Below, piece after piece: positions 1 to 44,465 of a stretch of 44,465 bases of DNA. The translations under genes were made by a program, and so were the position numbers. The stretch comes from a virus: positions 1-44,465 of the IMG/VR virus record IMGVR_UViG_3300012954_002158; one strand, 5' to 3'. The number at the start of each line of letters is the position of its first letter. Within the stretch, counting starts at the first letter, position 1. The notes under the pieces were generated by a model. The model was not told the DNA's origin, did no database searches, and saw only the letters and a list, made by a program, of their open reading frames with translations.

Positions 1-1
1 A

Positions 2-172
2 AATACCGTAGTCTTAGACTCTGCACAAGAGCCTCTAATGAGAGAACTAGACAAGTATGGGATCAATAGTGTACCCGTGCAATTCAGGCACTCTATGACG
101 CTGTCAGGCGGCATTCATTGTGCTACATTGGATTTAAGACGTAAAGGAACGTTAGAGAGTTATTGTGATTAA
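2..172 (+). CDS. Amidinotransferase (glycine amidinotransferase-like), C-terminal fragment
   Basis: The reading frame is open from the window edge and gives the last 56 residues of a protein. It contains SGGIHCATLD followed by RRKGTLESY. This closely resembles the C-terminus of glycine/inosamine-phosphate amidinotransferases, where the Cys after the Gly-Gly-x-His stretch is the catalytic nucleophile that carries the amidino group from arginine. The C-terminal RRxGTLxSYxD ending also fits that family. The N-terminal domain is outside the window. The stop overlaps the GTG start of the next gene (TGTGATTAA), so the two are translationally coupled. An amidinotransferase next to two oxygenase-like genes and an epimerase suggests a pathway modifying a sugar, amino acid or nucleotide; the substrate is not visible. 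Confidence 0.75.
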   Translation, partial: NTVVLDSAQEPLMRELDKYGINSVPVQFRHSMTLSGGIHCATLDLRRKGTLESYCD

Positions 173-659
173 GTACGGGCATATTGATAACTGTGGTATT
201 ACAAATGAACAAATGAGTTTATTAAACTTTGATGATTATTTTCAATGTTACCAACAGTACGATAAAATAGAGCAATATTATACTAAACATAACAGTAGTA
301 TATGGCAAATGTTTGAAACCTCTCCACAATGGGTACATGATTTAGCATTAAAGATACCACAAGATTTTGATCATCATGTAGTAAGTGTAATAAATGTGGA
401 ACCTGGACAGACTATTCCACACCATGTTGATAAGCATTTTAAACTAAAACAAGAACATGGTGAAGGAGAAAGTTATCGTTACCTTATATTTTTAGAAGAT
501 TGGAAACGTGGACATTATTATGAAGTACATGATCAACCTTTTGTAAAATGGAGAAGAGGTGATTGGGTTAAATTCGGAATAGATGACTGGCACTTAGCAG
601 GTAATATGGGAGATGAACCATTTTATTCAGCACAGATAACAGTTCTTAAAAATGTATAA
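165..659 (+). CDS. 2OG-Fe(II) oxygenase/aspartyl-hydroxylase-like protein A
   Basis: This 164-residue protein looks like a compact double-stranded beta-helix hydroxylase. A candidate Fe(II) triad is His87-x-Asp89 (in PHHVDKHF) and His143 (in DDWHLAGN). The strand pattern between them (YRYLIFLED, GHYYEV, GDWVKFG) fits the jelly-roll core. Such enzymes hydroxylate proteins, amino acids or nucleic acid using 2-oxoglutarate and O2; the substrate here is unknown. The start is GTG and overlaps the amidinotransferase stop. The 3' end overlaps the next gene by 8 nt. The next gene encodes a recognisable paralogue, so this is probably a tandem duplication. Confidence 0.65.
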   Translation: MIKYGHIDNCGITNEQMSLLNFDDYFQCYQQYDKIEQYYTKHNSSIWQMFETSPQWVHDLALKIPQDFDHHVVSVINVEPGQTIPHHVDKHFKLKQEHGEGESYRYLIFLEDWKRGHYYEVHDQPFVKWRRGDWVKFGIDDWHLAGNMGDEPFYSAQITVLKNV

Positions 660-1197
660 AGGAACTGTTGATATAAGTCATATAACAGAGGAAATGTTGT
701 ATAGACTAAAGTTTACAGAGCATACGCATACTGTTTATAGTGGCGGCTTTTGGAAAGACATGGGTGTAGCAGTACCAGATTATCCATATGAAGCACCTTG
801 GGTATGGCAAGTGTTTGAAGATGATTGCCCAAGTTGGGTACATAGTGTTTATGATAATTTTAGTGAGTGGCTACATCATGGCATAGTTACAGTAAATAAA
901 TTAATGCCTGGTAGATTTATTGCACCACACGTTGATACTTTATACAAAATGAGGCAAAAGGTTAAACGTGAAAAAATGAATACAAAGGGAATGGTTCCTG
1001 TTAGAGTAAACTTATTTTTACAAGATAGATTAATGGGACATTATATAGAAATAGAGAACGAAACTTGGCTAGATTATAAAAAAGGAGACTTTACTATAAT
1101 AAGACCAAATCTAGTTCATTCAGTAGCAAACTTTGGATATGAACCAAGGTTTACAATGCAACTTACAGGATTTGCAAAAGAAGAGGATATAAAATGA
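652..1197 (+). CDS. 2OG-Fe(II) oxygenase/aspartyl-hydroxylase-like protein B
   Basis: The 181-residue product is a paralogue of the preceding gene. It shares PGxxIxPHVD with His93-x-Asp95, a core strand NLFLQD followed by GHYIEIE, a KKGDF turn and the distal His156 in LVHSVAN. A residue position after the distal His carries Arg (EPRFTM), a possible 2-oxoglutarate anchor. Compared with protein A it has an insert rich in Lys/Arg near residues 100-113. It overlaps the upstream gene by 8 nt and the epimerase downstream by 4 nt (ATGA). The family call rests on the HxD...H pattern and length; enzymatic activity is inference. Confidence 0.65.
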   Translation: MYKGTVDISHITEEMLYRLKFTEHTHTVYSGGFWKDMGVAVPDYPYEAPWVWQVFEDDCPSWVHSVYDNFSEWLHHGIVTVNKLMPGRFIAPHVDTLYKMRQKVKREKMNTKGMVPVRVNLFLQDRLMGHYIEIENETWLDYKKGDFTIIRPNLVHSVANFGYEPRFTMQLTGFAKEEDIK

Positions 1198-2150
1198 AAA
1201 TATTCATAACAGGAGCAGACGGTTTTATAGGCCAGCACATGGTTCAAAGACTAAAAGATAAACATGAACTAGAATTTTTAAAAGAGGATTTAAGAGATCA
1301 TGAAAAGGTAGGTTTTCAAATCAGGCAGTTTGATCCTGAAATTATTGTCCATTTAGCGGCCAGAACAGAAGTAGAGCAAAGTTTTTACGAGCAAATAGCA
1401 TTTAGTGATATAAATTATACAGGTACAGTAAATTTAATTGAAGTCGCTAAAGACTTGCCAAATTTAAAAAACTTTGTATTTGCTAGTACAATGGAAGTTT
1501 ATGGTTGGCAACCAATTAGTGATCTAATAAAAGAAGGTCGAGAAGAAGGAATAATTGCATTTAATGAAACTACACCTCCAAATCCTAATGCCCCCTACGC
1601 CGTTGCAAAATATGGTTGCGAAAAGTATTTGGAATATGCTCACAGAAGTTATGGCTTACCTTTTACAGCAATACGACAAACAAATGCATACGGTAGAAAA
1701 GACAACGATTTTTTTGTAACAGAGCAAATTATAACACAAATGATTAAAAATCCAAAAGAGATAAATTTAGGATATGGTGAACCATACAGAAATTTTATCT
1801 ACATAGATGATTTATTAGATGCATGGGAAACAGTAATTAACAATCCTGAAAAATGTGCTGGTGAAATATTTTGTATAGGTCCTGACAATGCAATAAAAAT
1901 TAAAGATTATGTACAACTTATTGCAAGTAAACTAGGATGGAATGGCCACGTCAATTGGAATACAAAACCAAAACGTCCTGGGGAAATATATCTTTTAAAC
2001 AGTACAAATCACAAAATTACCTCTAGGTTAGGTTGGACACCAAAAGTTGGACTTAGCGAAGGACTAGATAAAACAATCGCTGTTTGGAAAAATATTTTAG
2101 AAAACAATTTACCGCACAATATAAGAAAAAACTTCAGCAGAGGCAAATAA
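1194..2150 (+). CDS. NAD(P)-dependent sugar-nucleotide epimerase/dehydratase (extended SDR)
   Basis: This 318-residue protein starts with the Rossmann dinucleotide-binding signature TGADGFIGQH (G7-x2-G10-x2-G13). It carries the catalytic Tyr135-x3-Lys139 of short-chain dehydrogenases (PYAVAKYG), preceded by FASTMEVYG. The later segments RQTNAYG and YRNFIYIDDLLDAW are typical of UDP-glucose 4-epimerase and GDP-mannose dehydratase relatives. It would act on a nucleotide-activated sugar. In phage genomes such genes usually serve glycan or nucleotide decoration, but the exact substrate cannot be read. Length is normal for the family. It closes the first operon; about 58 nt separate it from the next gene, and that gap holds a new promoter. 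Confidence 0.85.
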   Translation: MKIFITGADGFIGQHMVQRLKDKHELEFLKEDLRDHEKVGFQIRQFDPEIIVHLAARTEVEQSFYEQIAFSDINYTGTVNLIEVAKDLPNLKNFVFASTMEVYGWQPISDLIKEGREEGIIAFNETTPPNPNAPYAVAKYGCEKYLEYAHRSYGLPFTAIRQTNAYGRKDNDFFVTEQIITQMIKNPKEINLGYGEPYRNFIYIDDLLDAWETVINNPEKCAGEIFCIGPDNAIKIKDYVQLIASKLGWNGHVNWNTKPKRPGEIYLLNSTNHKITSRLGWTPKVGLSEGLDKTIAVWKNILENNLPHNIRKNFSRGK

Positions 2151-2155
2151 TTTCC

Positions 2156-2184
2156 TTGACAAATAAATAAAAATTTGTTAGACT
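2156..2184 (+). promoter_or_regulatory. Sigma70-type promoter with embedded late-like octamer
   Basis: TTGACA (2156-2161) and TAGACT (2179-2184) are separated by 17 nt. The spacer contains AATAAATA (2162-2169), which matches the phage late octamer. The 2209 gene follows with a GGAG Shine-Dalgarno. Whether the octamer is used is unknown. Confidence 0.6.
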
Positions 2185-2208
2185 CACATTTTTATTATTT
2201 GGAGAGTT

Positions 2209-2433
2209 ATGGAAACCTATCTATTTTTTTTGTCATTTATAATGGCGAACTCATATTTTATGTATAAAGCAGGTGAAAGAGCAGGAAAATTCACCGGAAT
2301 GATAAGTATTACTCAGTTCTTTAAGCAAAATAGTGTGCTTAAAGATAAAAAAGATATAACAGGGTTCGAAAATTGGCCATATGTAATACAAATGATGTAT
2401 TCTAATCCAGACCCTGACATATTTGAAGATTGA
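2209..2433 (+). CDS. Small membrane-anchored protein, unknown function
   Basis: The 74-residue product opens with a hydrophobic stretch (about residues 4-16), then a basic segment (KAGERAGKF), and ends in an acidic tail (DPDPDIFED-like). This suggests a single N-terminal membrane anchor with a cytoplasmic domain. The start is supported by GGAG seven bases upstream and a well-formed sigma70 promoter about 25 nt further up, so early expression is likely. I do not recognise the family. Confidence 0.6.
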   Translation: METYLFFLSFIMANSYFMYKAGERAGKFTGMISITQFFKQNSVLKDKKDITGFENWPYVIQMMYSNPDPDIFED

Positions 2434-2440
2434 GACACAG

Positions 2441-3595
2441 ATGCCGAGAAAAAAACAGAGAAGTATATACGTTACAAAAGAGCCTGAATGGAAAACTCTA
2501 GCACTTTTAACTGATCCTGCAGAACAGGATCAAGCATTTCGCAGTTGCGAATATTTTGTAAGAACAGAAATACCTAAAAAGCAAGTTGTAACTGCTTGTA
2601 AAAAATGGATAAAAGATGCATCAGGATGGGACAAGGAAGATATTAAACTTGTTTTAGCAAATCCTGAATGGTCATTCAGTGCGGCAGGATTATCATGTTA
2701 TGTATGGCAAAAATTAGGGTACATGCCTGAAAGTATAGAAAGCCATTACCATGAACGCAGAAAGTCAGAATGGATACAACGTGGTAAAAAGGCTATTAAA
2801 GAAAAATTAGTTAAAGCAGAACTAAAACCTAAAAAAGTTATTAGCATTCAGGAACGAATGAAACAACAAGTAAATGATTTATGTGCTGAATGGGAATATA
2901 AATTAGATTGCTTTACAGATGGAGGTTTAACATTAACAAGTTTTGAACCTTATAAAGACATGTTATCTTATACTCCAGAAGTAAAAGCCAACCATGCAAA
3001 AATTATAAAAGAAGATTTTCAGCCTTCCTATTTAGAAGCCTTGGAGGTTGTGGAATGGAAGGACGATCAAATAAAAGAAAGTTATGCACATTTTACAGCA
3101 AAGCAACGTAAAGAGTTTTTAGCATTTTTTGAAAAAATTAATACAGCATGTGATACAATTATAGAAACTAAAAAGACTACTAGAAAAGCTCGTAAGCCTA
3201 GAGCAAGAAGCAAAGAATCTATAATTAAAAAATTAAAATATCAAGTCAATGATAGTGAATTAGGAATAGCAAGTATCCATCCTACAGAGATAGTAAATGC
3301 AAATGAAGTTTGGGTTTATAATACAAAAACTAGAAAACTTGGCGTATATCATGCTAGTAGCAAAGACCCTCGTGGCATAGGTAGAGATGGACTCACAGTT
3401 AAAGGCACAACAATTCAGGAGTTCGATCCAGAGCTCAGTTTACAGAAAACTTTAAGAAAGCCTAAAGAGCAAATATCAAATTGGACAGGTAAAGCAAAAA
3501 CTAAATTCTCAAAAGCATTCGACGATCTAACTACTACAGGCATAAAGTTAAATGGCAGAATTAACGATAATACTATCATTCTTAAAGCATTTTAA
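2441..3595 (+). CDS. Conserved hypothetical protein of marine T4-like phages
   Basis: The 384-residue protein is Lys-rich and probably soluble. It has a basic linker (TRKARKPRARSK near residue 250) and a C-terminal region ending NGRINDNTIILKAF. I recall similar C-termini in hypothetical proteins of marine T4-like phages, but no function. I placed the start at the ATG at 2441 (MPRKKQRS), 7 nt after the upstream stop. A TTG at 2423 would extend it by six residues and overlap the previous gene. The basic N-terminus and linker suggest nucleic-acid contact, which is inference only. Confidence 0.7.
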   Translation: MPRKKQRSIYVTKEPEWKTLALLTDPAEQDQAFRSCEYFVRTEIPKKQVVTACKKWIKDASGWDKEDIKLVLANPEWSFSAAGLSCYVWQKLGYMPESIESHYHERRKSEWIQRGKKAIKEKLVKAELKPKKVISIQERMKQQVNDLCAEWEYKLDCFTDGGLTLTSFEPYKDMLSYTPEVKANHAKIIKEDFQPSYLEALEVVEWKDDQIKESYAHFTAKQRKEFLAFFEKINTACDTIIETKKTTRKARKPRARSKESIIKKLKYQVNDSELGIASIHPTEIVNANEVWVYNTKTRKLGVYHASSKDPRGIGRDGLTVKGTTIQEFDPELSLQKTLRKPKEQISNWTGKAKTKFSKAFDDLTTTGIKLNGRINDNTIILKAF

Positions 3596-3605
3596 AACAA
3601 ATTCT

Positions 3606-3613
3606 GATAAATA
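3606..3613 (+). promoter_or_regulatory. Late promoter octamer, leaderless arrangement
   Basis: GATAAATA resembles the T4 late element TATAAATA. It is followed by 5 nt (GTAGT) and then the ATG of the neck-type gene at 3619. With late initiation about 6 nt after the octamer, the transcript would begin at the start codon. Confidence 0.75.
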
Positions 3614-3618
3614 GTAGT

Positions 3619-4374
3619 ATGGAAAATATAGGATTTACTAGCAGAGAAGATCTAATAAGAGAACTTAAACTTCGTTTGGCTGACGGTATAGTAGACGTTG
3701 AACTAGATAGAGAACACTATGACGTTGCTATAGATAAAGCATTCGCAATATACAGACAGTTAAGTTCTAACTCTGTAGAAGAAAGTATAATCTTTATAGA
3801 AACAATTGATGGACAACAGGATTACTTACTGCCTGACGAAGTAATGGAAGTAAGGCGTATATACAGAAGAGGTATTGGTACCAATAGTGGTGGCGGTACT
3901 AACTTTGATCCATTTGATGTTGCATTTAACAATATGTATATGCTACAAGCAGGGCAAATAGGTGGACTTGCTGTATTTGATGCATTTGCACAATACAAAG
4001 AAACTATTGGTCGTGTGTTTGGTAGCGAATATAATTTTATATGGAATAGAAATACAAAGCAACTTAAAATTTTAAGAAATATCAGACATGAGGAAGATAT
4101 TGCAGTTGGTGTATATAATTATGTACCAGAAAGTATTTTATTAAAAGATGTAATGGCTTCTCCATGGCTGGCCGCATACGCATTAGCCCAATCTAAATTA
4201 ATGCTTGGAGAAGCAAGAAGCAAGTACACATCAGGACTTCCTGGTGCTGGTGGTACTGTAACACTAAATGGTGATGCTCTTAAGGCAGAAGGCATGGAGC
4301 AAGTCACTAGTCTTAAAGAAAGATTACACAATTTTGAGGAAGGAAACACACCACTAGGATTTGTAATAGGATAA
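3619..4374 (+). CDS. Virion structural protein of neck/connector type (gp13-like)
   Basis: The 251-residue protein starts with FTSREDLIRELKLRLADG and continues with an LPDEVMEVRRIYRRG segment. This matches the pattern of neck/head-tail connector proteins of marine T4-like phages, which join the filled head to the tail. The C-terminus (LNGDALKAEGMEQ, ending PLGFVIG) is also characteristic of the marine family as I remember it. A late octamer directly abuts its ATG and there is no Shine-Dalgarno, so it is probably translated from a leaderless late mRNA. Its stop overlaps the dNMP kinase start (TAATG). The structural role is well supported; the assignment to gp13 rather than another neck component is uncertain. 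Confidence 0.6.
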   Translation: MENIGFTSREDLIRELKLRLADGIVDVELDREHYDVAIDKAFAIYRQLSSNSVEESIIFIETIDGQQDYLLPDEVMEVRRIYRRGIGTNSGGGTNFDPFDVAFNNMYMLQAGQIGGLAVFDAFAQYKETIGRVFGSEYNFIWNRNTKQLKILRNIRHEEDIAVGVYNYVPESILLKDVMASPWLAAYALAQSKLMLGEARSKYTSGLPGAGGTVTLNGDALKAEGMEQVTSLKERLHNFEEGNTPLGFVIG

Positions 4375-5036
4375 TGATTATAGGCATAACTGGTTTTATA
4401 GGCAGTGGCAAAGATACTGTTGCCAATATGTTTGTAGAACGTGGTTGTGTCCATGATAGTTTTGCGGCTCCCCTAAAAGATGTTTGTTCCAGTATTTTTG
4501 GCTGGCCTAGAGAAATGCTTGAAGGCGATACTGTAGAAAGCAGAGACTTTCGTGAAATGCCTGATATGTTTTGGACTAAAAAACTAGGCGTACCAAACTT
4601 TACCCCCAGACTTGCATTACAATTATTAGGTACTGAAGTACTTAGAAATCATTTTGATCAGGATATATGGCTTAATAGTTTAGAATATCGTATGAGAAAA
4701 CAAAATGAAAATTCTCCTTGTACTGTAGTCAGTGATGCCAGATTCAGAAATGAACTTGATTTAATTAAAAACATGGGCGGAGTTGTTATTTGGGTACAAC
4801 GTGGTGAGCTACCTGAGTGGTATGAAACAGCAAGTCAGGCTCATTCAAACGTTGTCTGCCGTAAGATAATGACTACAAAGTACAAAGATGTACATGAAAG
4901 TGAATGGAATTGGGCAGGATACAATGTAGATTACGTTATAAACAATAACGGAACATTAGAAGACTTAGAAAAACAAGTAGAAAATATCAGAGATTGGAAT
5001 ACTGGACAATTTAGAGAACATCTTAAATTAGTATAA
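4374..5036 (+). CDS. gp1: Deoxynucleoside monophosphate kinase (T4 gene 1 type)
   Basis: This 220-residue protein has an N-terminal P-loop (GFIGSGKDT, residues 7-15) and FAAPLKDV. The latter is a hallmark of the phage dNMP kinase family, followed by RLALQLLGTEVLR and DARFRNE. The enzyme phosphorylates dNMPs, in T4 including hydroxymethyl-dCMP, to supply DNA synthesis. Length is close to the T4 enzyme. It is translationally coupled to the neck-type gene through TAATG, so it is expressed from a late transcript here. That is unusual for a nucleotide-metabolism gene, although T4 gene 1 also neighbours virion genes. Confidence 0.85.
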   Translation: MIIGITGFIGSGKDTVANMFVERGCVHDSFAAPLKDVCSSIFGWPREMLEGDTVESRDFREMPDMFWTKKLGVPNFTPRLALQLLGTEVLRNHFDQDIWLNSLEYRMRKQNENSPCTVVSDARFRNELDLIKNMGGVVIWVQRGELPEWYETASQAHSNVVCRKIMTTKYKDVHESEWNWAGYNVDYVINNNGTLEDLEKQVENIRDWNTGQFREHLKLV

Positions 5037-5087
5037 TACAGCCTAATACGGCTTAATATTCAAAAATACCCTAAAATACAAAAAATA

Positions 5088-5095
5088 GATAAATA
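5088..5095 (+). promoter_or_regulatory. Late promoter octamer for gp18
   Basis: GATAAATA is followed by CTATTACTATT, very close to the T4 late consensus. The gp18 start lies 43 nt downstream behind an AGGAG ribosome-binding site, so this promoter gives a leadered mRNA. Confidence 0.8.
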
Positions 5096-5138
5096 CTATT
5101 ACTATTATTAGTACTAATATAATTTTTAGGAGAACATT

Positions 5139-7886
5139 ATGGCAACATTGATTAGCCCTGGTGTAAGTATAAGTGTATCAGATGAATCGTTTTACGCGGC
5201 CGCTGGTGCTGGTTCAGTCCCACTAATTGTGATTGCAACAGCACAAGATAAAAAGGCTCCAGACGGATCTTCAACGGCATCATATACAACATCATCAACA
5301 GCCGGTAAATTATATCAAATCACTTCACAAAGAGAATTACTACAAAACTATGGTAATCCAGTCTTTAAAACAAGTGGTTCGAATCCTTTACATGGCGGAG
5401 AACAGAATGAATATGGTTTAATGGCGGCATACAGTTTCTTAGGCATCGCAAACAGAGCCTATGTACTGAGAGCAGACATTGACCTAGATGAACTTTCAGC
5501 AAGTTCATCAGCACCTACAAAAGCACCTGCAAACGGAGCCTACTGGTTAGACGCAAGTTTAACAAGTTGGGGTCTTAAAAGGTATGAGACTAACGCATGG
5601 GTGTTAAAAACAGTTAAAAAACCTGGTGCAAGTGATGTAGACAGCAACGGTGATCCAAAAGCGGCTTTTGGCGTAGACGGTGAATTTGCAGTTACATACT
5701 TCACAAATACAGGTGCAACAAAGTCAACAATAGACTTTTATGAAAAAATAAGTGGAGCATGGTATAGTATAGGATCAAGTAATTGGTCTAGTGCAGTACC
5801 CGGTTCCGCAGGTGACTTTCAATTTGCAAGTCATTTATCAATACCTACAACCAAATCAGGTGGTGGCGCATTAGCAACTGGAGATATCTTTATCCAGGAA
5901 ACAGCACCTAATAATGGTTCTAACATTATTGTAAAAGAGTATTCAACTACAACAAACTCATTTAGTATAGAGCCAATTGTTGCAGAAGAAAACTCAAACG
6001 TAGTTTATGCTAACACATATCCATCTCCAAAGGCTGGAGATTTGTGGGCAGATGGAGGTTCTGAAGCAACCTTTACACTAAAAAGACACAACGGAAGTGC
6101 TACACTTTCAGTTGCAAGTTCTAGTGCATTAGCAGATGGAATTAATTTTAGTACTCACGCAGGTAAAGTGTCTATTAATTTAAGCATAAATGGTGCGGCA
6201 GATATTCCAGTAACATTTACAGGTGCAAACGTAAGTGCAGTATCAGTAGATGAAATTGTTGCAAGTATTAATAGTGCAACAGGAATTAACTCAACAACAG
6301 CATCAGCAAGTAATGTTGAAGGTAAAGTAACAATTACTACATCAGATGGTAAAGACATAGGTATTTCAGCAGGAAATGTTGCAGGTTATACACCTTCAGA
6401 CATTAATATTACTGCAGGTACATATAGTAACTTTAAAGCATTAAGTTATGAAGCAAGTGATAACGCAATTACAGGTCCTGCTACAAACGGAACCTTATGG
6501 TATGATAATAATGTTGCTAATAACAATATTGACATTTTATATCAAAATGCAGGTACATGGGCATCATATTCTAATGACGTACAAGTAGGCGCTTCTGCAC
6601 CAACAGTACAAAGTGATAATACAGCATTAGTAGACGGAGACCTTTGGATTGACAGTAGCGATCTAGAAAACTTCCCTAAAATCTACAAAAGAGTATCTAG
6701 TGCATGGGTATTAGTTGATAATACAGACCAAGTAACATCAGATGGTATTCTTTTTGGTGACTTTAGAGCAAGTTCAAGTGGTTCTTTAATTAGTACTGCT
6801 AATGGACTTCCAAATGCCGCATTATACCCAAGTGGTATGTTAGCATGGAACAAAATGGCATCTGTAGGTAACGTTAAGCAATACGATAGCGGATCAGGAC
6901 TATGGAAAGATTACAGTGGCAACAAAGCAGACGGATCTCCATTCATGATGAGAAAGGCTCAACGTAAAGCAGTTGTTAAGGCTATGCAGGCAATACTAGT
7001 TGCTAACCAAGATATCCAGAACGAAACAAACAGATTTAATCTTGTTGCAGTTCCAGGATATGCAGAATGCTTAGACGAAATGCTTACATTAAGTGTAAAC
7101 AGAAAAGACACAGTCTTCTGTATTGCAGATGCACCATTAAGATTGGCTTCAGATGCAACAAGTACACAAAATTGGGCAACAAATGCCGGCAATGCAAGTG
7201 AGAACGGAGAAGACGGACTTATTAGTGCATCTTCACAGGCGGCTGTTTACTACCCACATGGTTTAAGTACAAACCTTGATGGCACAAGTATTATGGTTCC
7301 TGCTTCACACATGGCATTGAGAACTATTGCATTTAATGACTCAGTTGCTTTCCCTTGGTTTGCACCAGCAGGTTTCCAAAGAGGTGTTGTAAACAATGCA
7401 ACGTCAACAGGATTCCTTGATGCAACATCAGGAGAATTTAAAGCAGTAAGTTTAAGTGAAGGTCAAAGAGACAGTCTTTATCTTAATAAAATTAACCCAA
7501 TTGGCAACTTCCCAGGTAGAGGAATTGCTGTATTTGGTCAGAAAACACTTAACTCAGTATCTAGTGCATTAGATAGAGTAAATGTTTCAAGATTGGTAAT
7601 TTACATCAGAGAGCAACTTGATGATGCAGTAAAACCATTCTTGTTTGAACCAAATGATGAGGTTACAAGAGCAAATGCTAAAGTGGTTGTAGACAGATTA
7701 TTAGCTCAGTTAGTACAACAACGTGGATTATTTGATTTTGTTACAGTATGTGACACAACAAATAACACGGCGGCTAGAATCGATAGAAACGAACTATATA
7801 TTGACATCGCTGTACAACCAGTGAAATCAGTAGAGTTTATTTACATACCGATTAGAATCCAGAACACTTTGGGTTCAACAGCATAA
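5139..7886 (+). CDS. gp18: Tail sheath protein gp18, with large insertion
   Basis: The N-terminus (ATLISPGVSISVSDESF) and the C-terminal half (from about residue 600, including FPWFAPAGFQRG and NKINPIG) are those of T4-like contractile sheath proteins. The sheath polymerises around the tube and contracts at infection. At 915 residues it is much longer than T4 gp18 (659). The extra mass lies between about residues 125 and 595. It holds repeated motifs of the form G-x-L-W-x-D ... Y-x(5-8)-W (near 133-154, 300, 451-475, 500-524 and 566-592). A segment at 330-410 resembles the Ig-like hook-IN module of flagellar hook proteins. The start is set by AGGAG, a late octamer lies upstream and a strong terminator follows. 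Confidence 0.93.
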   Translation: MATLISPGVSISVSDESFYAAAGAGSVPLIVIATAQDKKAPDGSSTASYTTSSTAGKLYQITSQRELLQNYGNPVFKTSGSNPLHGGEQNEYGLMAAYSFLGIANRAYVLRADIDLDELSASSSAPTKAPANGAYWLDASLTSWGLKRYETNAWVLKTVKKPGASDVDSNGDPKAAFGVDGEFAVTYFTNTGATKSTIDFYEKISGAWYSIGSSNWSSAVPGSAGDFQFASHLSIPTTKSGGGALATGDIFIQETAPNNGSNIIVKEYSTTTNSFSIEPIVAEENSNVVYANTYPSPKAGDLWADGGSEATFTLKRHNGSATLSVASSSALADGINFSTHAGKVSINLSINGAADIPVTFTGANVSAVSVDEIVASINSATGINSTTASASNVEGKVTITTSDGKDIGISAGNVAGYTPSDINITAGTYSNFKALSYEASDNAITGPATNGTLWYDNNVANNNIDILYQNAGTWASYSNDVQVGASAPTVQSDNTALVDGDLWIDSSDLENFPKIYKRVSSAWVLVDNTDQVTSDGILFGDFRASSSGSLISTANGLPNAALYPSGMLAWNKMASVGNVKQYDSGSGLWKDYSGNKADGSPFMMRKAQRKAVVKAMQAILVANQDIQNETNRFNLVAVPGYAECLDEMLTLSVNRKDTVFCIADAPLRLASDATSTQNWATNAGNASENGEDGLISASSQAAVYYPHGLSTNLDGTSIMVPASHMALRTIAFNDSVAFPWFAPAGFQRGVVNNATSTGFLDATSGEFKAVSLSEGQRDSLYLNKINPIGNFPGRGIAVFGQKTLNSVSSALDRVNVSRLVIYIREQLDDAVKPFLFEPNDEVTRANAKVVVDRLLAQLVQQRGLFDFVTVCDTTNNTAARIDRNELYIDIAVQPVKSVEFIYIPIRIQNTLGSTA

Positions 7887-7905
7887 GTTTTTAAACTTAG
7901 ATGAA

Positions 7906-7931
7906 AAAGGGCGGTTTACCGCCCTTTTTTT
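7906..7931 (+). terminator. Intrinsic terminator after gp18
   Basis: AAAGGGCGG (7906-7914), loop TTTA, CCGCCCTTT (7919-7927), then a T run. The A-rich left flank means it could also terminate the convergent minus-strand gene. Confidence 0.9.
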
Positions 7932-7950
7932 GTTTTAAAAAACTCGTTAC

Positions 7951-8169
7951 TTATTTTTCAACAACAAATGAGTTTAGTTCTTTTGCAGTTGCTATTATAT
8001 CTTGTGCAGATATTTCAATAGCAGGAAGTTCTTTCATGTTATTTGGAAATACTTCATTGTGCATATATACTGAATCTTTCATTCTATCATAGTTATCCAT
8101 TAGAATACCTTGAGCTTGTGAAAGTAGCATGGCTCTGATTTCGAACCCAGATTTATTATGGTCTGACAT
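7951..8169 (-). CDS. Small conserved protein on the minus strand, unknown function
   Basis: The 72-residue protein starts MSDHNKSGFEIRAMLLSQAQ and is predicted mostly helical. The pattern SGxEIRxxLLxxAxGI is familiar from short hypothetical proteins of marine T4-like phages, but no function is known to me. It is real rather than a shadow: its ATG is preceded by AGGAGAAAAAA on the minus strand. A perfect T4-type late octamer TATAAATA reads toward it from 8225-8218, and it ends against the bidirectional terminator of gp18. The overlapping plus-strand frame (7901-8092) lacks such signals. It is therefore an inverted late gene inserted between sheath and tube genes. Confidence 0.8.
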   Translation of the reverse strand: MSDHNKSGFEIRAMLLSQAQGILMDNYDRMKDSVYMHNEVFPNNMKELPAIEISAQDIIATAKELNSFVVEK

Positions 8170-8217
8170 TTTTTTCTCCTGTGTGTATGTGTGTATGTAA
8201 CATTATTGTTACAAAAT

Positions 8218-8225
8218 TATTTATA
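8218..8225 (-). promoter_or_regulatory. Late promoter octamer, minus strand
   Basis: TATAAATA on the minus strand is an exact match to the T4 late consensus. It lies 48 nt upstream of the 72-residue minus-strand gene, which has a strong AGGAG site. Confidence 0.75.
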
Positions 8226-8242
8226 AAATGTTAATAATTTAC

Positions 8243-8270
8243 TTGACAGAAATAGGATATTTGCTATAAT
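8243..8270 (+). promoter_or_regulatory. Sigma70-type early promoter, extended -10
   Basis: TTGACA (8243-8248), a 16-nt spacer and TATAAT (8265-8270) preceded by TGC. It drives the YodL-like gene through a leader of roughly 30 nt. Confidence 0.85.
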
Positions 8271-8305
8271 AGTTGTATAAATTAAATAAAAAGGTAGGAG
8301 TTTTT

Positions 8306-8857
8306 ATGCAATACGACATTTATCAAATACAAATCCCAAGAGAAGTTATAGACTATGTCAACAGTAATGACAGAGGACACGTTGGGGGAGAAGAAAAATA
8401 CCCTATATATGAAGCTCATATGAGAAACACAATGGGTAACAGAGGCGAATTTAAGCCTGAAGATTTTGCTTTTTACACTAAAGTTTGTAGTGTAAAAGAG
8501 AATGCTGGACTGGTAACAGGATCACATAACAATAGTGCAGATGCGCCTGACAACACATACTTAGTTCAGGACAAAGAGGAAGTATTTAAAATATTAAATG
8601 GTTGCTACTATGATGAAGACAATGATGAAGACATTGTTTTTGATAATCATGTATTTGGATACAACATGAAAACTGTAACTAGAAAGAATGGTGAAGTTAT
8701 AGAGTATAGAGATATGCACTCACTATCAGTTGGAGATATTGTTGCTGAAGTTACTGATGAAGGCACAAAATATTTTATTGTTGCTGATTGGGGATATACA
8801 GAAGTATTTCCAAATGCCTCAGATATTGCAGTAAATAGGATTAAAGAAGCAGTATAA
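8306..8857 (+). CDS. Early protein with YodL-like C-terminal module
   Basis: The 183-residue protein is acidic in its middle (YDEDNDEDIVFDN). It ends with RDMHSLSVGDIVAE followed by YFIVADWGYTEVF. That pattern resembles the YodL/LPD-type module found in many phage and plasmid early proteins (SxSVGDI...YxxDxxGFxEV); the similarity is by eye and the role is unknown. The start is the ATG at 8306, set by GTAGGAG; an upstream TTG at 8273 lies too close to the promoter. It is flanked by an early promoter and its own terminator. It is therefore an independently controlled early gene inside the late region, possibly a host-takeover factor (inference). Confidence 0.7.
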   Translation: MQYDIYQIQIPREVIDYVNSNDRGHVGGEEKYPIYEAHMRNTMGNRGEFKPEDFAFYTKVCSVKENAGLVTGSHNNSADAPDNTYLVQDKEEVFKILNGCYYDEDNDEDIVFDNHVFGYNMKTVTRKNGEVIEYRDMHSLSVGDIVAEVTDEGTKYFIVADWGYTEVFPNASDIAVNRIKEAV

Positions 8858-8876
8858 TCTTATTTTAACTCCCATT

Positions 8877-8903
8877 AAAAGGGCATTTAATTGCCCTTTT
8901 TTT
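8877..8903 (+). terminator. Intrinsic terminator after the early YodL-like gene
   Basis: AAAAGGGCA (8877-8885), a six-base loop, TGCCCTTTT (8892-8900), then TTT. The hairpin sequence is nearly the same as the terminator at 44065. Confidence 0.9.
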
Positions 8904-8945
8904 ATGATTTATTAAAACACTTGTTAATTATTTCTGAGTGAAAAA

Positions 8946-8953
8946 GATAAATA
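8946..8953 (+). promoter_or_regulatory. Late promoter octamer for gp19
   Basis: GATAAATA lies 31 nt before the gp19 ATG; the leader contains TAGGAGAAC as ribosome-binding site. Confidence 0.8.
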
Positions 8954-8984
8954 TTTGCATATAATTTAGTTCTAGGAGAACAAT

Positions 8985-9623
8985 ATGGCAGTAGAAAGTG
9001 CAACAAATGAAACCAAGAGTAAGTTTGGAGTTCCGGTAACGGGTGCTACTGGTTCCGGTATCTTGATGCCGAAACTGAAATATCGTTTTAGGGTTAGTTT
9101 TTTAAACAACTTTGGTGGTAGTCCAGAGGTTAAAATATTGACTCAAAACGTGCAAAACGTTACTAGACCTAAAATTACTTACGAAGAAATAATTATTGAT
9201 AGTTATAACTCAAGAAGTTACCTACAGGGTAAACATGCTTGGGAACAAATTACTGTAACAGTAAGGGACGATATAACTAACCAAGTGGCAAAAGCAGTTG
9301 GCTCACAGGTACAAAGACAGGTGAACCATTTCCAACAAACAACTCCAGCCGCAGGATCAGATTACAAATTTGATATGCAAATTGAAGTGTTAGATGGTGT
9401 TAATGCTGGTGCAACTGAAGTTTGGTTCCTTGAAGGATGTTTCCTAACTAACGTAGACTACAGTGATGGTGACTATGCTGTGAATGAGCAAGTTACAGTT
9501 ACTATGCAGGTACGTTATGATAACGCAACACACTATGAAGGTGATAACGATATCAACGGAAGAACAGTAGCAGGTAATCCGTTCCCAGAATCAGTAGATA
9601 CTGGATCAACAATCGGAGTATAA
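8985..9623 (+). CDS. gp19: Tail tube protein gp19
   Basis: The 212-residue protein has the compact beta-sandwich pattern of T4-like tube proteins: an LKYRFRVSFLNNFG start, NVQNVTRPKITYEEI, and QVTVTMQVRYDNA near the C-terminus. Hexamers of this protein stack to form the inner tail tube through which DNA is ejected, inside the gp18 sheath. A short Gly/Ser-rich C-terminal tail extends the T4-like core (163 residues in T4) by about 50 residues. Expression is from its own late promoter with a strong TAGGAG site. Unlike T4, gp19 is separated from gp18 by an inverted late gene and an early gene. Confidence 0.88.
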   Translation: MAVESATNETKSKFGVPVTGATGSGILMPKLKYRFRVSFLNNFGGSPEVKILTQNVQNVTRPKITYEEIIIDSYNSRSYLQGKHAWEQITVTVRDDITNQVAKAVGSQVQRQVNHFQQTTPAAGSDYKFDMQIEVLDGVNAGATEVWFLEGCFLTNVDYSDGDYAVNEQVTVTMQVRYDNATHYEGDNDINGRTVAGNPFPESVDTGSTIGV

Positions 9624-9648
9624 CCGATATTTTTGAGGTAGCTCTGGC

Positions 9649-10866
9649 ATGGAATTTCTGAAATTTTTAGGAAAAAACTCTAAAGATAAATTTTACGCCA
9701 GGGACTTCCGTAACAATTACAGATTTAGACCTGACGTCAATCCCCCACGTATCAAATTTGAAGGATATGTGAATTTTGTTTTTAACAGAGATTTGGCGTC
9801 ATTTCTAGATTTGGAAAATCATACTTTTAAAACAAACATTTCAAGTCTTGTTAGGACAGCAAAACTTCCAAGTGTTACTTTTAAAAACCAAGTAAAAAAT
9901 CAATTTAACAAAAAGAAAATAGTTGCTACAGGAGTAGAATATAATCCTGTAGAAATAACTGTCTTTGATACATTAAACAACGAATGGCTTATTGTGTTAA
10001 TGAGATATTTTTCCTATTTGTTTATGAACCCAAGAAACAGAAATGCAGAAGGAGATAGAGATGTACGAATGAATACAGATTTTATCGACGAAACAAAGGG
10101 CTCACAATTTGCTACTAGTGTTTTTAAAAGTAATGAAGCAGGATTAAATCTACAAAGAACAAAGCAGTTTTTTGAAAGAATAGATATAATTATGTATCAT
10201 GGCGGAAAAGGAGTCCAGTACAGTTTAACAGCACCCATAATTAATAGTTTTGATTTTGGCGATATGGATTATTCAACAAACGAATTTGTAGAGTTTAGTA
10301 TATCAGTAGATTACGAAAACTTTACAACATTTGATGTTGCTAATTTTGATTTAGGTGGTGTTGACTTAGATAGATTTGAAAAAGTCGTAGGACTAAACTT
10401 TGCAAGTGATGAAGTAATGAGTAAACCATTAGGCATACTTGATGATGGTGTAGATATGGCTTTCCTAGGTAATAGCACAAATGATGGAAGTGGAGGTACT
10501 GCACTAAGAACAGCTCAGCCATTAGATACCCCTATTAAAACTGACAGTGATGAAAGTCAGGCACAAACACAAAATTCAGATCCTAATAATACTAATAAAA
10601 CAGACTCTAGTGAAAAATCAGAGGTACAAGATGAAGGTCCCTCTAAACCTTTACCTAGTACATATAACCAAATAGATCTTCCTATATCTAACGATCCTTC
10701 TAAGAAAGTAGGTAAGTCATTATTATCCACAGCCATATTAGCAAAATTATCTGGACAAGATGTAGGCGATGCAGTCAAGAATTTTGCAATTACAGTAGTG
10801 GCAGATGCGGCTGAGAAAAAATTAGCAAATGTACAAAATGCACCTGAAAGAGGGGAAAGTGAATAA
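9649..10866 (+). CDS. Tube-like baseplate/tail protein (possible gp54-type tube initiator)
   Basis: The N-terminal ~250 residues of this 405-residue protein read like a tail-tube fold: repeated strands around SSLVRTAKLPSVTF, GVEYNPVEITVFDTLNN, APIINSFDFGDMDYSTNEFVEF-type segments and SVDYENF. The second half (from about residue 290) is low-complexity, rich in Asp/Ser/Asn/Gln (QAQTQNSDPNNTNKTDSSEK), and ends in a short helical region. A tube-fold protein next to gp19 is consistent with the gp54/gp48 class that nucleates the tube on the baseplate. A virion role is likely; the exact T4 equivalent is uncertain. It is 25 nt after gp19 with a TGAGGTAG ribosome site, and overlaps the next gene (TAATG). 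Confidence 0.5.
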   Translation: MEFLKFLGKNSKDKFYARDFRNNYRFRPDVNPPRIKFEGYVNFVFNRDLASFLDLENHTFKTNISSLVRTAKLPSVTFKNQVKNQFNKKKIVATGVEYNPVEITVFDTLNNEWLIVLMRYFSYLFMNPRNRNAEGDRDVRMNTDFIDETKGSQFATSVFKSNEAGLNLQRTKQFFERIDIIMYHGGKGVQYSLTAPIINSFDFGDMDYSTNEFVEFSISVDYENFTTFDVANFDLGGVDLDRFEKVVGLNFASDEVMSKPLGILDDGVDMAFLGNSTNDGSGGTALRTAQPLDTPIKTDSDESQAQTQNSDPNNTNKTDSSEKSEVQDEGPSKPLPSTYNQIDLPISNDPSKKVGKSLLSTAILAKLSGQDVGDAVKNFAITVVADAAEKKLANVQNAPERGESE

Positions 10867-11318
10867 TGCCAGAGTATATTGACACATCTACATCTTTATA
10901 TAATACATTTGGAAATGAAGTGTCTTATAAAATTGTTCAAGATACTTTAGTGGCATATATAGATAATGCAAGTGTAAAATTTCCATTACCTGAAGCAAGT
11001 TCAGAAATATTGGCAGAAATTGCCGCACCAAAAGATTCGCCAATAGACCCTTCAACATTATCTGTAATAGAAACAAAGTTACAAGCAATTGGTTTTAAGA
11101 AAAAAAATTCAATAGCAATGGCTAGAGTTTTAATAAAAGTTGCAGAAGTACAAGGAATACATCCTACCAGTTACTTTGAAATGAATGAAAATTCTCTTAA
11201 ATTGTCTGTAGATGCTTATGCGGCCATTAATTCTTTTAGGCCTGCAGGAAATAAAATAGATCTAAAAACACCTACATTAAACTCACGTAGCAAATTAAAA
11301 GCCCTTATCAAGCCATAA
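10866..11318 (+). CDS. Unknown protein, probable tail/head morphogenesis
   Basis: The 150-residue protein has no motif I recognise. It has an N-terminal part with mixed strands (YKIVQDTLVAYIDNASVKF), a Pro-containing linker near 60, and a helical C-terminal half (ARVLIKVAEVQGIHP). Its start overlaps the stop of the tube-like gene (TAATG), so it is translationally coupled to it and presumably produced late. Position between a tube-like protein and gp4 suggests a structural or assembly role. Confidence 0.6.
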   Translation: MPEYIDTSTSLYNTFGNEVSYKIVQDTLVAYIDNASVKFPLPEASSEILAEIAAPKDSPIDPSTLSVIETKLQAIGFKKKNSIAMARVLIKVAEVQGIHPTSYFEMNENSLKLSVDAYAAINSFRPAGNKIDLKTPTLNSRSKLKALIKP

Positions 11319-11321
11319 ATA
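11314..11321 (+). promoter_or_regulatory. Late promoter octamer, leaderless arrangement (gp4)
   Basis: CATAAATA is followed by GTGGT and then the gp4 ATG at 11327, the same 5-nt spacing as at the neck, gp16, gp17 and 615-residue genes. Confidence 0.7.
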
Positions 11322-11326
11322 GTGGT

Positions 11327-11797
11327 ATGCCAACAAAATTTGCATCAGGAAAATACGACGTACAAAATCCTACAAAATATGTAGGACAAAAAGAGCCTTT
11401 CTTTAGAAGTAGTTGGGAACTAGCATTTATGCGAATGTGTGATAGTCATCCTAATATTCATAAGTGGGCAAGTGAAAATGTACAAATACCATATAGGAGC
11501 CCTATAGACGGAAGGTATCATAATTATGTGCCTGACTTTATGGTGCAATACACAGATAAAGATGGCTCACAACATGTTGAACTAGTTGAAATAAAACCTA
11601 GAAATCAGACCACGATGGAAAGTGCTAGGTCCCAAGGGCAAAAAATACAAACAGCCATTAATGCCGCCAAATGGACAGCGGCACAAGAGTGGTGCAATCG
11701 AAAAGGCATAAGGTTTAAAGTAATAAATGAGGATCAGATATTTAGAAATAATAAACCGAGAAAGCCTAAACAAAGAGTTACTAAAAAACGCAAGTAA
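11327..11797 (+). CDS. gp4: Head completion protein gp4 (nuclease-fold)
   Basis: The 156-residue protein shows the gp4 (gp50/65) signature: FFRSSWELAFMRMCD, then NYVPDFMVQY, then ELVEIKPRNQ and AAQEWCNRKGIRFKVI. The PD...E-x-K arrangement is that of TnsA/PD-(D/E)xK nucleases. T4 gp4 is needed to complete packaged heads before tail joining. The C-terminus is very basic (PRKPKQRVTKKRK). No Shine-Dalgarno is visible; a late octamer abuts the ATG, so translation is probably leaderless. Length matches T4 gp4 (150). Confidence 0.85.
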   Translation: MPTKFASGKYDVQNPTKYVGQKEPFFRSSWELAFMRMCDSHPNIHKWASENVQIPYRSPIDGRYHNYVPDFMVQYTDKDGSQHVELVEIKPRNQTTMESARSQGQKIQTAINAAKWTAAQEWCNRKGIRFKVINEDQIFRNNKPRKPKQRVTKKRK

Positions 11798-11803
11798 TAA
11801 ATA
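11796..11803 (+). promoter_or_regulatory. Late promoter octamer, leaderless arrangement (gp16)
   Basis: AATAAATA is followed by CTATT and then the ATG at 11809. Octamer plus downstream bases equal the classical T4 late sequence ATAAATACTATT. Confidence 0.75.
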
Positions 11804-11808
11804 CTATT

Positions 11809-12288
11809 ATGACTAAGAAATTAGAAGAAGAGTTTAATCTGCCCCCTATAGAAGAGGTTACAGATGTAGTGCCTTCTAAAGAAGAAACACAGGAAATAAT
11901 AGAAGAAACACAAAATGCTATTTCTGTTAGCGAAAAAATTAATTTAGCATTTAAAGAAATAAAAGGACTGGAAGATCACGAAGTTGAAATGAACGATATT
12001 GCCAAGGAGGCATTAAACAGTTATAAGCAACTTATGGATTTGGGTATGAACGTTAGTGACATGGCGGCTGGTAAAGTGTTTGCTGAAGCAAGTAACATGT
12101 TAAAAATAGCCTTAGATGCCAGTGATGCCAAAACAAAGGCCAAATTGCAACAAATAGATCTTATGTTGAAAAAAGCAAGAATAGATAAATTTAGTGACAA
12201 AGGTAATTCAGAGGAAACTGTTCAAGCCACTGTGTTTGATAGAAATGATTTATTAAAAATCATAAAAGGCGGAGGTGGAAACGGTTAG
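11809..12288 (+). CDS. gp16: Terminase small subunit gp16
   Basis: At 159 residues it matches T4 gp16 in size. It has a disordered acidic N-terminus (about 1-45), a central helical hairpin/coiled-coil (about 55-135, rich in AlaLysMetLeu, e.g. ALDASDAKTKAKLQQID), and a C-terminal tail with ATVFDRNDLLK. Small terminase forms rings that regulate the gp17 motor and recognise DNA for packaging. The assignment rests on architecture, size and position upstream of gp17 rather than a single motif. No ribosome-binding site is seen; the late octamer 5 nt upstream implies a leaderless mRNA. In T4, genes 16 and 17 are adjacent; here two probable virion genes lie between. Confidence 0.65.
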   Translation: MTKKLEEEFNLPPIEEVTDVVPSKEETQEIIEETQNAISVSEKINLAFKEIKGLEDHEVEMNDIAKEALNSYKQLMDLGMNVSDMAAGKVFAEASNMLKIALDASDAKTKAKLQQIDLMLKKARIDKFSDKGNSEETVQATVFDRNDLLKIIKGGGGNG

Positions 12289-12429
12289 TTTTGTAAAATC
12301 TACCCATCTACCACTTTTAAAAATTAATAAATTTCCTTCTGAAGATAATTTCCATTCCCCTTCTTTATGAATTCCAACCCTTCTACTGTGTTTATTTTTT
12401 AATAATTGTAAGTCTTTGTCTGTGAGCAT
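12253..12429 (-). CDS. Small minus-strand protein, 58 residues, unknown function
   Basis: The minus strand encodes 58 residues starting MLTDKDLQLLKNKHSRRVG with a mid-section EGEWKLSSEGNLLIFKSGRW, basic and probably a small beta fold. It fills most of the gap between gp16 and the 12491 gene and overlaps the gp16 3' end by 36 nt, tail to tail. Support comes from position: a minus-strand late octamer AATAAATA ends exactly 5 nt before its ATG, the arrangement seen at seven late starts here. There is no Shine-Dalgarno. I do not recognise the family. Confidence 0.6.
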   Translation of the reverse strand: MLTDKDLQLLKNKHSRRVGIHKEGEWKLSSEGNLLIFKSGRWVDFTKLTVSTSAFYDF

Positions 12430-12434
12430 ATTTT

Positions 12435-12442
12435 TATTTATT
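12435..12442 (-). promoter_or_regulatory. Late promoter octamer, minus strand, leaderless arrangement
   Basis: AATAAATA on the minus strand, then AAAAT, then ATG at 12429. It is divergent from the plus-strand octamer at 12460, 17 nt away. Confidence 0.55.
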
Positions 12443-12459
12443 AAAAAATTGCATGAAGT

Positions 12460-12467
12460 GATAAATA
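12460..12467 (+). promoter_or_regulatory. Late promoter octamer for the 12491 virion gene
   Basis: GATAAATA lies 23 nt before the ATG at 12491. The predicted leader of about 18 nt contains CGGAG as ribosome-binding site. Confidence 0.7.
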
Positions 12468-12490
12468 AGTGTTATAACGGAGTATTAATT

Positions 12491-13192
12491 ATGGAACTGA
12501 AAAATTATATTACAGAATCATTTAACAAAGAATACGGCTTTAGATTAAAATTTGCCGCAGATTGTGGTTCTGAGCATATGGATATGCTAGAAAAATGTCT
12601 AGCAAAATATAATCTAGTCAGCATTACACCTTTTAAAAGAACACCTATAGAAGAAAATCCTCAGGAGTTTTACAGAATTAAAGGAACACAATGTACATCA
12701 GAAGTATGTAGTACAGATGTAATCCTTAAATACCCTATAAATGAAAGAATATTAGAAGTATGGTGTGCAACAAACATGGGTTTAAATCATGAAAGAGTAC
12801 TTGCATATAATGTTAAAGATCCTAGAAGAATAGAATCTGAAATGGCAGAAGAAAGAGCTAAAGCAGATGGTGACAGACATGTAAGCGAAGAAGATGCACT
12901 TTTAAATAAAGAAGATCAAGCACATTATGAAAAACAAAACGAAGACCTAGACTTTGCTAAAGCACATTATGGCGAAGAATTTAATAAAGAGTTTTTAAAA
13001 GCATTGGAAGAAATAAAGAAAGAAAAAGGTGCAAAATATTTTCAAAATAGTTATCCAGACAAAGAACAAATAATGGGTAAAGATTTAGAAGAACTAGGTG
13101 CTCAAATACACGGAATGCCTAACATGGGTAAAGGTGCAGAAAGCACTAAGCAAGTTTCAAATAACAGTCAGACTCTTAAAGGTATTGTATAA
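12491..13192 (+). CDS. Probable internal head protein with prohead-protease site
   Basis: From the ATG at 12491 (favoured by GGAG and the late octamer over an upstream in-frame ATG at 12416) the product is 233 residues. Its N-terminus MELKNYITESFNK resembles the T4 capsid-targeting sequence of internal proteins. It contains I-T-E|S (cut after Glu9), matching the gp21 prohead-protease consensus (L/I)-x-E|(A/G/S). The rest is charged and helical in the second half (residues 120-200, Glu/Lys-rich). It has six Cys, including CTSEVCSTD. The next gene starts immediately after its stop. A packaged or scaffold-associated role is inference from the cleavage site and position. Confidence 0.65.
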   Translation: MELKNYITESFNKEYGFRLKFAADCGSEHMDMLEKCLAKYNLVSITPFKRTPIEENPQEFYRIKGTQCTSEVCSTDVILKYPINERILEVWCATNMGLNHERVLAYNVKDPRRIESEMAEERAKADGDRHVSEEDALLNKEDQAHYEKQNEDLDFAKAHYGEEFNKEFLKALEEIKKEKGAKYFQNSYPDKEQIMGKDLEELGAQIHGMPNMGKGAESTKQVSNNSQTLKGIV

Positions 13193-14287
13193 ATGAAACT
13201 TAATGATATGCTAAATGATTCACAATTAAGTGAACTTCAAGACACTAGCCCAGATCAAAAATATGGTGGTGAGATAGACATAAACTTGCCTCAGGTTCCA
13301 ATTAATGTTTTAACAAATGTTATGCCAGAAGAAACTGACGTTCCTTTAATCAGGCAGGCTTTGAGGCAAATAAACCTCGAACGAGGAATCAATAAAAGAA
13401 TGATGCCTGCTCTTAAGGCATTTTTAAAACCATATACAGATATTTTAAGTTCAGGCTTTACAGGATTTAATCAGTTAAGTGCCTTGCGTAAAGCATTAGC
13501 AACAACAGATCCAACTAACCCTGACGCTCAACAGGCTATGGATACAGCAGTTAGTTCAGCATCAGATTATGAACCTAGTGAAGATGAAGTTTTAGCCTAT
13601 GCTGTTAAGCACAATATCCAGGCTGTAACTGATGAGCAAAAAGCCTATATAAAAAGTTTAATGAAAGGAGATAAAGACGTAGCTCAAACAGATCCTAGTA
13701 CGCAAGAAAAGGAGCCACAAATGGCAAGTAAACAATATGATAATAAACCTTTAGATGAATTAAAAAAATTAGCAGGATTACTTGAAGAAGAAAGTATGCC
13801 TTCTAAATCACAAGTTATGAAAATGTGTAAGGATGGTAAATCTAAAAAAGAAATTTGTGATATGTATCCTAATTGCGATAAAGAAAAATTAAAATCTATG
13901 ATAGATGATTGCAAAAAAGAACTTAAAGAAGGCCTTGGATATGCACAACCAGGTGAAGATTCAGAAAGAGTCACATATAGTAAAACTAAAAAAATGGGCG
14001 ATGCTAGTATCACCATAAATGCAAATGCAGAAAGCATGAAAGAATTGCATGATGTGTTAAGACTTGCAGGAGTAGATTTTGAAGATGATGGAAAACATGA
14101 TGATACTCCAGATCACAAAGATCATGATGACCATGAAGACCATGAAGACCATGAAGATCATGACTCAGAAGAGCCAACAGATAAAAAACCTCTTATGGTA
14201 ATTAAGCCTCAAGACGCAAATTACTCTACAGATAAAGAAGTTTTAGTAAACTACCTCAAAGATAAACTTAAAAAAAGCATTTCTTAA
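13193..14287 (+). CDS. Probable virion protein with His/Asp-rich tail repeats
   Basis: The 364-residue protein is mostly helical and acidic. It contains a DELKKLAGLLEE motif (about residue 187) similar to KKLAGLQE in the 615-residue virion protein. It also has a small Cys-containing segment (KMCKDG...KEICDMYPNCDKEK) and a striking tract of His-Glu/Asp repeats near residues 302-326. A candidate prohead-protease site L-K-E|G lies near residue 245. It starts at the base after the upstream stop, so it is coupled to that gene. Function is unknown; the metal-binding look of the tract is inference. Confidence 0.6.
   Translation: MKLNDMLNDSQLSELQDTSPDQKYGGEIDINLPQVPINVLTNVMPEETDVPLIRQALRQINLERGINKRMMPALKAFLKPYTDILSSGFTGFNQLSALRKALATTDPTNPDAQQAMDTAVSSASDYEPSEDEVLAYAVKHNIQAVTDEQKAYIKSLMKGDKDVAQTDPSTQEKEPQMASKQYDNKPLDELKKLAGLLEEESMPSKSQVMKMCKDGKSKKEICDMYPNCDKEKLKSMIDDCKKELKEGLGYAQPGEDSERVTYSKTKKMGDASITINANAESMKELHDVLRLAGVDFEDDGKHDDTPDHKDHDDHEDHEDHEDHDSEEPTDKKPLMVIKPQDANYSTDKEVLVNYLKDKLKKSIS
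14129..14164 (+). repeat. Tandem 9-bp repeat encoding His-Glu-Asp
   Basis: Three copies of GACCATGAA and a fourth degenerate copy encode the DHE repeat in the preceding virion protein. Slippage here would change copy number without shifting frame. Confidence 0.85.
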
Positions 14288-14298
14288 ACCCTAGCCTA

Positions 14299-14306
14299 CA
14301 TAAATA
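14299..14306 (+). promoter_or_regulatory. Late promoter octamer, leaderless arrangement (gp17)
   Basis: CATAAATA, then GTAGT, then the gp17 ATG at 14312. The 15 bases ATAAATAGTAGTATG are identical to those at the neck-type gene (3607). Confidence 0.75.
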
Positions 14307-14311
14307 GTAGT

Positions 14312-15907
14312 ATGGCAAGAGGAACAGCAGATACCAGTCTGGTTAAACCAGGCTACTCAAAAGTAGCATATACACCAGATACTATAGACGATTTTAAGAA
14401 CTGTGCAAATCCAGATACAGGTCCTCTGTATTTTATGACAAATCATGTAAAAATACAACATCCTACTCAGGGCGGTATAGATTTTGATCCTTTTAGTTAC
14501 CAATTAGATTTAATTCATAATTACAATAACTACAGATACAGTATCAATATGCTGGGCAGACAAATGGGTAAAACTACTGTGGCGGCAGGATATTTGTTAT
14601 GGTATGCTATGTTTAAGCCTGATAGTACAATATTAGTTGCGGCTCATAAACAGGCAGGTGCCCAGGAAATAATGCAACGTATTAGGTATGCATATGAAAG
14701 TGTACCTGATCATATTAGAGCAGGTGTAACAGAATACAACAAAGGCAGTATAAGTTTTGACAATGGTAGCAGAATAGTAGCAAGTACAACTACAGAAAAT
14801 ACTGGTAGGGGTATGTCACTTACCTTAGTGTACTTAGACGAGTTTGCTTTTGTACCTCCCAGAATTGCAAGTGAGTTTTGGACAGCATTATCTCCTACAT
14901 TAGCAACAGGTGGTAAATGTATTATTACAAGTACGCCTAATAGTGATGAGGATACATTTGCAACTATTTGGGGTCAAGCAAATAAATTATTTGATGAACA
15001 TGGCAATGAGCAAGAATTAGGTGTTAATGGATTTAAACCATTATTAGCAATATGGGACAAACACCCAGACAGAGATGCCGCCTGGGCAACAGAGGAACGT
15101 GGCAGAATAGGAGAAGAAAGATTTAGACGTGAGCATGAATGTGAATTTATTATATATGATGAAACACTTATAGATCCACTTAAACTAGTTGAAATGGATG
15201 GTGTAGAACCTAGATTAAGAATGGGTAATGTTAGATGGTATAAACAACCAACACACGATAACATTTATTTGGTTACACTTGATCCTAGTTCAGGCACAGG
15301 TGGAGACAATAGTGCTATACAAGTATTAGAAGTACCTAGTATGGAACAAGTAGCAGAGTGGTACCATAATAAATCCCCAATAGAAAAACAAATGAAAGTA
15401 ATGATGGAAATTATGCATTACATCAAAGAGCAAACAAACAGTTTATCACAAATATACTGGACAGTAGAAAATAATACTATTGGCGAGGCGGCACTTGTAG
15501 TAATTAGAGATACAGGTGAAGAAACATTTCCAGGCGACTTTTTACACGAGCCTAAAAGAATACAAGGCAAAAAAGGCAGAAAGGGTTATCATACAACACA
15601 CAAGAACAAAATGGAGGCCTGCTTACAACTAAAAAGATTAGTAGAGAGCGATAAATTAAAATTAAAAAGTAAAGCATTAGTAAGTGAACTTAAAAATTTT
15701 GTTAGTTCAGGTAACAGTTTTAAAGCAAAACCAGGTGCCACAGATGACTTAGTTATGGCACTAATTATTGCTGTAAGGATGACAGAATATATTAGTGCAT
15801 TTGAAGATGACGTTTACAATGCAGTAAACAGTAGTTTATCAGTTAATCCAAATGATCCAGATTCATTAGATGATTCAGATTACCCTATGCCTATTGGACT
15901 TTTATAA
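14312..15907 (+). CDS. gp17: Terminase large subunit gp17
   Basis: The 531-residue protein has the packaging ATPase Walker A GRQMGKTT (82-89), Walker B VYLDEFAF (about 172-179) and the coupling segment IITSTPNSDED. It then has a C-terminal RNase H-fold nuclease with VTLDPSSGTGGDNSA (Asp near 324) and TDDLVMALIIAV (Asp near 485). gp17 cuts concatemers and pumps DNA into the prohead through the portal. Length is slightly below T4 gp17 (610). No ribosome-binding site is present; the late octamer sits 5 nt from the ATG. Its stop overlaps the next start (TAATG). Confidence 0.95.
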   Translation: MARGTADTSLVKPGYSKVAYTPDTIDDFKNCANPDTGPLYFMTNHVKIQHPTQGGIDFDPFSYQLDLIHNYNNYRYSINMLGRQMGKTTVAAGYLLWYAMFKPDSTILVAAHKQAGAQEIMQRIRYAYESVPDHIRAGVTEYNKGSISFDNGSRIVASTTTENTGRGMSLTLVYLDEFAFVPPRIASEFWTALSPTLATGGKCIITSTPNSDEDTFATIWGQANKLFDEHGNEQELGVNGFKPLLAIWDKHPDRDAAWATEERGRIGEERFRREHECEFIIYDETLIDPLKLVEMDGVEPRLRMGNVRWYKQPTHDNIYLVTLDPSSGTGGDNSAIQVLEVPSMEQVAEWYHNKSPIEKQMKVMMEIMHYIKEQTNSLSQIYWTVENNTIGEAALVVIRDTGEETFPGDFLHEPKRIQGKKGRKGYHTTHKNKMEACLQLKRLVESDKLKLKSKALVSELKNFVSSGNSFKAKPGATDDLVMALIIAVRMTEYISAFEDDVYNAVNSSLSVNPNDPDSLDDSDYPMPIGLL

Positions 15908-16569
15908 TGCAAAGAAAAACTGTAAACGATTTAATTTTAAATACCACAGCAATAAACAGTTTAGGCTTATACGGTAAACAATGTAAAACTAATTACTACA
16001 TAGACCCTGAAAAGTTTTTGGATTGGGTTTACGATAATTTTAAATTTGTACAGTATAATCCAAGGAAAAAAGTCGATAGAGAAGGATTAAGTATAACAAG
16101 TTTAGATGGTGGATTAGGTGGTATTCCTGATTTAGATAGTTTAAGGGAATATAATCAGCAACATGGTACTAATTATGATGAAAAAGACTTTAAAACTAGG
16201 ACTCCTGTTGCAGAATATCCAGAGCTAAAGCACATTTTAGATATATTTGGTGATAGTTTATTTAGATGTCATATTCTTAAAATTAATCCAGGTGGATTTT
16301 TTCCGCCACACAGAGATCATAATACACCTTTTATAGACAGTTTTAGGCTTATTATGCCATTACAATATGTGAATCCCCCATTTTTTAATTTTGTAATTGA
16401 TGAGGATATTACACATTGGGACACAGGATTTTTATACTTTGCAGATACCACTAAAGCTCATTATTTGTTTAATTGCGGCGATTTACCTAGTTACTGGATA
16501 GTATTTAATGTTGAAACAAGTATAGAAAATGTTCAAAAAGTTTTAGGCAACTTATCAGTAAAGGTATAA
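15907..16569 (+). CDS. 2OG-Fe(II) oxygenase-like protein C
   Basis: The 220-residue protein has a jelly-roll hydroxylase pattern: PGGFFPPHRDHNTPF (His135-x-Asp137), core strands SFRLIMPLQY, and a distal His185 in TTKAHYLFNC followed by YWIVFNVE. It is in the same broad class as the two proteins at 165-1197 but is not a close copy. It is translationally coupled to gp17 (TAATG) and so would be made late, during packaging. A structural-protein or DNA substrate is possible, and neither is shown by the sequence. Confidence 0.65.
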   Translation: MQRKTVNDLILNTTAINSLGLYGKQCKTNYYIDPEKFLDWVYDNFKFVQYNPRKKVDREGLSITSLDGGLGGIPDLDSLREYNQQHGTNYDEKDFKTRTPVAEYPELKHILDIFGDSLFRCHILKINPGGFFPPHRDHNTPFIDSFRLIMPLQYVNPPFFNFVIDEDITHWDTGFLYFADTTKAHYLFNCGDLPSYWIVFNVETSIENVQKVLGNLSVKV

Positions 16570-16574
16570 GATCA

Positions 16575-16582
16575 GATAAATA
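16575..16582 (+). promoter_or_regulatory. Late promoter octamer, leaderless arrangement
   Basis: GATAAATA, then GTCAT, then the ATG at 16588 of the 615-residue virion protein. Confidence 0.75.
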
Positions 16583-16587
16583 GTCAT

Positions 16588-18435
16588 ATGAATATTAAGT
16601 TAGTAGCAGAAAAGACTTTTAATTTGCTAAAAGGGTTTGGCTATGAGGTCAGTAGTTATGACAAGGCAGGTGATCTTGTTATTGACCCAATGGAGGCTAC
16701 AAGATTTGCAGTGGAGTCTCCAAACATTTTAGTTAGAATCGATCCATTAGACAAACATTTAAGTTTAAAAACAGGAACTCCTGGAGAAGCGATAGAAAAA
16801 ATTAGGCCCATGCTTAAAGAATTAGCTCAGGATTACTTATTAGATTTTGATTACTCTGTGTTTGATAAGCAAATTAAACCTAAAGGAGAGAAATTAGACG
16901 TTGCTAAAAATGAGAATAAAGAGGAAGATCCAATGTCAGAAGAGATAAACATAATTAAAAAACTTGCAGGATTACAGGAAAATCCATTAATGGATCCACC
17001 TGGAAGTAAATTTAAGTTTGGGCAGGATAGAGGCGAAAAATTACCTCAAAGCCCTAGTGATACTCAAACTATGGTCAGTAATGCAATGATGGATATTGCT
17101 GAATTTTATGGTGCAATAGGAAATGCACATAAAAAAGGCCAATTAGTAGGACCAAACGATCAGCCTATAAGAGAATTAGATAGCAAAACTTTAGCATTAG
17201 CATATGATTTCCATAAGAAAGGAGAAAAGGATCCTATATCTGCTTATGCTCAAGCAACAGCAAAACAAAGCATGTCATACATGTCAGGAGATTTTTCAGA
17301 ACAAGATACTATGGATATGGAAAGACCTAGTTTAGATACAAATTTACCAAGTGATTACTTTTCAAAATTGGCTCAAGTAAAGAAGACAGTTCATACAAAA
17401 TATGGTGACAATGACAGAGTAAACGGTGTACTTGACAGATTAAATAATGAAGAAAAAGCAAAAGGTCAAAAAGCAGATCCAAACAACATTATGATGAAAG
17501 TGGCACAACACCTAGGTGAATCTATTACAGAAGCAAGTTTAGGTAAAATGACTGGTAGCAGAAAATCTAGTTATCAGCCACTAGCAGATAGTGTTAAAAT
17601 AATAGTAAGGCACAATAAAGACGTAAACGAAGAAGTTCGTGGTGCTAGAAGCAGAAATATCCACAGTATATTAATACAACGTGGAGAAGAAAAATTTAAA
17701 ATGGCAGAAAATAATCTGCAAGCCGCAAGAGCAATGGCAAGACATTTGCACAATGGCGGAGAGACTTTTGATGAAATTGGTGAAGCAATTACAGAAATGA
17801 GTAGAGAGTTTAGAACTCTTAAAGAATTTGTACAATATGTACGCAGAGCAAAATTAGTAAATGAAGCAAATGAAGAGTTTGTAACACTTGCAATGGAAAA
17901 TATTAAAACTATAAAAAACACTTTCCATAGATTAAGTGGTGTAAAAAGTTATGCTAATGCAGTTGAAAGTGTACATAACTATAACAACGTAGAAATTTTA
18001 GAAGACGATTTAGATTTAGAAAGTAAGTTTACAGAAACACATTTTGATGATAAAGTTGCAAATGCAATGGAAAATTTAAAAGCAATGACTAGCAGACAGA
18101 GAAGTTTTGAAAGTAAAATAATGAAAGCAATAGAGTCAGAAACTTTTAGTGGACTCAAAGATATTATTTCAGAAGACGAGCTTTTAGAGTTTGAAGGTTT
18201 AAATCAACAATTAGGTCACAGAGTACATGCTTTAAGCAGTACTGCTAAAGATGAATCTCTGGGCAAATACTTACATAGCATTAGTGATAAACTAAATGCT
18301 GGTGGACAACTTAGTCAATTCGAGTATGGCGCAATTAAAAGTTGTTTACTAAGTGCAGGTCAGCACAATGTACCAAATGCTCCTATGAGTGTAGAAGAGT
18401 CATATGAAGCATTTATGGACCGTTTTGACGTATAA
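16588..18435 (+). CDS. Large virion structural protein of marine T4-like phages
   Basis: The 615-residue protein divides in two. The N-terminal part (1-110) is globular with a linker, followed by KKLAGLQENPL near 126. The C-terminal part begins at a perfect prohead-protease-type site I-T-E315|A316 (GESITEASLGKM). It continues with the helical, basic segment SVKIIVRHNKDVNEEVRGA and RTLKEFVQYVRRA. I recall similar C-terminal regions in structural proteins of marine T4-like phages. A late octamer abuts the start, with no Shine-Dalgarno. Cleavage at 315/316 would separate the halves during head maturation (inference). Confidence 0.6.
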   Translation: MNIKLVAEKTFNLLKGFGYEVSSYDKAGDLVIDPMEATRFAVESPNILVRIDPLDKHLSLKTGTPGEAIEKIRPMLKELAQDYLLDFDYSVFDKQIKPKGEKLDVAKNENKEEDPMSEEINIIKKLAGLQENPLMDPPGSKFKFGQDRGEKLPQSPSDTQTMVSNAMMDIAEFYGAIGNAHKKGQLVGPNDQPIRELDSKTLALAYDFHKKGEKDPISAYAQATAKQSMSYMSGDFSEQDTMDMERPSLDTNLPSDYFSKLAQVKKTVHTKYGDNDRVNGVLDRLNNEEKAKGQKADPNNIMMKVAQHLGESITEASLGKMTGSRKSSYQPLADSVKIIVRHNKDVNEEVRGARSRNIHSILIQRGEEKFKMAENNLQAARAMARHLHNGGETFDEIGEAITEMSREFRTLKEFVQYVRRAKLVNEANEEFVTLAMENIKTIKNTFHRLSGVKSYANAVESVHNYNNVEILEDDLDLESKFTETHFDDKVANAMENLKAMTSRQRSFESKIMKAIESETFSGLKDIISEDELLEFEGLNQQLGHRVHALSSTAKDESLGKYLHSISDKLNAGGQLSQFEYGAIKSCLLSAGQHNVPNAPMSVEESYEAFMDRFDV

Positions 18436-18449
18436 TATACTATTATAAA

Positions 18450-18457
18450 GATAAATA
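18450..18457 (+). promoter_or_regulatory. Late promoter octamer upstream of gp32
   Basis: GATAAATA lies 127 nt before the gp32 ATG and upstream of a sigma70 promoter, so gp32 probably has both early and late transcription. Confidence 0.6.
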
Positions 18458-18497
18458 AATTTGTTGGAAAGAAATTTCCAATAGTTGAAAAAAGTAC

Positions 18498-18525
18498 TTG
18501 ACTTTTTTCATCAAGGCATTATAAT
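18498..18525 (+). promoter_or_regulatory. Sigma70-type early promoter for gp32-uvsX-uvsY
   Basis: TTGACT (18498-18503), a 16-nt spacer and TATAAT (18520-18525). It precedes the recombination operon. Confidence 0.8.
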
Positions 18526-18583
18526 AAGGCAACAGTAATATGAAAGTATTACGAACATGGCATACATAAAAGGAGAAAACATT

Positions 18584-19597
18584 ATGGCATCTTTAGAAGA
18601 AATTAGAGCAAAACTACAATCAATGGATAACAAATCCAACAGTAGTTCCCCAGCTCAAAGTGATAAAGCAATATACCCTTTTTGGAACATCGATGAAGGT
18701 ACTAGTACAGTACTAAGATTCCTTCCTGACAATGATCCAAATAACACGTTCTTTTGGGTAGAACGACAAATGATAAGACTAACATTTCCAGGAGTTGTAG
18801 GTGGTGAAGCAAAGCCAACTACTGTACAAGTTCCTTGTATGGAAATGTTTTCAGGAGAAACATGTCCAGTCTTAACTGAGGTACGTCCTTGGTTTAAAGA
18901 TCCTTCATTAGAGGATATGGGACGAAAATATTGGAAAAAAAGAAGTTACATCTTCCAGGGTTTTGTAAATGAAAATCCACTAAATGAAGAAGCACCTGAA
19001 AATCCAATAAGACGTTTTGTAATTGGACCACAAATATTCAATATAATCAAATCAGCACTCATGGATCCTGACATGGAAAACCTTCCAACAGACTATGTTG
19101 CAGGTACTGATTTTAGATTAGCAAAAACAACAAAAGGACAGTATGCAGACTACAGTACTTCTAAATGGGCAAGAAAGGAAACTGCTCTAACTGAAGAACA
19201 ATTGGCGGCAATTGATACACATGGTTTGTATAACTTAAACGACTTCCTTCCTGCAAAACCAACACCAGAAGGTGTACAAGCGATTGCAGAAATGTTTGAG
19301 GCAAGTGTAAATGGAGAACTGTATGATCCAGCAAGATGGGGTACCTTTTACAAACCCTATGGACTTGATACAGGAACTAGCACACAATCAACAGTGGCAA
19401 CGGCTCAACCTGCTCCAGCAGTATCAGAGCCTGCAAAAGAGAGTGTGGCTCCTGTAGTAGAAACTCCAGCAACAGCAGAAACAGTAGCAGAGGCTCCAGC
19501 ACCTGCAACTGCAACAGCGACAGCAGATAGTGGAGACACTGGTAAGAAGTCAGCAGATGACATTCTTAACATGATTAGAAACAGACAATCTAGTTAA
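18584..19597 (+). CDS. gp32: Single-stranded DNA-binding protein gp32
   Basis: From the ATG at 18584 (set by AAGGAGA; an ATG nine codons earlier lacks such a site) the product is 337 residues. It begins with SLEEIRAKL, the basic self-association N-terminus. It then has the OB-fold core (FWNIDEGTSTVLRFLPD, FFWVERQMI, RRFVIGPQIFNII), and a Cys pair (VPCMEMFSGETCP) where T4 gp32 has its zinc site. The C-terminal third is an Ala/Pro/Thr-rich linker ending KSADDILNMIRNRQ, the usual partner-binding tail. It coats ssDNA at forks and in recombination and hands it to UvsX/UvsY, encoded just downstream. Confidence 0.92.
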   Translation: MASLEEIRAKLQSMDNKSNSSSPAQSDKAIYPFWNIDEGTSTVLRFLPDNDPNNTFFWVERQMIRLTFPGVVGGEAKPTTVQVPCMEMFSGETCPVLTEVRPWFKDPSLEDMGRKYWKKRSYIFQGFVNENPLNEEAPENPIRRFVIGPQIFNIIKSALMDPDMENLPTDYVAGTDFRLAKTTKGQYADYSTSKWARKETALTEEQLAAIDTHGLYNLNDFLPAKPTPEGVQAIAEMFEASVNGELYDPARWGTFYKPYGLDTGTSTQSTVATAQPAPAVSEPAKESVAPVVETPATAETVAEAPAPATATATADSGDTGKKSADDILNMIRNRQSS

Positions 19598-19606
19598 GGA
19601 GACATC

Positions 19607-20713
19607 ATGCAAAAACCTTTTGACTTAACAAAGTTCAGAACTGGACTGACAAAAAGCATAACTGGAATTAGTGCAGGTTTCCATGACCCTAGAGATTGGA
19701 TTAGCACTGGTAACAAAACACTTGATTATTTAATCAGTGGAGACTTCAATGGAGGTATCCCACTAGGTAAAGTGAGTGTGTTTGCTGGTGAGTCAGGTTC
19801 TGGTAAATCATTTATATGTTCTGGAAACATTGTAAAAAATGCACAAGATAAAGGATGTCAGGTAGTATTATTTGACTCTGAGAATGCATTAGATGAGCAA
19901 TGGTTACAGGCATTAGATGTAGATACTAGTCCAGAAAAACTACTGAGAATTAGTGTATCTATGATTGATGACGTTGCCAAAGCAATATCTGAATTTATGA
20001 AAGACTATAAAGCAAACTATGGCGATTTAGAATATGATGAAATGCCAAAACTTGTTTTTGTAGTTGATAGTTTAGGAATGCTTTTAACTCCTACAGACGT
20101 TGATCAATTCAACAAAGGTGATATGAAAGGGGATATGGGTAGAAAACCTAAGGCACTTGCGGCCTTGGTTAGGAATACAGTAAACCAGATTGCCCCTTTC
20201 CCAATCGCCCTAGTGGCAACTAACCATACTTACGCATCACAAGACATGTTTGATCCTGATGATAAAATATCAGGCGGACAAGGTTTTATATATGCAAGTA
20301 GTATTGTTGTTGCAATTAAAAAACTTAAACTAAAAGAAGATGCAGACGGAAACAAAGTATCTTCTGTGCAAGGTATAAGAGCGGCCTGCAAAGTAATGAA
20401 GTCTCGTTACAGTAAACCTTTTGAAGGTGTACAGATCAAGATTCCTTATGAAACAGGTATGGATCCATACAGTGGTATGTTAGAAATGTTAGAAGCCAAA
20501 GACATTGTGGTTAAAGTCGGCAATAAATTATCTTATGTATCGCCTGTAACTGGTGAAGAAATCAAAGAGTTCAGAAAACAATGGACTGATGAAAAACTTC
20601 AACTAATTATAGATGAATGGGGACAAAATCCTAAAGCACAAGAAGATGTTGTTGAGGATATAGACCCTGACGTATTAGAACCAGATATGGAGGATTACAC
20701 AGATGAGTCCTGA
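19607..20713 (+). CDS. uvsX: UvsX recombinase (RecA/Rad51 family)
   Basis: The 368-residue protein has Walker A GESGSGKS (61-68), Walker B KLVFVVDSLGML (about 146-157), and ALVATNHTYASQDMF. The ATP-binding core is preceded by GGIPLGKVSVF, as in T4 UvsX. It forms filaments on ssDNA for strand invasion and recombination-dependent replication. Its acidic C-terminus (EDVVEDIDPDVLEPDMEDYTDE) is typical. A strong AAGGAGA ribosome site is 9 nt after the gp32 stop. It overlaps the next small gene by 11 nt. Confidence 0.95.
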   Translation: MQKPFDLTKFRTGLTKSITGISAGFHDPRDWISTGNKTLDYLISGDFNGGIPLGKVSVFAGESGSGKSFICSGNIVKNAQDKGCQVVLFDSENALDEQWLQALDVDTSPEKLLRISVSMIDDVAKAISEFMKDYKANYGDLEYDEMPKLVFVVDSLGMLLTPTDVDQFNKGDMKGDMGRKPKALAALVRNTVNQIAPFPIALVATNHTYASQDMFDPDDKISGGQGFIYASSIVVAIKKLKLKEDADGNKVSSVQGIRAACKVMKSRYSKPFEGVQIKIPYETGMDPYSGMLEMLEAKDIVVKVGNKLSYVSPVTGEEIKEFRKQWTDEKLQLIIDEWGQNPKAQEDVVEDIDPDVLEPDMEDYTDES

Positions 20714-20939
20714 AGTAGCATTACTTTTAGATACCTGGGACACGATTAAATCGTTTATTCCAGCAAAAGAAAGACTTCATTTAGCAGAAGAAGTTGTAAG
20801 AACTTTTGACGATAACGTCAGCATTTCAGAAGTAGAAGATCATTTAAATGAATTCGATACTGTAATGAAGGCGGCTATAGTAAGTCATTTCGATATTGGC
20901 CTTGAGAATGAAGAGGACGATGAGGATTGGGATTATTAA
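20703..20939 (+). CDS. Small acidic protein between uvsX and uvsY
   Basis: The 78-residue, mostly helical, strongly acidic protein ends NEEDDEDWDY. It overlaps uvsX by 11 nt and the uvsY start by one base (TAATG), so it is locked into the recombination operon. It may modulate UvsX or UvsY. No family with known function is recognised. Confidence 0.75.
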   Translation: MSPEVALLLDTWDTIKSFIPAKERLHLAEEVVRTFDDNVSISEVEDHLNEFDTVMKAAIVSHFDIGLENEEDDEDWDY

Positions 20940-21400
20940 TGGCAACCCATTATAATAAAATTGTTGACGATCTAGGAAACATTGTAGATGCTATTGCATA
21001 CTATGAAAAAGAACTAGAAGATGCAAGATGGGAAGTCAGAATAAAAGGGAGTTTGGAGAAAGCCTCCGCCTCCCTTCCTGGTCTAACTGAGTTTCGCTTT
21101 AATCAACTCCAAGAGATTGAAGCGATTCTCGAACATCTAAATATAGAACTTCGCAAAGAACGTTCTAAAATATTTAGAAAATATTTAGAAAATTACAATA
21201 GGCAACTCAGTAGCCGTGATGCAGAAAAATTTGTGGACGGTGAAGAGAGTGTAATAAATTTAACTCACTTAGTTAATCAATTCAGTCTTCTAAGAAATAA
21301 ATACTTAGGCATAATGAAAGGTCTTGATACAAAACAATGGCAAATTGGACACATTACAAGACTTAGAACTGCTGGTATGGAAGACATAGTAATTGATTAA
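20939..21400 (+). CDS. uvsY: UvsY recombination mediator
   Basis: The 153-residue helical protein contains the conserved UvsY core SLPGLTEFRFNQLQEIEAI followed by RSKIFRKYLENYNR and SSRDAEKFVDGE. T4 UvsY (137 residues) loads UvsX onto gp32-covered ssDNA. The ATG at 20939 overlaps the previous stop; an in-frame TTG at 20927 would only add four residues. The order gp32-uvsX-small gene-uvsY places all presynaptic filament components in one transcript. Confidence 0.92.
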   Translation: MATHYNKIVDDLGNIVDAIAYYEKELEDARWEVRIKGSLEKASASLPGLTEFRFNQLQEIEAILEHLNIELRKERSKIFRKYLENYNRQLSSRDAEKFVDGEESVINLTHLVNQFSLLRNKYLGIMKGLDTKQWQIGHITRLRTAGMEDIVID

Positions 21401-22545
21401 TGTTAAAAATATTTGAATATGACCTAATACAATGTGAGGAAAGAACCTGGCATAGTTGGGAAAATTTTACAGAAACTCTTACATCAGATTTACAAGAATT
21501 TATAAAGCAAAATCCAAATACTCCTGTAGGAGTAATATTTAATTATACTTGTGAAGGAACAGTAATATTAATAGATAATAAAATTTTTTATCAGCGAATA
21601 CACGAGTTTGGTAAAAAATATAATATTAAACTTTCTAATATTACCTTTAGAGGTAGTAATGAAAAAATACAACAAAGTTATGACAACTGGCACAAACTTT
21701 ACTCAGATACATCAGACAAAATAAATGTAGAGAGTGAATGCTTTGGACTTTATCTATATAGAAAAAATAGTGAATATTATGATAAACTGATATACACTAA
21801 GGAGGCACCTACACATTTACGTTCTAAAAAATATAATTGTTTAAATGCAAATATACTCCCACATAGACTTTTGTTTATGTTAGCCATGCAACAAAAAGGT
21901 TTAATAGATAAGGAGAATACATATACTAGTTTTCATGCCTATCCAGAACTTTTAAATCCTAGTCCACATGATCCTATACTTAAACATAGTAAGTGGGCAG
22001 ATATTCTTACTGCAGATTTTAAAAAACAACTACCAATACAATTTGATATATCTGGTGATTGGGAAAGTATATATGATAAAATATTTGAGCATTATCCAGA
22101 AGTAAATGGTTTAGACTGGAACAAAGTTGGAGATTTCAGATACATTTATGAGGATTGCTATTTTACTATTACAACAGAAAGTTCAGAATCTCACACACTA
22201 TGTGATTATCATTGGGACGATAAAATAAATGATTATTTTAGAAGTTTCCACAATGAAATGTTTATAACAGAAAAAATAACAAGACCTATATTAAATCTAC
22301 ACCCTCAAATTATATATGGGCCAACTGGTACATTACAGCATTTAAAAAGTTTAGGATATAAAACTTTTAGTGATTATTGGAGCGAAGATTATGATAATCT
22401 AGATGGCGACCATAAACTAGAAGCAATAATGGATATTATAAAACAAATGTCTGTAAAGTCATTAGAAGAGTTACATGAAATGTATTGGGATATGATGCCA
22501 ATTCTTAAGCATAATCAAGCAATTCTGCTTGATACATCTATATAA
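21400..22545 (+). CDS. Probable glycosyltransferase-like protein
   Basis: The 381-residue protein is coupled to uvsY (TAATG). Its C-terminal half contains HNEMFITEKITRPILNLHP, then IIYGPTGTLQHLKSLGYKTF and DYWSEDYDN. The FxTEK...P...G...L...GF/YKTF pattern is that of fucosyltransferase/GT10-like donor-binding regions. I recall the same pattern in hypothetical proteins of marine myoviruses. The N-terminal part has no motif I recognise. If it is a glycosyltransferase it could modify DNA, virion or host surface glycans; the assignment is by motif impression only. Confidence 0.45.
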   Translation: MLKIFEYDLIQCEERTWHSWENFTETLTSDLQEFIKQNPNTPVGVIFNYTCEGTVILIDNKIFYQRIHEFGKKYNIKLSNITFRGSNEKIQQSYDNWHKLYSDTSDKINVESECFGLYLYRKNSEYYDKLIYTKEAPTHLRSKKYNCLNANILPHRLLFMLAMQQKGLIDKENTYTSFHAYPELLNPSPHDPILKHSKWADILTADFKKQLPIQFDISGDWESIYDKIFEHYPEVNGLDWNKVGDFRYIYEDCYFTITTESSESHTLCDYHWDDKINDYFRSFHNEMFITEKITRPILNLHPQIIYGPTGTLQHLKSLGYKTFSDYWSEDYDNLDGDHKLEAIMDIIKQMSVKSLEELHEMYWDMMPILKHNQAILLDTSI

Positions 22546-22550
22546 AACAC

Positions 22551-22578
22551 TTGACAAAACACAGTTTTTTGCTATACT
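22551..22578 (+). promoter_or_regulatory. Sigma70-type early promoter, extended -10
   Basis: TTGACA (22551-22556), a 16-nt spacer and TATACT (22573-22578) preceded by TGC. It drives the 52-residue membrane protein gene. Confidence 0.8.
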
Positions 22579-22600
22579 ATAATAGTAAGGAGTAAAAAAT

Positions 22601-22759
22601 ATGAGTTTAATTTTATTGATAATGGTTGTTTTAGGAACACTTTTTTGGTTAGTGAACAGAGGGTTTGCTGAAGTAGGAGAGATGTTTGACGGAATGTTAT
22701 TATCAGAGAGCCTTTTTGTAATTGGAATGATTACTTTGTTAATTATTTGGTTAGTTTAG
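22601..22759 (+). CDS. Small two-helix membrane protein, 52 residues
   Basis: The product starts MSLILLIMVVLGTLFWLVNRG and ends LFVIGMITLLIIWLV: two hydrophobic helices joined by a short acidic loop (EVGEMFDG). AAGGAG lies 8 nt upstream and a clear sigma70 promoter precedes it, so this is a genuine early gene despite its size. Small phage membrane proteins of this kind often act in superinfection exclusion or lysis timing, but nothing in the sequence selects between these. Confidence 0.75.
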   Translation: MSLILLIMVVLGTLFWLVNRGFAEVGEMFDGMLLSESLFVIGMITLLIIWLV

Positions 22760-22761
22760 GC

Positions 22762-22789
22762 TTGACAATTAGACATTTTTTGCTATAAT
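22762..22789 (+). promoter_or_regulatory. Sigma70-type early promoter, extended -10
   Basis: TTGACA (22762-22767), a 16-nt spacer and TATAAT (22784-22789) preceded by TGC. It drives the AAA+ ATPase gene; the -35 begins 3 nt after the previous stop. Confidence 0.85.
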
Positions 22790-22824
22790 ATACTTATATT
22801 TAACTAAAGCCGTGGGAGGCATAT

Positions 22825-23868
22825 ATGAAAAATAAAAGAGACTTTGTTAAGATCAAGAATGGCATACATAGAAGTAAGCCAGTCACAGACGCAATTTTCC
22901 CTTTACTTAAAGGCGTATCGTATGGTAAACGTGGTGCATTTGTAACAGTTGATGCAACTGCTTTAATGGGTGCAGAGTTTACAAAAATTAGAGTATTAGT
23001 AGATTCTCCTAATGAGGTTGTACCAGCAACTGAACAGGAATACAATAACTTTATACCTGAAAACATGAAGCCTAAAAAGAAAAAGGAAACTACTAAACAA
23101 GCAATGGATAGAATTGCTGAAAGATTTAGAATCCTTGATGAGATGACTGATGCAGTTGCTAACGGTGTTGTTAGAGGACTTATTGTATCAGGCCCTCCAG
23201 GTGTAGGTAAAAGTTTTGGTGTAGAAACTATTCTTGAAGAATATGATGCAATGGCTAAAATTGGTGGCCAAGTGAAAACTGAAATTGTAAAAGGGTCAAT
23301 GACGCCAATTGGTTTATATCAAACACTTTTTAACAATTCTAACGAAGGAGACATTCTAGTTTTTGATGACTGTGATAGTGTCTTGTTTGATGAAGTTTGC
23401 CTAAACATGCTTAAAGCAGTTTTAGATAGTGGTAAGAAAAGAACTATTAGTTGGAAAGCAGAATCCAATGCACTAAGACGTGAAGGTGTGCCTGACAGAT
23501 TTGACTTTAAAGGTGGTTGTATCTTTATTACTAACGTGAACTTTGAAAATGTTAGAAGCAAAAAGATTAAAGATCACTTAGAAGCATTAATGAGTAGATG
23601 TCACTACATTGACTTAGGAATGGATTCTATAGACGATAAATTTATTAGAATTAACCAAATCGTTAGAGATGGTATGTTGAAAGAATATGGCTTCTCAAAA
23701 GATTTTGAGAAAGAAATAATTGACTTTATGCATGAGAACGCAGAAAGGCTAAGAGAGATATCATTAAGAATGGTTCTTAAGATAGCCGATCTTGCAAAAA
23801 TGAACTTTGATAACTGGAAGGGGTTAGCAAGATCAACATGTATGAGAAGGTTCAATATCTACTCGTAG
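22825..23868 (+). CDS. AAA+ ATPase, early gene
   Basis: The 347-residue protein carries Walker A GPPGVGKS (about 123-130), Walker B ILVFDDCD (about 176-183), a sensor-1 IFITN and LMSRC near 256-260. The last resembles the SRC motif of clamp-loader ATPases. The N-terminal 100 residues are a separate domain ending in a basic linker (KPKKKKETTK). It is not a standard gp44, so I call it only an AAA+ ATPase acting on DNA or a protein partner. It has its own promoter, with a GGGAGG ribosome site. It is followed by a cluster of hairpins that should end the transcript. Confidence 0.8.
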   Translation: MKNKRDFVKIKNGIHRSKPVTDAIFPLLKGVSYGKRGAFVTVDATALMGAEFTKIRVLVDSPNEVVPATEQEYNNFIPENMKPKKKKETTKQAMDRIAERFRILDEMTDAVANGVVRGLIVSGPPGVGKSFGVETILEEYDAMAKIGGQVKTEIVKGSMTPIGLYQTLFNNSNEGDILVFDDCDSVLFDEVCLNMLKAVLDSGKKRTISWKAESNALRREGVPDRFDFKGGCIFITNVNFENVRSKKIKDHLEALMSRCHYIDLGMDSIDDKFIRINQIVRDGMLKEYGFSKDFEKEIIDFMHENAERLREISLRMVLKIADLAKMNFDNWKGLARSTCMRRFNIYS

Positions 23869-23876
23869 ATATTATT

Positions 23877-23902
23877 ACCCATAGTAAATAATTATTATGG
23901 GT
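23877..23902 (+). other. Hairpin 1 after the ATPase gene
   Basis: ACCCATA (23877-23883) pairs with TATGGGT (23896-23902) around a 12-nt AT-rich loop. No T run follows. Confidence 0.55.
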
Positions 23903-23910
23903 TCCCCCTA

Positions 23911-23938
23911 GTGTTCGAAACCCTCCCACTTCGAACAC
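23911..23938 (+). other. Hairpin 2: 9-bp perfect inverted repeat
   Basis: GTGTTCGAA (23911-23919) and TTCGAACAC (23930-23938) flank a 10-nt C-rich loop. There is no T tract, so it is not a classical terminator; it could be an RNA-processing or stability element, or an operator. Confidence 0.6.
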
Positions 23939-23942
23939 AATT

Positions 23943-23970
23943 AAACCCCCAAATCTTTTGGGGGTTTTCT
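23943..23970 (+). terminator. Intrinsic terminator before the receptor gene
   Basis: AAACCCCCAAA (23943-23953), loop TCT, TTTGGGGGTTT (23957-23967), then TCTT. It ends 10 nt before the next -35 element. Confidence 0.85.
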
Positions 23971-23980
23971 TATAAAACTG

Positions 23981-24008
23981 TTGACAAAAACAATAACTCA
24001 TGTATAAT
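23981..24008 (+). promoter_or_regulatory. Sigma70-type early promoter for the TonB-dependent receptor gene
   Basis: TTGACA (23981-23986), a 16-nt spacer and TATAAT (24003-24008). The sequence CATGTATAATTA around the -10 recurs at the primase promoter (35763). Confidence 0.85.
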
Positions 24009-24047
24009 TAAAACTTATATTAATATAACTCTTATTTTGGAGAAAAT

Positions 24048-26051
24048 ATGAACGAATTTGATAAGAATTTTCATCTTAATTTTTCGCCTCTATATGCTAC
24101 ATTTGTTATCATGTTGCTTATGTTATGGGCAAGTGAAGTTAAAGGTGACGAGATAGAAGAAATTGTTGTTACTGCTCAACAAGAAAAAACTGTAAAAGCA
24201 GATCCACTTATTGACAATAGACTTATAGAGGCCATTATGCCTATGTTTACATATAACGCAGGTGGATATGGAGGTTTTATAGGTTATAGCGAAAGAGGTG
24301 CTCAAACAAATCATACTGCTGTATTTGTAAATGGTATTCCAGCAAATGATCCAGGTGCAGGTTGGTATGATTTTGGACATGATTTTGCAAATGGACAAAC
24401 TGTAAAAGTTATTACAGGTGCAAACGGAGTCATTTATGGCTCTGGTAGTATTGCAGGAACAATATTAATACAAGATACTATAGAACGTGGAATGAATATT
24501 AGATTGGACGGAGAGCCCAAGCAATATAGAATAGCACCTTTAGAACAGTTAGAGTTCAGTATGGTAGAAGATAATTTTGCTAGTGCTAGAAATGATAACG
24601 AAGAAATAGATACTTACAGCAATAAAACTGCAAGAATAAATGTTGACTTTGGTGATTTTAATATTGTAGGAAAGTATTCAGATTATGAATATGATTATGA
24701 TAATTGTTATGATTATTATTGGGGTCAAAGTAATGATTGCTTACAGGACGGTGAAAGGTATAATATTGCTATAAGAAATGATTTTATGACTATAGGTAGA
24801 AATTATAATACTGCAGATTACTTTACTGTTGAAGATCCTACTTATACAAATGAAAGTTATAGGGATTTTATTAGATTAGGCAATCATATGGAGTTAAGTA
24901 AAAATCTAAGTGTAGCATTTGGCTTAGATGCAGAAAAAATTTACTATAATACTAACAGTTGGAATAATACTGAAGGCTCATTAGAAGTTAAAACAGAAAT
25001 TACAGAGCCTGGTATATCATATGAAGATGACGATACTAATAAATCAAGACCATTATGGACAGGAGGATATATTGGTACTGGTGAATTTTTAACATCATAT
25101 GTTGGAGATGGTAATTTTGAAATAGTGCAAACAGAAAACAAATACACTGATGATAATGCCGGCATTTATTTTTCAGCAAATGCAAATTTTATATTAAATT
25201 ATAACTTTGGTGTAAGACTAGGTAATGACAAACAAAATGCTCTTAGACTAGGTATATCTAAAGGAGAGTGGTTCTTTAATGCAGGTAATAGTTTTAGAAA
25301 GCCTAACTTATATGAATTGTTTGGCGATAGTTATGTAGAAGGAAACTTAGAACTAGAACCAGAAGAAGGTGTAGGTTTTGAATTAGGATACGGAGCAATT
25401 AGTATCTTTATGTATGATTTTAAAGAAGCAATCGAATATGTACCTGGTTACAATACTGCAATTGATACAACTAGTTTAGAACTAGACGCAGAAGCAACAC
25501 TTTATGTTGATACTGAAAATCCAGAAAATAATGGACCAGGTATAGGTTGTGTTTTAAATCCTAACTGGACAGAAAATGATGCGGCAACTTTTGAGTTAGA
25601 TGGTTGTATTTACAAAACAGTAACTAATACAGAAAACATTTGGACAATGGCTTCTTATCAAAATACAGGATCATATACTACACAAGGTATAAGATATGAA
25701 AACAATTTTGGGCCTGTTGGATTGATGTTAAATTATACAGACACAGATCAAACTAGGATACCTGAATTTGCAGGAGTTTTAAGTTTACAACATAACTTGT
25801 ATGGATATAATTTAAAATTAAACTATGCAGTACAATTAGACAGAGAGCCTGGACCTTATGACTTTTTAACAGATGGAAAAAAGTATTTAGATGATTTAGA
25901 AAAACTTGACTTTAATGTTTCAAGAAAATTTACAAACGGTGTAAGTTTAGCATTTAAGATAGAAAATGTTACTGATGAAATTGTAGAGGTTACTCCTTTT
26001 TACGATAGTAGAGGAAGAGAAGTTTACTTGACATTAGGGTACAAGTGGTAG
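24048..26051 (+). CDS. TonB-dependent outer-membrane receptor-like protein
   Basis: The 667-residue protein has a hydrophobic signal segment (about 14-29) and a probable cleavage near residue 33. A TonB-box-like EEIVVTAQ (37-44) follows. The plug domain (about 50-160) contains VNGIPANDP and VITGANGVIYGSGSIAG, typical TBDR plug motifs. A beta-barrel fills the rest, with FRKPNLYELFGD (about 415-427) and GNLELEPEEG, classic TBDR barrel motifs. It ends in the aromatic C-terminus YLTLGYKW expected of BAM-assembled barrels. Cys pairs (near 223/233 and 505/522) look like loop disulfides. It would sit in the host outer membrane and import a TonB-dependent nutrient, or alter phage adsorption. Base use resembles neighbours. 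A GGAG site and its own early promoter support expression. Confidence 0.85.
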   Translation: MNEFDKNFHLNFSPLYATFVIMLLMLWASEVKGDEIEEIVVTAQQEKTVKADPLIDNRLIEAIMPMFTYNAGGYGGFIGYSERGAQTNHTAVFVNGIPANDPGAGWYDFGHDFANGQTVKVITGANGVIYGSGSIAGTILIQDTIERGMNIRLDGEPKQYRIAPLEQLEFSMVEDNFASARNDNEEIDTYSNKTARINVDFGDFNIVGKYSDYEYDYDNCYDYYWGQSNDCLQDGERYNIAIRNDFMTIGRNYNTADYFTVEDPTYTNESYRDFIRLGNHMELSKNLSVAFGLDAEKIYYNTNSWNNTEGSLEVKTEITEPGISYEDDDTNKSRPLWTGGYIGTGEFLTSYVGDGNFEIVQTENKYTDDNAGIYFSANANFILNYNFGVRLGNDKQNALRLGISKGEWFFNAGNSFRKPNLYELFGDSYVEGNLELEPEEGVGFELGYGAISIFMYDFKEAIEYVPGYNTAIDTTSLELDAEATLYVDTENPENNGPGIGCVLNPNWTENDAATFELDGCIYKTVTNTENIWTMASYQNTGSYTTQGIRYENNFGPVGLMLNYTDTDQTRIPEFAGVLSLQHNLYGYNLKLNYAVQLDREPGPYDFLTDGKKYLDDLEKLDFNVSRKFTNGVSLAFKIENVTDEIVEVTPFYDSRGREVYLTLGYKW

Positions 26052-26057
26052 TATAAT
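26028..26057 (+). promoter_or_regulatory. Sigma70-type promoter for uvsW, leaderless arrangement
   Basis: TTGACA (26028-26033, inside the receptor gene), an 18-nt spacer and TATAAT (26052-26057), then ACAGT and the uvsW ATG at 26063. Initiation about 6 nt after the -10 would fall on the start codon. Confidence 0.7.
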
Positions 26058-26062
26058 ACAGT

Positions 26063-27520
26063 ATGGCAAAATGTGTTTTAGAAATTAGAGACGAGGTAAA
26101 TGTTCGTTTCAAAGGACTTGATGTAAAAGCAAGGCGTAAAATTTCTGATGCCTGTAAATATTTCCTACCTCATGCCTATCACATGCCTGCATACAAGTTG
26201 GGTAGATGGGACGGTTGTGTTAGGTATTGCGACATTGGTGGCAGAACATATTTTCATTTACTAGATAAACTAGTTCCAATTATTACTAATGAGGGTTATG
26301 AAATTGAAGTAGTTGATCACAGAAAGGCTTGGGACTTTAATTTTGATCCTGTAACTCAAACGAGTTATGATAATGTTAAATGGCCTAAAAAACATCCAGC
26401 AGAAGGCGAGCCTATAATACTGAGAGACTATCAGGTTGAGATTATTAATCGCTTTTTGGAAAACACACAATGTTTACAAGAGATTGCCACAGGTGCAGGT
26501 AAAACACTTATTACTGCCGTGCTAAGTCATAAATGTGAACATTATGGCAGAACAATAGTTATAGTACCAAACAAAGATTTAGTGGTACAAACAGAAAAAG
26601 ACTACAAAAACTTAGGCCTTGATGTGGGTGTATTGTATGGCGATAGAAAAGAATATGATAAAACGCACACTATTTGCACATGGCAAAGTTTAAGTATATT
26701 AGAAAAGAAAAGTAAAAACTATGAAGCAGACTTTCCTATAGATGAATTTTTAGACGGAGTTGCCTGTGTAATGGTGGATGAAGTACATAAAGCAAAAGCA
26801 GATGTACTTAGAAATTTACTTAGTGGTGTATTTGCTGGTGTTCCTATTAGATGGGGACTAACAGGTACTATTCCTAAGGAAGAATATGATGCAGTAGGTT
26901 GTACTTGTAGTTTAGGACCTGTTGTAGGAAAAATGAGCAGTAAAGAGTTACAGGACATGGGTGTACTTGCAGACTTAGATATAAGTATTTTGCAATTACA
27001 AGATGGAATGATACAATTTGGAAACTATGCTCAAGAGTTGAAATGGCTTGTTACTGATGAAAAGAGGCTAAAAGAAATATCTGAAATTATAAAAGGTGTT
27101 GCTGTTAATGGTAACACTTTAGTTTTAATAGATAGAATAGCAACAGGAACAAGACTAGAAGAATTAAATCCAGATTGGGTGTTTGTATCAGGTTCAATGA
27201 AACAAGCAGACAGGCAGGAAAATTATGATGATGTTTCTGAAATGGATAATAAAGTAATAGTAGCAACTTATGGAGTTGCGGCTGTGGGTATTAACATACC
27301 CAGAATTTTTAACTTAGTAATGTTAGAACCTGGAAAAAGTTTTGTTAGAGTAATACAGAGTATAGGAAGAGGTATTAGAAAAGCCTCTGATAAAGACTAT
27401 CTTAATGTATTAGACGTAACAAGTAATTTAAAATACAGCAAAAGACATTTAACAAAACGTAAGCAGTTCTATAAAGAGCAAGGATTTAGGTTCCAAGTTA
27501 CTAAAGTTGATTACAAATAA
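26063..27520 (+). CDS. uvsW: UvsW DNA/RNA-DNA helicase
   Basis: The 485-residue protein is a superfamily 2 helicase: Walker A ATGAGKT (about 142-148), DEVH box VMVDEVHKAK (about 239-242), motif III LTGTIP, motif V GVAAVGINIP and motif VI QSIGRGIRK. The N-terminal domain with LGRWDGCVRYCD matches the UvsW DNA-binding region. T4 UvsW unwinds R-loops and regresses forks, switching from origin to recombination-dependent replication. No Shine-Dalgarno precedes the ATG, and the -10 is 5 nt away, so a leaderless transcript is predicted. It heads a long run of tightly packed plus-strand genes to 34496 with no further clear promoter. Confidence 0.93.
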   Translation: MAKCVLEIRDEVNVRFKGLDVKARRKISDACKYFLPHAYHMPAYKLGRWDGCVRYCDIGGRTYFHLLDKLVPIITNEGYEIEVVDHRKAWDFNFDPVTQTSYDNVKWPKKHPAEGEPIILRDYQVEIINRFLENTQCLQEIATGAGKTLITAVLSHKCEHYGRTIVIVPNKDLVVQTEKDYKNLGLDVGVLYGDRKEYDKTHTICTWQSLSILEKKSKNYEADFPIDEFLDGVACVMVDEVHKAKADVLRNLLSGVFAGVPIRWGLTGTIPKEEYDAVGCTCSLGPVVGKMSSKELQDMGVLADLDISILQLQDGMIQFGNYAQELKWLVTDEKRLKEISEIIKGVAVNGNTLVLIDRIATGTRLEELNPDWVFVSGSMKQADRQENYDDVSEMDNKVIVATYGVAAVGINIPRIFNLVMLEPGKSFVRVIQSIGRGIRKASDKDYLNVLDVTSNLKYSKRHLTKRKQFYKEQGFRFQVTKVDYK

Positions 27521-27531
27521 AAGGAAAAAAT

Positions 27532-28029
27532 ATGAAAATACTAACAGTAGAAAATGACACGTATGATATAGATTGCGTACCTGACGAAATAGATGATATA
27601 AGATATTGTGTACTTGATGGGGGCGATCCAGAATTTGTAGATTTTTATTTCCTTCCATTAATATTTTTGGAAAGTTTTCATGCTCCTGCAATCTGTTTAC
27701 AAATTGGTAATTACAATATACAGATGCCTATGGATTGGAGTATTTTATTATGTGATGAAGATCTAGATGGTATTGAAGTTTTACCATTAGCAAGTCTTAA
27801 CAATAGAGGTTTTAGAGTACTTGTGATGAATCCACTAACAACTAGGATTCCACAAAGTCAAGAGATAGGAATAACTAATGTTTATCAAGATGTAAAATGG
27901 TATTTTCCTAAACTAAAAAATGGTCATATGTTGGCTGTACCATTAGAAGATGGACCAGATCCAAAATGTGCATACTTTGTTAAAGAAGCAAACAAAGTAA
28001 AAAATATTCAAATTGCTGATTTAGTATAG
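27532..28029 (+). CDS. Conserved hypothetical protein downstream of uvsW
   Basis: The 165-residue protein includes DEIDDIRYCVLDGGD, then MPMDWSILLCDEDLDGIEVLP and KNGHMLAVPLEDGPDPKCAYFV. I recall this pattern as a hypothetical protein common to marine T4-like phages, without a known function. It is probably cytoplasmic, with mixed alpha/beta content. It starts 11 nt after uvsW behind AAAGGAAAAAA and belongs to the same transcript. Confidence 0.75.
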   Translation: MKILTVENDTYDIDCVPDEIDDIRYCVLDGGDPEFVDFYFLPLIFLESFHAPAICLQIGNYNIQMPMDWSILLCDEDLDGIEVLPLASLNNRGFRVLVMNPLTTRIPQSQEIGITNVYQDVKWYFPKLKNGHMLAVPLEDGPDPKCAYFVKEANKVKNIQIADLV

Positions 28030-28038
28030 GAGGTTATT

Positions 28039-28806
28039 ATGGCAAAATATAGATATAGAATAGAAGGCGGCAGATATGGAGGTGAGCTTGTATGTGGAGA
28101 AGTAAATCCTGCATTTGCAAGTCATTATGCAGGTTCAGATGAGCAAGAATTAATAGAAGCAGTATTAGAATCTGAAGATTATGAACCTAATGAAGATGAG
28201 GATAATGATACATTATTAGATCCAGAAGGGTTACCTCACCCAGGTTTACCAGGCGAAGATTACTATATGTGGGAAAATGATGGTATAGAGCATCTAAACG
28301 CACCTTATTCAGATGGCGGCTTTACAGTATATGAAGTTCCAGCAGACGAATCAGATGATTGGGATTACGATAAAGAAGTATATGAAGGCGACGGAATTTT
28401 TGTGTATGGTAGAGAAGGTGCTTTATTTGGTTCAGATGAGCCAGAAGTTATAAATGAAGAAGATGACAAAGGTAATAAGTATGTGCCTGTTTTAGCATTT
28501 CATAGTTCTGAAAAAGGATCTTTTGGTGCCTGGTTTGTAGATACAGATGAACCATTTGATGAATTTAAATTGGGCTATGGTGTTGTAGAAACAAATCTGT
28601 GCGAACTTGTTGATGCTGTTTACTATGACAAGCAAGAATTAGACTGCAATTATGATTATAACGACACAACCGGTAAAAGTTATGGTGCTGATGTAGGTTG
28701 GTTAAATATAAAGTGGCATGATAGCCAGGAAAACGTTGCAGAAAATATGGAAGAGTACTGGCAAGAGTTTGACGATAACGTTGAATGGGAAAAGGAAAAT
28801 AGATGA
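28039..28806 (+). CDS. Highly acidic hypothetical protein
   Basis: The 255-residue protein contains roughly 30% Asp plus Glu by eye, with clusters such as YEPNEDEDND, ADESDDWDYDKE and INEEDDKGN, and many aromatic residues. It has a small folded-looking N-terminus (KYRYRIEGGRYGGELVCGEV). It has an ideal AGGAGGT ribosome site and overlaps the kinase gene by 4 nt (ATGA), so substantial expression is likely. Acidic early phage proteins can mimic DNA, but I see no family match and this is only a possibility. Confidence 0.7.
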   Translation: MAKYRYRIEGGRYGGELVCGEVNPAFASHYAGSDEQELIEAVLESEDYEPNEDEDNDTLLDPEGLPHPGLPGEDYYMWENDGIEHLNAPYSDGGFTVYEVPADESDDWDYDKEVYEGDGIFVYGREGALFGSDEPEVINEEDDKGNKYVPVLAFHSSEKGSFGAWFVDTDEPFDEFKLGYGVVETNLCELVDAVYYDKQELDCNYDYNDTTGKSYGADVGWLNIKWHDSQENVAENMEEYWQEFDDNVEWEKENR

Positions 28807-29603
28807 AACGAATCTTAATTTTTGGTTTACCTGGTTCAGGTAAATCTACTCTTGCAGAAAAACTAGTTGAAGTATTAGGAAACGCAGACTGGCACAACGC
28901 AGATAAGATAAGAGAAACATTTAACGATTGGGATTTTTCTCAAGAAGGTCGTGAACGTCAAGCCTTGCGTATGCGAGATTATGTTCGCAAAAGTGTTGCT
29001 AAAAAGAAATATGGTATTGCAGATTTTGTTTGCCCAACAAATCAACTAAGGGAAAAACATGTTCCAGAATATGTTATCTGGATGGATACTATAGAAGAAG
29101 GAAGATTTGAGGATACAAATAAACTTTTTGAGCAACCTGACGGTACAACATTCATTAATGCAAGAATTACTGCTGAGGAGTGGTGGACAGAAGAAAAATG
29201 TGAGGAATGGGCAAAGTTATTAGCAGTTGATATTAAAGATCATGAGTTTCAACCAAAGCAACCAACTACACAAATGTTAGGAAGATTTCAGCCTTGGCAC
29301 GAAGGACATCAAAAACTATTTGAAAGAGCATTAGCAAAACATGGGCAAGTAGCAATACTGGTCAGAGATATGCCACTAACTGATGATAATCCTTGGCAAG
29401 TGGATAAGATATGTGAAAATATAGAAATTGCATTGGCCAATCATGCAGGTAAGTTTAGATGTTATCCTGTCCCTAATATAATGAATATTACTTACGGCAG
29501 AGGTGTAGGATATAAAATAGAAGAAGAAGTTCTCGACGAGGAAACACAAAAAATAAGTGCAACAAAAATTAGAGAACAAATGAGAAAGGATGGCGAATTA
29601 TAA
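28803..29603 (+). CDS. Fusion: APS-kinase-like P-loop kinase plus HIGH-type nucleotidyltransferase
   Basis: Residues 1-145 of this 266-residue protein are a P-loop kinase with GLPGSGKST (8-16) and NADKIRETFNDWDFSQEGR, the arrangement of adenylylsulfate kinases. Residues 155-266 are a nucleotidyltransferase with GRFQPWHEGH (160-169, a HxGH motif) and SATKIRE (252-258, the ISSTxIR motif). Similar two-domain architectures include NadR-type NMN adenylyltransferase/kinase and bifunctional sulfate-activation enzymes. Which substrate is used cannot be decided. It sits upstream of metK and apt, in what looks like a nucleotide/cofactor cluster. Confidence 0.75.
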   Translation: MKRILIFGLPGSGKSTLAEKLVEVLGNADWHNADKIRETFNDWDFSQEGRERQALRMRDYVRKSVAKKKYGIADFVCPTNQLREKHVPEYVIWMDTIEEGRFEDTNKLFEQPDGTTFINARITAEEWWTEEKCEEWAKLLAVDIKDHEFQPKQPTTQMLGRFQPWHEGHQKLFERALAKHGQVAILVRDMPLTDDNPWQVDKICENIEIALANHAGKFRCYPVPNIMNITYGRGVGYKIEEEVLDEETQKISATKIREQMRKDGEL

Positions 29604-29952
29604 GGTCTATGAAATAAAATTCAAAGACGGTATGGTATATTATGGTTATACTGCAAAGCCTTTTGAAATGAGAATGGCTGAGCATTTTAGCAAGAGCCAG
29701 AAAGGCAAAAATAAATTATATAAAAAAATGCGTAATGCAGAATATAATTGTGAATGCAGAGTTGTAAATCGCTTTCCCACAATGGAAGAAGCATTGGATT
29801 GGGAAAAGAAACTTATAAAGAAAACTCCACATCAATTTAAATTAAACAGAAGTTGGGGCGGAGAAAATGGAGAGAACAATTTTAGAAGATGGAAACAACA
29901 AGACATCATCAAAAAGCATTACAAAAGGAAAAGGACAAAATACAAATTTTAA
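29590..29952 (+). CDS. GIY-YIG nuclease-like protein
   Basis: The 120-residue protein has a GIY-YIG fold signature: YKVYEIKFKDGMVYYGYT (4-21), Arg27 in EMRMAEH, EALDWEKKLIKK, and an Asn-rich GGENGENN near the end. The C-terminus is very basic (HYKRKRTKYKF), suitable for DNA contact. It may be a small free-standing endonuclease. It overlaps the upstream gene by 14 nt with GAGAAAGG as ribosome site. Its 3' end is overlapped by about 86 nt by the next frame. Confidence 0.75.
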   Translation: MANYKVYEIKFKDGMVYYGYTAKPFEMRMAEHFSKSQKGKNKLYKKMRNAEYNCECRVVNRFPTMEEALDWEKKLIKKTPHQFKLNRSWGGENGENNFRRWKQQDIIKKHYKRKRTKYKF

Positions 29953-30232
29953 CCATCCTGCTTATACTAGGTATCCACATATGATGGGAAAAGGTTATTT
30001 TGGTGTTGCAAGTGATTATATAAACAATGAAGGTAACTTACGATTTACCAAATGGAAAAAAACTTTTGCATTTACTCCTAAAATAACAATAACTGGAAAA
30101 AAAGTTTGGCTAAAAACTTTGTATAAAAGAAAAAGATGGTTACACGTAGAACCCCCACAGTTTCCTAAAGATCATTTTCATGGAACAGAATATGCAGAAT
30201 GGGAAGATATATTAAATTTAAAAATGAGGTAA
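29867..30232 (+). CDS. Hypothetical basic protein overlapping the GIY-YIG gene
   Basis: The 121-residue frame has its convincing part after about residue 27: NHPAYTRYPHMMGKGYFGVA, then KKTFAFTPKITITGKKVWL and KRKRWLHVEPPQFP. It is strongly basic and aromatic, with beta character. The first 27 residues overlap the GIY-YIG gene in another frame and look unconstrained, so the real start may be the ATG at 29982 or nearby, though no ribosome site is evident there. Its stop is 3 nt from the metK start. No function recognised. Confidence 0.55.
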   Translation: MERTILEDGNNKTSSKSITKGKGQNTNFNHPAYTRYPHMMGKGYFGVASDYINNEGNLRFTKWKKTFAFTPKITITGKKVWLKTLYKRKRWLHVEPPQFPKDHFHGTEYAEWEDILNLKMR

Positions 30233-30235
30233 AAC

Positions 30236-31324
30236 ATGTATCAATTTACAAGTGAAAGTGTCAGTAGAGGGCACCCAGATAAAGTTGCAGATCTAATATC
30301 AGATGCTGTTGCAACACATCTAATTGATAAAAACGTAAATCACAGAGCCGCAGTGGAAACTTTAGTAACTACAAATATGGTTACACTTGCTGGAGAATAT
30401 AAAAGCGACAAGTTTGATAAAATTTATTTAGATAAACTTGTTAGAGAAATAGTTAGAGATATTGGCTATGAGCAAAATGGATTTCATTGGGAAAAATTAA
30501 AAGTTTATAACGAATTACATGGCCAAAGTCCTGATATTGCATTAGGCACTGATAATTTTGGTGCTGGAGATCAGGGACTAATGTTTGGATATGCATGTAA
30601 TGAAACTGAAAACTATATGCCAAGTGCAATACATTATAGTCACAGAATACTGCAACGATTACAAGACGTAAGGCAAAGTAGTTCGTGGATACTTCCTGAC
30701 AGCAAGGCACAAGTTACAATGAGTTATGATGGTATAAACAATCCTGTTAGTATAGATAAAATTGTTTGTAGTACTCAGCACGAAGAAGCAATTGATATTG
30801 CAGATGTAAGAGTGTATATTGAAGAACTAATAAGAAAAGAAATTACAGAATATGATTTAAGCAATACAGAATTTTTAATAAATCCTACAGGTAGATTTGT
30901 TATTGGCGGTCCAGATGGCGATACAGGATTAACAGGCAGAAAGATCATTGTTGATACTTATGGTGGTTATGCACCACATGGCGGAGGTGCTTTTAGTGGA
31001 AAAGATTGCACTAAAGTTGATAGAAGTGCGGCTTATATGGCTAGGTATATAGCAAAAAACGTAGTAGCAAGTGGCAGATATAAAAATTGTACAGTACAAT
31101 TAAGTTATGCTATTGGAATAAAGGAGCCAACAAGTTTATACATTTATGCAGACGGAGAAGTAAGACCTGAACTAACAGCACAGATACAAGAGTTAGTTGA
31201 TTTAACTCCAAAAGGAATAATTGATAGATTTAATTTATTTGATTTAGACTTAAAAAGGACAACAAATTATGGACATTTTGGCAAAAGTGATTTGCCTTGG
31301 GAGGAAATAAACTTATGGACATAA
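30236..31324 (+). CDS. metK: S-adenosylmethionine synthetase MetK
   Basis: The 362-residue protein shows the complete family pattern: SESVSRGHPDKVAD (catalytic His13 and Asp15), NFGAGDQGLMFGYA (about 108-121), GGPDGDTGLTGRK (about 222-234) and YGGYAPHGGGAFSGKD. It makes S-adenosylmethionine from methionine and ATP in the cytoplasm. Length is near that of the bacterial enzyme (384 in E. coli). GAGGTAAA precedes the ATG. It overlaps apt by 10 nt. A phage-borne MetK would supply methyl donor or counter host SAM depletion, which is inference. Confidence 0.93.
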   Translation: MYQFTSESVSRGHPDKVADLISDAVATHLIDKNVNHRAAVETLVTTNMVTLAGEYKSDKFDKIYLDKLVREIVRDIGYEQNGFHWEKLKVYNELHGQSPDIALGTDNFGAGDQGLMFGYACNETENYMPSAIHYSHRILQRLQDVRQSSSWILPDSKAQVTMSYDGINNPVSIDKIVCSTQHEEAIDIADVRVYIEELIRKEITEYDLSNTEFLINPTGRFVIGGPDGDTGLTGRKIIVDTYGGYAPHGGGAFSGKDCTKVDRSAAYMARYIAKNVVASGRYKNCTVQLSYAIGIKEPTSLYIYADGEVRPELTAQIQELVDLTPKGIIDRFNLFDLDLKRTTNYGHFGKSDLPWEEINLWT

Positions 31325-31854
31325 AAGAAAGTATAAGGACAGTACCTGATTTCCCTAAAAAAGGAATACAGTTTAGGGATATTACAAGTATGCTAGAAAG
31401 CCCAGAAGCCTTCAACAAAGCACTTATAGACATGACTGCTGAGTGTATGATGTTTGAGGCAACAAAAATAGTTGCGATAGAAAGCAGAGGATTTTTATTT
31501 GGTTCCCCACTTGCTAGAGATATGGAATTACCTTTAATACTTGCAAGAAAGCCTGGAAAGTTACCCAATCCTACATATCAAAGAAATTACACATTAGAAT
31601 ATGGAGAAGCAACATTACATATACAACAAAATAGTAATTTAAAGCCAAAAGATAAAATTGTAATTATAGATGATTTAATTGCAACAGGCGGAACAGCAAT
31701 GGCATTAGCAACTTTGATAAGTCAATGTTGGAGTGTACCTAGAGAAAATATATTAATTCTGGCCGCAATAGACTTGATTGATCTTAAAGGTAGTGCTATA
31801 ATACAGGATGCAGGATTTAATGTACAATCACTTATTGAATTCGAAGGAGAATAA
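31315..31854 (+). CDS. apt: Adenine phosphoribosyltransferase-like protein Apt
   Basis: The 179-residue protein begins DIKESIRTVPDFPKKGIQFRDIT, the typical Apt start. It has AIESRGFLFGSPLA, ARKPGKLP, and the PRPP-binding loop IIDDLIATGGTA (about 117-128). It would convert adenine plus PRPP to AMP. The ATG at 31315 is preferred because GGGAGGA lies upstream; a TTG at 31297 would only add six residues. It overlaps metK and is coupled to the next gene (TAATG). Pairing with MetK suggests recycling of adenine released from SAM-derived nucleosides, which is inference. Confidence 0.9.
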   Translation: MDIKESIRTVPDFPKKGIQFRDITSMLESPEAFNKALIDMTAECMMFEATKIVAIESRGFLFGSPLARDMELPLILARKPGKLPNPTYQRNYTLEYGEATLHIQQNSNLKPKDKIVIIDDLIATGGTAMALATLISQCWSVPRENILILAAIDLIDLKGSAIIQDAGFNVQSLIEFEGE

Positions 31855-32321
31855 TGCCTAAAAAACCTCAAATACCGTTAAAAGATATTATGGCGGCAAT
31901 AGATAAAAAGGATAGAGACTTTTATAATAAACTATCTGATGAAGGTAAAAAAGCCTTTAGTGCCTGGATGATGATGAGATATTGCAGTAGTGTACAGGGA
32001 AAAAATGCGGCAGATTATATTTTTATGACTAATGAGTGTGTAAATTATCAGTATAGTGAGGTTAGTAAACATCCAGAATTACAATGGTTATTGCTTAGTG
32101 TATGTGGTGTTGGTTCTGTACAATTTCATCCATATATAAAACCGCCTAATAGTAAAAAGAAGAAAAGTAAAGTATTTGATTTTGTAAGTGAAAAGTTTCC
32201 ACATATGAAAGCAGAAGATATAAATTACTTGATAGATATCAATACTAAAGAAGAACTAAAAGAGTTTGCAAAATCAAATGGTTACGATGACAAAACAATT
32301 GGAGAGATATTTGGAAAATAA
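31854..32321 (+). CDS. Helical protein, possible clamp-loader small subunit (gp62-like)
   Basis: The 155-residue protein contains FYNKLSDEGKKAFSAWMMMRY, a linker, and TNECVNYQYSEVSKHPELQW. Its C-terminal helices end in DDKTIGEIFGK. The early Trp/Met/Arg segment followed by a paired helical region resembles the small clamp-loader subunit gp62 of marine T4-like phages as I remember it. The resemblance to T4 gp62 itself is weak and no gp44 or gp45 is in the window. It is coupled to apt by TAATG. Confidence 0.35.
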   Translation: MPKKPQIPLKDIMAAIDKKDRDFYNKLSDEGKKAFSAWMMMRYCSSVQGKNAADYIFMTNECVNYQYSEVSKHPELQWLLLSVCGVGSVQFHPYIKPPNSKKKKSKVFDFVSEKFPHMKAEDINYLIDINTKEELKEFAKSNGYDDKTIGEIFGK

Positions 32322-32985
32322 ATGTAAATGGTGTGAAAAAACATTTATGAGCGAAAGAACTCTCTCAGCTCATATGTGTATTAAAAAAAGACGTTGGGCT
32401 GACAAAGATTTAACACACATAAGATTAGGATACAGAGTATTTCAAATGTTTTATGAACTAAACACATCAGTAAGTAAAGTTAAAAGTATGGAAGATTTTA
32501 TACGCAGTCAATACTATGAGGGATTTACTAAATTTGGAAGGAGTTGCGTAGTAAATGAATATTTACAGCCTGAGCAATTTGCAGAATGGCTGATAAAAGA
32601 AGGTAAAAAATTAAAAGACTGGAGTAAAGATAGTATGTATGATGAGTATCTTTTAACTTATGTAAAAAAGGAGCCTGGCTTAAAGGCATTAGAAAGAACA
32701 ATAATATATCTTAATAACTGGAGTACTGAATCTGGAAACGATTGGCAAGATTATTTTAAGTCAGTAAGCCCAGCAAGAGCAGTACATGATTTAAGGAGTG
32801 CAAAAATAAGTCCTTGGGTTTTATATCTTAGCGAAACTGGAGGAGAATTATTAACAAGATTTAATGATGAACAGGTTAAAATGATACAACATATTATTGA
32901 TACAACATTTTGGATGAAACATTTTGGTTATAATAAAGAAGAAGTAGAAGAAATTAAAAAAGCATGTGAGGTAGCAGGATTATGA
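32311..32985 (+). CDS. Zinc-finger protein conserved in T4-like phages, unknown function
   Basis: From the TTG at 32311 the 224-residue product begins with a C2H2-like finger, CKWCEKTFMSERTLSAHMC. It continues with KKRRWADKDLTHIRLGYRVFQMFYEL and ISPWVLYLS. I recall a similar Cys-Cys-His-Cys N-terminus in conserved phage proteins, with no known function. The start choice rests on GGAGAG located 4 nt upstream; other in-frame starts (32266, 32278, 32287) lie deeper inside the previous gene without a ribosome site. Overlap with the previous gene is 11 nt. DNA or RNA binding is a reasonable inference. Confidence 0.6.
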   Translation: MENKCKWCEKTFMSERTLSAHMCIKKRRWADKDLTHIRLGYRVFQMFYELNTSVSKVKSMEDFIRSQYYEGFTKFGRSCVVNEYLQPEQFAEWLIKEGKKLKDWSKDSMYDEYLLTYVKKEPGLKALERTIIYLNNWSTESGNDWQDYFKSVSPARAVHDLRSAKISPWVLYLSETGGELLTRFNDEQVKMIQHIIDTTFWMKHFGYNKEEVEEIKKACEVAGL

Positions 32986-33272
32986 AAGAACTAACAGAAA
33001 AAGTATCGCAATGGCACCATGATAGAAATCTTATTGATGGTGCAACCAGTAAAGATCAAGTTTTAAAATTAATACAGGAAGTTGGAGAGCTTTCAGATAG
33101 TGTATGCAAAGGAGAAGATGTTAAAGATGACATTGGAGACTGTTTAGTTATATTAATTAATATAGCAGAGCGAGAAGGTACAACACTTGAAGAATGCTTA
33201 GAAGTTGCATATAATGATATTAAAGACAGGAAAGGTCGTATGGTGGATGGCATATTTGTAAAAGATGAGTAG
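32982..33272 (+). CDS. mazG: MazG-like nucleotide pyrophosphohydrolase
   Basis: The 96-residue protein has the all-alpha MazG metal site: E33-V-G-E36-L in the second helix and D49-D-I-G-D53 in the next. These enzymes hydrolyse NTPs or dNTPs to monophosphates, and phage MazG is proposed to alter host nucleotide or ppGpp pools. Length is that of the single-domain phage form. It overlaps the zinc-finger gene by 4 nt and the next gene by 8 nt. Confidence 0.88.
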   Translation: MKELTEKVSQWHHDRNLIDGATSKDQVLKLIQEVGELSDSVCKGEDVKDDIGDCLVILINIAEREGTTLEECLEVAYNDIKDRKGRMVDGIFVKDE

Positions 33273-33930
33273 TTTTGAAAATATATTACAATTTGGTCCT
33301 AAAGTTGGTCATATAAAATTATCTAATGATGAGTCAAAAGAATTATATGGTATTTGTTTAGATTCAACTGATGATTTTAGACAAGGACTAGTTGGATTTA
33401 TTTTAGAAGAAAAAAATATTACAGCAAAATTTAAAACATCTAAAGTCTATAATAAAATAAAAAAATACTGTAATGATTATTTAAAAGAAGTAGACCCTGG
33501 ATATTACAAAAATATAATAGAAAAAGAAAATTTTGATGATATTTTTGATTGCACTAAAGCATGGTATAATAAACAAGTTCATATGGAGCATAATCCTTTA
33601 CATAATCATTTTAGAACTGCTGATTTAGTTACAGTTATATATCCTAAAATAATATTAGATGAAAAAGATAACAATTTTATAGTTAATAAAACTACTAATA
33701 AAAAACAAACAGGACAGATTAATTTTGTTTATGGTACGCAGAATGATTTAAATGGATTTGGAAGCACAGAAATTTGCTTAGATCCACAAGAGGGAGACTT
33801 ATTAATTTTCCCAGCAACCTTATCACATTATACAACACCTGTATTAGGTGATAGTGTAAGATACAGTATAAGTTGTAATTGGTCAATACATACACATATA
33901 AAAAGATTTGCACATAAAGAGATAAAATGA
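33265..33930 (+). CDS. 2OG-Fe(II) oxygenase-like protein D
   Basis: The 221-residue protein has the pattern of the 2OG-FeII_Oxy_5 group: AWYNKQVHMEHNPLHNHF with His113/His115, a core strand LVTVIYPKI, EGDLLIFPATLSHYTTP with distal His188, and DSVRYSISCNW with Arg199. The expected HxD is HxH here (HNHF), so iron binding is not assured; if the Asp is truly missing the protein may be catalytically altered. It overlaps mazG by 8 nt and the next gene by 4 nt. Substrate unknown. Confidence 0.6.
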   Translation: MSSFENILQFGPKVGHIKLSNDESKELYGICLDSTDDFRQGLVGFILEEKNITAKFKTSKVYNKIKKYCNDYLKEVDPGYYKNIIEKENFDDIFDCTKAWYNKQVHMEHNPLHNHFRTADLVTVIYPKIILDEKDNNFIVNKTTNKKQTGQINFVYGTQNDLNGFGSTEICLDPQEGDLLIFPATLSHYTTPVLGDSVRYSISCNWSIHTHIKRFAHKEIK

Positions 33931-34496
33931 AAATAGATTTTGATGTAGATATAGATATGGCTAACAGAGATGAATTTCTCAAACTAGTTAATCATACTCC
34001 TGCAGGTATTGAAAAGGACGGAAATTTTACTAAACACAATACTGGTGTTTACTTTCAAAATATTCCTAAATTTCCATTACAAGGTTACAGTACAATTGAT
34101 CACAAAAAAGCAGAGGAAGAAGGTTGGTTTAAAGTAGACTTTCTTAATAACCATATATACACAGGTATAAAAGATGAAACACATTTAGATCAACTTATTG
34201 CAAAAGAGCCTATGTGGGAACTTTTAGAGCATGAAGAAGTTGTAGAACAGTTATTCCACATCAGTAATCATTTTGATATAATTAAAAAACATCCTCCTAA
34301 AAGTCTAGAACAACTAGCAATGATACTTGCAATAATAAGGCCAGGTAAAAGGCACTTAGTTGGTAAAAGTTGGAAAGAAATAGAAGCAAATGTTTGGGTA
34401 AAGCCTAATGATAATTCATACTTTTTTAAGAAAAGTCACAGTTATGGTTATGCATTAGCAATTATTGTACAATTAAACTTGATTTGTGAAGGTTAG
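33927..34496 (+). CDS. Miniature DnaE-like (Pol III alpha catalytic core) protein
   Basis: The 189-residue protein appears to be a drastically shortened relative of the bacterial replicative polymerase alpha subunit. DFDVDIDMANRDEF (5-17) aligns with the DnaE palm motif bearing two catalytic Asp. KHNTGVY (36-42) aligns with the KHAGGV segment, and AEEEGWFKVDFLN (62-74) with AGLVKFDFLG carrying the third Asp (Asp71 here). LAIIRPG (134-140) aligns with ALFRPG, and FKKSHSYGYAL (167-177) with FNKSHSAAYAL. All occur in DnaE order. The PHP domain, thumb, most fingers and clamp-binding regions are absent. It overlaps the upstream gene by 4 nt. Polymerase activity is doubtful; the homology by motif order is strong. 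Confidence 0.7.
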   Translation: MKIDFDVDIDMANRDEFLKLVNHTPAGIEKDGNFTKHNTGVYFQNIPKFPLQGYSTIDHKKAEEEGWFKVDFLNNHIYTGIKDETHLDQLIAKEPMWELLEHEEVVEQLFHISNHFDIIKKHPPKSLEQLAMILAIIRPGKRHLVGKSWKEIEANVWVKPNDNSYFFKKSHSYGYALAIIVQLNLICEG

Positions 34497-34873
34497 TCAG
34501 TTTTTCTAACCAGTTGAACACCACGTCTTTTAATTCTTTTCTTAATTAAATTTTGCAATGATGTCATGGGACCAAAAATTATTTCTACATCCTTCATTAC
34601 AAATGTGGAAAGGAAAGGAATAAATTCTTTCATTTCATGATTAAGAAATATATCTATTGGCAGTTGCCTATTACTTTCCCACCACCACATGTCACCATAT
34701 ACTAAAAATCTTTTTTTAACTTCTAATGAGGGCATTTTATTAACATCATAAAATGTCATTATAGAATTGTCATGATTAACTACTATCCCAACGTATTCGT
34801 TTCCCCCATAGGTAACTCCTGTTAGGAAAGGATATTTTTCTTGTGCCTCTGATATAAGTTCTTCTTTATCCAC
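34493..34873 (-). CDS. Conserved hypothetical protein, minus strand, GTG start
   Basis: The 126-residue protein starts with GTG (MDKEELISEAQEKYPF) and contains GGNEYVGIVVNHDN, GDMWWWESNRQLPIDIF and a basic C-terminus (KKRIKRRGVQLVRKTD). I recall a similar WWWESNR-containing hypothetical protein in marine T4-like phages; its function is unknown. A minus-strand late octamer lies 5 nt before the GTG, so this is a leaderless late gene running against the early operon. Its stop overlaps the upstream plus-strand gene tail to tail by 4 nt. The conserved motif and promoter confirm it. Confidence 0.75.
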   Translation of the reverse strand: MDKEELISEAQEKYPFLTGVTYGGNEYVGIVVNHDNSIMTFYDVNKMPSLEVKKRFLVYGDMWWWESNRQLPIDIFLNHEMKEFIPFLSTFVMKDVEIIFGPMTSLQNLIKKRIKRRGVQLVRKTD

Positions 34874-34878
34874 AACTT

Positions 34879-34886
34879 TATTTATG
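34879..34886 (-). promoter_or_regulatory. Late promoter octamer, minus strand, leaderless arrangement
   Basis: CATAAATA on the minus strand, then AAGTT, then GTG at 34873. It is back to back with the plus-strand octamer at 34896, only 9 nt away. Confidence 0.65.
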
Positions 34887-34895
34887 TTTTATAAT

Positions 34896-34903
34896 GATAA
34901 ATA
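34896..34903 (+). promoter_or_regulatory. Late promoter octamer for the 34930 virion gene
   Basis: GATAAATACTACA matches the late consensus. The predicted leader is about 21 nt with only a weak AAAGAG ribosome site. Confidence 0.75.
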
Positions 34904-34929
34904 CTACAATATAAAGAGTTAAAAACTAT

Positions 34930-35739
34930 ATGAGTTACGGAAATCACAAATTATATCTATACGACGAGGTGGTTGATCTTGTGATTAACACATATGGTTA
35001 CTATGTGGATAACAGACCTATGAATAATAAAAGATTAATAGCACATAAAGGATTGTCTAATGAACTATGTTTTAGCATTAGAGACAAAGATAGAAAATTA
35101 CAAAATGTAAATTCTGATATATTAAGAGCAACCTTTGTAGCACCTAGTACAGGAGAAAGAGTTTTTACAAGAGTTCTAGAACATACAGGAAGTACAGGGC
35201 AAGTAAAATTAAATATAGTAGAAGGTGACTTAACGAATTTAGAACCTGGACTTTATCAAATTTATATTTCCAGAGAAACAATGGAAGGAAAAGATCTACC
35301 TGTTTATTCAGATCAAAACAATAATATAAAATTTGATATAGAAATTTTAGATCAAACTAATCTTACACCAGTTGAAACACAAACTGCAAATGTAAACCAG
35401 TTTATGCAAGTTACAAATACAAATACAGGGGATTTATCTAATGTTTTTGTAACTTCTGCATTAGAAGGAAATCAAAAAAGAAATTTTGATAGTATTTTAC
35501 ATAGTATTGCAATACATCCAGATAATTATACAGGCAGGATAGATATACAGGCAAGTTGTGTTGAAAATACACCTGGAACTGCAAATAACAGTAGTGATTG
35601 GTTTAATGTTGTAAGCAATATAAGTTTAACATCTAACTCAACAATATACCATAATACTTTTCAAGTAAATGCAAATTATATTAGAGTAATGAGTGAGCCT
35701 ACTGCTGGAAATATTTCTTTAGTGCAACTTAGAAATTAA
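34930..35739 (+). CDS. Probable beta-rich virion structural protein
   Basis: The 269-residue protein is dominated by alternating strands with many Asn/Thr/Ser residues (LTSNSTIYHNTFQVNANY near the C-terminus). It starts SYGNHKLYLYDEVVDLVINTYG. There are no membrane segments and no catalytic motif. The late octamer and composition suggest a tail or capsid-surface component; I do not identify a T4 equivalent. A sigma70 promoter begins at its stop codon. Confidence 0.6.
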   Translation: MSYGNHKLYLYDEVVDLVINTYGYYVDNRPMNNKRLIAHKGLSNELCFSIRDKDRKLQNVNSDILRATFVAPSTGERVFTRVLEHTGSTGQVKLNIVEGDLTNLEPGLYQIYISRETMEGKDLPVYSDQNNNIKFDIEILDQTNLTPVETQTANVNQFMQVTNTNTGDLSNVFVTSALEGNQKRNFDSILHSIAIHPDNYTGRIDIQASCVENTPGTANNSSDWFNVVSNISLTSNSTIYHNTFQVNANYIRVMSEPTAGNISLVQLRN

Positions 35740-35768
35740 TTGACTTTTCAACAATATTCATGTATAAT
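35740..35768 (+). promoter_or_regulatory. Sigma70-type promoter for primase, leaderless arrangement
   Basis: TTGACT (35740-35745), a 17-nt spacer and TATAAT (35763-35768), then six bases and the primase ATG at 35775. The -10 context CATGTATAATTA equals that of the receptor gene. Confidence 0.75.
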
Positions 35769-35774
35769 TAATGC

Positions 35775-36752
35775 ATGGATATAGACTTTTTAGTTGAAAT
35801 GGTGCATCGCCTCCTTTTGGATAATCTTCCAATAAAAACAAACAGAACTCCTAGTGGCTGGAACACTATGGATTGCCCTATGTGTACAGATAAAAGAAAA
35901 CGTGGAGGGTTAATTACTACAGGAGCAAAAATATCCTATAACTGTTTTAATTGTGGCTTTACAACAGGTTGGGAGCCTAATCCTACACTTGGTAAAAAAT
36001 ACAAGGACTTAGCAATAAAATTAGGTGCAGATACACAAGATATACATAAAGTTACAATAGAACTGATGAAATATTCTGAAGAATTAGAAACAGAAAGTAC
36101 TTCAGATTATGTTTATAACTTGCAAAAATTTAATACAGAACAAATTCCTGAAACAGCAATGGCGGTAGATGATTTGCCAGATGAACATGCTGTAAAGAAA
36201 TATGCGAAACAAAGAGGACTACTTGGTCTATATCCACTGCTATACTTTGATGAAAAGTTATATAAGCAAAGATTAGTAGTCCCCTTTACTTATAACAATG
36301 ATGTTGTAGGCTGGACAGGAAGGCATATTAGCCCTCCTGACAAACAAACGCCTAAGTACTTACATAAAATGCAACCAGGATATGTTTTTAATATAGATAG
36401 GTTTGCAGATAGTAAAAGAGAAATTATTATTGTAACTGAGGGTGTATTTGACGCCATACTGGTAGATGGTATTGCAATACAGGGTAATAGTGTAGGCCCT
36501 GAGCAGGCACATCTAATAGAAAAATTAGGTAAAAGAATTATAGTATGCCCTGACAGGGACGAAGCAGGTATAGAATTAATGTTGCAGGCCGCTGAACTAG
36601 GGTGGGAAGTTAGTTTCCCGCCTTGGCATGTAGAGTGTAAAGATGCCGCAGATGCAGTTCAACGTTATGGTAGATTAGCAACAGTAAGCAGTATTATAAA
36701 ACATGCAACAAATAATAAACTTAAAATAGAAGTAAAGGCAAAAATGATATGA
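35775..36752 (+). CDS. gp61: DNA primase gp61
   Basis: The 325-residue protein has an N-terminal zinc ribbon (CPMC at 34-37, CFNC at 57-60), a central region with LVVPFTYNNDVVGWTGR, and a TOPRIM domain with VTEGVFDAI (about 222) and CPDRDEAG (about 257). Primase makes the pentaribonucleotide primers for lagging-strand synthesis and works with helicase gp41, encoded 0.8 kb downstream. No ribosome-binding site is present; the promoter -10 is 6 nt before the ATG. Its stop overlaps the next gene (ATGA). Confidence 0.93.
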   Translation: MDIDFLVEMVHRLLLDNLPIKTNRTPSGWNTMDCPMCTDKRKRGGLITTGAKISYNCFNCGFTTGWEPNPTLGKKYKDLAIKLGADTQDIHKVTIELMKYSEELETESTSDYVYNLQKFNTEQIPETAMAVDDLPDEHAVKKYAKQRGLLGLYPLLYFDEKLYKQRLVVPFTYNNDVVGWTGRHISPPDKQTPKYLHKMQPGYVFNIDRFADSKREIIIVTEGVFDAILVDGIAIQGNSVGPEQAHLIEKLGKRIIVCPDRDEAGIELMLQAAELGWEVSFPPWHVECKDAADAVQRYGRLATVSSIIKHATNNKLKIEVKAKMI

Positions 36753-36907
36753 GAGAAAGATTTGATCACTGGAAAAATGTATGTAAATTACATTGGAAGG
36801 AAATAGTTACACTATCTATTGCCTTGCATTGGATAATAGACTTACTTATTTTAGGTCCTTTATTTTTCTTTTTAGGATATATGTTTGGAGTTCATGTAGG
36901 ACATTAA
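36749..36907 (+). CDS. Small single-helix membrane protein, 52 residues
   Basis: The product begins MRERFDHWKNVCKLHWKE, a charged amphipathic start, followed by a hydrophobic segment (about 19-47, DLLILGPLFFFLGYMFG) and ends HVGH. It is coupled to primase by ATGA overlap and is followed at once by the SGNH gene, so it lies in the replication operon. I recall similar short proteins after primase in marine T4-like phages. The function is unknown; anchoring replication proteins to the membrane is conceivable only. Confidence 0.7.
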   Translation: MRERFDHWKNVCKLHWKEIVTLSIALHWIIDLLILGPLFFFLGYMFGVHVGH

Positions 36908-36908
36908 T

Positions 36909-37565
36909 ATGAAATTATATGTAAACGGTTGTAGTTTTAGTTACGGTAACACTTTAGATAATAAATCTGCTTGGCCAGATTTTATGAAAGACTATGATGT
37001 AATAAATGAAAGTTGGATAGGCAGTAGTAATAAAAGAATACTTAGAAGAACAATAGAGTATATTGAAACTCATGCTTATGATGACACATTTTTTGTAATA
37101 CAATTATCTGATTGGTTTAGAGATGAATGGTATGATGCAGAGTTTGATACCTGGATAGGTATGTGTAAAAATGATGTTGTTTTAGATGATAGATCTTATA
37201 ATAGAAGTGACATAAATCAAACTGAATTAAATGTAAAAGTTAAAAACTTTATACAACATTCGATACTACACAGATCAATTAAAACAGTAGAGCAAGAAAC
37301 ATTTAATTTATTAAATACAGCAATAGCATACTTTAATCAAAATGATGTAAACTACTTATTTACTGGCATGAGTTCTAGATGTATGCCACATGATAATCAT
37401 GTAAATATCATTACACCTGGACATTTTGTTAAACCTATTAGCATTGTTGCAGGAAATAACATTATTAGCACTAGTGATAGCCATCCAAACGAAGCAGGAC
37501 ATAAACTGTTTGCAAGATATATATTAAATGAGATAAAAAATTATGAGCGATATCCAGAATTATAA
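36909..37565 (+). CDS. SGNH-hydrolase-like protein
   Basis: The 218-residue protein begins KLYVNGCSFSYGN, with Ser9 in the position of the catalytic Ser of SGNH/GDSL esterases. It has GSSNKRILRRT as a candidate oxyanion Asn block, and SDSHPNEAGHKLFA (about 189-200) as the DxxH block. Such enzymes remove acyl groups from glycans, lipids or peptidoglycan. In marine phages related proteins have been annotated as esterase-like with unknown target. It follows the small membrane gene by one base and overlaps gp41 by 23 nt. Confidence 0.7.
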   Translation: MKLYVNGCSFSYGNTLDNKSAWPDFMKDYDVINESWIGSSNKRILRRTIEYIETHAYDDTFFVIQLSDWFRDEWYDAEFDTWIGMCKNDVVLDDRSYNRSDINQTELNVKVKNFIQHSILHRSIKTVEQETFNLLNTAIAYFNQNDVNYLFTGMSSRCMPHDNHVNIITPGHFVKPISIVAGNNIISTSDSHPNEAGHKLFARYILNEIKNYERYPEL

Positions 37566-38925
37566 CGAAGAAACACAAGAGCTGTTTATAAGATTTTTAT
37601 TGAGCGACAAGGATTTGTTTGCCAGATGTCAAAATATTGTAAGGCCTGAATTTTTTAACAGCAAGTATAGGCCTGTAGTAAAATTATTTCAAAGTCATGC
37701 TAAAGATTTTAACAGTATTCCTACGCCTGATCAGGTAAGTGCTATATCTGGATTACAATTAGACATTATAGAAAATGTTACAGTAGATCATCATAACTGG
37801 TTTTTAAAAGAGTTTGAAATATTTTGCAGACACAAAGCATTAGAAAAAGCAATTATAGAAAGTACTGACTTATTGGAAAAACAAGACTATGGTACTGTAG
37901 AAAATAAAATTAAAGATGCCAGTCAAGTTGGTTTAGTTAAAGACTTGGGTTTAGAATACTTTGAAAATCCTAAAGAGCGATTACAATGGATAAAAGATCA
38001 AGCAGGTGCAATTAGTACAGGATGGAAAGCAATAGATCATAAACTTTATGGCGGCATGAACAGAGGAGAGATGACAATTTTTGCTGGTGGTAGTGGTGCA
38101 GGTAAGAGTTTATTTTTACAAAACTTTGCAGTAAATTGGGCATTAGCAGGATTTAATGTTGTATATATCAGTTTAGAGTTAAGTGAGCAGTTAATAAGTA
38201 TGCGACTTGACAGTATGGTATCTGGATATGGCACAAAAGAAGTTATGAAAAATATGGATGATGTGGACTTAAAAGTTCGCATGAAGGCCAAAGGTGCTGG
38301 TAAACTGAGAGTAAAACAGATGCCTAATGGAGTGAATGCAAATGATATCAGAACATTTTTACGTGAATATGAAATACAATGTGGTGAAAAAGTAGACTGT
38401 TTATTAGTTGACTACTTGGATTTAATGATGCCTATTAGTGCAAAAGTTAGTGGTAGTGACTTGTTTATTAAAGACAAATATGTATCTGAGGAGTTGCGTA
38501 ACTTAGCAGTAGAAAGAGACTTGCTGTTTGTTACTGCCTCGCAGTTAAACAGAGGTGCAGTAGAAGAAATAGAATTTGATCATCATCACATAGCAGGTGG
38601 TATCAGTAAAGTACAAACAGCAGATAATGTTGTAGGTATTTTCACAAGTAATGCTATGCGAGAAAAAGGTAGATATCAGATACAGTTTATGAAAACACGT
38701 TCTAGCAGTGGTGTAGGCACAAAAGTTGATTTGAGATTTGATCCTGATACATTAAGAATAGAAGATTTACAGGAAGGCGATGAAGACGCAATGACAATGA
38801 CAACCAGTAGTTTGGTAGATCAACTAAAAAGAGGTAACAGTATAAAAGCAGATGAGCCTGAATCTAAAGATGTTATATCAGGTGCAATGAATATGAGAGA
38901 GTTCTTTAAAAAGAATGACAACTAA
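37543..38925 (+). CDS. gp41: Replicative DNA helicase gp41 (DnaB-like)
   Basis: The 460-residue protein has an N-terminal helical domain and the RecA-like motor with STGWKAIDHKLYGGMNRGEM, Walker A GGSGAGKS (about 182-189), YISLELSE, VDCLLVDYLDLM (Walker B) and FVTASQLNRGA. It unwinds the replication fork as a hexamer and recruits primase gp61. Length matches T4 gp41 (475). Overlap with the SGNH gene suggests co-transcription from the primase promoter. The C-terminus (MNMREFFKKND) is a typical late interaction tail. Confidence 0.94.
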   Translation: MSDIQNYNEETQELFIRFLLSDKDLFARCQNIVRPEFFNSKYRPVVKLFQSHAKDFNSIPTPDQVSAISGLQLDIIENVTVDHHNWFLKEFEIFCRHKALEKAIIESTDLLEKQDYGTVENKIKDASQVGLVKDLGLEYFENPKERLQWIKDQAGAISTGWKAIDHKLYGGMNRGEMTIFAGGSGAGKSLFLQNFAVNWALAGFNVVYISLELSEQLISMRLDSMVSGYGTKEVMKNMDDVDLKVRMKAKGAGKLRVKQMPNGVNANDIRTFLREYEIQCGEKVDCLLVDYLDLMMPISAKVSGSDLFIKDKYVSEELRNLAVERDLLFVTASQLNRGAVEEIEFDHHHIAGGISKVQTADNVVGIFTSNAMREKGRYQIQFMKTRSSSGVGTKVDLRFDPDTLRIEDLQEGDEDAMTMTTSSLVDQLKRGNSIKADEPESKDVISGAMNMREFFKKNDN

Positions 38926-38928
38926 AAT

Positions 38929-38936
38929 GATAAATA
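38929..38936 (+). promoter_or_regulatory. Late promoter octamer opening the right-hand late block
   Basis: GATAAATA directly after the gp41 stop. The predicted leader of about 22 nt contains TGGAG before the GTG start at 38964. Confidence 0.75.
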
Positions 38937-38963
38937 GCATTGTATATTTTTAATGGAGAAAAA

Positions 38964-39236
38964 GTGCGAAAAACTCGTAGTATCCTAGAAGAGCTTAATC
39001 AGATATCTGTTGACAGAGATCGCAATCATGTGGTTTCAAACAGAGGCGAGCATGTGATTGCAAGTGCTATCAGTTTATTAGAGCAAATAGACACATACTA
39101 TGACGAAGATACTGCAAAAGATCTCAGAAACAGACTTGTAAACAGTATCAAAGGCAGAGATGTTAAAAAGTTCTCCAGAGGAATATCCAAAATTATAAAG
39201 GAAAGCCAAAAAGAGAACCAAAATGCTGATAAATGA
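38964..39236 (+). CDS. Small conserved protein, GTG start, unknown function
   Basis: The 90-residue helical protein starts at GTG 38964 (MRKTRSILEELNQ), chosen because TGGAG lies 5 nt upstream. An earlier in-frame TTG (38940) falls at the predicted transcription start. It contains VVSNRGEHVIASAISLLEQI, DLRNRLVNSIKGRDVKKFSRGI and a basic C-terminus. I recall a matching hypothetical protein in marine T4-like phages. It overlaps the next gene by 14 nt. Confidence 0.7.
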   Translation: MRKTRSILEELNQISVDRDRNHVVSNRGEHVIASAISLLEQIDTYYDEDTAKDLRNRLVNSIKGRDVKKFSRGISKIIKESQKENQNADK

Positions 39237-40644
39237 AATAGTATTAGTTGAAGTAAGTTTCATTCCAAATAAAGTTGCAAAAACTACAAAATTCAAGGGC
39301 AGAACCTATGCCTGGGACGTTGCCAATATGAAATTTACAGACGTAACACCTGGATCTAAACCTAAAGATGTAACTAAGAATAGTGTACTTTTTAAGCAAT
39401 TAATAAATGCAAACCCTCAAGCACAAGGAAAAGGCGGTAAAGGTCTTGTGACCAGAGCTATGGATAAATTAGGATTAGGTGGTATAGGTCAGGCGGCCAG
39501 TAACGATCCTAAAGCAAATTTTGGTAAAAAGGCTGGTGCTAAGATAGGTGGTGCAATAGGTAGAGGTCTAGACAAAATTGGAAATCTTTTCAAAGGCAAA
39601 CAACAGGAACCAGGACCTGGGCCAGGGCCTAGAAATAAAGATGTGGATTCTGGCGAAATAAATGTTAGAGACCTTGCACAAAAAGGCGATGTAAGAACAC
39701 TGGTAGACACAAAAGGTAAGCCATTGATGATAAGTGCCAAAGATATAGGAATGAAGGATAATGATCCTAAATGGCAAGAGCTCAAAGACCAGTACGGCAA
39801 AAAATATAATACAAAATTAGGAAGATTAATTTTTGGACAAAATAAAATACCACATGATTTTGAATTTGATGGTGCCAAATGGAACAGTTTGCTAACACAA
39901 AAACCTGCTAATCCACAACAAGAAGAAAATTTAAATGCACAATACGATAGATCAACTACAAAAAATGATACCTCAGATGATGTACAAAACTTGAAAAGAC
40001 AGGTGGAACTAGGAAATCTAAGTCAGGCAGATGCAGATCAGATTGTGAAAATTTATCAGAGCGATCGTGAAAAGTATCCAACACTGAACGATGCTTATCA
40101 GGAATGGCAAAAATCTCAGAATAAAAATCAGGCAGATCCAACAAATCAAGGCGGTGGTGCTAGTGGAGGTGGTGCTGGAGGTGGCGCCAGAGGTGGTGCT
40201 GGAGGCGGTGCTGGAGGCGGTGCTGGAGGTGGTGGAACATTGACTGATCCATATCAAGGTAGAAAAATAAACTTGGCGCATCTAGCAGGAGCAGGTTTAG
40301 ATGATCAACTTACGCAAAATCAAAGAACCTGGAAAAGTCTTAATCCTGAACAGCAAAGAATATTAGACAGATGGCTAAAGATTTCTGGTGCACTTAATAA
40401 AAAAACAACACCTCGTAAAAAGAAAGATACACCACCACCACTTACAACTAATCCTAGTATAAACATTGATATTAATAATAATGTACAAAATTATACTCCT
40501 GAACAATTGGCTGATGAAATAGCAAAAAAATATAATCTTAACCCAAAACAGGAAGATGAAATAGAGAAAGCAATTATAGATTGGCCACCTGAAAAAACTC
40601 CTACTATGAGAAAGAATAATCCCAATGAGCCAGAAGGTGTTTAA
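39223..40644 (+). CDS. Gly-rich probable internal virion protein
   Basis: The 473-residue protein starts MLINEIVLVEVSF, similar to capsid-targeting N-termini but with a degenerate protease site (L-V-E|V). It has glycine-zipper-like stretches (GKKAGAKIGGAIGRGLDKIG near 105-125), a PGPGPGP linker, and a Gly-Ala tract at about 310-338 of collagen-like look. Charged helical segments and a Pro/Asn-rich end complete it. The composition suggests a flexible packaged or membrane-interacting protein. It overlaps the preceding gene by 14 nt, with no clear ribosome site. Confidence 0.6.
   Translation: MLINEIVLVEVSFIPNKVAKTTKFKGRTYAWDVANMKFTDVTPGSKPKDVTKNSVLFKQLINANPQAQGKGGKGLVTRAMDKLGLGGIGQAASNDPKANFGKKAGAKIGGAIGRGLDKIGNLFKGKQQEPGPGPGPRNKDVDSGEINVRDLAQKGDVRTLVDTKGKPLMISAKDIGMKDNDPKWQELKDQYGKKYNTKLGRLIFGQNKIPHDFEFDGAKWNSLLTQKPANPQQEENLNAQYDRSTTKNDTSDDVQNLKRQVELGNLSQADADQIVKIYQSDREKYPTLNDAYQEWQKSQNKNQADPTNQGGGASGGGAGGGARGGAGGGAGGGAGGGGTLTDPYQGRKINLAHLAGAGLDDQLTQNQRTWKSLNPEQQRILDRWLKISGALNKKTTPRKKKDTPPPLTTNPSINIDINNNVQNYTPEQLADEIAKKYNLNPKQEDEIEKAIIDWPPEKTPTMRKNNPNEPEGV
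40150..40236 (+). repeat. GGA-GGN-GGT-GCT tandem repeats, Gly-Ala tract
   Basis: Imperfect 12-bp repeats such as GGAGGCGGTGCT encode Gly-Gly-Gly-Ala. It is a marked GC-rich island in an AT-rich genome and a likely site of copy-number change. Confidence 0.8.
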
Positions 40645-40646
40645 CA

Positions 40647-41903
40647 ATGAGGTTCATAGAGTTATCTGAACCTCTAGTCACGCAAATAATACTAGAAGCA
40701 GAAAATAAAAATACTCACTTAGAGCATCTGGAAGATAATATCTTTAACAAAGGATTTCAAGGTGCCAAAGAAGCAGTAGACTATTTGTACAGTTTACATG
40801 ACATGCTGGAAGGTAATTCTAAATCTCCAATATCAATGACTACTAAATGGGACGGTGCACCAGCCATTATTGCTGGTAAAGATCCAGAAACAGGAAAATT
40901 TTTTGTAGGTACCAAAGGTGTATTTGCTAAAAAGCCAAAAATAAATTTTACAGATAAAGACATAGAGGAAAATCATCCTGCTGAAGAATTACAAGACAAA
41001 TTAAAAACAGCATTAAAGTATTTGAGAAATTTAAATTGGAATACTGTTGCACAAGGCGATATGCTGTTTACTAAACAGGATTTACAAACTACATCTATTA
41101 ATGGAGAAGATGTATTAGTATTTAAGCCAAACACTATAGTTTATGCAGTACCCACAGATAGTGACCTAGCAAAACAAATTCAGTCTGCTGAAATAGGTAT
41201 AGTATGGCACACAGAATACTCAGGCGGTCCAACACTTGCAGATACCCAAGCATCATTTGGTTTTAACAGCTCACAATTAGGCACAGCATCTAGTGTATGG
41301 CATCGCGATGCAATTATACAAGATTTAAGTGGCACAATAACAATGACAAAAGAAGAAAGCAGTGAAGTTTTAGATGCAATTAGTATGGCTAATAATTATT
41401 TAAAATCTATAGATGCTGATACATTTAAATGGTTAGAGCAAGGGAACGATTTAATTGGTAAAGAATTTTTACAGCAACTTAAGGCACATGTAAATAATAA
41501 TATCAGAGCAGGTGCATTTGATGAGCCTACTAAATTTGCACAAGGATTTGTACAAAAATATATTGACTTTATGCAAAAGAAAATAGACGGCTACAAAACA
41601 CAAGCCAAACAGGATGAAATGACAGATAAGTTAGTTCAAGGTGTAAAGTTTATAAAGCAAAATGTACCTCAAATTGTAGCAGTATATGATTTGTATCTTA
41701 AAATTATAGAAGCAAAAATAAAAATTGTTAAAAAATTAGAAACAATTAGACAGATGCCAACATTCAAGGAAACTGAAAAAGGATATGAAGTAACAGGCGA
41801 AGAAGGATTTGTAGCAGTTGACAGAATGGGTAATGCATTAAAATTAGTAGACAGATTAGAGTTTAGTAGATTAAACTTTGGAACTGGAGCACCAGGCAAA
41901 TGA
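40647..41903 (+). CDS. Probable packaged protein with nucleic-acid-ligase-like fold (KWDG motif)
   Basis: The 418-residue protein has an N-terminal I-L-E17|A18 prohead-protease-type site after a capsid-targeting-like leader (MRFIELSEPLVTQIILEA). Its centre contains TTKWDGAPAI (about 67-76), where K-x-D-G is motif I of ATP-dependent ligases and capping enzymes. It also has FVGTKGVFAKKP, VAQGDMLFT (like motif III) and near the end EGFVAVDR plus LKLVDRLEFS (like motifs IV/V). The order K-DG, GD/E, EG-V, K-V matches nucleotidyltransferase ligases. Whether it joins DNA, RNA or is inactive is unknown. It overlaps the next gene by 4 nt. Confidence 0.55.
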   Translation: MRFIELSEPLVTQIILEAENKNTHLEHLEDNIFNKGFQGAKEAVDYLYSLHDMLEGNSKSPISMTTKWDGAPAIIAGKDPETGKFFVGTKGVFAKKPKINFTDKDIEENHPAEELQDKLKTALKYLRNLNWNTVAQGDMLFTKQDLQTTSINGEDVLVFKPNTIVYAVPTDSDLAKQIQSAEIGIVWHTEYSGGPTLADTQASFGFNSSQLGTASSVWHRDAIIQDLSGTITMTKEESSEVLDAISMANNYLKSIDADTFKWLEQGNDLIGKEFLQQLKAHVNNNIRAGAFDEPTKFAQGFVQKYIDFMQKKIDGYKTQAKQDEMTDKLVQGVKFIKQNVPQIVAVYDLYLKIIEAKIKIVKKLETIRQMPTFKETEKGYEVTGEEGFVAVDRMGNALKLVDRLEFSRLNFGTGAPGK

Positions 41904-42982
41904 ACTTACCAAAAGAAGTAGAAAAATTTGTAAACAATCTAGTGCCTACAGATGTAGGGGTAGATACGGTTGGAGATTTTGTTATACATTACGAAGGGTT
42001 TACTGATGAATGTAATGACGGATATGATGATGATTCTATAGACGAAGTTTATGCTGAAGTGTTTCAGGACTTTGACGATAGGCAAGGAGAAGAAGCAATT
42101 ATCAGAGGAGTTGCAAATGACAGTTTAGGCTGTGAAAACAATCCTGTATTGTATAGTGTATATGGAGAATTAACAGAAACCAACTTGGACTTTAAATTAA
42201 TTGATCAAGAAATATCAGAAGCAAGATTATACAGAACAACATCAGGATTTAACCAGCTCACAGGCGAATCAGTATCTGAACTTTTATACTTAAACACTTT
42301 AATTACATACATGATGTATAAGGATAAAAAACAATCTAAATTCGCTCAATCTTATGCAAAGCAAACTATACAATATGGCAAATACACATTATTTAGAAGT
42401 CATGCTACTGATTTATATCTGTTAGCCAATGTAGTTTCTAATCCAGACAGTAAGACCGTAAGCAGATTGAGACAGCCTGGCAAAAGCGAAAGGTATTTAA
42501 AAAGTTTAAAATTTGATAAAAGAACACATTGGACTTTTATGATGAACATAGCAAATGGTAGAATAACAGATACTGTTGCTAGTCCCTATATGTTTAGGTT
42601 AGAGTCTCAATTAAAAATTAAAAAATCTATTTACAAGCAATGGCGTAGGCTTATAATGGATTGGGAAAATTTAAAATATAACCAAAAGCAATATATAGTA
42701 ACAAAAATTGCTCAGGAACTAAGACGTTTAGGCAGAGGCAGTGAAGTATTAACTCCTGTATCACATATGATTAAATACAGAAGTTACAAAACAAATGACA
42801 AATTTAAAAAGAACACAGGCAGAAAAGTTGCAGGTGCAGTAGCAGGTGGCATAGCAGGAAGATACGCAGGTAAAAAGATTGCACAAAAATTAGGTAAAAA
42901 TGTAGATAAATATAAAAGAGTAGGCACAGGCCTTGGAGCAATAGCAGGATACTGGGCTGGTGGAAGAAGCAGACAAATATGA
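41900..42982 (+). CDS. Probable internal virion protein with glycine-zipper C-terminus
   Basis: The 360-residue protein has an acidic first third, then an exact protease-type site I-S-E107|A108 (QEISEARLY), then a basic helical body. Its C-terminus (about 308-357) has two small-residue helices (VAGAVAGGIAGRYAGKK and GTGLGAIAGYWAGG) like glycine zippers that insert into membranes. Such features suit an ejected protein that helps DNA cross the host membrane, which is inference. It overlaps its neighbours by 4 nt on each side. Confidence 0.6.
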   Translation: MNLPKEVEKFVNNLVPTDVGVDTVGDFVIHYEGFTDECNDGYDDDSIDEVYAEVFQDFDDRQGEEAIIRGVANDSLGCENNPVLYSVYGELTETNLDFKLIDQEISEARLYRTTSGFNQLTGESVSELLYLNTLITYMMYKDKKQSKFAQSYAKQTIQYGKYTLFRSHATDLYLLANVVSNPDSKTVSRLRQPGKSERYLKSLKFDKRTHWTFMMNIANGRITDTVASPYMFRLESQLKIKKSIYKQWRRLIMDWENLKYNQKQYIVTKIAQELRRLGRGSEVLTPVSHMIKYRSYKTNDKFKKNTGRKVAGAVAGGIAGRYAGKKIAQKLGKNVDKYKRVGTGLGAIAGYWAGGRSRQI

Positions 42983-43602
42983 AAATATATGAAATAATAA
43001 CAGAGGCACCTAGCAGAGATCAGGCAAATGCGGCTGAGCAACAAAGAGCTCAGTTAGAATTTGCTCAGTTGAAAAAATTTAGTCCTGCATTTGCTAATGA
43101 ATTTATGTCTCAGTTTAGATTGATTGGCGGGTATAGTGTTGATGCCGCATATCAAAAAGCGGCAGATGAAGCCGCTAAAAAGGGTCTTATTACTTCACCA
43201 GGTGCTCAAGCAATTAAAAATGCAGGGTCAAAAGACAAAGTTAAAGCAGTAAGAAAATTTACTAGTGCAATTCCAGAACCTTCCAAAGGTCCAAGTTTTC
43301 AGCCAGACGCACCTGACAATACTGGAGCAGGTAGAGGTAAATACAAATACATGAGAAGCGGAGAATTAAGAGGCGGTGGTGCAAAGGATACTAAAATATT
43401 TGACCCAGATTATACAAACGTAGGCTCTAAGGCTAAAGGCATGGGATTAAGAGATAGATTTAAAAAAGCATTTGGTATTGGCTCAGATGAGCCTGTGGGT
43501 AAAAATCTTTTTAAAGATTTGAAAAGAGGAAGTGACTATTTAAGTAAAGGAAGCGATCTAGATGCAATTGATCCAGATCCTAGGTACAAATTCAAGAAGT
43601 AA
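42979..43602 (+). CDS. Probable internal head protein with T4-IP-like targeting sequence
   Basis: The 207-residue protein starts MKIYEIITEAPS, nearly the T4 internal-protein capsid-targeting sequence (MKTYQEFI-x-EA). It has a perfect gp21 site I-T-E9|A10. The mature part is basic, low in hydrophobic residues and partly disordered (GAGRGKYKYMRSGELRGGGAK, ending in basic KFKK), as for ejected or DNA-condensing internal proteins. It overlaps the previous gene by 4 nt and is followed by a late promoter for the next gene. Confidence 0.7.
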   Translation: MKIYEIITEAPSRDQANAAEQQRAQLEFAQLKKFSPAFANEFMSQFRLIGGYSVDAAYQKAADEAAKKGLITSPGAQAIKNAGSKDKVKAVRKFTSAIPEPSKGPSFQPDAPDNTGAGRGKYKYMRSGELRGGGAKDTKIFDPDYTNVGSKAKGMGLRDRFKKAFGIGSDEPVGKNLFKDLKRGSDYLSKGSDLDAIDPDPRYKFKK

Positions 43603-43643
43603 TAGTAATTAGGCAAAAATTCAATATTTTTTTTCAAAATTAA

Positions 43644-43651
43644 GATAAATA
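43644..43651 (+). promoter_or_regulatory. Late promoter octamer for the 115-residue protein
   Basis: GATAAATAAATGTAA; the same 15 bases recur at 44102 upstream of the 89-residue gene. A long leader with TAGGAG follows. Confidence 0.8.
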
Positions 43652-43699
43652 AATGTAAATGCATAGATTACTCTGTGCAAAAATTTTAGGAGAAATATA

Positions 43700-44047
43700 A
43701 TGGCACAATCAAAAGGAAACGGAGCAGGTGTAGGTGATTTTGCAACTGGTTCCCTTATAGAAAAACATAATGTTAAACTTATCAAAGTAGACGTCGGTGC
43801 TGACTTAAGATCAGAAGATGATGCAACAAGAGAAGCAGTTGAAAGAGCACTTCAGTTCATTCAACCACTAGCCTTCTTTGCAGTAGATGACAACAGTGGT
43901 GTTATCCATTGCGTAGTTGATGGAAGTCAGTTTGACGCTTCAGCACTTCAGGCTCAGATCAGAGCAATTGGTAGTGTTACAGATCCAACAACATACGACT
44001 TCAGTAGTGCGGCCGTAACTGCAGGATCTTCATTCACAGTAGCATAA
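43700..44047 (+). CDS. Small abundant-type virion protein (115 residues), unknown
   Basis: The 115-residue protein starts MAQSKGNGAGVGDFATG, has a beta-alpha-beta core with VKLIKVDVGADLRSEDDA and FFAVDDNSGVIHCVVDG, and a Thr/Ser/Ala-rich C-terminus (SSAAVTAGSSFTVA). It has the hallmarks of heavy late expression: its own late octamer, TAGGAGAAAT ribosome site and a following intrinsic terminator. A capsid decoration or fibre component is possible; I recognise no family. Confidence 0.65.
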   Translation: MAQSKGNGAGVGDFATGSLIEKHNVKLIKVDVGADLRSEDDATREAVERALQFIQPLAFFAVDDNSGVIHCVVDGSQFDASALQAQIRAIGSVTDPTTYDFSSAAVTAGSSFTVA

Positions 44048-44064
44048 GTTTAATTACTTTATTT

Positions 44065-44093
44065 AAAGGGCATTTTACATGCCCTTTTTTTAT
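44065..44093 (+). terminator. Intrinsic terminator after the 115-residue gene
   Basis: AAAGGGCAT (44065-44073), loop TTTAC, ATGCCCTTT (44079-44087), then T5. The stem is almost the same as the one at 8877. Confidence 0.9.
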
Positions 44094-44101
44094 GATAAAA
44101 T

Positions 44102-44109
44102 GATAAATA
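44102..44109 (+). promoter_or_regulatory. Late promoter octamer for the 89-residue protein
   Basis: GATAAATAAATGTAA, a duplicate of the element at 43644, with TTAGGAG upstream of the ATG. Confidence 0.8.
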
Positions 44110-44154
44110 AATGTAACGGCAACATAAGGTTGCTAAACAAATTAGGAGAATAAA

Positions 44155-44424
44155 ATGGCACAAGCAGATAGAAGAGCGGCGGCACCAATTGAAGTAATTG
44201 GAAAAGATGTATTCCTTAAGAGTTTTACTCAGCAATCAGGAAATATTTCACAAGCACAATTGAATGCATTAGTCAGCTCAGTACAAAACTTAAACCTTAC
44301 AGTATTAAAAATTGGTGATTTTACAGCAGGCTCACAAGCGGCAGTAAACTTTATACTAGAAGGTGCAGACAACCTAGCAAACGGTGACCTAGCAGGACAC
44401 GTTATTGCAGACGTCTCATTCTAA
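44155..44424 (+). CDS. Small abundant-type virion protein (89 residues), unknown
   Basis: The 89-residue protein starts MAQADRRAAAPIEVIG and has helix-rich NISQAQLNALVSSVQNLNL and a final strand HVIADVSF. Like its upstream neighbour it starts MAQ, has an isolated late promoter, a TTAGGAG ribosome site and a hairpin at the window edge. This suggests a distinct, highly expressed structural protein. No family recognised; a distant relation to the 115-residue protein is possible but not evident. Confidence 0.65.
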   Translation: MAQADRRAAAPIEVIGKDVFLKSFTQQSGNISQAQLNALVSSVQNLNLTVLKIGDFTAGSQAAVNFILEGADNLANGDLAGHVIADVSF

Positions 44425-44442
44425 GTTAAACAAACTTATAAA

Positions 44443-44465
44443 AAATCCTCACTAGTTGGGGATTT
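44443..44465 (+). terminator. Probable intrinsic terminator, cut by the window edge
   Basis: AAATCCTC (44443-44450), loop ACTAGTT, GGGGATTT (44458-44465, one G-T pair). Any further T tract is outside the window. Confidence 0.7.

Follow-up and report, generated by a model that had tools for sequence, protein, structure and literature searches.

Auxiliary genes of phages encode mostly soluble enzymes, and a phage gene for a TonB-dependent outer-membrane receptor (TBDR) raises the question of what such a protein imports, or prevents, on behalf of a virus. The gene considered here lies in a 44,465-base virus record, the whole of which was analysed and is called the window below. The original prediction recognized a complete TBDR in this DNA and left its ligand open among iron, cobalamin and others. 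The receptor assignment stands, and the evidence now narrows the ligand by pointing to cobalamin, through a match to the vitamin B12 receptor BtuB and through bacterial relatives that are linked to riboswitches.

A complete TonB-dependent receptor

The reading frame at 24048-26051 on the plus strand begins with ATG, encodes 667 amino acids and is a complete TBDR, in which the elements previously read from the sequence were all found, namely the signal segment, the EEIVVTA box, the motif RKPNLYELFG (residues 417-426) and a C-terminal Trp. Its parts are as follows.

24048..26051, plus strand: TonB-dependent receptor gene, BtuB-like, 667 aa (Pfam Plug; AlphaFold2 model with VIA-align; family profile against the PDB)
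24048..24146, plus strand: signal segment, residues 1-33, likely cleavage after VKG (read from the sequence; AxA-type sites there in relatives)
24156..24176, plus strand: Ton box EEIVVTA, residues 37-43 (kept in 33 of 33 aligned relatives)
24237..24461, plus strand: plug domain, residues 64-138 (Pfam PF07715)
24519..26048, plus strand: beta-barrel, about residues 158-667, 22-23 strand elements (AlphaFold2/DSSP model; BtuB alignment)
24594..24611, plus strand: acidic motif DNEEID, residues 183-188 (family alignment; joint alignment with BtuB)
24684..24740, plus strand: motif YEYDYDNC...C, residues 213-231 (family alignment; joint alignment with BtuB)

A plug-profile search and a barrel strand count had been proposed as checks on this assignment, and both agree with it. 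The Pfam Plug profile PF07715 matches residues 64-138 (E 1e-8; 36.1 bits, cut-off 23.9), and an AlphaFold2 model built from 33 relatives (pLDDT 76.6, pTM 0.71) can be aligned to TBDRs of solved structure from residue 36 to 667, its predicted barrel having 22-23 strand elements by DSSP. The solved structures in the Foldseek and VIA-align lists for the model are TBDRs. Signal segment and Ton box are kept across the family, and export and cleavage are predicted. The first 16 residues, MNEFDKNFHINFSPLY (24048-24095), which occur in relatives L001-L015 too, are conserved far beyond the needs of a signal peptide and are poor in positive charge. Ordinary signal peptides are found in other clades of the family.

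The phage setting and the insertion site

The window contains a T4-type terminase, a gp32-like protein, a RecA/UvsX-like recombinase and a tail sheath, and the nearest named phages are PA5oct (terminase 59%, uvsW 55%) and Phosso (terminase 52%, uvsW 56%). The source phage is a jumbo myovirus related to PA5oct, a member of the Arenbergviridae. No TBDR adjoins uvsW in PA5oct, and a tblastn search of named phages with the window receptor found none in any. The flanking genes, as originally described, are an AAA+ protein and a uvsW-type helicase.

22825..23868, plus strand: AAA+ protein, phrog_1250, upstream edge of the site
23943..23967, no strand assigned: terminator-like stem between the AAA+ gene and the receptor gene
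23981..24008, plus strand: sigma-70-type receptor promoter, TTGACA-N16-TATAAT (12 of 12 consensus positions)
26028..26057, plus strand: uvsW promoter, overlapping the 3' end of the receptor gene
26063..27520, plus strand: uvsW-type helicase, downstream edge of the site

The claim that the receptor gene has a promoter of its own is borne out by the full sigma-70-type match. Perfect promoters stand upstream of the AAA+, receptor and uvsW genes, with four in the window against 0.1 expected, and a promoter matching at 11-12 of 12 positions lies just 5' of the receptor gene in 16 of 30 family members, against 0.15 expected.

Scans of IMG/VR viral contigs found 66 and then about 220 stretches encoding relatives of the receptor, 80 of the latter being kept. 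Because these loci had been chosen for the receptor, occupancy of the site was judged on loci fetched also by uvsW and by the AAA+ gene. Among 65 distinct loci that cover the AAA+ gene and uvsW, the receptor lies between them in 55. Ten lack it, and in nine of these only about 100 bp separate AAA+ from uvsW; in the five empty sites that were read, a TTGACA box accompanies a terminator-like stem. Other arrangements occur: the receptor precedes the AAA+ gene in L018-L020, and in 15 loci it has relocated to a position 3-6 bp downstream of a PNP_UDP_1 nucleosidase gene (L003-L008, L014, L070-L073, L075, L085, L096 and L109), the nucleosidase-receptor pair being flanked by large opposite-strand genes in L004 and L014.

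Likeness to BtuB

In both sequence and structure the phage receptor comes closest to BtuB, the receptor for vitamin B12. The model superimposes end to end on BtuB (2guf) with a Z of 31.6 and 2.5 A over 461 residues, and BtuB fills the first 11 rows of the VIA-align list; it does so again for a second model, of a shorter member 41% identical to the first (L038, Z 32.5). In the PDB the family profile has a full-length match to BtuB at 5e-20, the next family following at 0.0085, and hhalign pairs the family with E. coli BtuB (b3966) at a probability of 98.8. A family profile was needed for this match, since phmmer with the single window receptor found nothing in the PDB. Among NCBIfam models, the top match of the window receptor is a vitamin B12 receptor model, hit weakly in three separate stretches, the C-terminal one with the highest score, and weak matches to heme and transferrin receptor models follow. 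For four other diverse members, too, the top-ranking models are TonB-B12 or BtuB ones; the matches mostly extend across the entire protein and stay far below the curated cut-off. The name BtuB-like, rather than BtuB, is used because all scores are under the 599.7-bit cut-off of the TonB-B12 equivalog TIGR01779 (30.3 bits for the window receptor, 27-47 for the others). The phage protein differs from BtuB further in its identity of about 18% in the structural alignment, in being phage-encoded under a phage promoter, and in the invariant cysteines of its YEYDYDNC...C motif.

That motif and a second one, RNDN-E-x-D, are kept among the phage receptors, and in a joint alignment the two acidic motifs fall on loops 3 and 2 of BtuB, respectively. 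Three of the five residues of the BtuB calcium cage, presumably D179, D193, D195, D230 and D241, have a clear counterpart by alignment, E186, D188 and D218 of the phage receptor pairing with D193, D195 and D230; the pairing in the first motif is less sure, as hhalign shifts RNDN-E-x-D by three residues. In BtuB, two calcium sites lie in a five-aspartate cage beside the B12 pocket, and the loop-3 residues Y229 and D230 touch B12 (PMC7360065). Both motifs, including the cysteines (as DNC...NDC), are present in the bacterial receptor L147.

Bacterial relatives and the choice of ligand

The family profile was run against 398 genomes of one bacterial phylum, and the best 30 loci were scanned with Rfam. 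A cobalamin riboswitch lies upstream in 25 of these 30; among 20 control TBDRs drawn from this set of genomes, 2 have one (Fisher p 3e-7), a contrast that is conservative because one of the two positive controls, L198, is itself matched by the family profile. In the order to which genome G375 belongs, an AdoCbl-II riboswitch accompanies 13 of the 14 best further loci. The listed genomes of that order measure 1.0-1.5 Mb; the order may be Pelagibacterales, and the phages of the receptor lineage appear to be marine. The btuB gene of E. coli likewise stands behind a cobalamin riboswitch; upstream of the phage receptor gene none was found, a further difference from BtuB. Riboswitch-controlled receptors such as L147 and L149 are the closest bacterial sequences to the phage receptor, and L147 has its motifs in common with it, whereas the phage proteins group apart, in a clade of their own with a long branch and a weakly supported sister.

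These relatives bear on the idea that a scaffold derived from BtuB here serves to import something else, such as heme, an iron-siderophore or some other large nutrient. TBDR ligands switch easily in evolution, and both the low identity to BtuB and the weak heme and transferrin receptor matches would suit such a change of cargo. It is nevertheless an unlikely reading, given that the nearest bacterial relatives are controlled by cobalamin riboswitches and that siderophore and heme families score far lower.

Genes for SAM and B12 metabolism near the receptor

Two genes downstream in the window are possible functional partners of the receptor.

30236..31324, plus strand: methionine adenosyltransferase, MetK (TIGR01034, 434 bits; cut-off 309)
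31297..31854, plus strand: adenine phosphoribosyltransferase, Apt (NF002636, 182 bits; cut-off 125)

MetK lies 2-6 kb from the receptor in 41 loci, Apt stays near it in most loci, and a PNP_UDP_1 nucleosidase is near it in 48, counts that are not independent events because the loci share descent. The best matches of the nucleosidase are nucleosidase and MTA/SAH nucleosidase models, below their cut-offs. The neighbourhood points to turnover of S-adenosylmethionine (SAM), and a B12 gate that supports the provision of methionine and SAM, or serves B12 enzymes, would be coherent with it; the adjacency of MetK, Apt and the nucleosidase may also have other causes. In L062 the gene about 12 bp behind the receptor (9494-10942) encodes a B12-binding radical-SAM protein, and such proteins occur in three large phage records as well. 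Phage-encoded proteins of this type were seen in L140, L142 and L062, one of them KedN5-like. A B12-dependent ribonucleotide reductase was considered as a motive for B12 uptake and rejected, the phage enzyme being of class Ia.

A search of 13 related phage records, several of which are fragmentary, revealed no TonB gene, so transport through the receptor would need the TonB of the host. Elsewhere in the window, a kinase of phrog_10255 (28803-29603) has a C-terminal stretch resembling nicotinamide-nucleotide adenylyltransferase, weakly NadR-like, and is a possible NAD salvage enzyme. An oxygenase-like protein similar to Asp/Arg hydroxylases (15907-16569, just under cut-off) and a 2OG-Fe(II) oxygenase (33265-33930) are also encoded.

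Descent and allele exchange

The suggestion that the gene has resided long in these phages, rather than arriving recently, agrees with its phylogeny. In trees with bacterial TBDRs all phage receptors fall into one clade (100/100) on long branches, with L149 as a weakly supported sister (92/56). No close relative emerged from pattern scans of 84,980 bacterial and archaeal genomes, in which plug matches of 34-35% were the best, although short patterns can miss distant genes, and the whole-profile search of the 398 genomes gave nothing better than 1.8e-18; recent transfer from host to phage was rejected on these grounds. Each of 14 phage records examined for Plug matches has exactly one, and close receptor pairs have dN/dS values of 0.08-0.22. 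The receptor is under purifying selection, which together with the single clade and the occupancy of the site speaks for long residence. The gene has several attributes of a viral auxiliary metabolic gene, namely a host-type function, a genuine virus contig and maintenance by selection; a benefit to the phage through host metabolism is predicted.

Within this constraint the receptor changes quickly. Its median identity over 71 loci is 50%, as against 78% for uvsW, and its loops are the most variable parts, with large insertions and deletions. The window and L045 share uvsW at 96% and the receptor at about 51%, whereas L103 and L113 show the reverse, with uvsW at 79% and the receptor at 95%. 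Such discordance between pairs indicates that receptor alleles have been exchanged at a fixed site.

Surface proteins that come under attack commonly exchange alleles, and phages are known to use TBDRs as receptors. It is conceivable that the protein serves as a surface decoy or exclusion factor that binds or blocks rival phages and bacteriocins using TBDRs, or ties up TonB, with transport secondary. The exchange of alleles and the variable loops would be expected of such a factor, but the strict conservation of the Ton box, the plug and the BtuB-type motifs goes beyond what a decoy needs, and SAM-turnover genes lie near the receptor. A primary role as decoy is accordingly improbable, although fast change and allele exchange fit transport and decoy roles alike.

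That the gene is bacterial contamination or a decaying passenger can be dismissed almost entirely: TBDR matches in the named-phage collection do mostly resemble bacterial DNA deposited as phage, but contamination is rejected here by synteny and clean empty sites, by the terminase, recombinase and tail sheath of the window, and, with decay, by the low dN/dS and the single phage-only clade. Three records filed as phages, AFYI01000005, AGRM01000004 and CAKLQH020000002, contain bacterial TBDR genes, next to 16S rRNA in two cases, and look bacterial.

A proposed role in infection

The receptor is probably a BtuB-type, TonB-dependent B12 importer that was acquired long ago by jumbo T4-like phages and raises B12 uptake during infection. 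Host sigma-70 polymerase would transcribe the gene, host Sec and BAM would export the product, and the receptor would couple to host TonB-ExbBD, as no phage TonB was found. It would then bind cobalamin or a close corrinoid and increase B12 uptake in the infected cell. The vitamin could serve B12-dependent methionine synthesis by the host and, through it, the formation of SAM by the phage MetK, with by-products recycled by the phage nucleosidase and adenine phosphoribosyltransferase; the receptor may also supply B12 to phage B12-binding radical-SAM enzymes. Several observations count against a B12 function: the TIGR01779 score (30 against 600 bits), the lack of a riboswitch, the class Ia ribonucleotide reductase, the three of five calcium-site counterparts, and a pace of change and allele swapping that suits other surface roles. 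The broader proposal, that a virus-restricted family of B12 importers is standard in a widespread jumbo-phage lineage and forms, with MetK, the nucleosidase and Apt, a viral supply line for SAM, is put forward tentatively, as a possibility with somewhat less than an even chance of being correct.

The only strong match of the receptor among viral structures is the TBDR of the marine megaphage Mar_Mega_1, a SusC-type protein for which carbohydrate uptake was proposed (PMC9723777). Like the window receptor it is a TBDR of a large phage, but it is of the SusC type, with 11% identity in the structural match and no reported link to B12. No description of a phage BtuB-like receptor was found in open-licence papers, where this SusC-type protein was the sole phage TBDR report found, and a conserved, phage-only BtuB-like family was likewise not found there. 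A PHROG to which no function is assigned, phrog_5687 (760 positions), matches the plug of the receptor at 6e-11, and a second phage TBDR family may thus be unannotated.

B12 is a scarce vitamin in many waters. If the proposed role is correct, viruses control the intake of the infected cell through an outer-membrane vitamin gate that is kept throughout a lineage, and B12 can limit phage production. The idea that the receptor imports B12 is open to direct test with a single gene.

Follow-up and report, generated by a model that had tools for sequence, protein, structure and literature searches.

DUF6267, a phage domain of unknown function with a predicted ligase fold and a putative head-targeting leader

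One gene of a 44,465-nucleotide virus record (IMG/VR IMGVR_UViG_3300012954_002158, analysed over its whole length and hereafter called the window) encodes a protein of the domain family DUF6267, which very likely has a ligase fold, an assignment that is well supported by predicted structures of two natural forms. On the best reading of these models, DUF6267 falls within the covalent nucleotidyltransferase (ligase) superfamily as one of its divergent members, and its predicted shape is nearest to the RNA-ligase catalytic domain. We further consider it somewhat likely that the protein would act as an RNA-ligase-type covalent nucleotidyltransferase that is packed in the head, ejected with the DNA and able to seal broken RNA. 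This proposal is offered as the best explanation of motif invariance, similarity of the model folds, leader enrichment and the content of neighbouring genes, from which we infer catalysis, the RNA substrate, the packaging of DUF6267 and the timing of its action. It would provide a testable enzyme activity for a domain of unknown function found in sequenced marine phages by the hundred and in still more contigs from the environment, and would widen the range of cargo thought to travel in phage heads by an enzyme of ligase type.

The open reading frame begins with ATG, and its standing as a real gene is borne out by a match to Pfam PF19782 (DUF6267) that spans the full length of the product and represents its sole strong family (Table 1). 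The PHROGs family to which it is assigned has no known function. A tblastn search with the window protein found relatives in 468 phage records, mostly of cyanophages and also of Pelagibacter, Methylophilales, Stenotrophomonas, Vibrio and Pseudoalteromonas phages; among the matches listed, they are annotated almost throughout as 'hypothetical protein', and older cyanophage records carry them as T4-like gene cluster 71. Our literature search returned no mention of DUF6267 and no report of an RNA ligase being packaged, and no RNA families or tRNA genes were found within the window. In S-PM2 record NC_006820 (locus L084:7992-9771), the DUF6267 frame is broken and divided between two genes; in record LN828717 of the same phage it is intact, in one piece and fused to a cytidyltransferase.

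Table 1. Features of the DUF6267 gene and of related genes in the window
Feature	Position	Strand	Basis
DUF6267 protein, 418 aa	40647..41903	+	PF19782 E 5e-105; phrog_455; AF2 pLDDT 89, pTM 0.86; ligase structural matches
Leader MRFIELSEPLVTQIILE, predicted cleavage E17↓A18	40647..40697	+	Homologue leader alignment; pLDDT about 41; T4 IP leaders; statistics
Motif I, K67-W-D-G70; predicted lysyl-AMP nucleophile K67	40845..40856	+	Invariant 85/85, 317/317; loop between strands 63-67 and 73-78 (model)
Invariant K90 in FFVGTKGVF; comparable with K119 in SKGSI stretch of T4 Rnl1	40914..40916	+	Sequence comparison
Motif-III-like Q136-G-D138; Asp replaces Glu of known ligases	41052..41060	+	85/85; QAD in short forms
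G184...H188-T-x-Y191 strand, motif-IIIa-like position	41196..41219	+	Invariant; model strand 183-192
Helical insertion, residues about 235-367, between IIIa-like strand and motif IV	41349..41747	+	Model secondary structure; reduced in short cyanophage forms
Motif IV, E386-G387-FVAV	41802..41819	+	EG invariant; EGYVAV in T4 Rnl1
Motif-V-like A397-L-K399-L-V-D-R403; one of two classical lysines	41835..41855	+	Alignment; spacing as in T4 Rnl1
Next gene, 360 aa, overlaps DUF6267 stop	41900..42982	+	No family match (Pfam, PHROGs)
207-aa protein, leader MKIYEIITE↓A, probable co-packaged cargo	42979..43602	+	Strict leader match; no family match
P-loop kinase fused to FGRxNPPTxGH-type nucleotidyltransferase domain, possible distal partner	28803..29603	+	AAA_33 8e-7, CTP_transf_like 2e-4; phrog_10255 kinase

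The window protein contains, in ligase order, the motif run TKWDGAPAI, QGDMLF (136-141), HTEY (188-191), EGFVAV (386-391) and KLVDR (399-403). Several hundred relatives were pooled from IMG/VR and bacterial genome bins, and 85 diverse ones, with 34-78% identity to the window protein, were aligned (alignment A3). K67, W68, D69, G70, A71 and P72 are identical in all 85, as are K90, Q136, G137, D138, H188, T189, Y191, N283, K357, E386, G387 and K399. Two locus scans had the motif-I peptide among their seeds, which biases conservation in them, and they were not relied on by themselves; a recount drew on 320 loci from scans whose seed peptides were free of motifs I, III, IV and V. K67, D69, G70, K90 and D138 were kept there at 317/317 loci, the remainder being gaps, and E386, G387 and K399 at all 243 aligned loci. 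A chance occurrence of the KxDG motif is ruled out by this invariance at loci found without it. The original prediction of a conserved K-x-D-G followed by segments resembling motifs III, IV and V is thus upheld beyond chance, with the nucleophile at residue 67 (40845-40847) and not, as numbered there, at Lys68.

Some of the motifs depart from their classical forms. An invariant Asp (D138) occupies the acidic position of motif III, where ligases usually have Glu, and motif V, with K399 in 85/85, V401 in 83/85 and R403 in 84/85 sequences of A3, has Val at the position of the second classical Lys. The candidate aromatic residue of motif IIIa, Y191, is invariant and sits on a strand of the model. 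From motif IV to motif V, the spacing between Glu and Lys is 13, the same as that of E227 to K240 in T4 Rnl1. In naturally short versions of around 300 aa (S-CAM22, P-SSM4), most of the stretch between IIIa and IV is gone and KWDG, QAD, HTxY, EGFV and KLVDR are retained.

The long form was folded by AlphaFold2 on the A3 alignment, giving a model in which residues 1-22 are disordered, and the natural short form was folded separately (pLDDT 91, pTM 0.86) because the helical insertion confused the Foldseek search of the long model. With a structural aligner, ligases occupied 49 of the best 50 rows for the long form, including all of the top 12, with a helical bundle in the remaining row, and every one of the best 50 rows for the short form. 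The best match of both was the RNA ligase of Naegleria gruberi (NgrRnl), at Z 8.5 and an rmsd of 3.7 over 182 residues for the long form and at Z 8.4 and 4.0 over 174 residues for the short form. Further Z values were 7.4 (Trl1), 7.3 (T4 Rnl1) and 7.2 (T4 Rnl2) for the long form, and 8.0 (T4 Rnl1), 7.0 (Trl1), 6.8 (T4 Rnl2) and 6.7 (T. brucei REL1) for the short form. The aligned spans start about 26-50 residues ahead of motif I and stop 12-13 past motif V in both partners (for instance at residue 252 of T4 Rnl1, 12 past K240, and at residue 293 of the short form, 13 past K280), and because the span ends agree, we take the motifs to be in register. Foldseek against the PDB gave nothing significant for either model (E 0.14 and above), although ligases dominated the short-form list, and a search of BFVD returned only further DUF6267 relatives and weak RNA ligases. 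As a Z of about 8 is close to the values that common arrangements also reach and is not decisive alone, the fold is assigned from three lines taken together: the uniform identity of the matches as ligases, the use of two distinct models, and motif residues whose invariance was established independently. The lack of a ligase-fold match and a K-x-D-G that varies among homologues had been named beforehand as the points on which the idea would fall; instead, both models retrieved DNA and RNA ligases, and the K-x-D-G is invariant.

By sequence, no significant link to a known ligase family emerged from Pfam, NCBIfam, PHROGs or a PDB sequence search, and the PDB profile search was empty. The HMM-HMM comparison that had been proposed as a check likewise gave no significant match, as hhalign E values lay at 0.035-0.26, that is, about 0.04 for the Rnl1 alignment, over motifs IV-V only, and 0.26 for the Rnl2 alignment. 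The K-x-K form of motif V in the T4 Rnl1 and Rnl2 families is replaced in the window protein by K399-L-V401. Since DUF6267 is not Rnl1 or Rnl2 by sequence, carries Asp in motif III and has no second motif-V Lys, we file it in the superfamily and in no named ligase family. With regard to the type of enzyme, an OB-fold with motif VI after motif V is absent from the long and short models; the modelled window chain stops 19 residues beyond K399, with one helix, and the short form 18 residues beyond K280. Because this leaves no room for an OB-fold, an RNA-ligase type is favoured over a DNA ligase or a capping enzyme. Of the ATP-dependent ligases and capping enzymes originally named, an RNA-ligase type is thus preferred, and capping enzymes, which do not occur among the listed structural-aligner rows and reach only E 1.2 in Foldseek, are less likely.

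The two closest comparisons are instructive in what they share and what they do not. T4 Rnl1 (gp63) and its relatives have in common with DUF6267 the KxDG, a Lys in an SK/TK-G stretch, an acidic motif III, an EGYVAV-like motif IV, the first motif-V Lys and its distance from the motif-IV Glu, and the models reach Z 7.3-8.0 against T4 Rnl1. However, DUF6267 has a single motif-V Lys and no significant sequence-profile match to T4 Rnl1, and in place of the Rnl1-type C-terminal domain it has the helical insertion between IIIa and IV and the head-targeting leader. Both models match the N. gruberi enzyme (Rnl5 type, 5cot/6vt0) best, at Z 8.4-8.5 over 174-182 residues, and the predicted Lys nucleophile, the motif-IV Glu and the motif-V Lys are in register as judged by the span ends. 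In contrast, that enzyme is matched only from about residue 140 on, its N-terminal part not being common to DUF6267; identity is 9-11%, and its motif V is KxK.

We give RNA an even chance of being the substrate. An enzyme of the same fold and packaging could instead seal the incoming phage DNA at nicks or at its ends, and DNA ligases are numerous among the structural matches, the gene sits beside uvsX, gp41 and the DNA polymerase (recombination and replication genes), and leader-bearing genes upstream look nuclease-like by eye. We regard a DNA substrate as unlikely, however, in view of the missing OB-fold and motif VI, the higher rank of RNA ligases over DNA ligases in the short-form search, the separate annotated DNA ligase of phage DLP_6 and the RNA-repair families to which some neighbours belong. 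Circularisation of genome ends, which had also been suggested, gained no specific support.

The leader of the window protein, MRFIELSEPLVTQIILE↓A (the arrow marks predicted cleavage), is common to its nearest kin (variants such as IILE↓A and IICE↓A) and agrees with the cleavage consensus of T4 gp21, (L/I)-x-E↓A/G/S. More diverse homologues start with MKSYKQFLVE↓A, MKTFKKFIAE↓D or MLSFKNYLAE↓A, and a conserved KNxH core follows directly. In the T4 record NC_000866, ipI starts with MKTFKEFTSTTTPVSTITE↓A, and ipII and ipIII start with MKTYQEFIAE↓A. Such leaders bring the T4 internal proteins into the head (PMC3012670, PMC9391042), and IPI-IPIII and Alt share with DUF6267 the N-terminal capsid-targeting leader and the LxE↓A-type cleavage. 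The cargo is unrelated, the T4 internal proteins being small anti-restriction proteins. A strict leader expression of T4-internal-protein-like form, MKxFxx[FY][LI]xE↓A, tuned on the MKxFxxFLxE type, misses the window's own, longer leader, which is covered only by the broader pattern of the family. The strict expression was found at the DUF6267 gene in 68/113 loci versus 0.6 in shuffles, at gene +2 in 33/84 versus 0.1, at gene -1 in 24/97 versus 0.35, at gene +1 in 11/97 and at gene -2 in 7/84, with frequencies near zero at -3 to -6; in DLP_6 it occurs on three of 132 ORFs, DUF6267 included. The head-targeting leader originally proposed is therefore backed by comparative statistics, and the analogy drawn with T4 Alt holds for the delivery route and not for the activity, as Alt is an ADP-ribosyltransferase.

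Judging from sequence, then, packaging of DUF6267 in the head is probable in leader-bearing lineages. It is unlikely, in our estimate, that the ligase-like enzyme acts only once expressed in the cell and that its leader has nothing to do with the head. This explanation would account for the leaderless Prochlorococcus and Synechococcus forms (which start MSKNTHLEH or MPNKHLEH) and for S-SZBM1, whose leaderless DUF6267, encoded beside the partner gene described below, is absent from the virion proteome given in Table 1 of PMC9146016. It sits poorly with a leader frequency about 100 times that of shuffles and confined to this gene group, with the match of DUF6267 leaders to those of T4 ipII and ipIII, and with the correlated presence of leaders on DUF6267 and on its partner (both in 41 loci, neither in 9, mixed in 7 and 3; Fisher p 1e-4, uncorrected for phylogeny). 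A literature search, in which HTVC008M, Melnitz and DLP_6 were searched by name, found no virion proteome of a phage with a leader-bearing DUF6267.

The commonest partner of DUF6267, a +1/+2 gene that adjoins it in 73/113 loci and bears the strict leader in 36, is an FGRxNPPTxGH nucleotidyltransferase (phrog_395) that is NMNAT-like and no classical RNA-repair enzyme; in S-PM2 it is fused to DUF6267 in a 591-aa protein, both parts of which are covered by phrog_455. The partner carries the leader MRFRQFIIE↓A in S-SZBM1, where it was detected in CsCl-purified virions by mass spectrometry (PMC9146016, Table 1), and MKNFSSFLTE↓A in S-CREM2, where PMC10665884 reports likewise, with the authors' caution that such virion proteins may be preparation contaminants. 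In S-CREM2, no DUF6267 lies beside the gene within the 20 kb examined. The cyanophage virion NMNAT/cytidylyltransferase proteins of S-SZBM1, S-CREM2 and S-SCSM1 thus offer a parallel in their reported virion detection, in the leader of the two members checked and, for S-SZBM1, in a gene neighbourhood shared with DUF6267, but they belong to another enzyme family. The portions of the published accounts available to us do not mention the leader as an explanation of their packaging. One leader-based explanation might cover the kinase- and NMNAT-like enzymes that recur in cyanophage virions. As a side observation, the partner often has a C-terminal DUF5824 (L285:3185-5254, L296:3177-5471).

The frequency and occasional fusion of this partner raise the alternative of a lysyl-NMP enzyme with another acceptor, capping-like or protein-modifying, which might use or make NAD+ together with the NMNAT-like protein. 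NAD+-ligase adenylation domains show weakly in Foldseek, and the second motif-V Lys is missing, as this alternative would allow. We nevertheless hold it to be rather improbable, because the best structural rows contain no capping enzyme, the chain lacks the OB-fold that capping requires, and motif IV, EG[FY]VAV, resembles that of T4 Rnl1. Least likely is a catalytically dead ligase-fold protein serving as an internal head or DNA-binding component, which would fit the unusual motifs III and V but not the invariance of all putative catalytic residues at 34-45% identity.

Neighbours of RNA-repair type occur in a smaller number of loci, and most neighbouring genes have no assigned function. They include a HAD_SAK_1 RNA-repair phosphatase at locus L321 (PF10307, 1.7e-6, above the cut-off), leader-bearing HADs resembling the PNK phosphatase domain at L253, L262 and L349 (phrog_415, 3e-9), zeta/PNK-like kinases near DUF6267 in nine loci, and, at L347 and L350, a pair of kinases together with a leader-bearing Pol-beta NTase that is joined to the nucleotidyltransferase. 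A review of jumbo phages describes the same set, a ligase with PNK, an HAD phosphatase and a Pol-beta NTase, as phage RNA repair (PMC7824862). At the last two loci, DUF6267, the two P-loop kinases and the Pol-beta NTase-HxGH nucleotidyltransferase fusion form a compact run with several leaders (L347:7224-11626, L350:5797-9360). Directly upstream of DUF6267 (L252:4196-4999, L260:3717-4772, L305:3904-5004 and others) lie genes of several unrelated-looking families, many of them leader-bearing, whose TD...SLK or GDIE..IEIK patterns recall PD-(D/E)XK nucleases by eye; neither Pfam nor PHROGs supports this identity.

In the favoured reading of a packaged RNA-ligase-type enzyme, DUF6267 would be made as a precursor that its N-terminal leader directs into the prohead core, where the prohead protease would cut the leader off at E17↓A. 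The mature enzyme would leave the head with the DNA, alongside its leader-bearing neighbours. Lys67 is predicted to attack ATP to give lysyl-AMP, from which the AMP would be transferred to a 5'-phosphate end before the adjacent 3'-OH is sealed, so that host-made breaks, most likely in tRNA or other RNA, could be mended ahead of phage gene expression. RNA repair by T4 Rnl1 and Pnkp has to await their synthesis in the infected cell; arrival together with the DNA would give repair a lead over defences that cleave tRNA immediately. A broader scheme, which we put forward tentatively and consider doubtful, is that T4-like marine phages inject a ready-made kit for healing and sealing RNA ends, comprising the DUF6267 ligase, a kinase, a HAD phosphatase and nucleotidyltransferases, each with the common leader, and so repair RNA cut by first-response host defences before any of their own genes are expressed.

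Elsewhere in the window, the gene at 12416-13192, which lies between head-closure and terminase genes, encodes a virion structural protein of phrog_14802, and an internal start would give it a head-targeting-like leader, MELKNYITE↓S. Two adjacent genes (30236-31324 and 31297-31854) resemble, by eye, S-adenosylmethionine synthetase and adenine phosphoribosyltransferase and are possible auxiliary metabolic genes. A 667-aa protein (24048-26051) with a weak PHROG match has a signal-peptide-like start and a sequence, IEEIVVTA, that resembles the TonB-box region of outer-membrane receptors.
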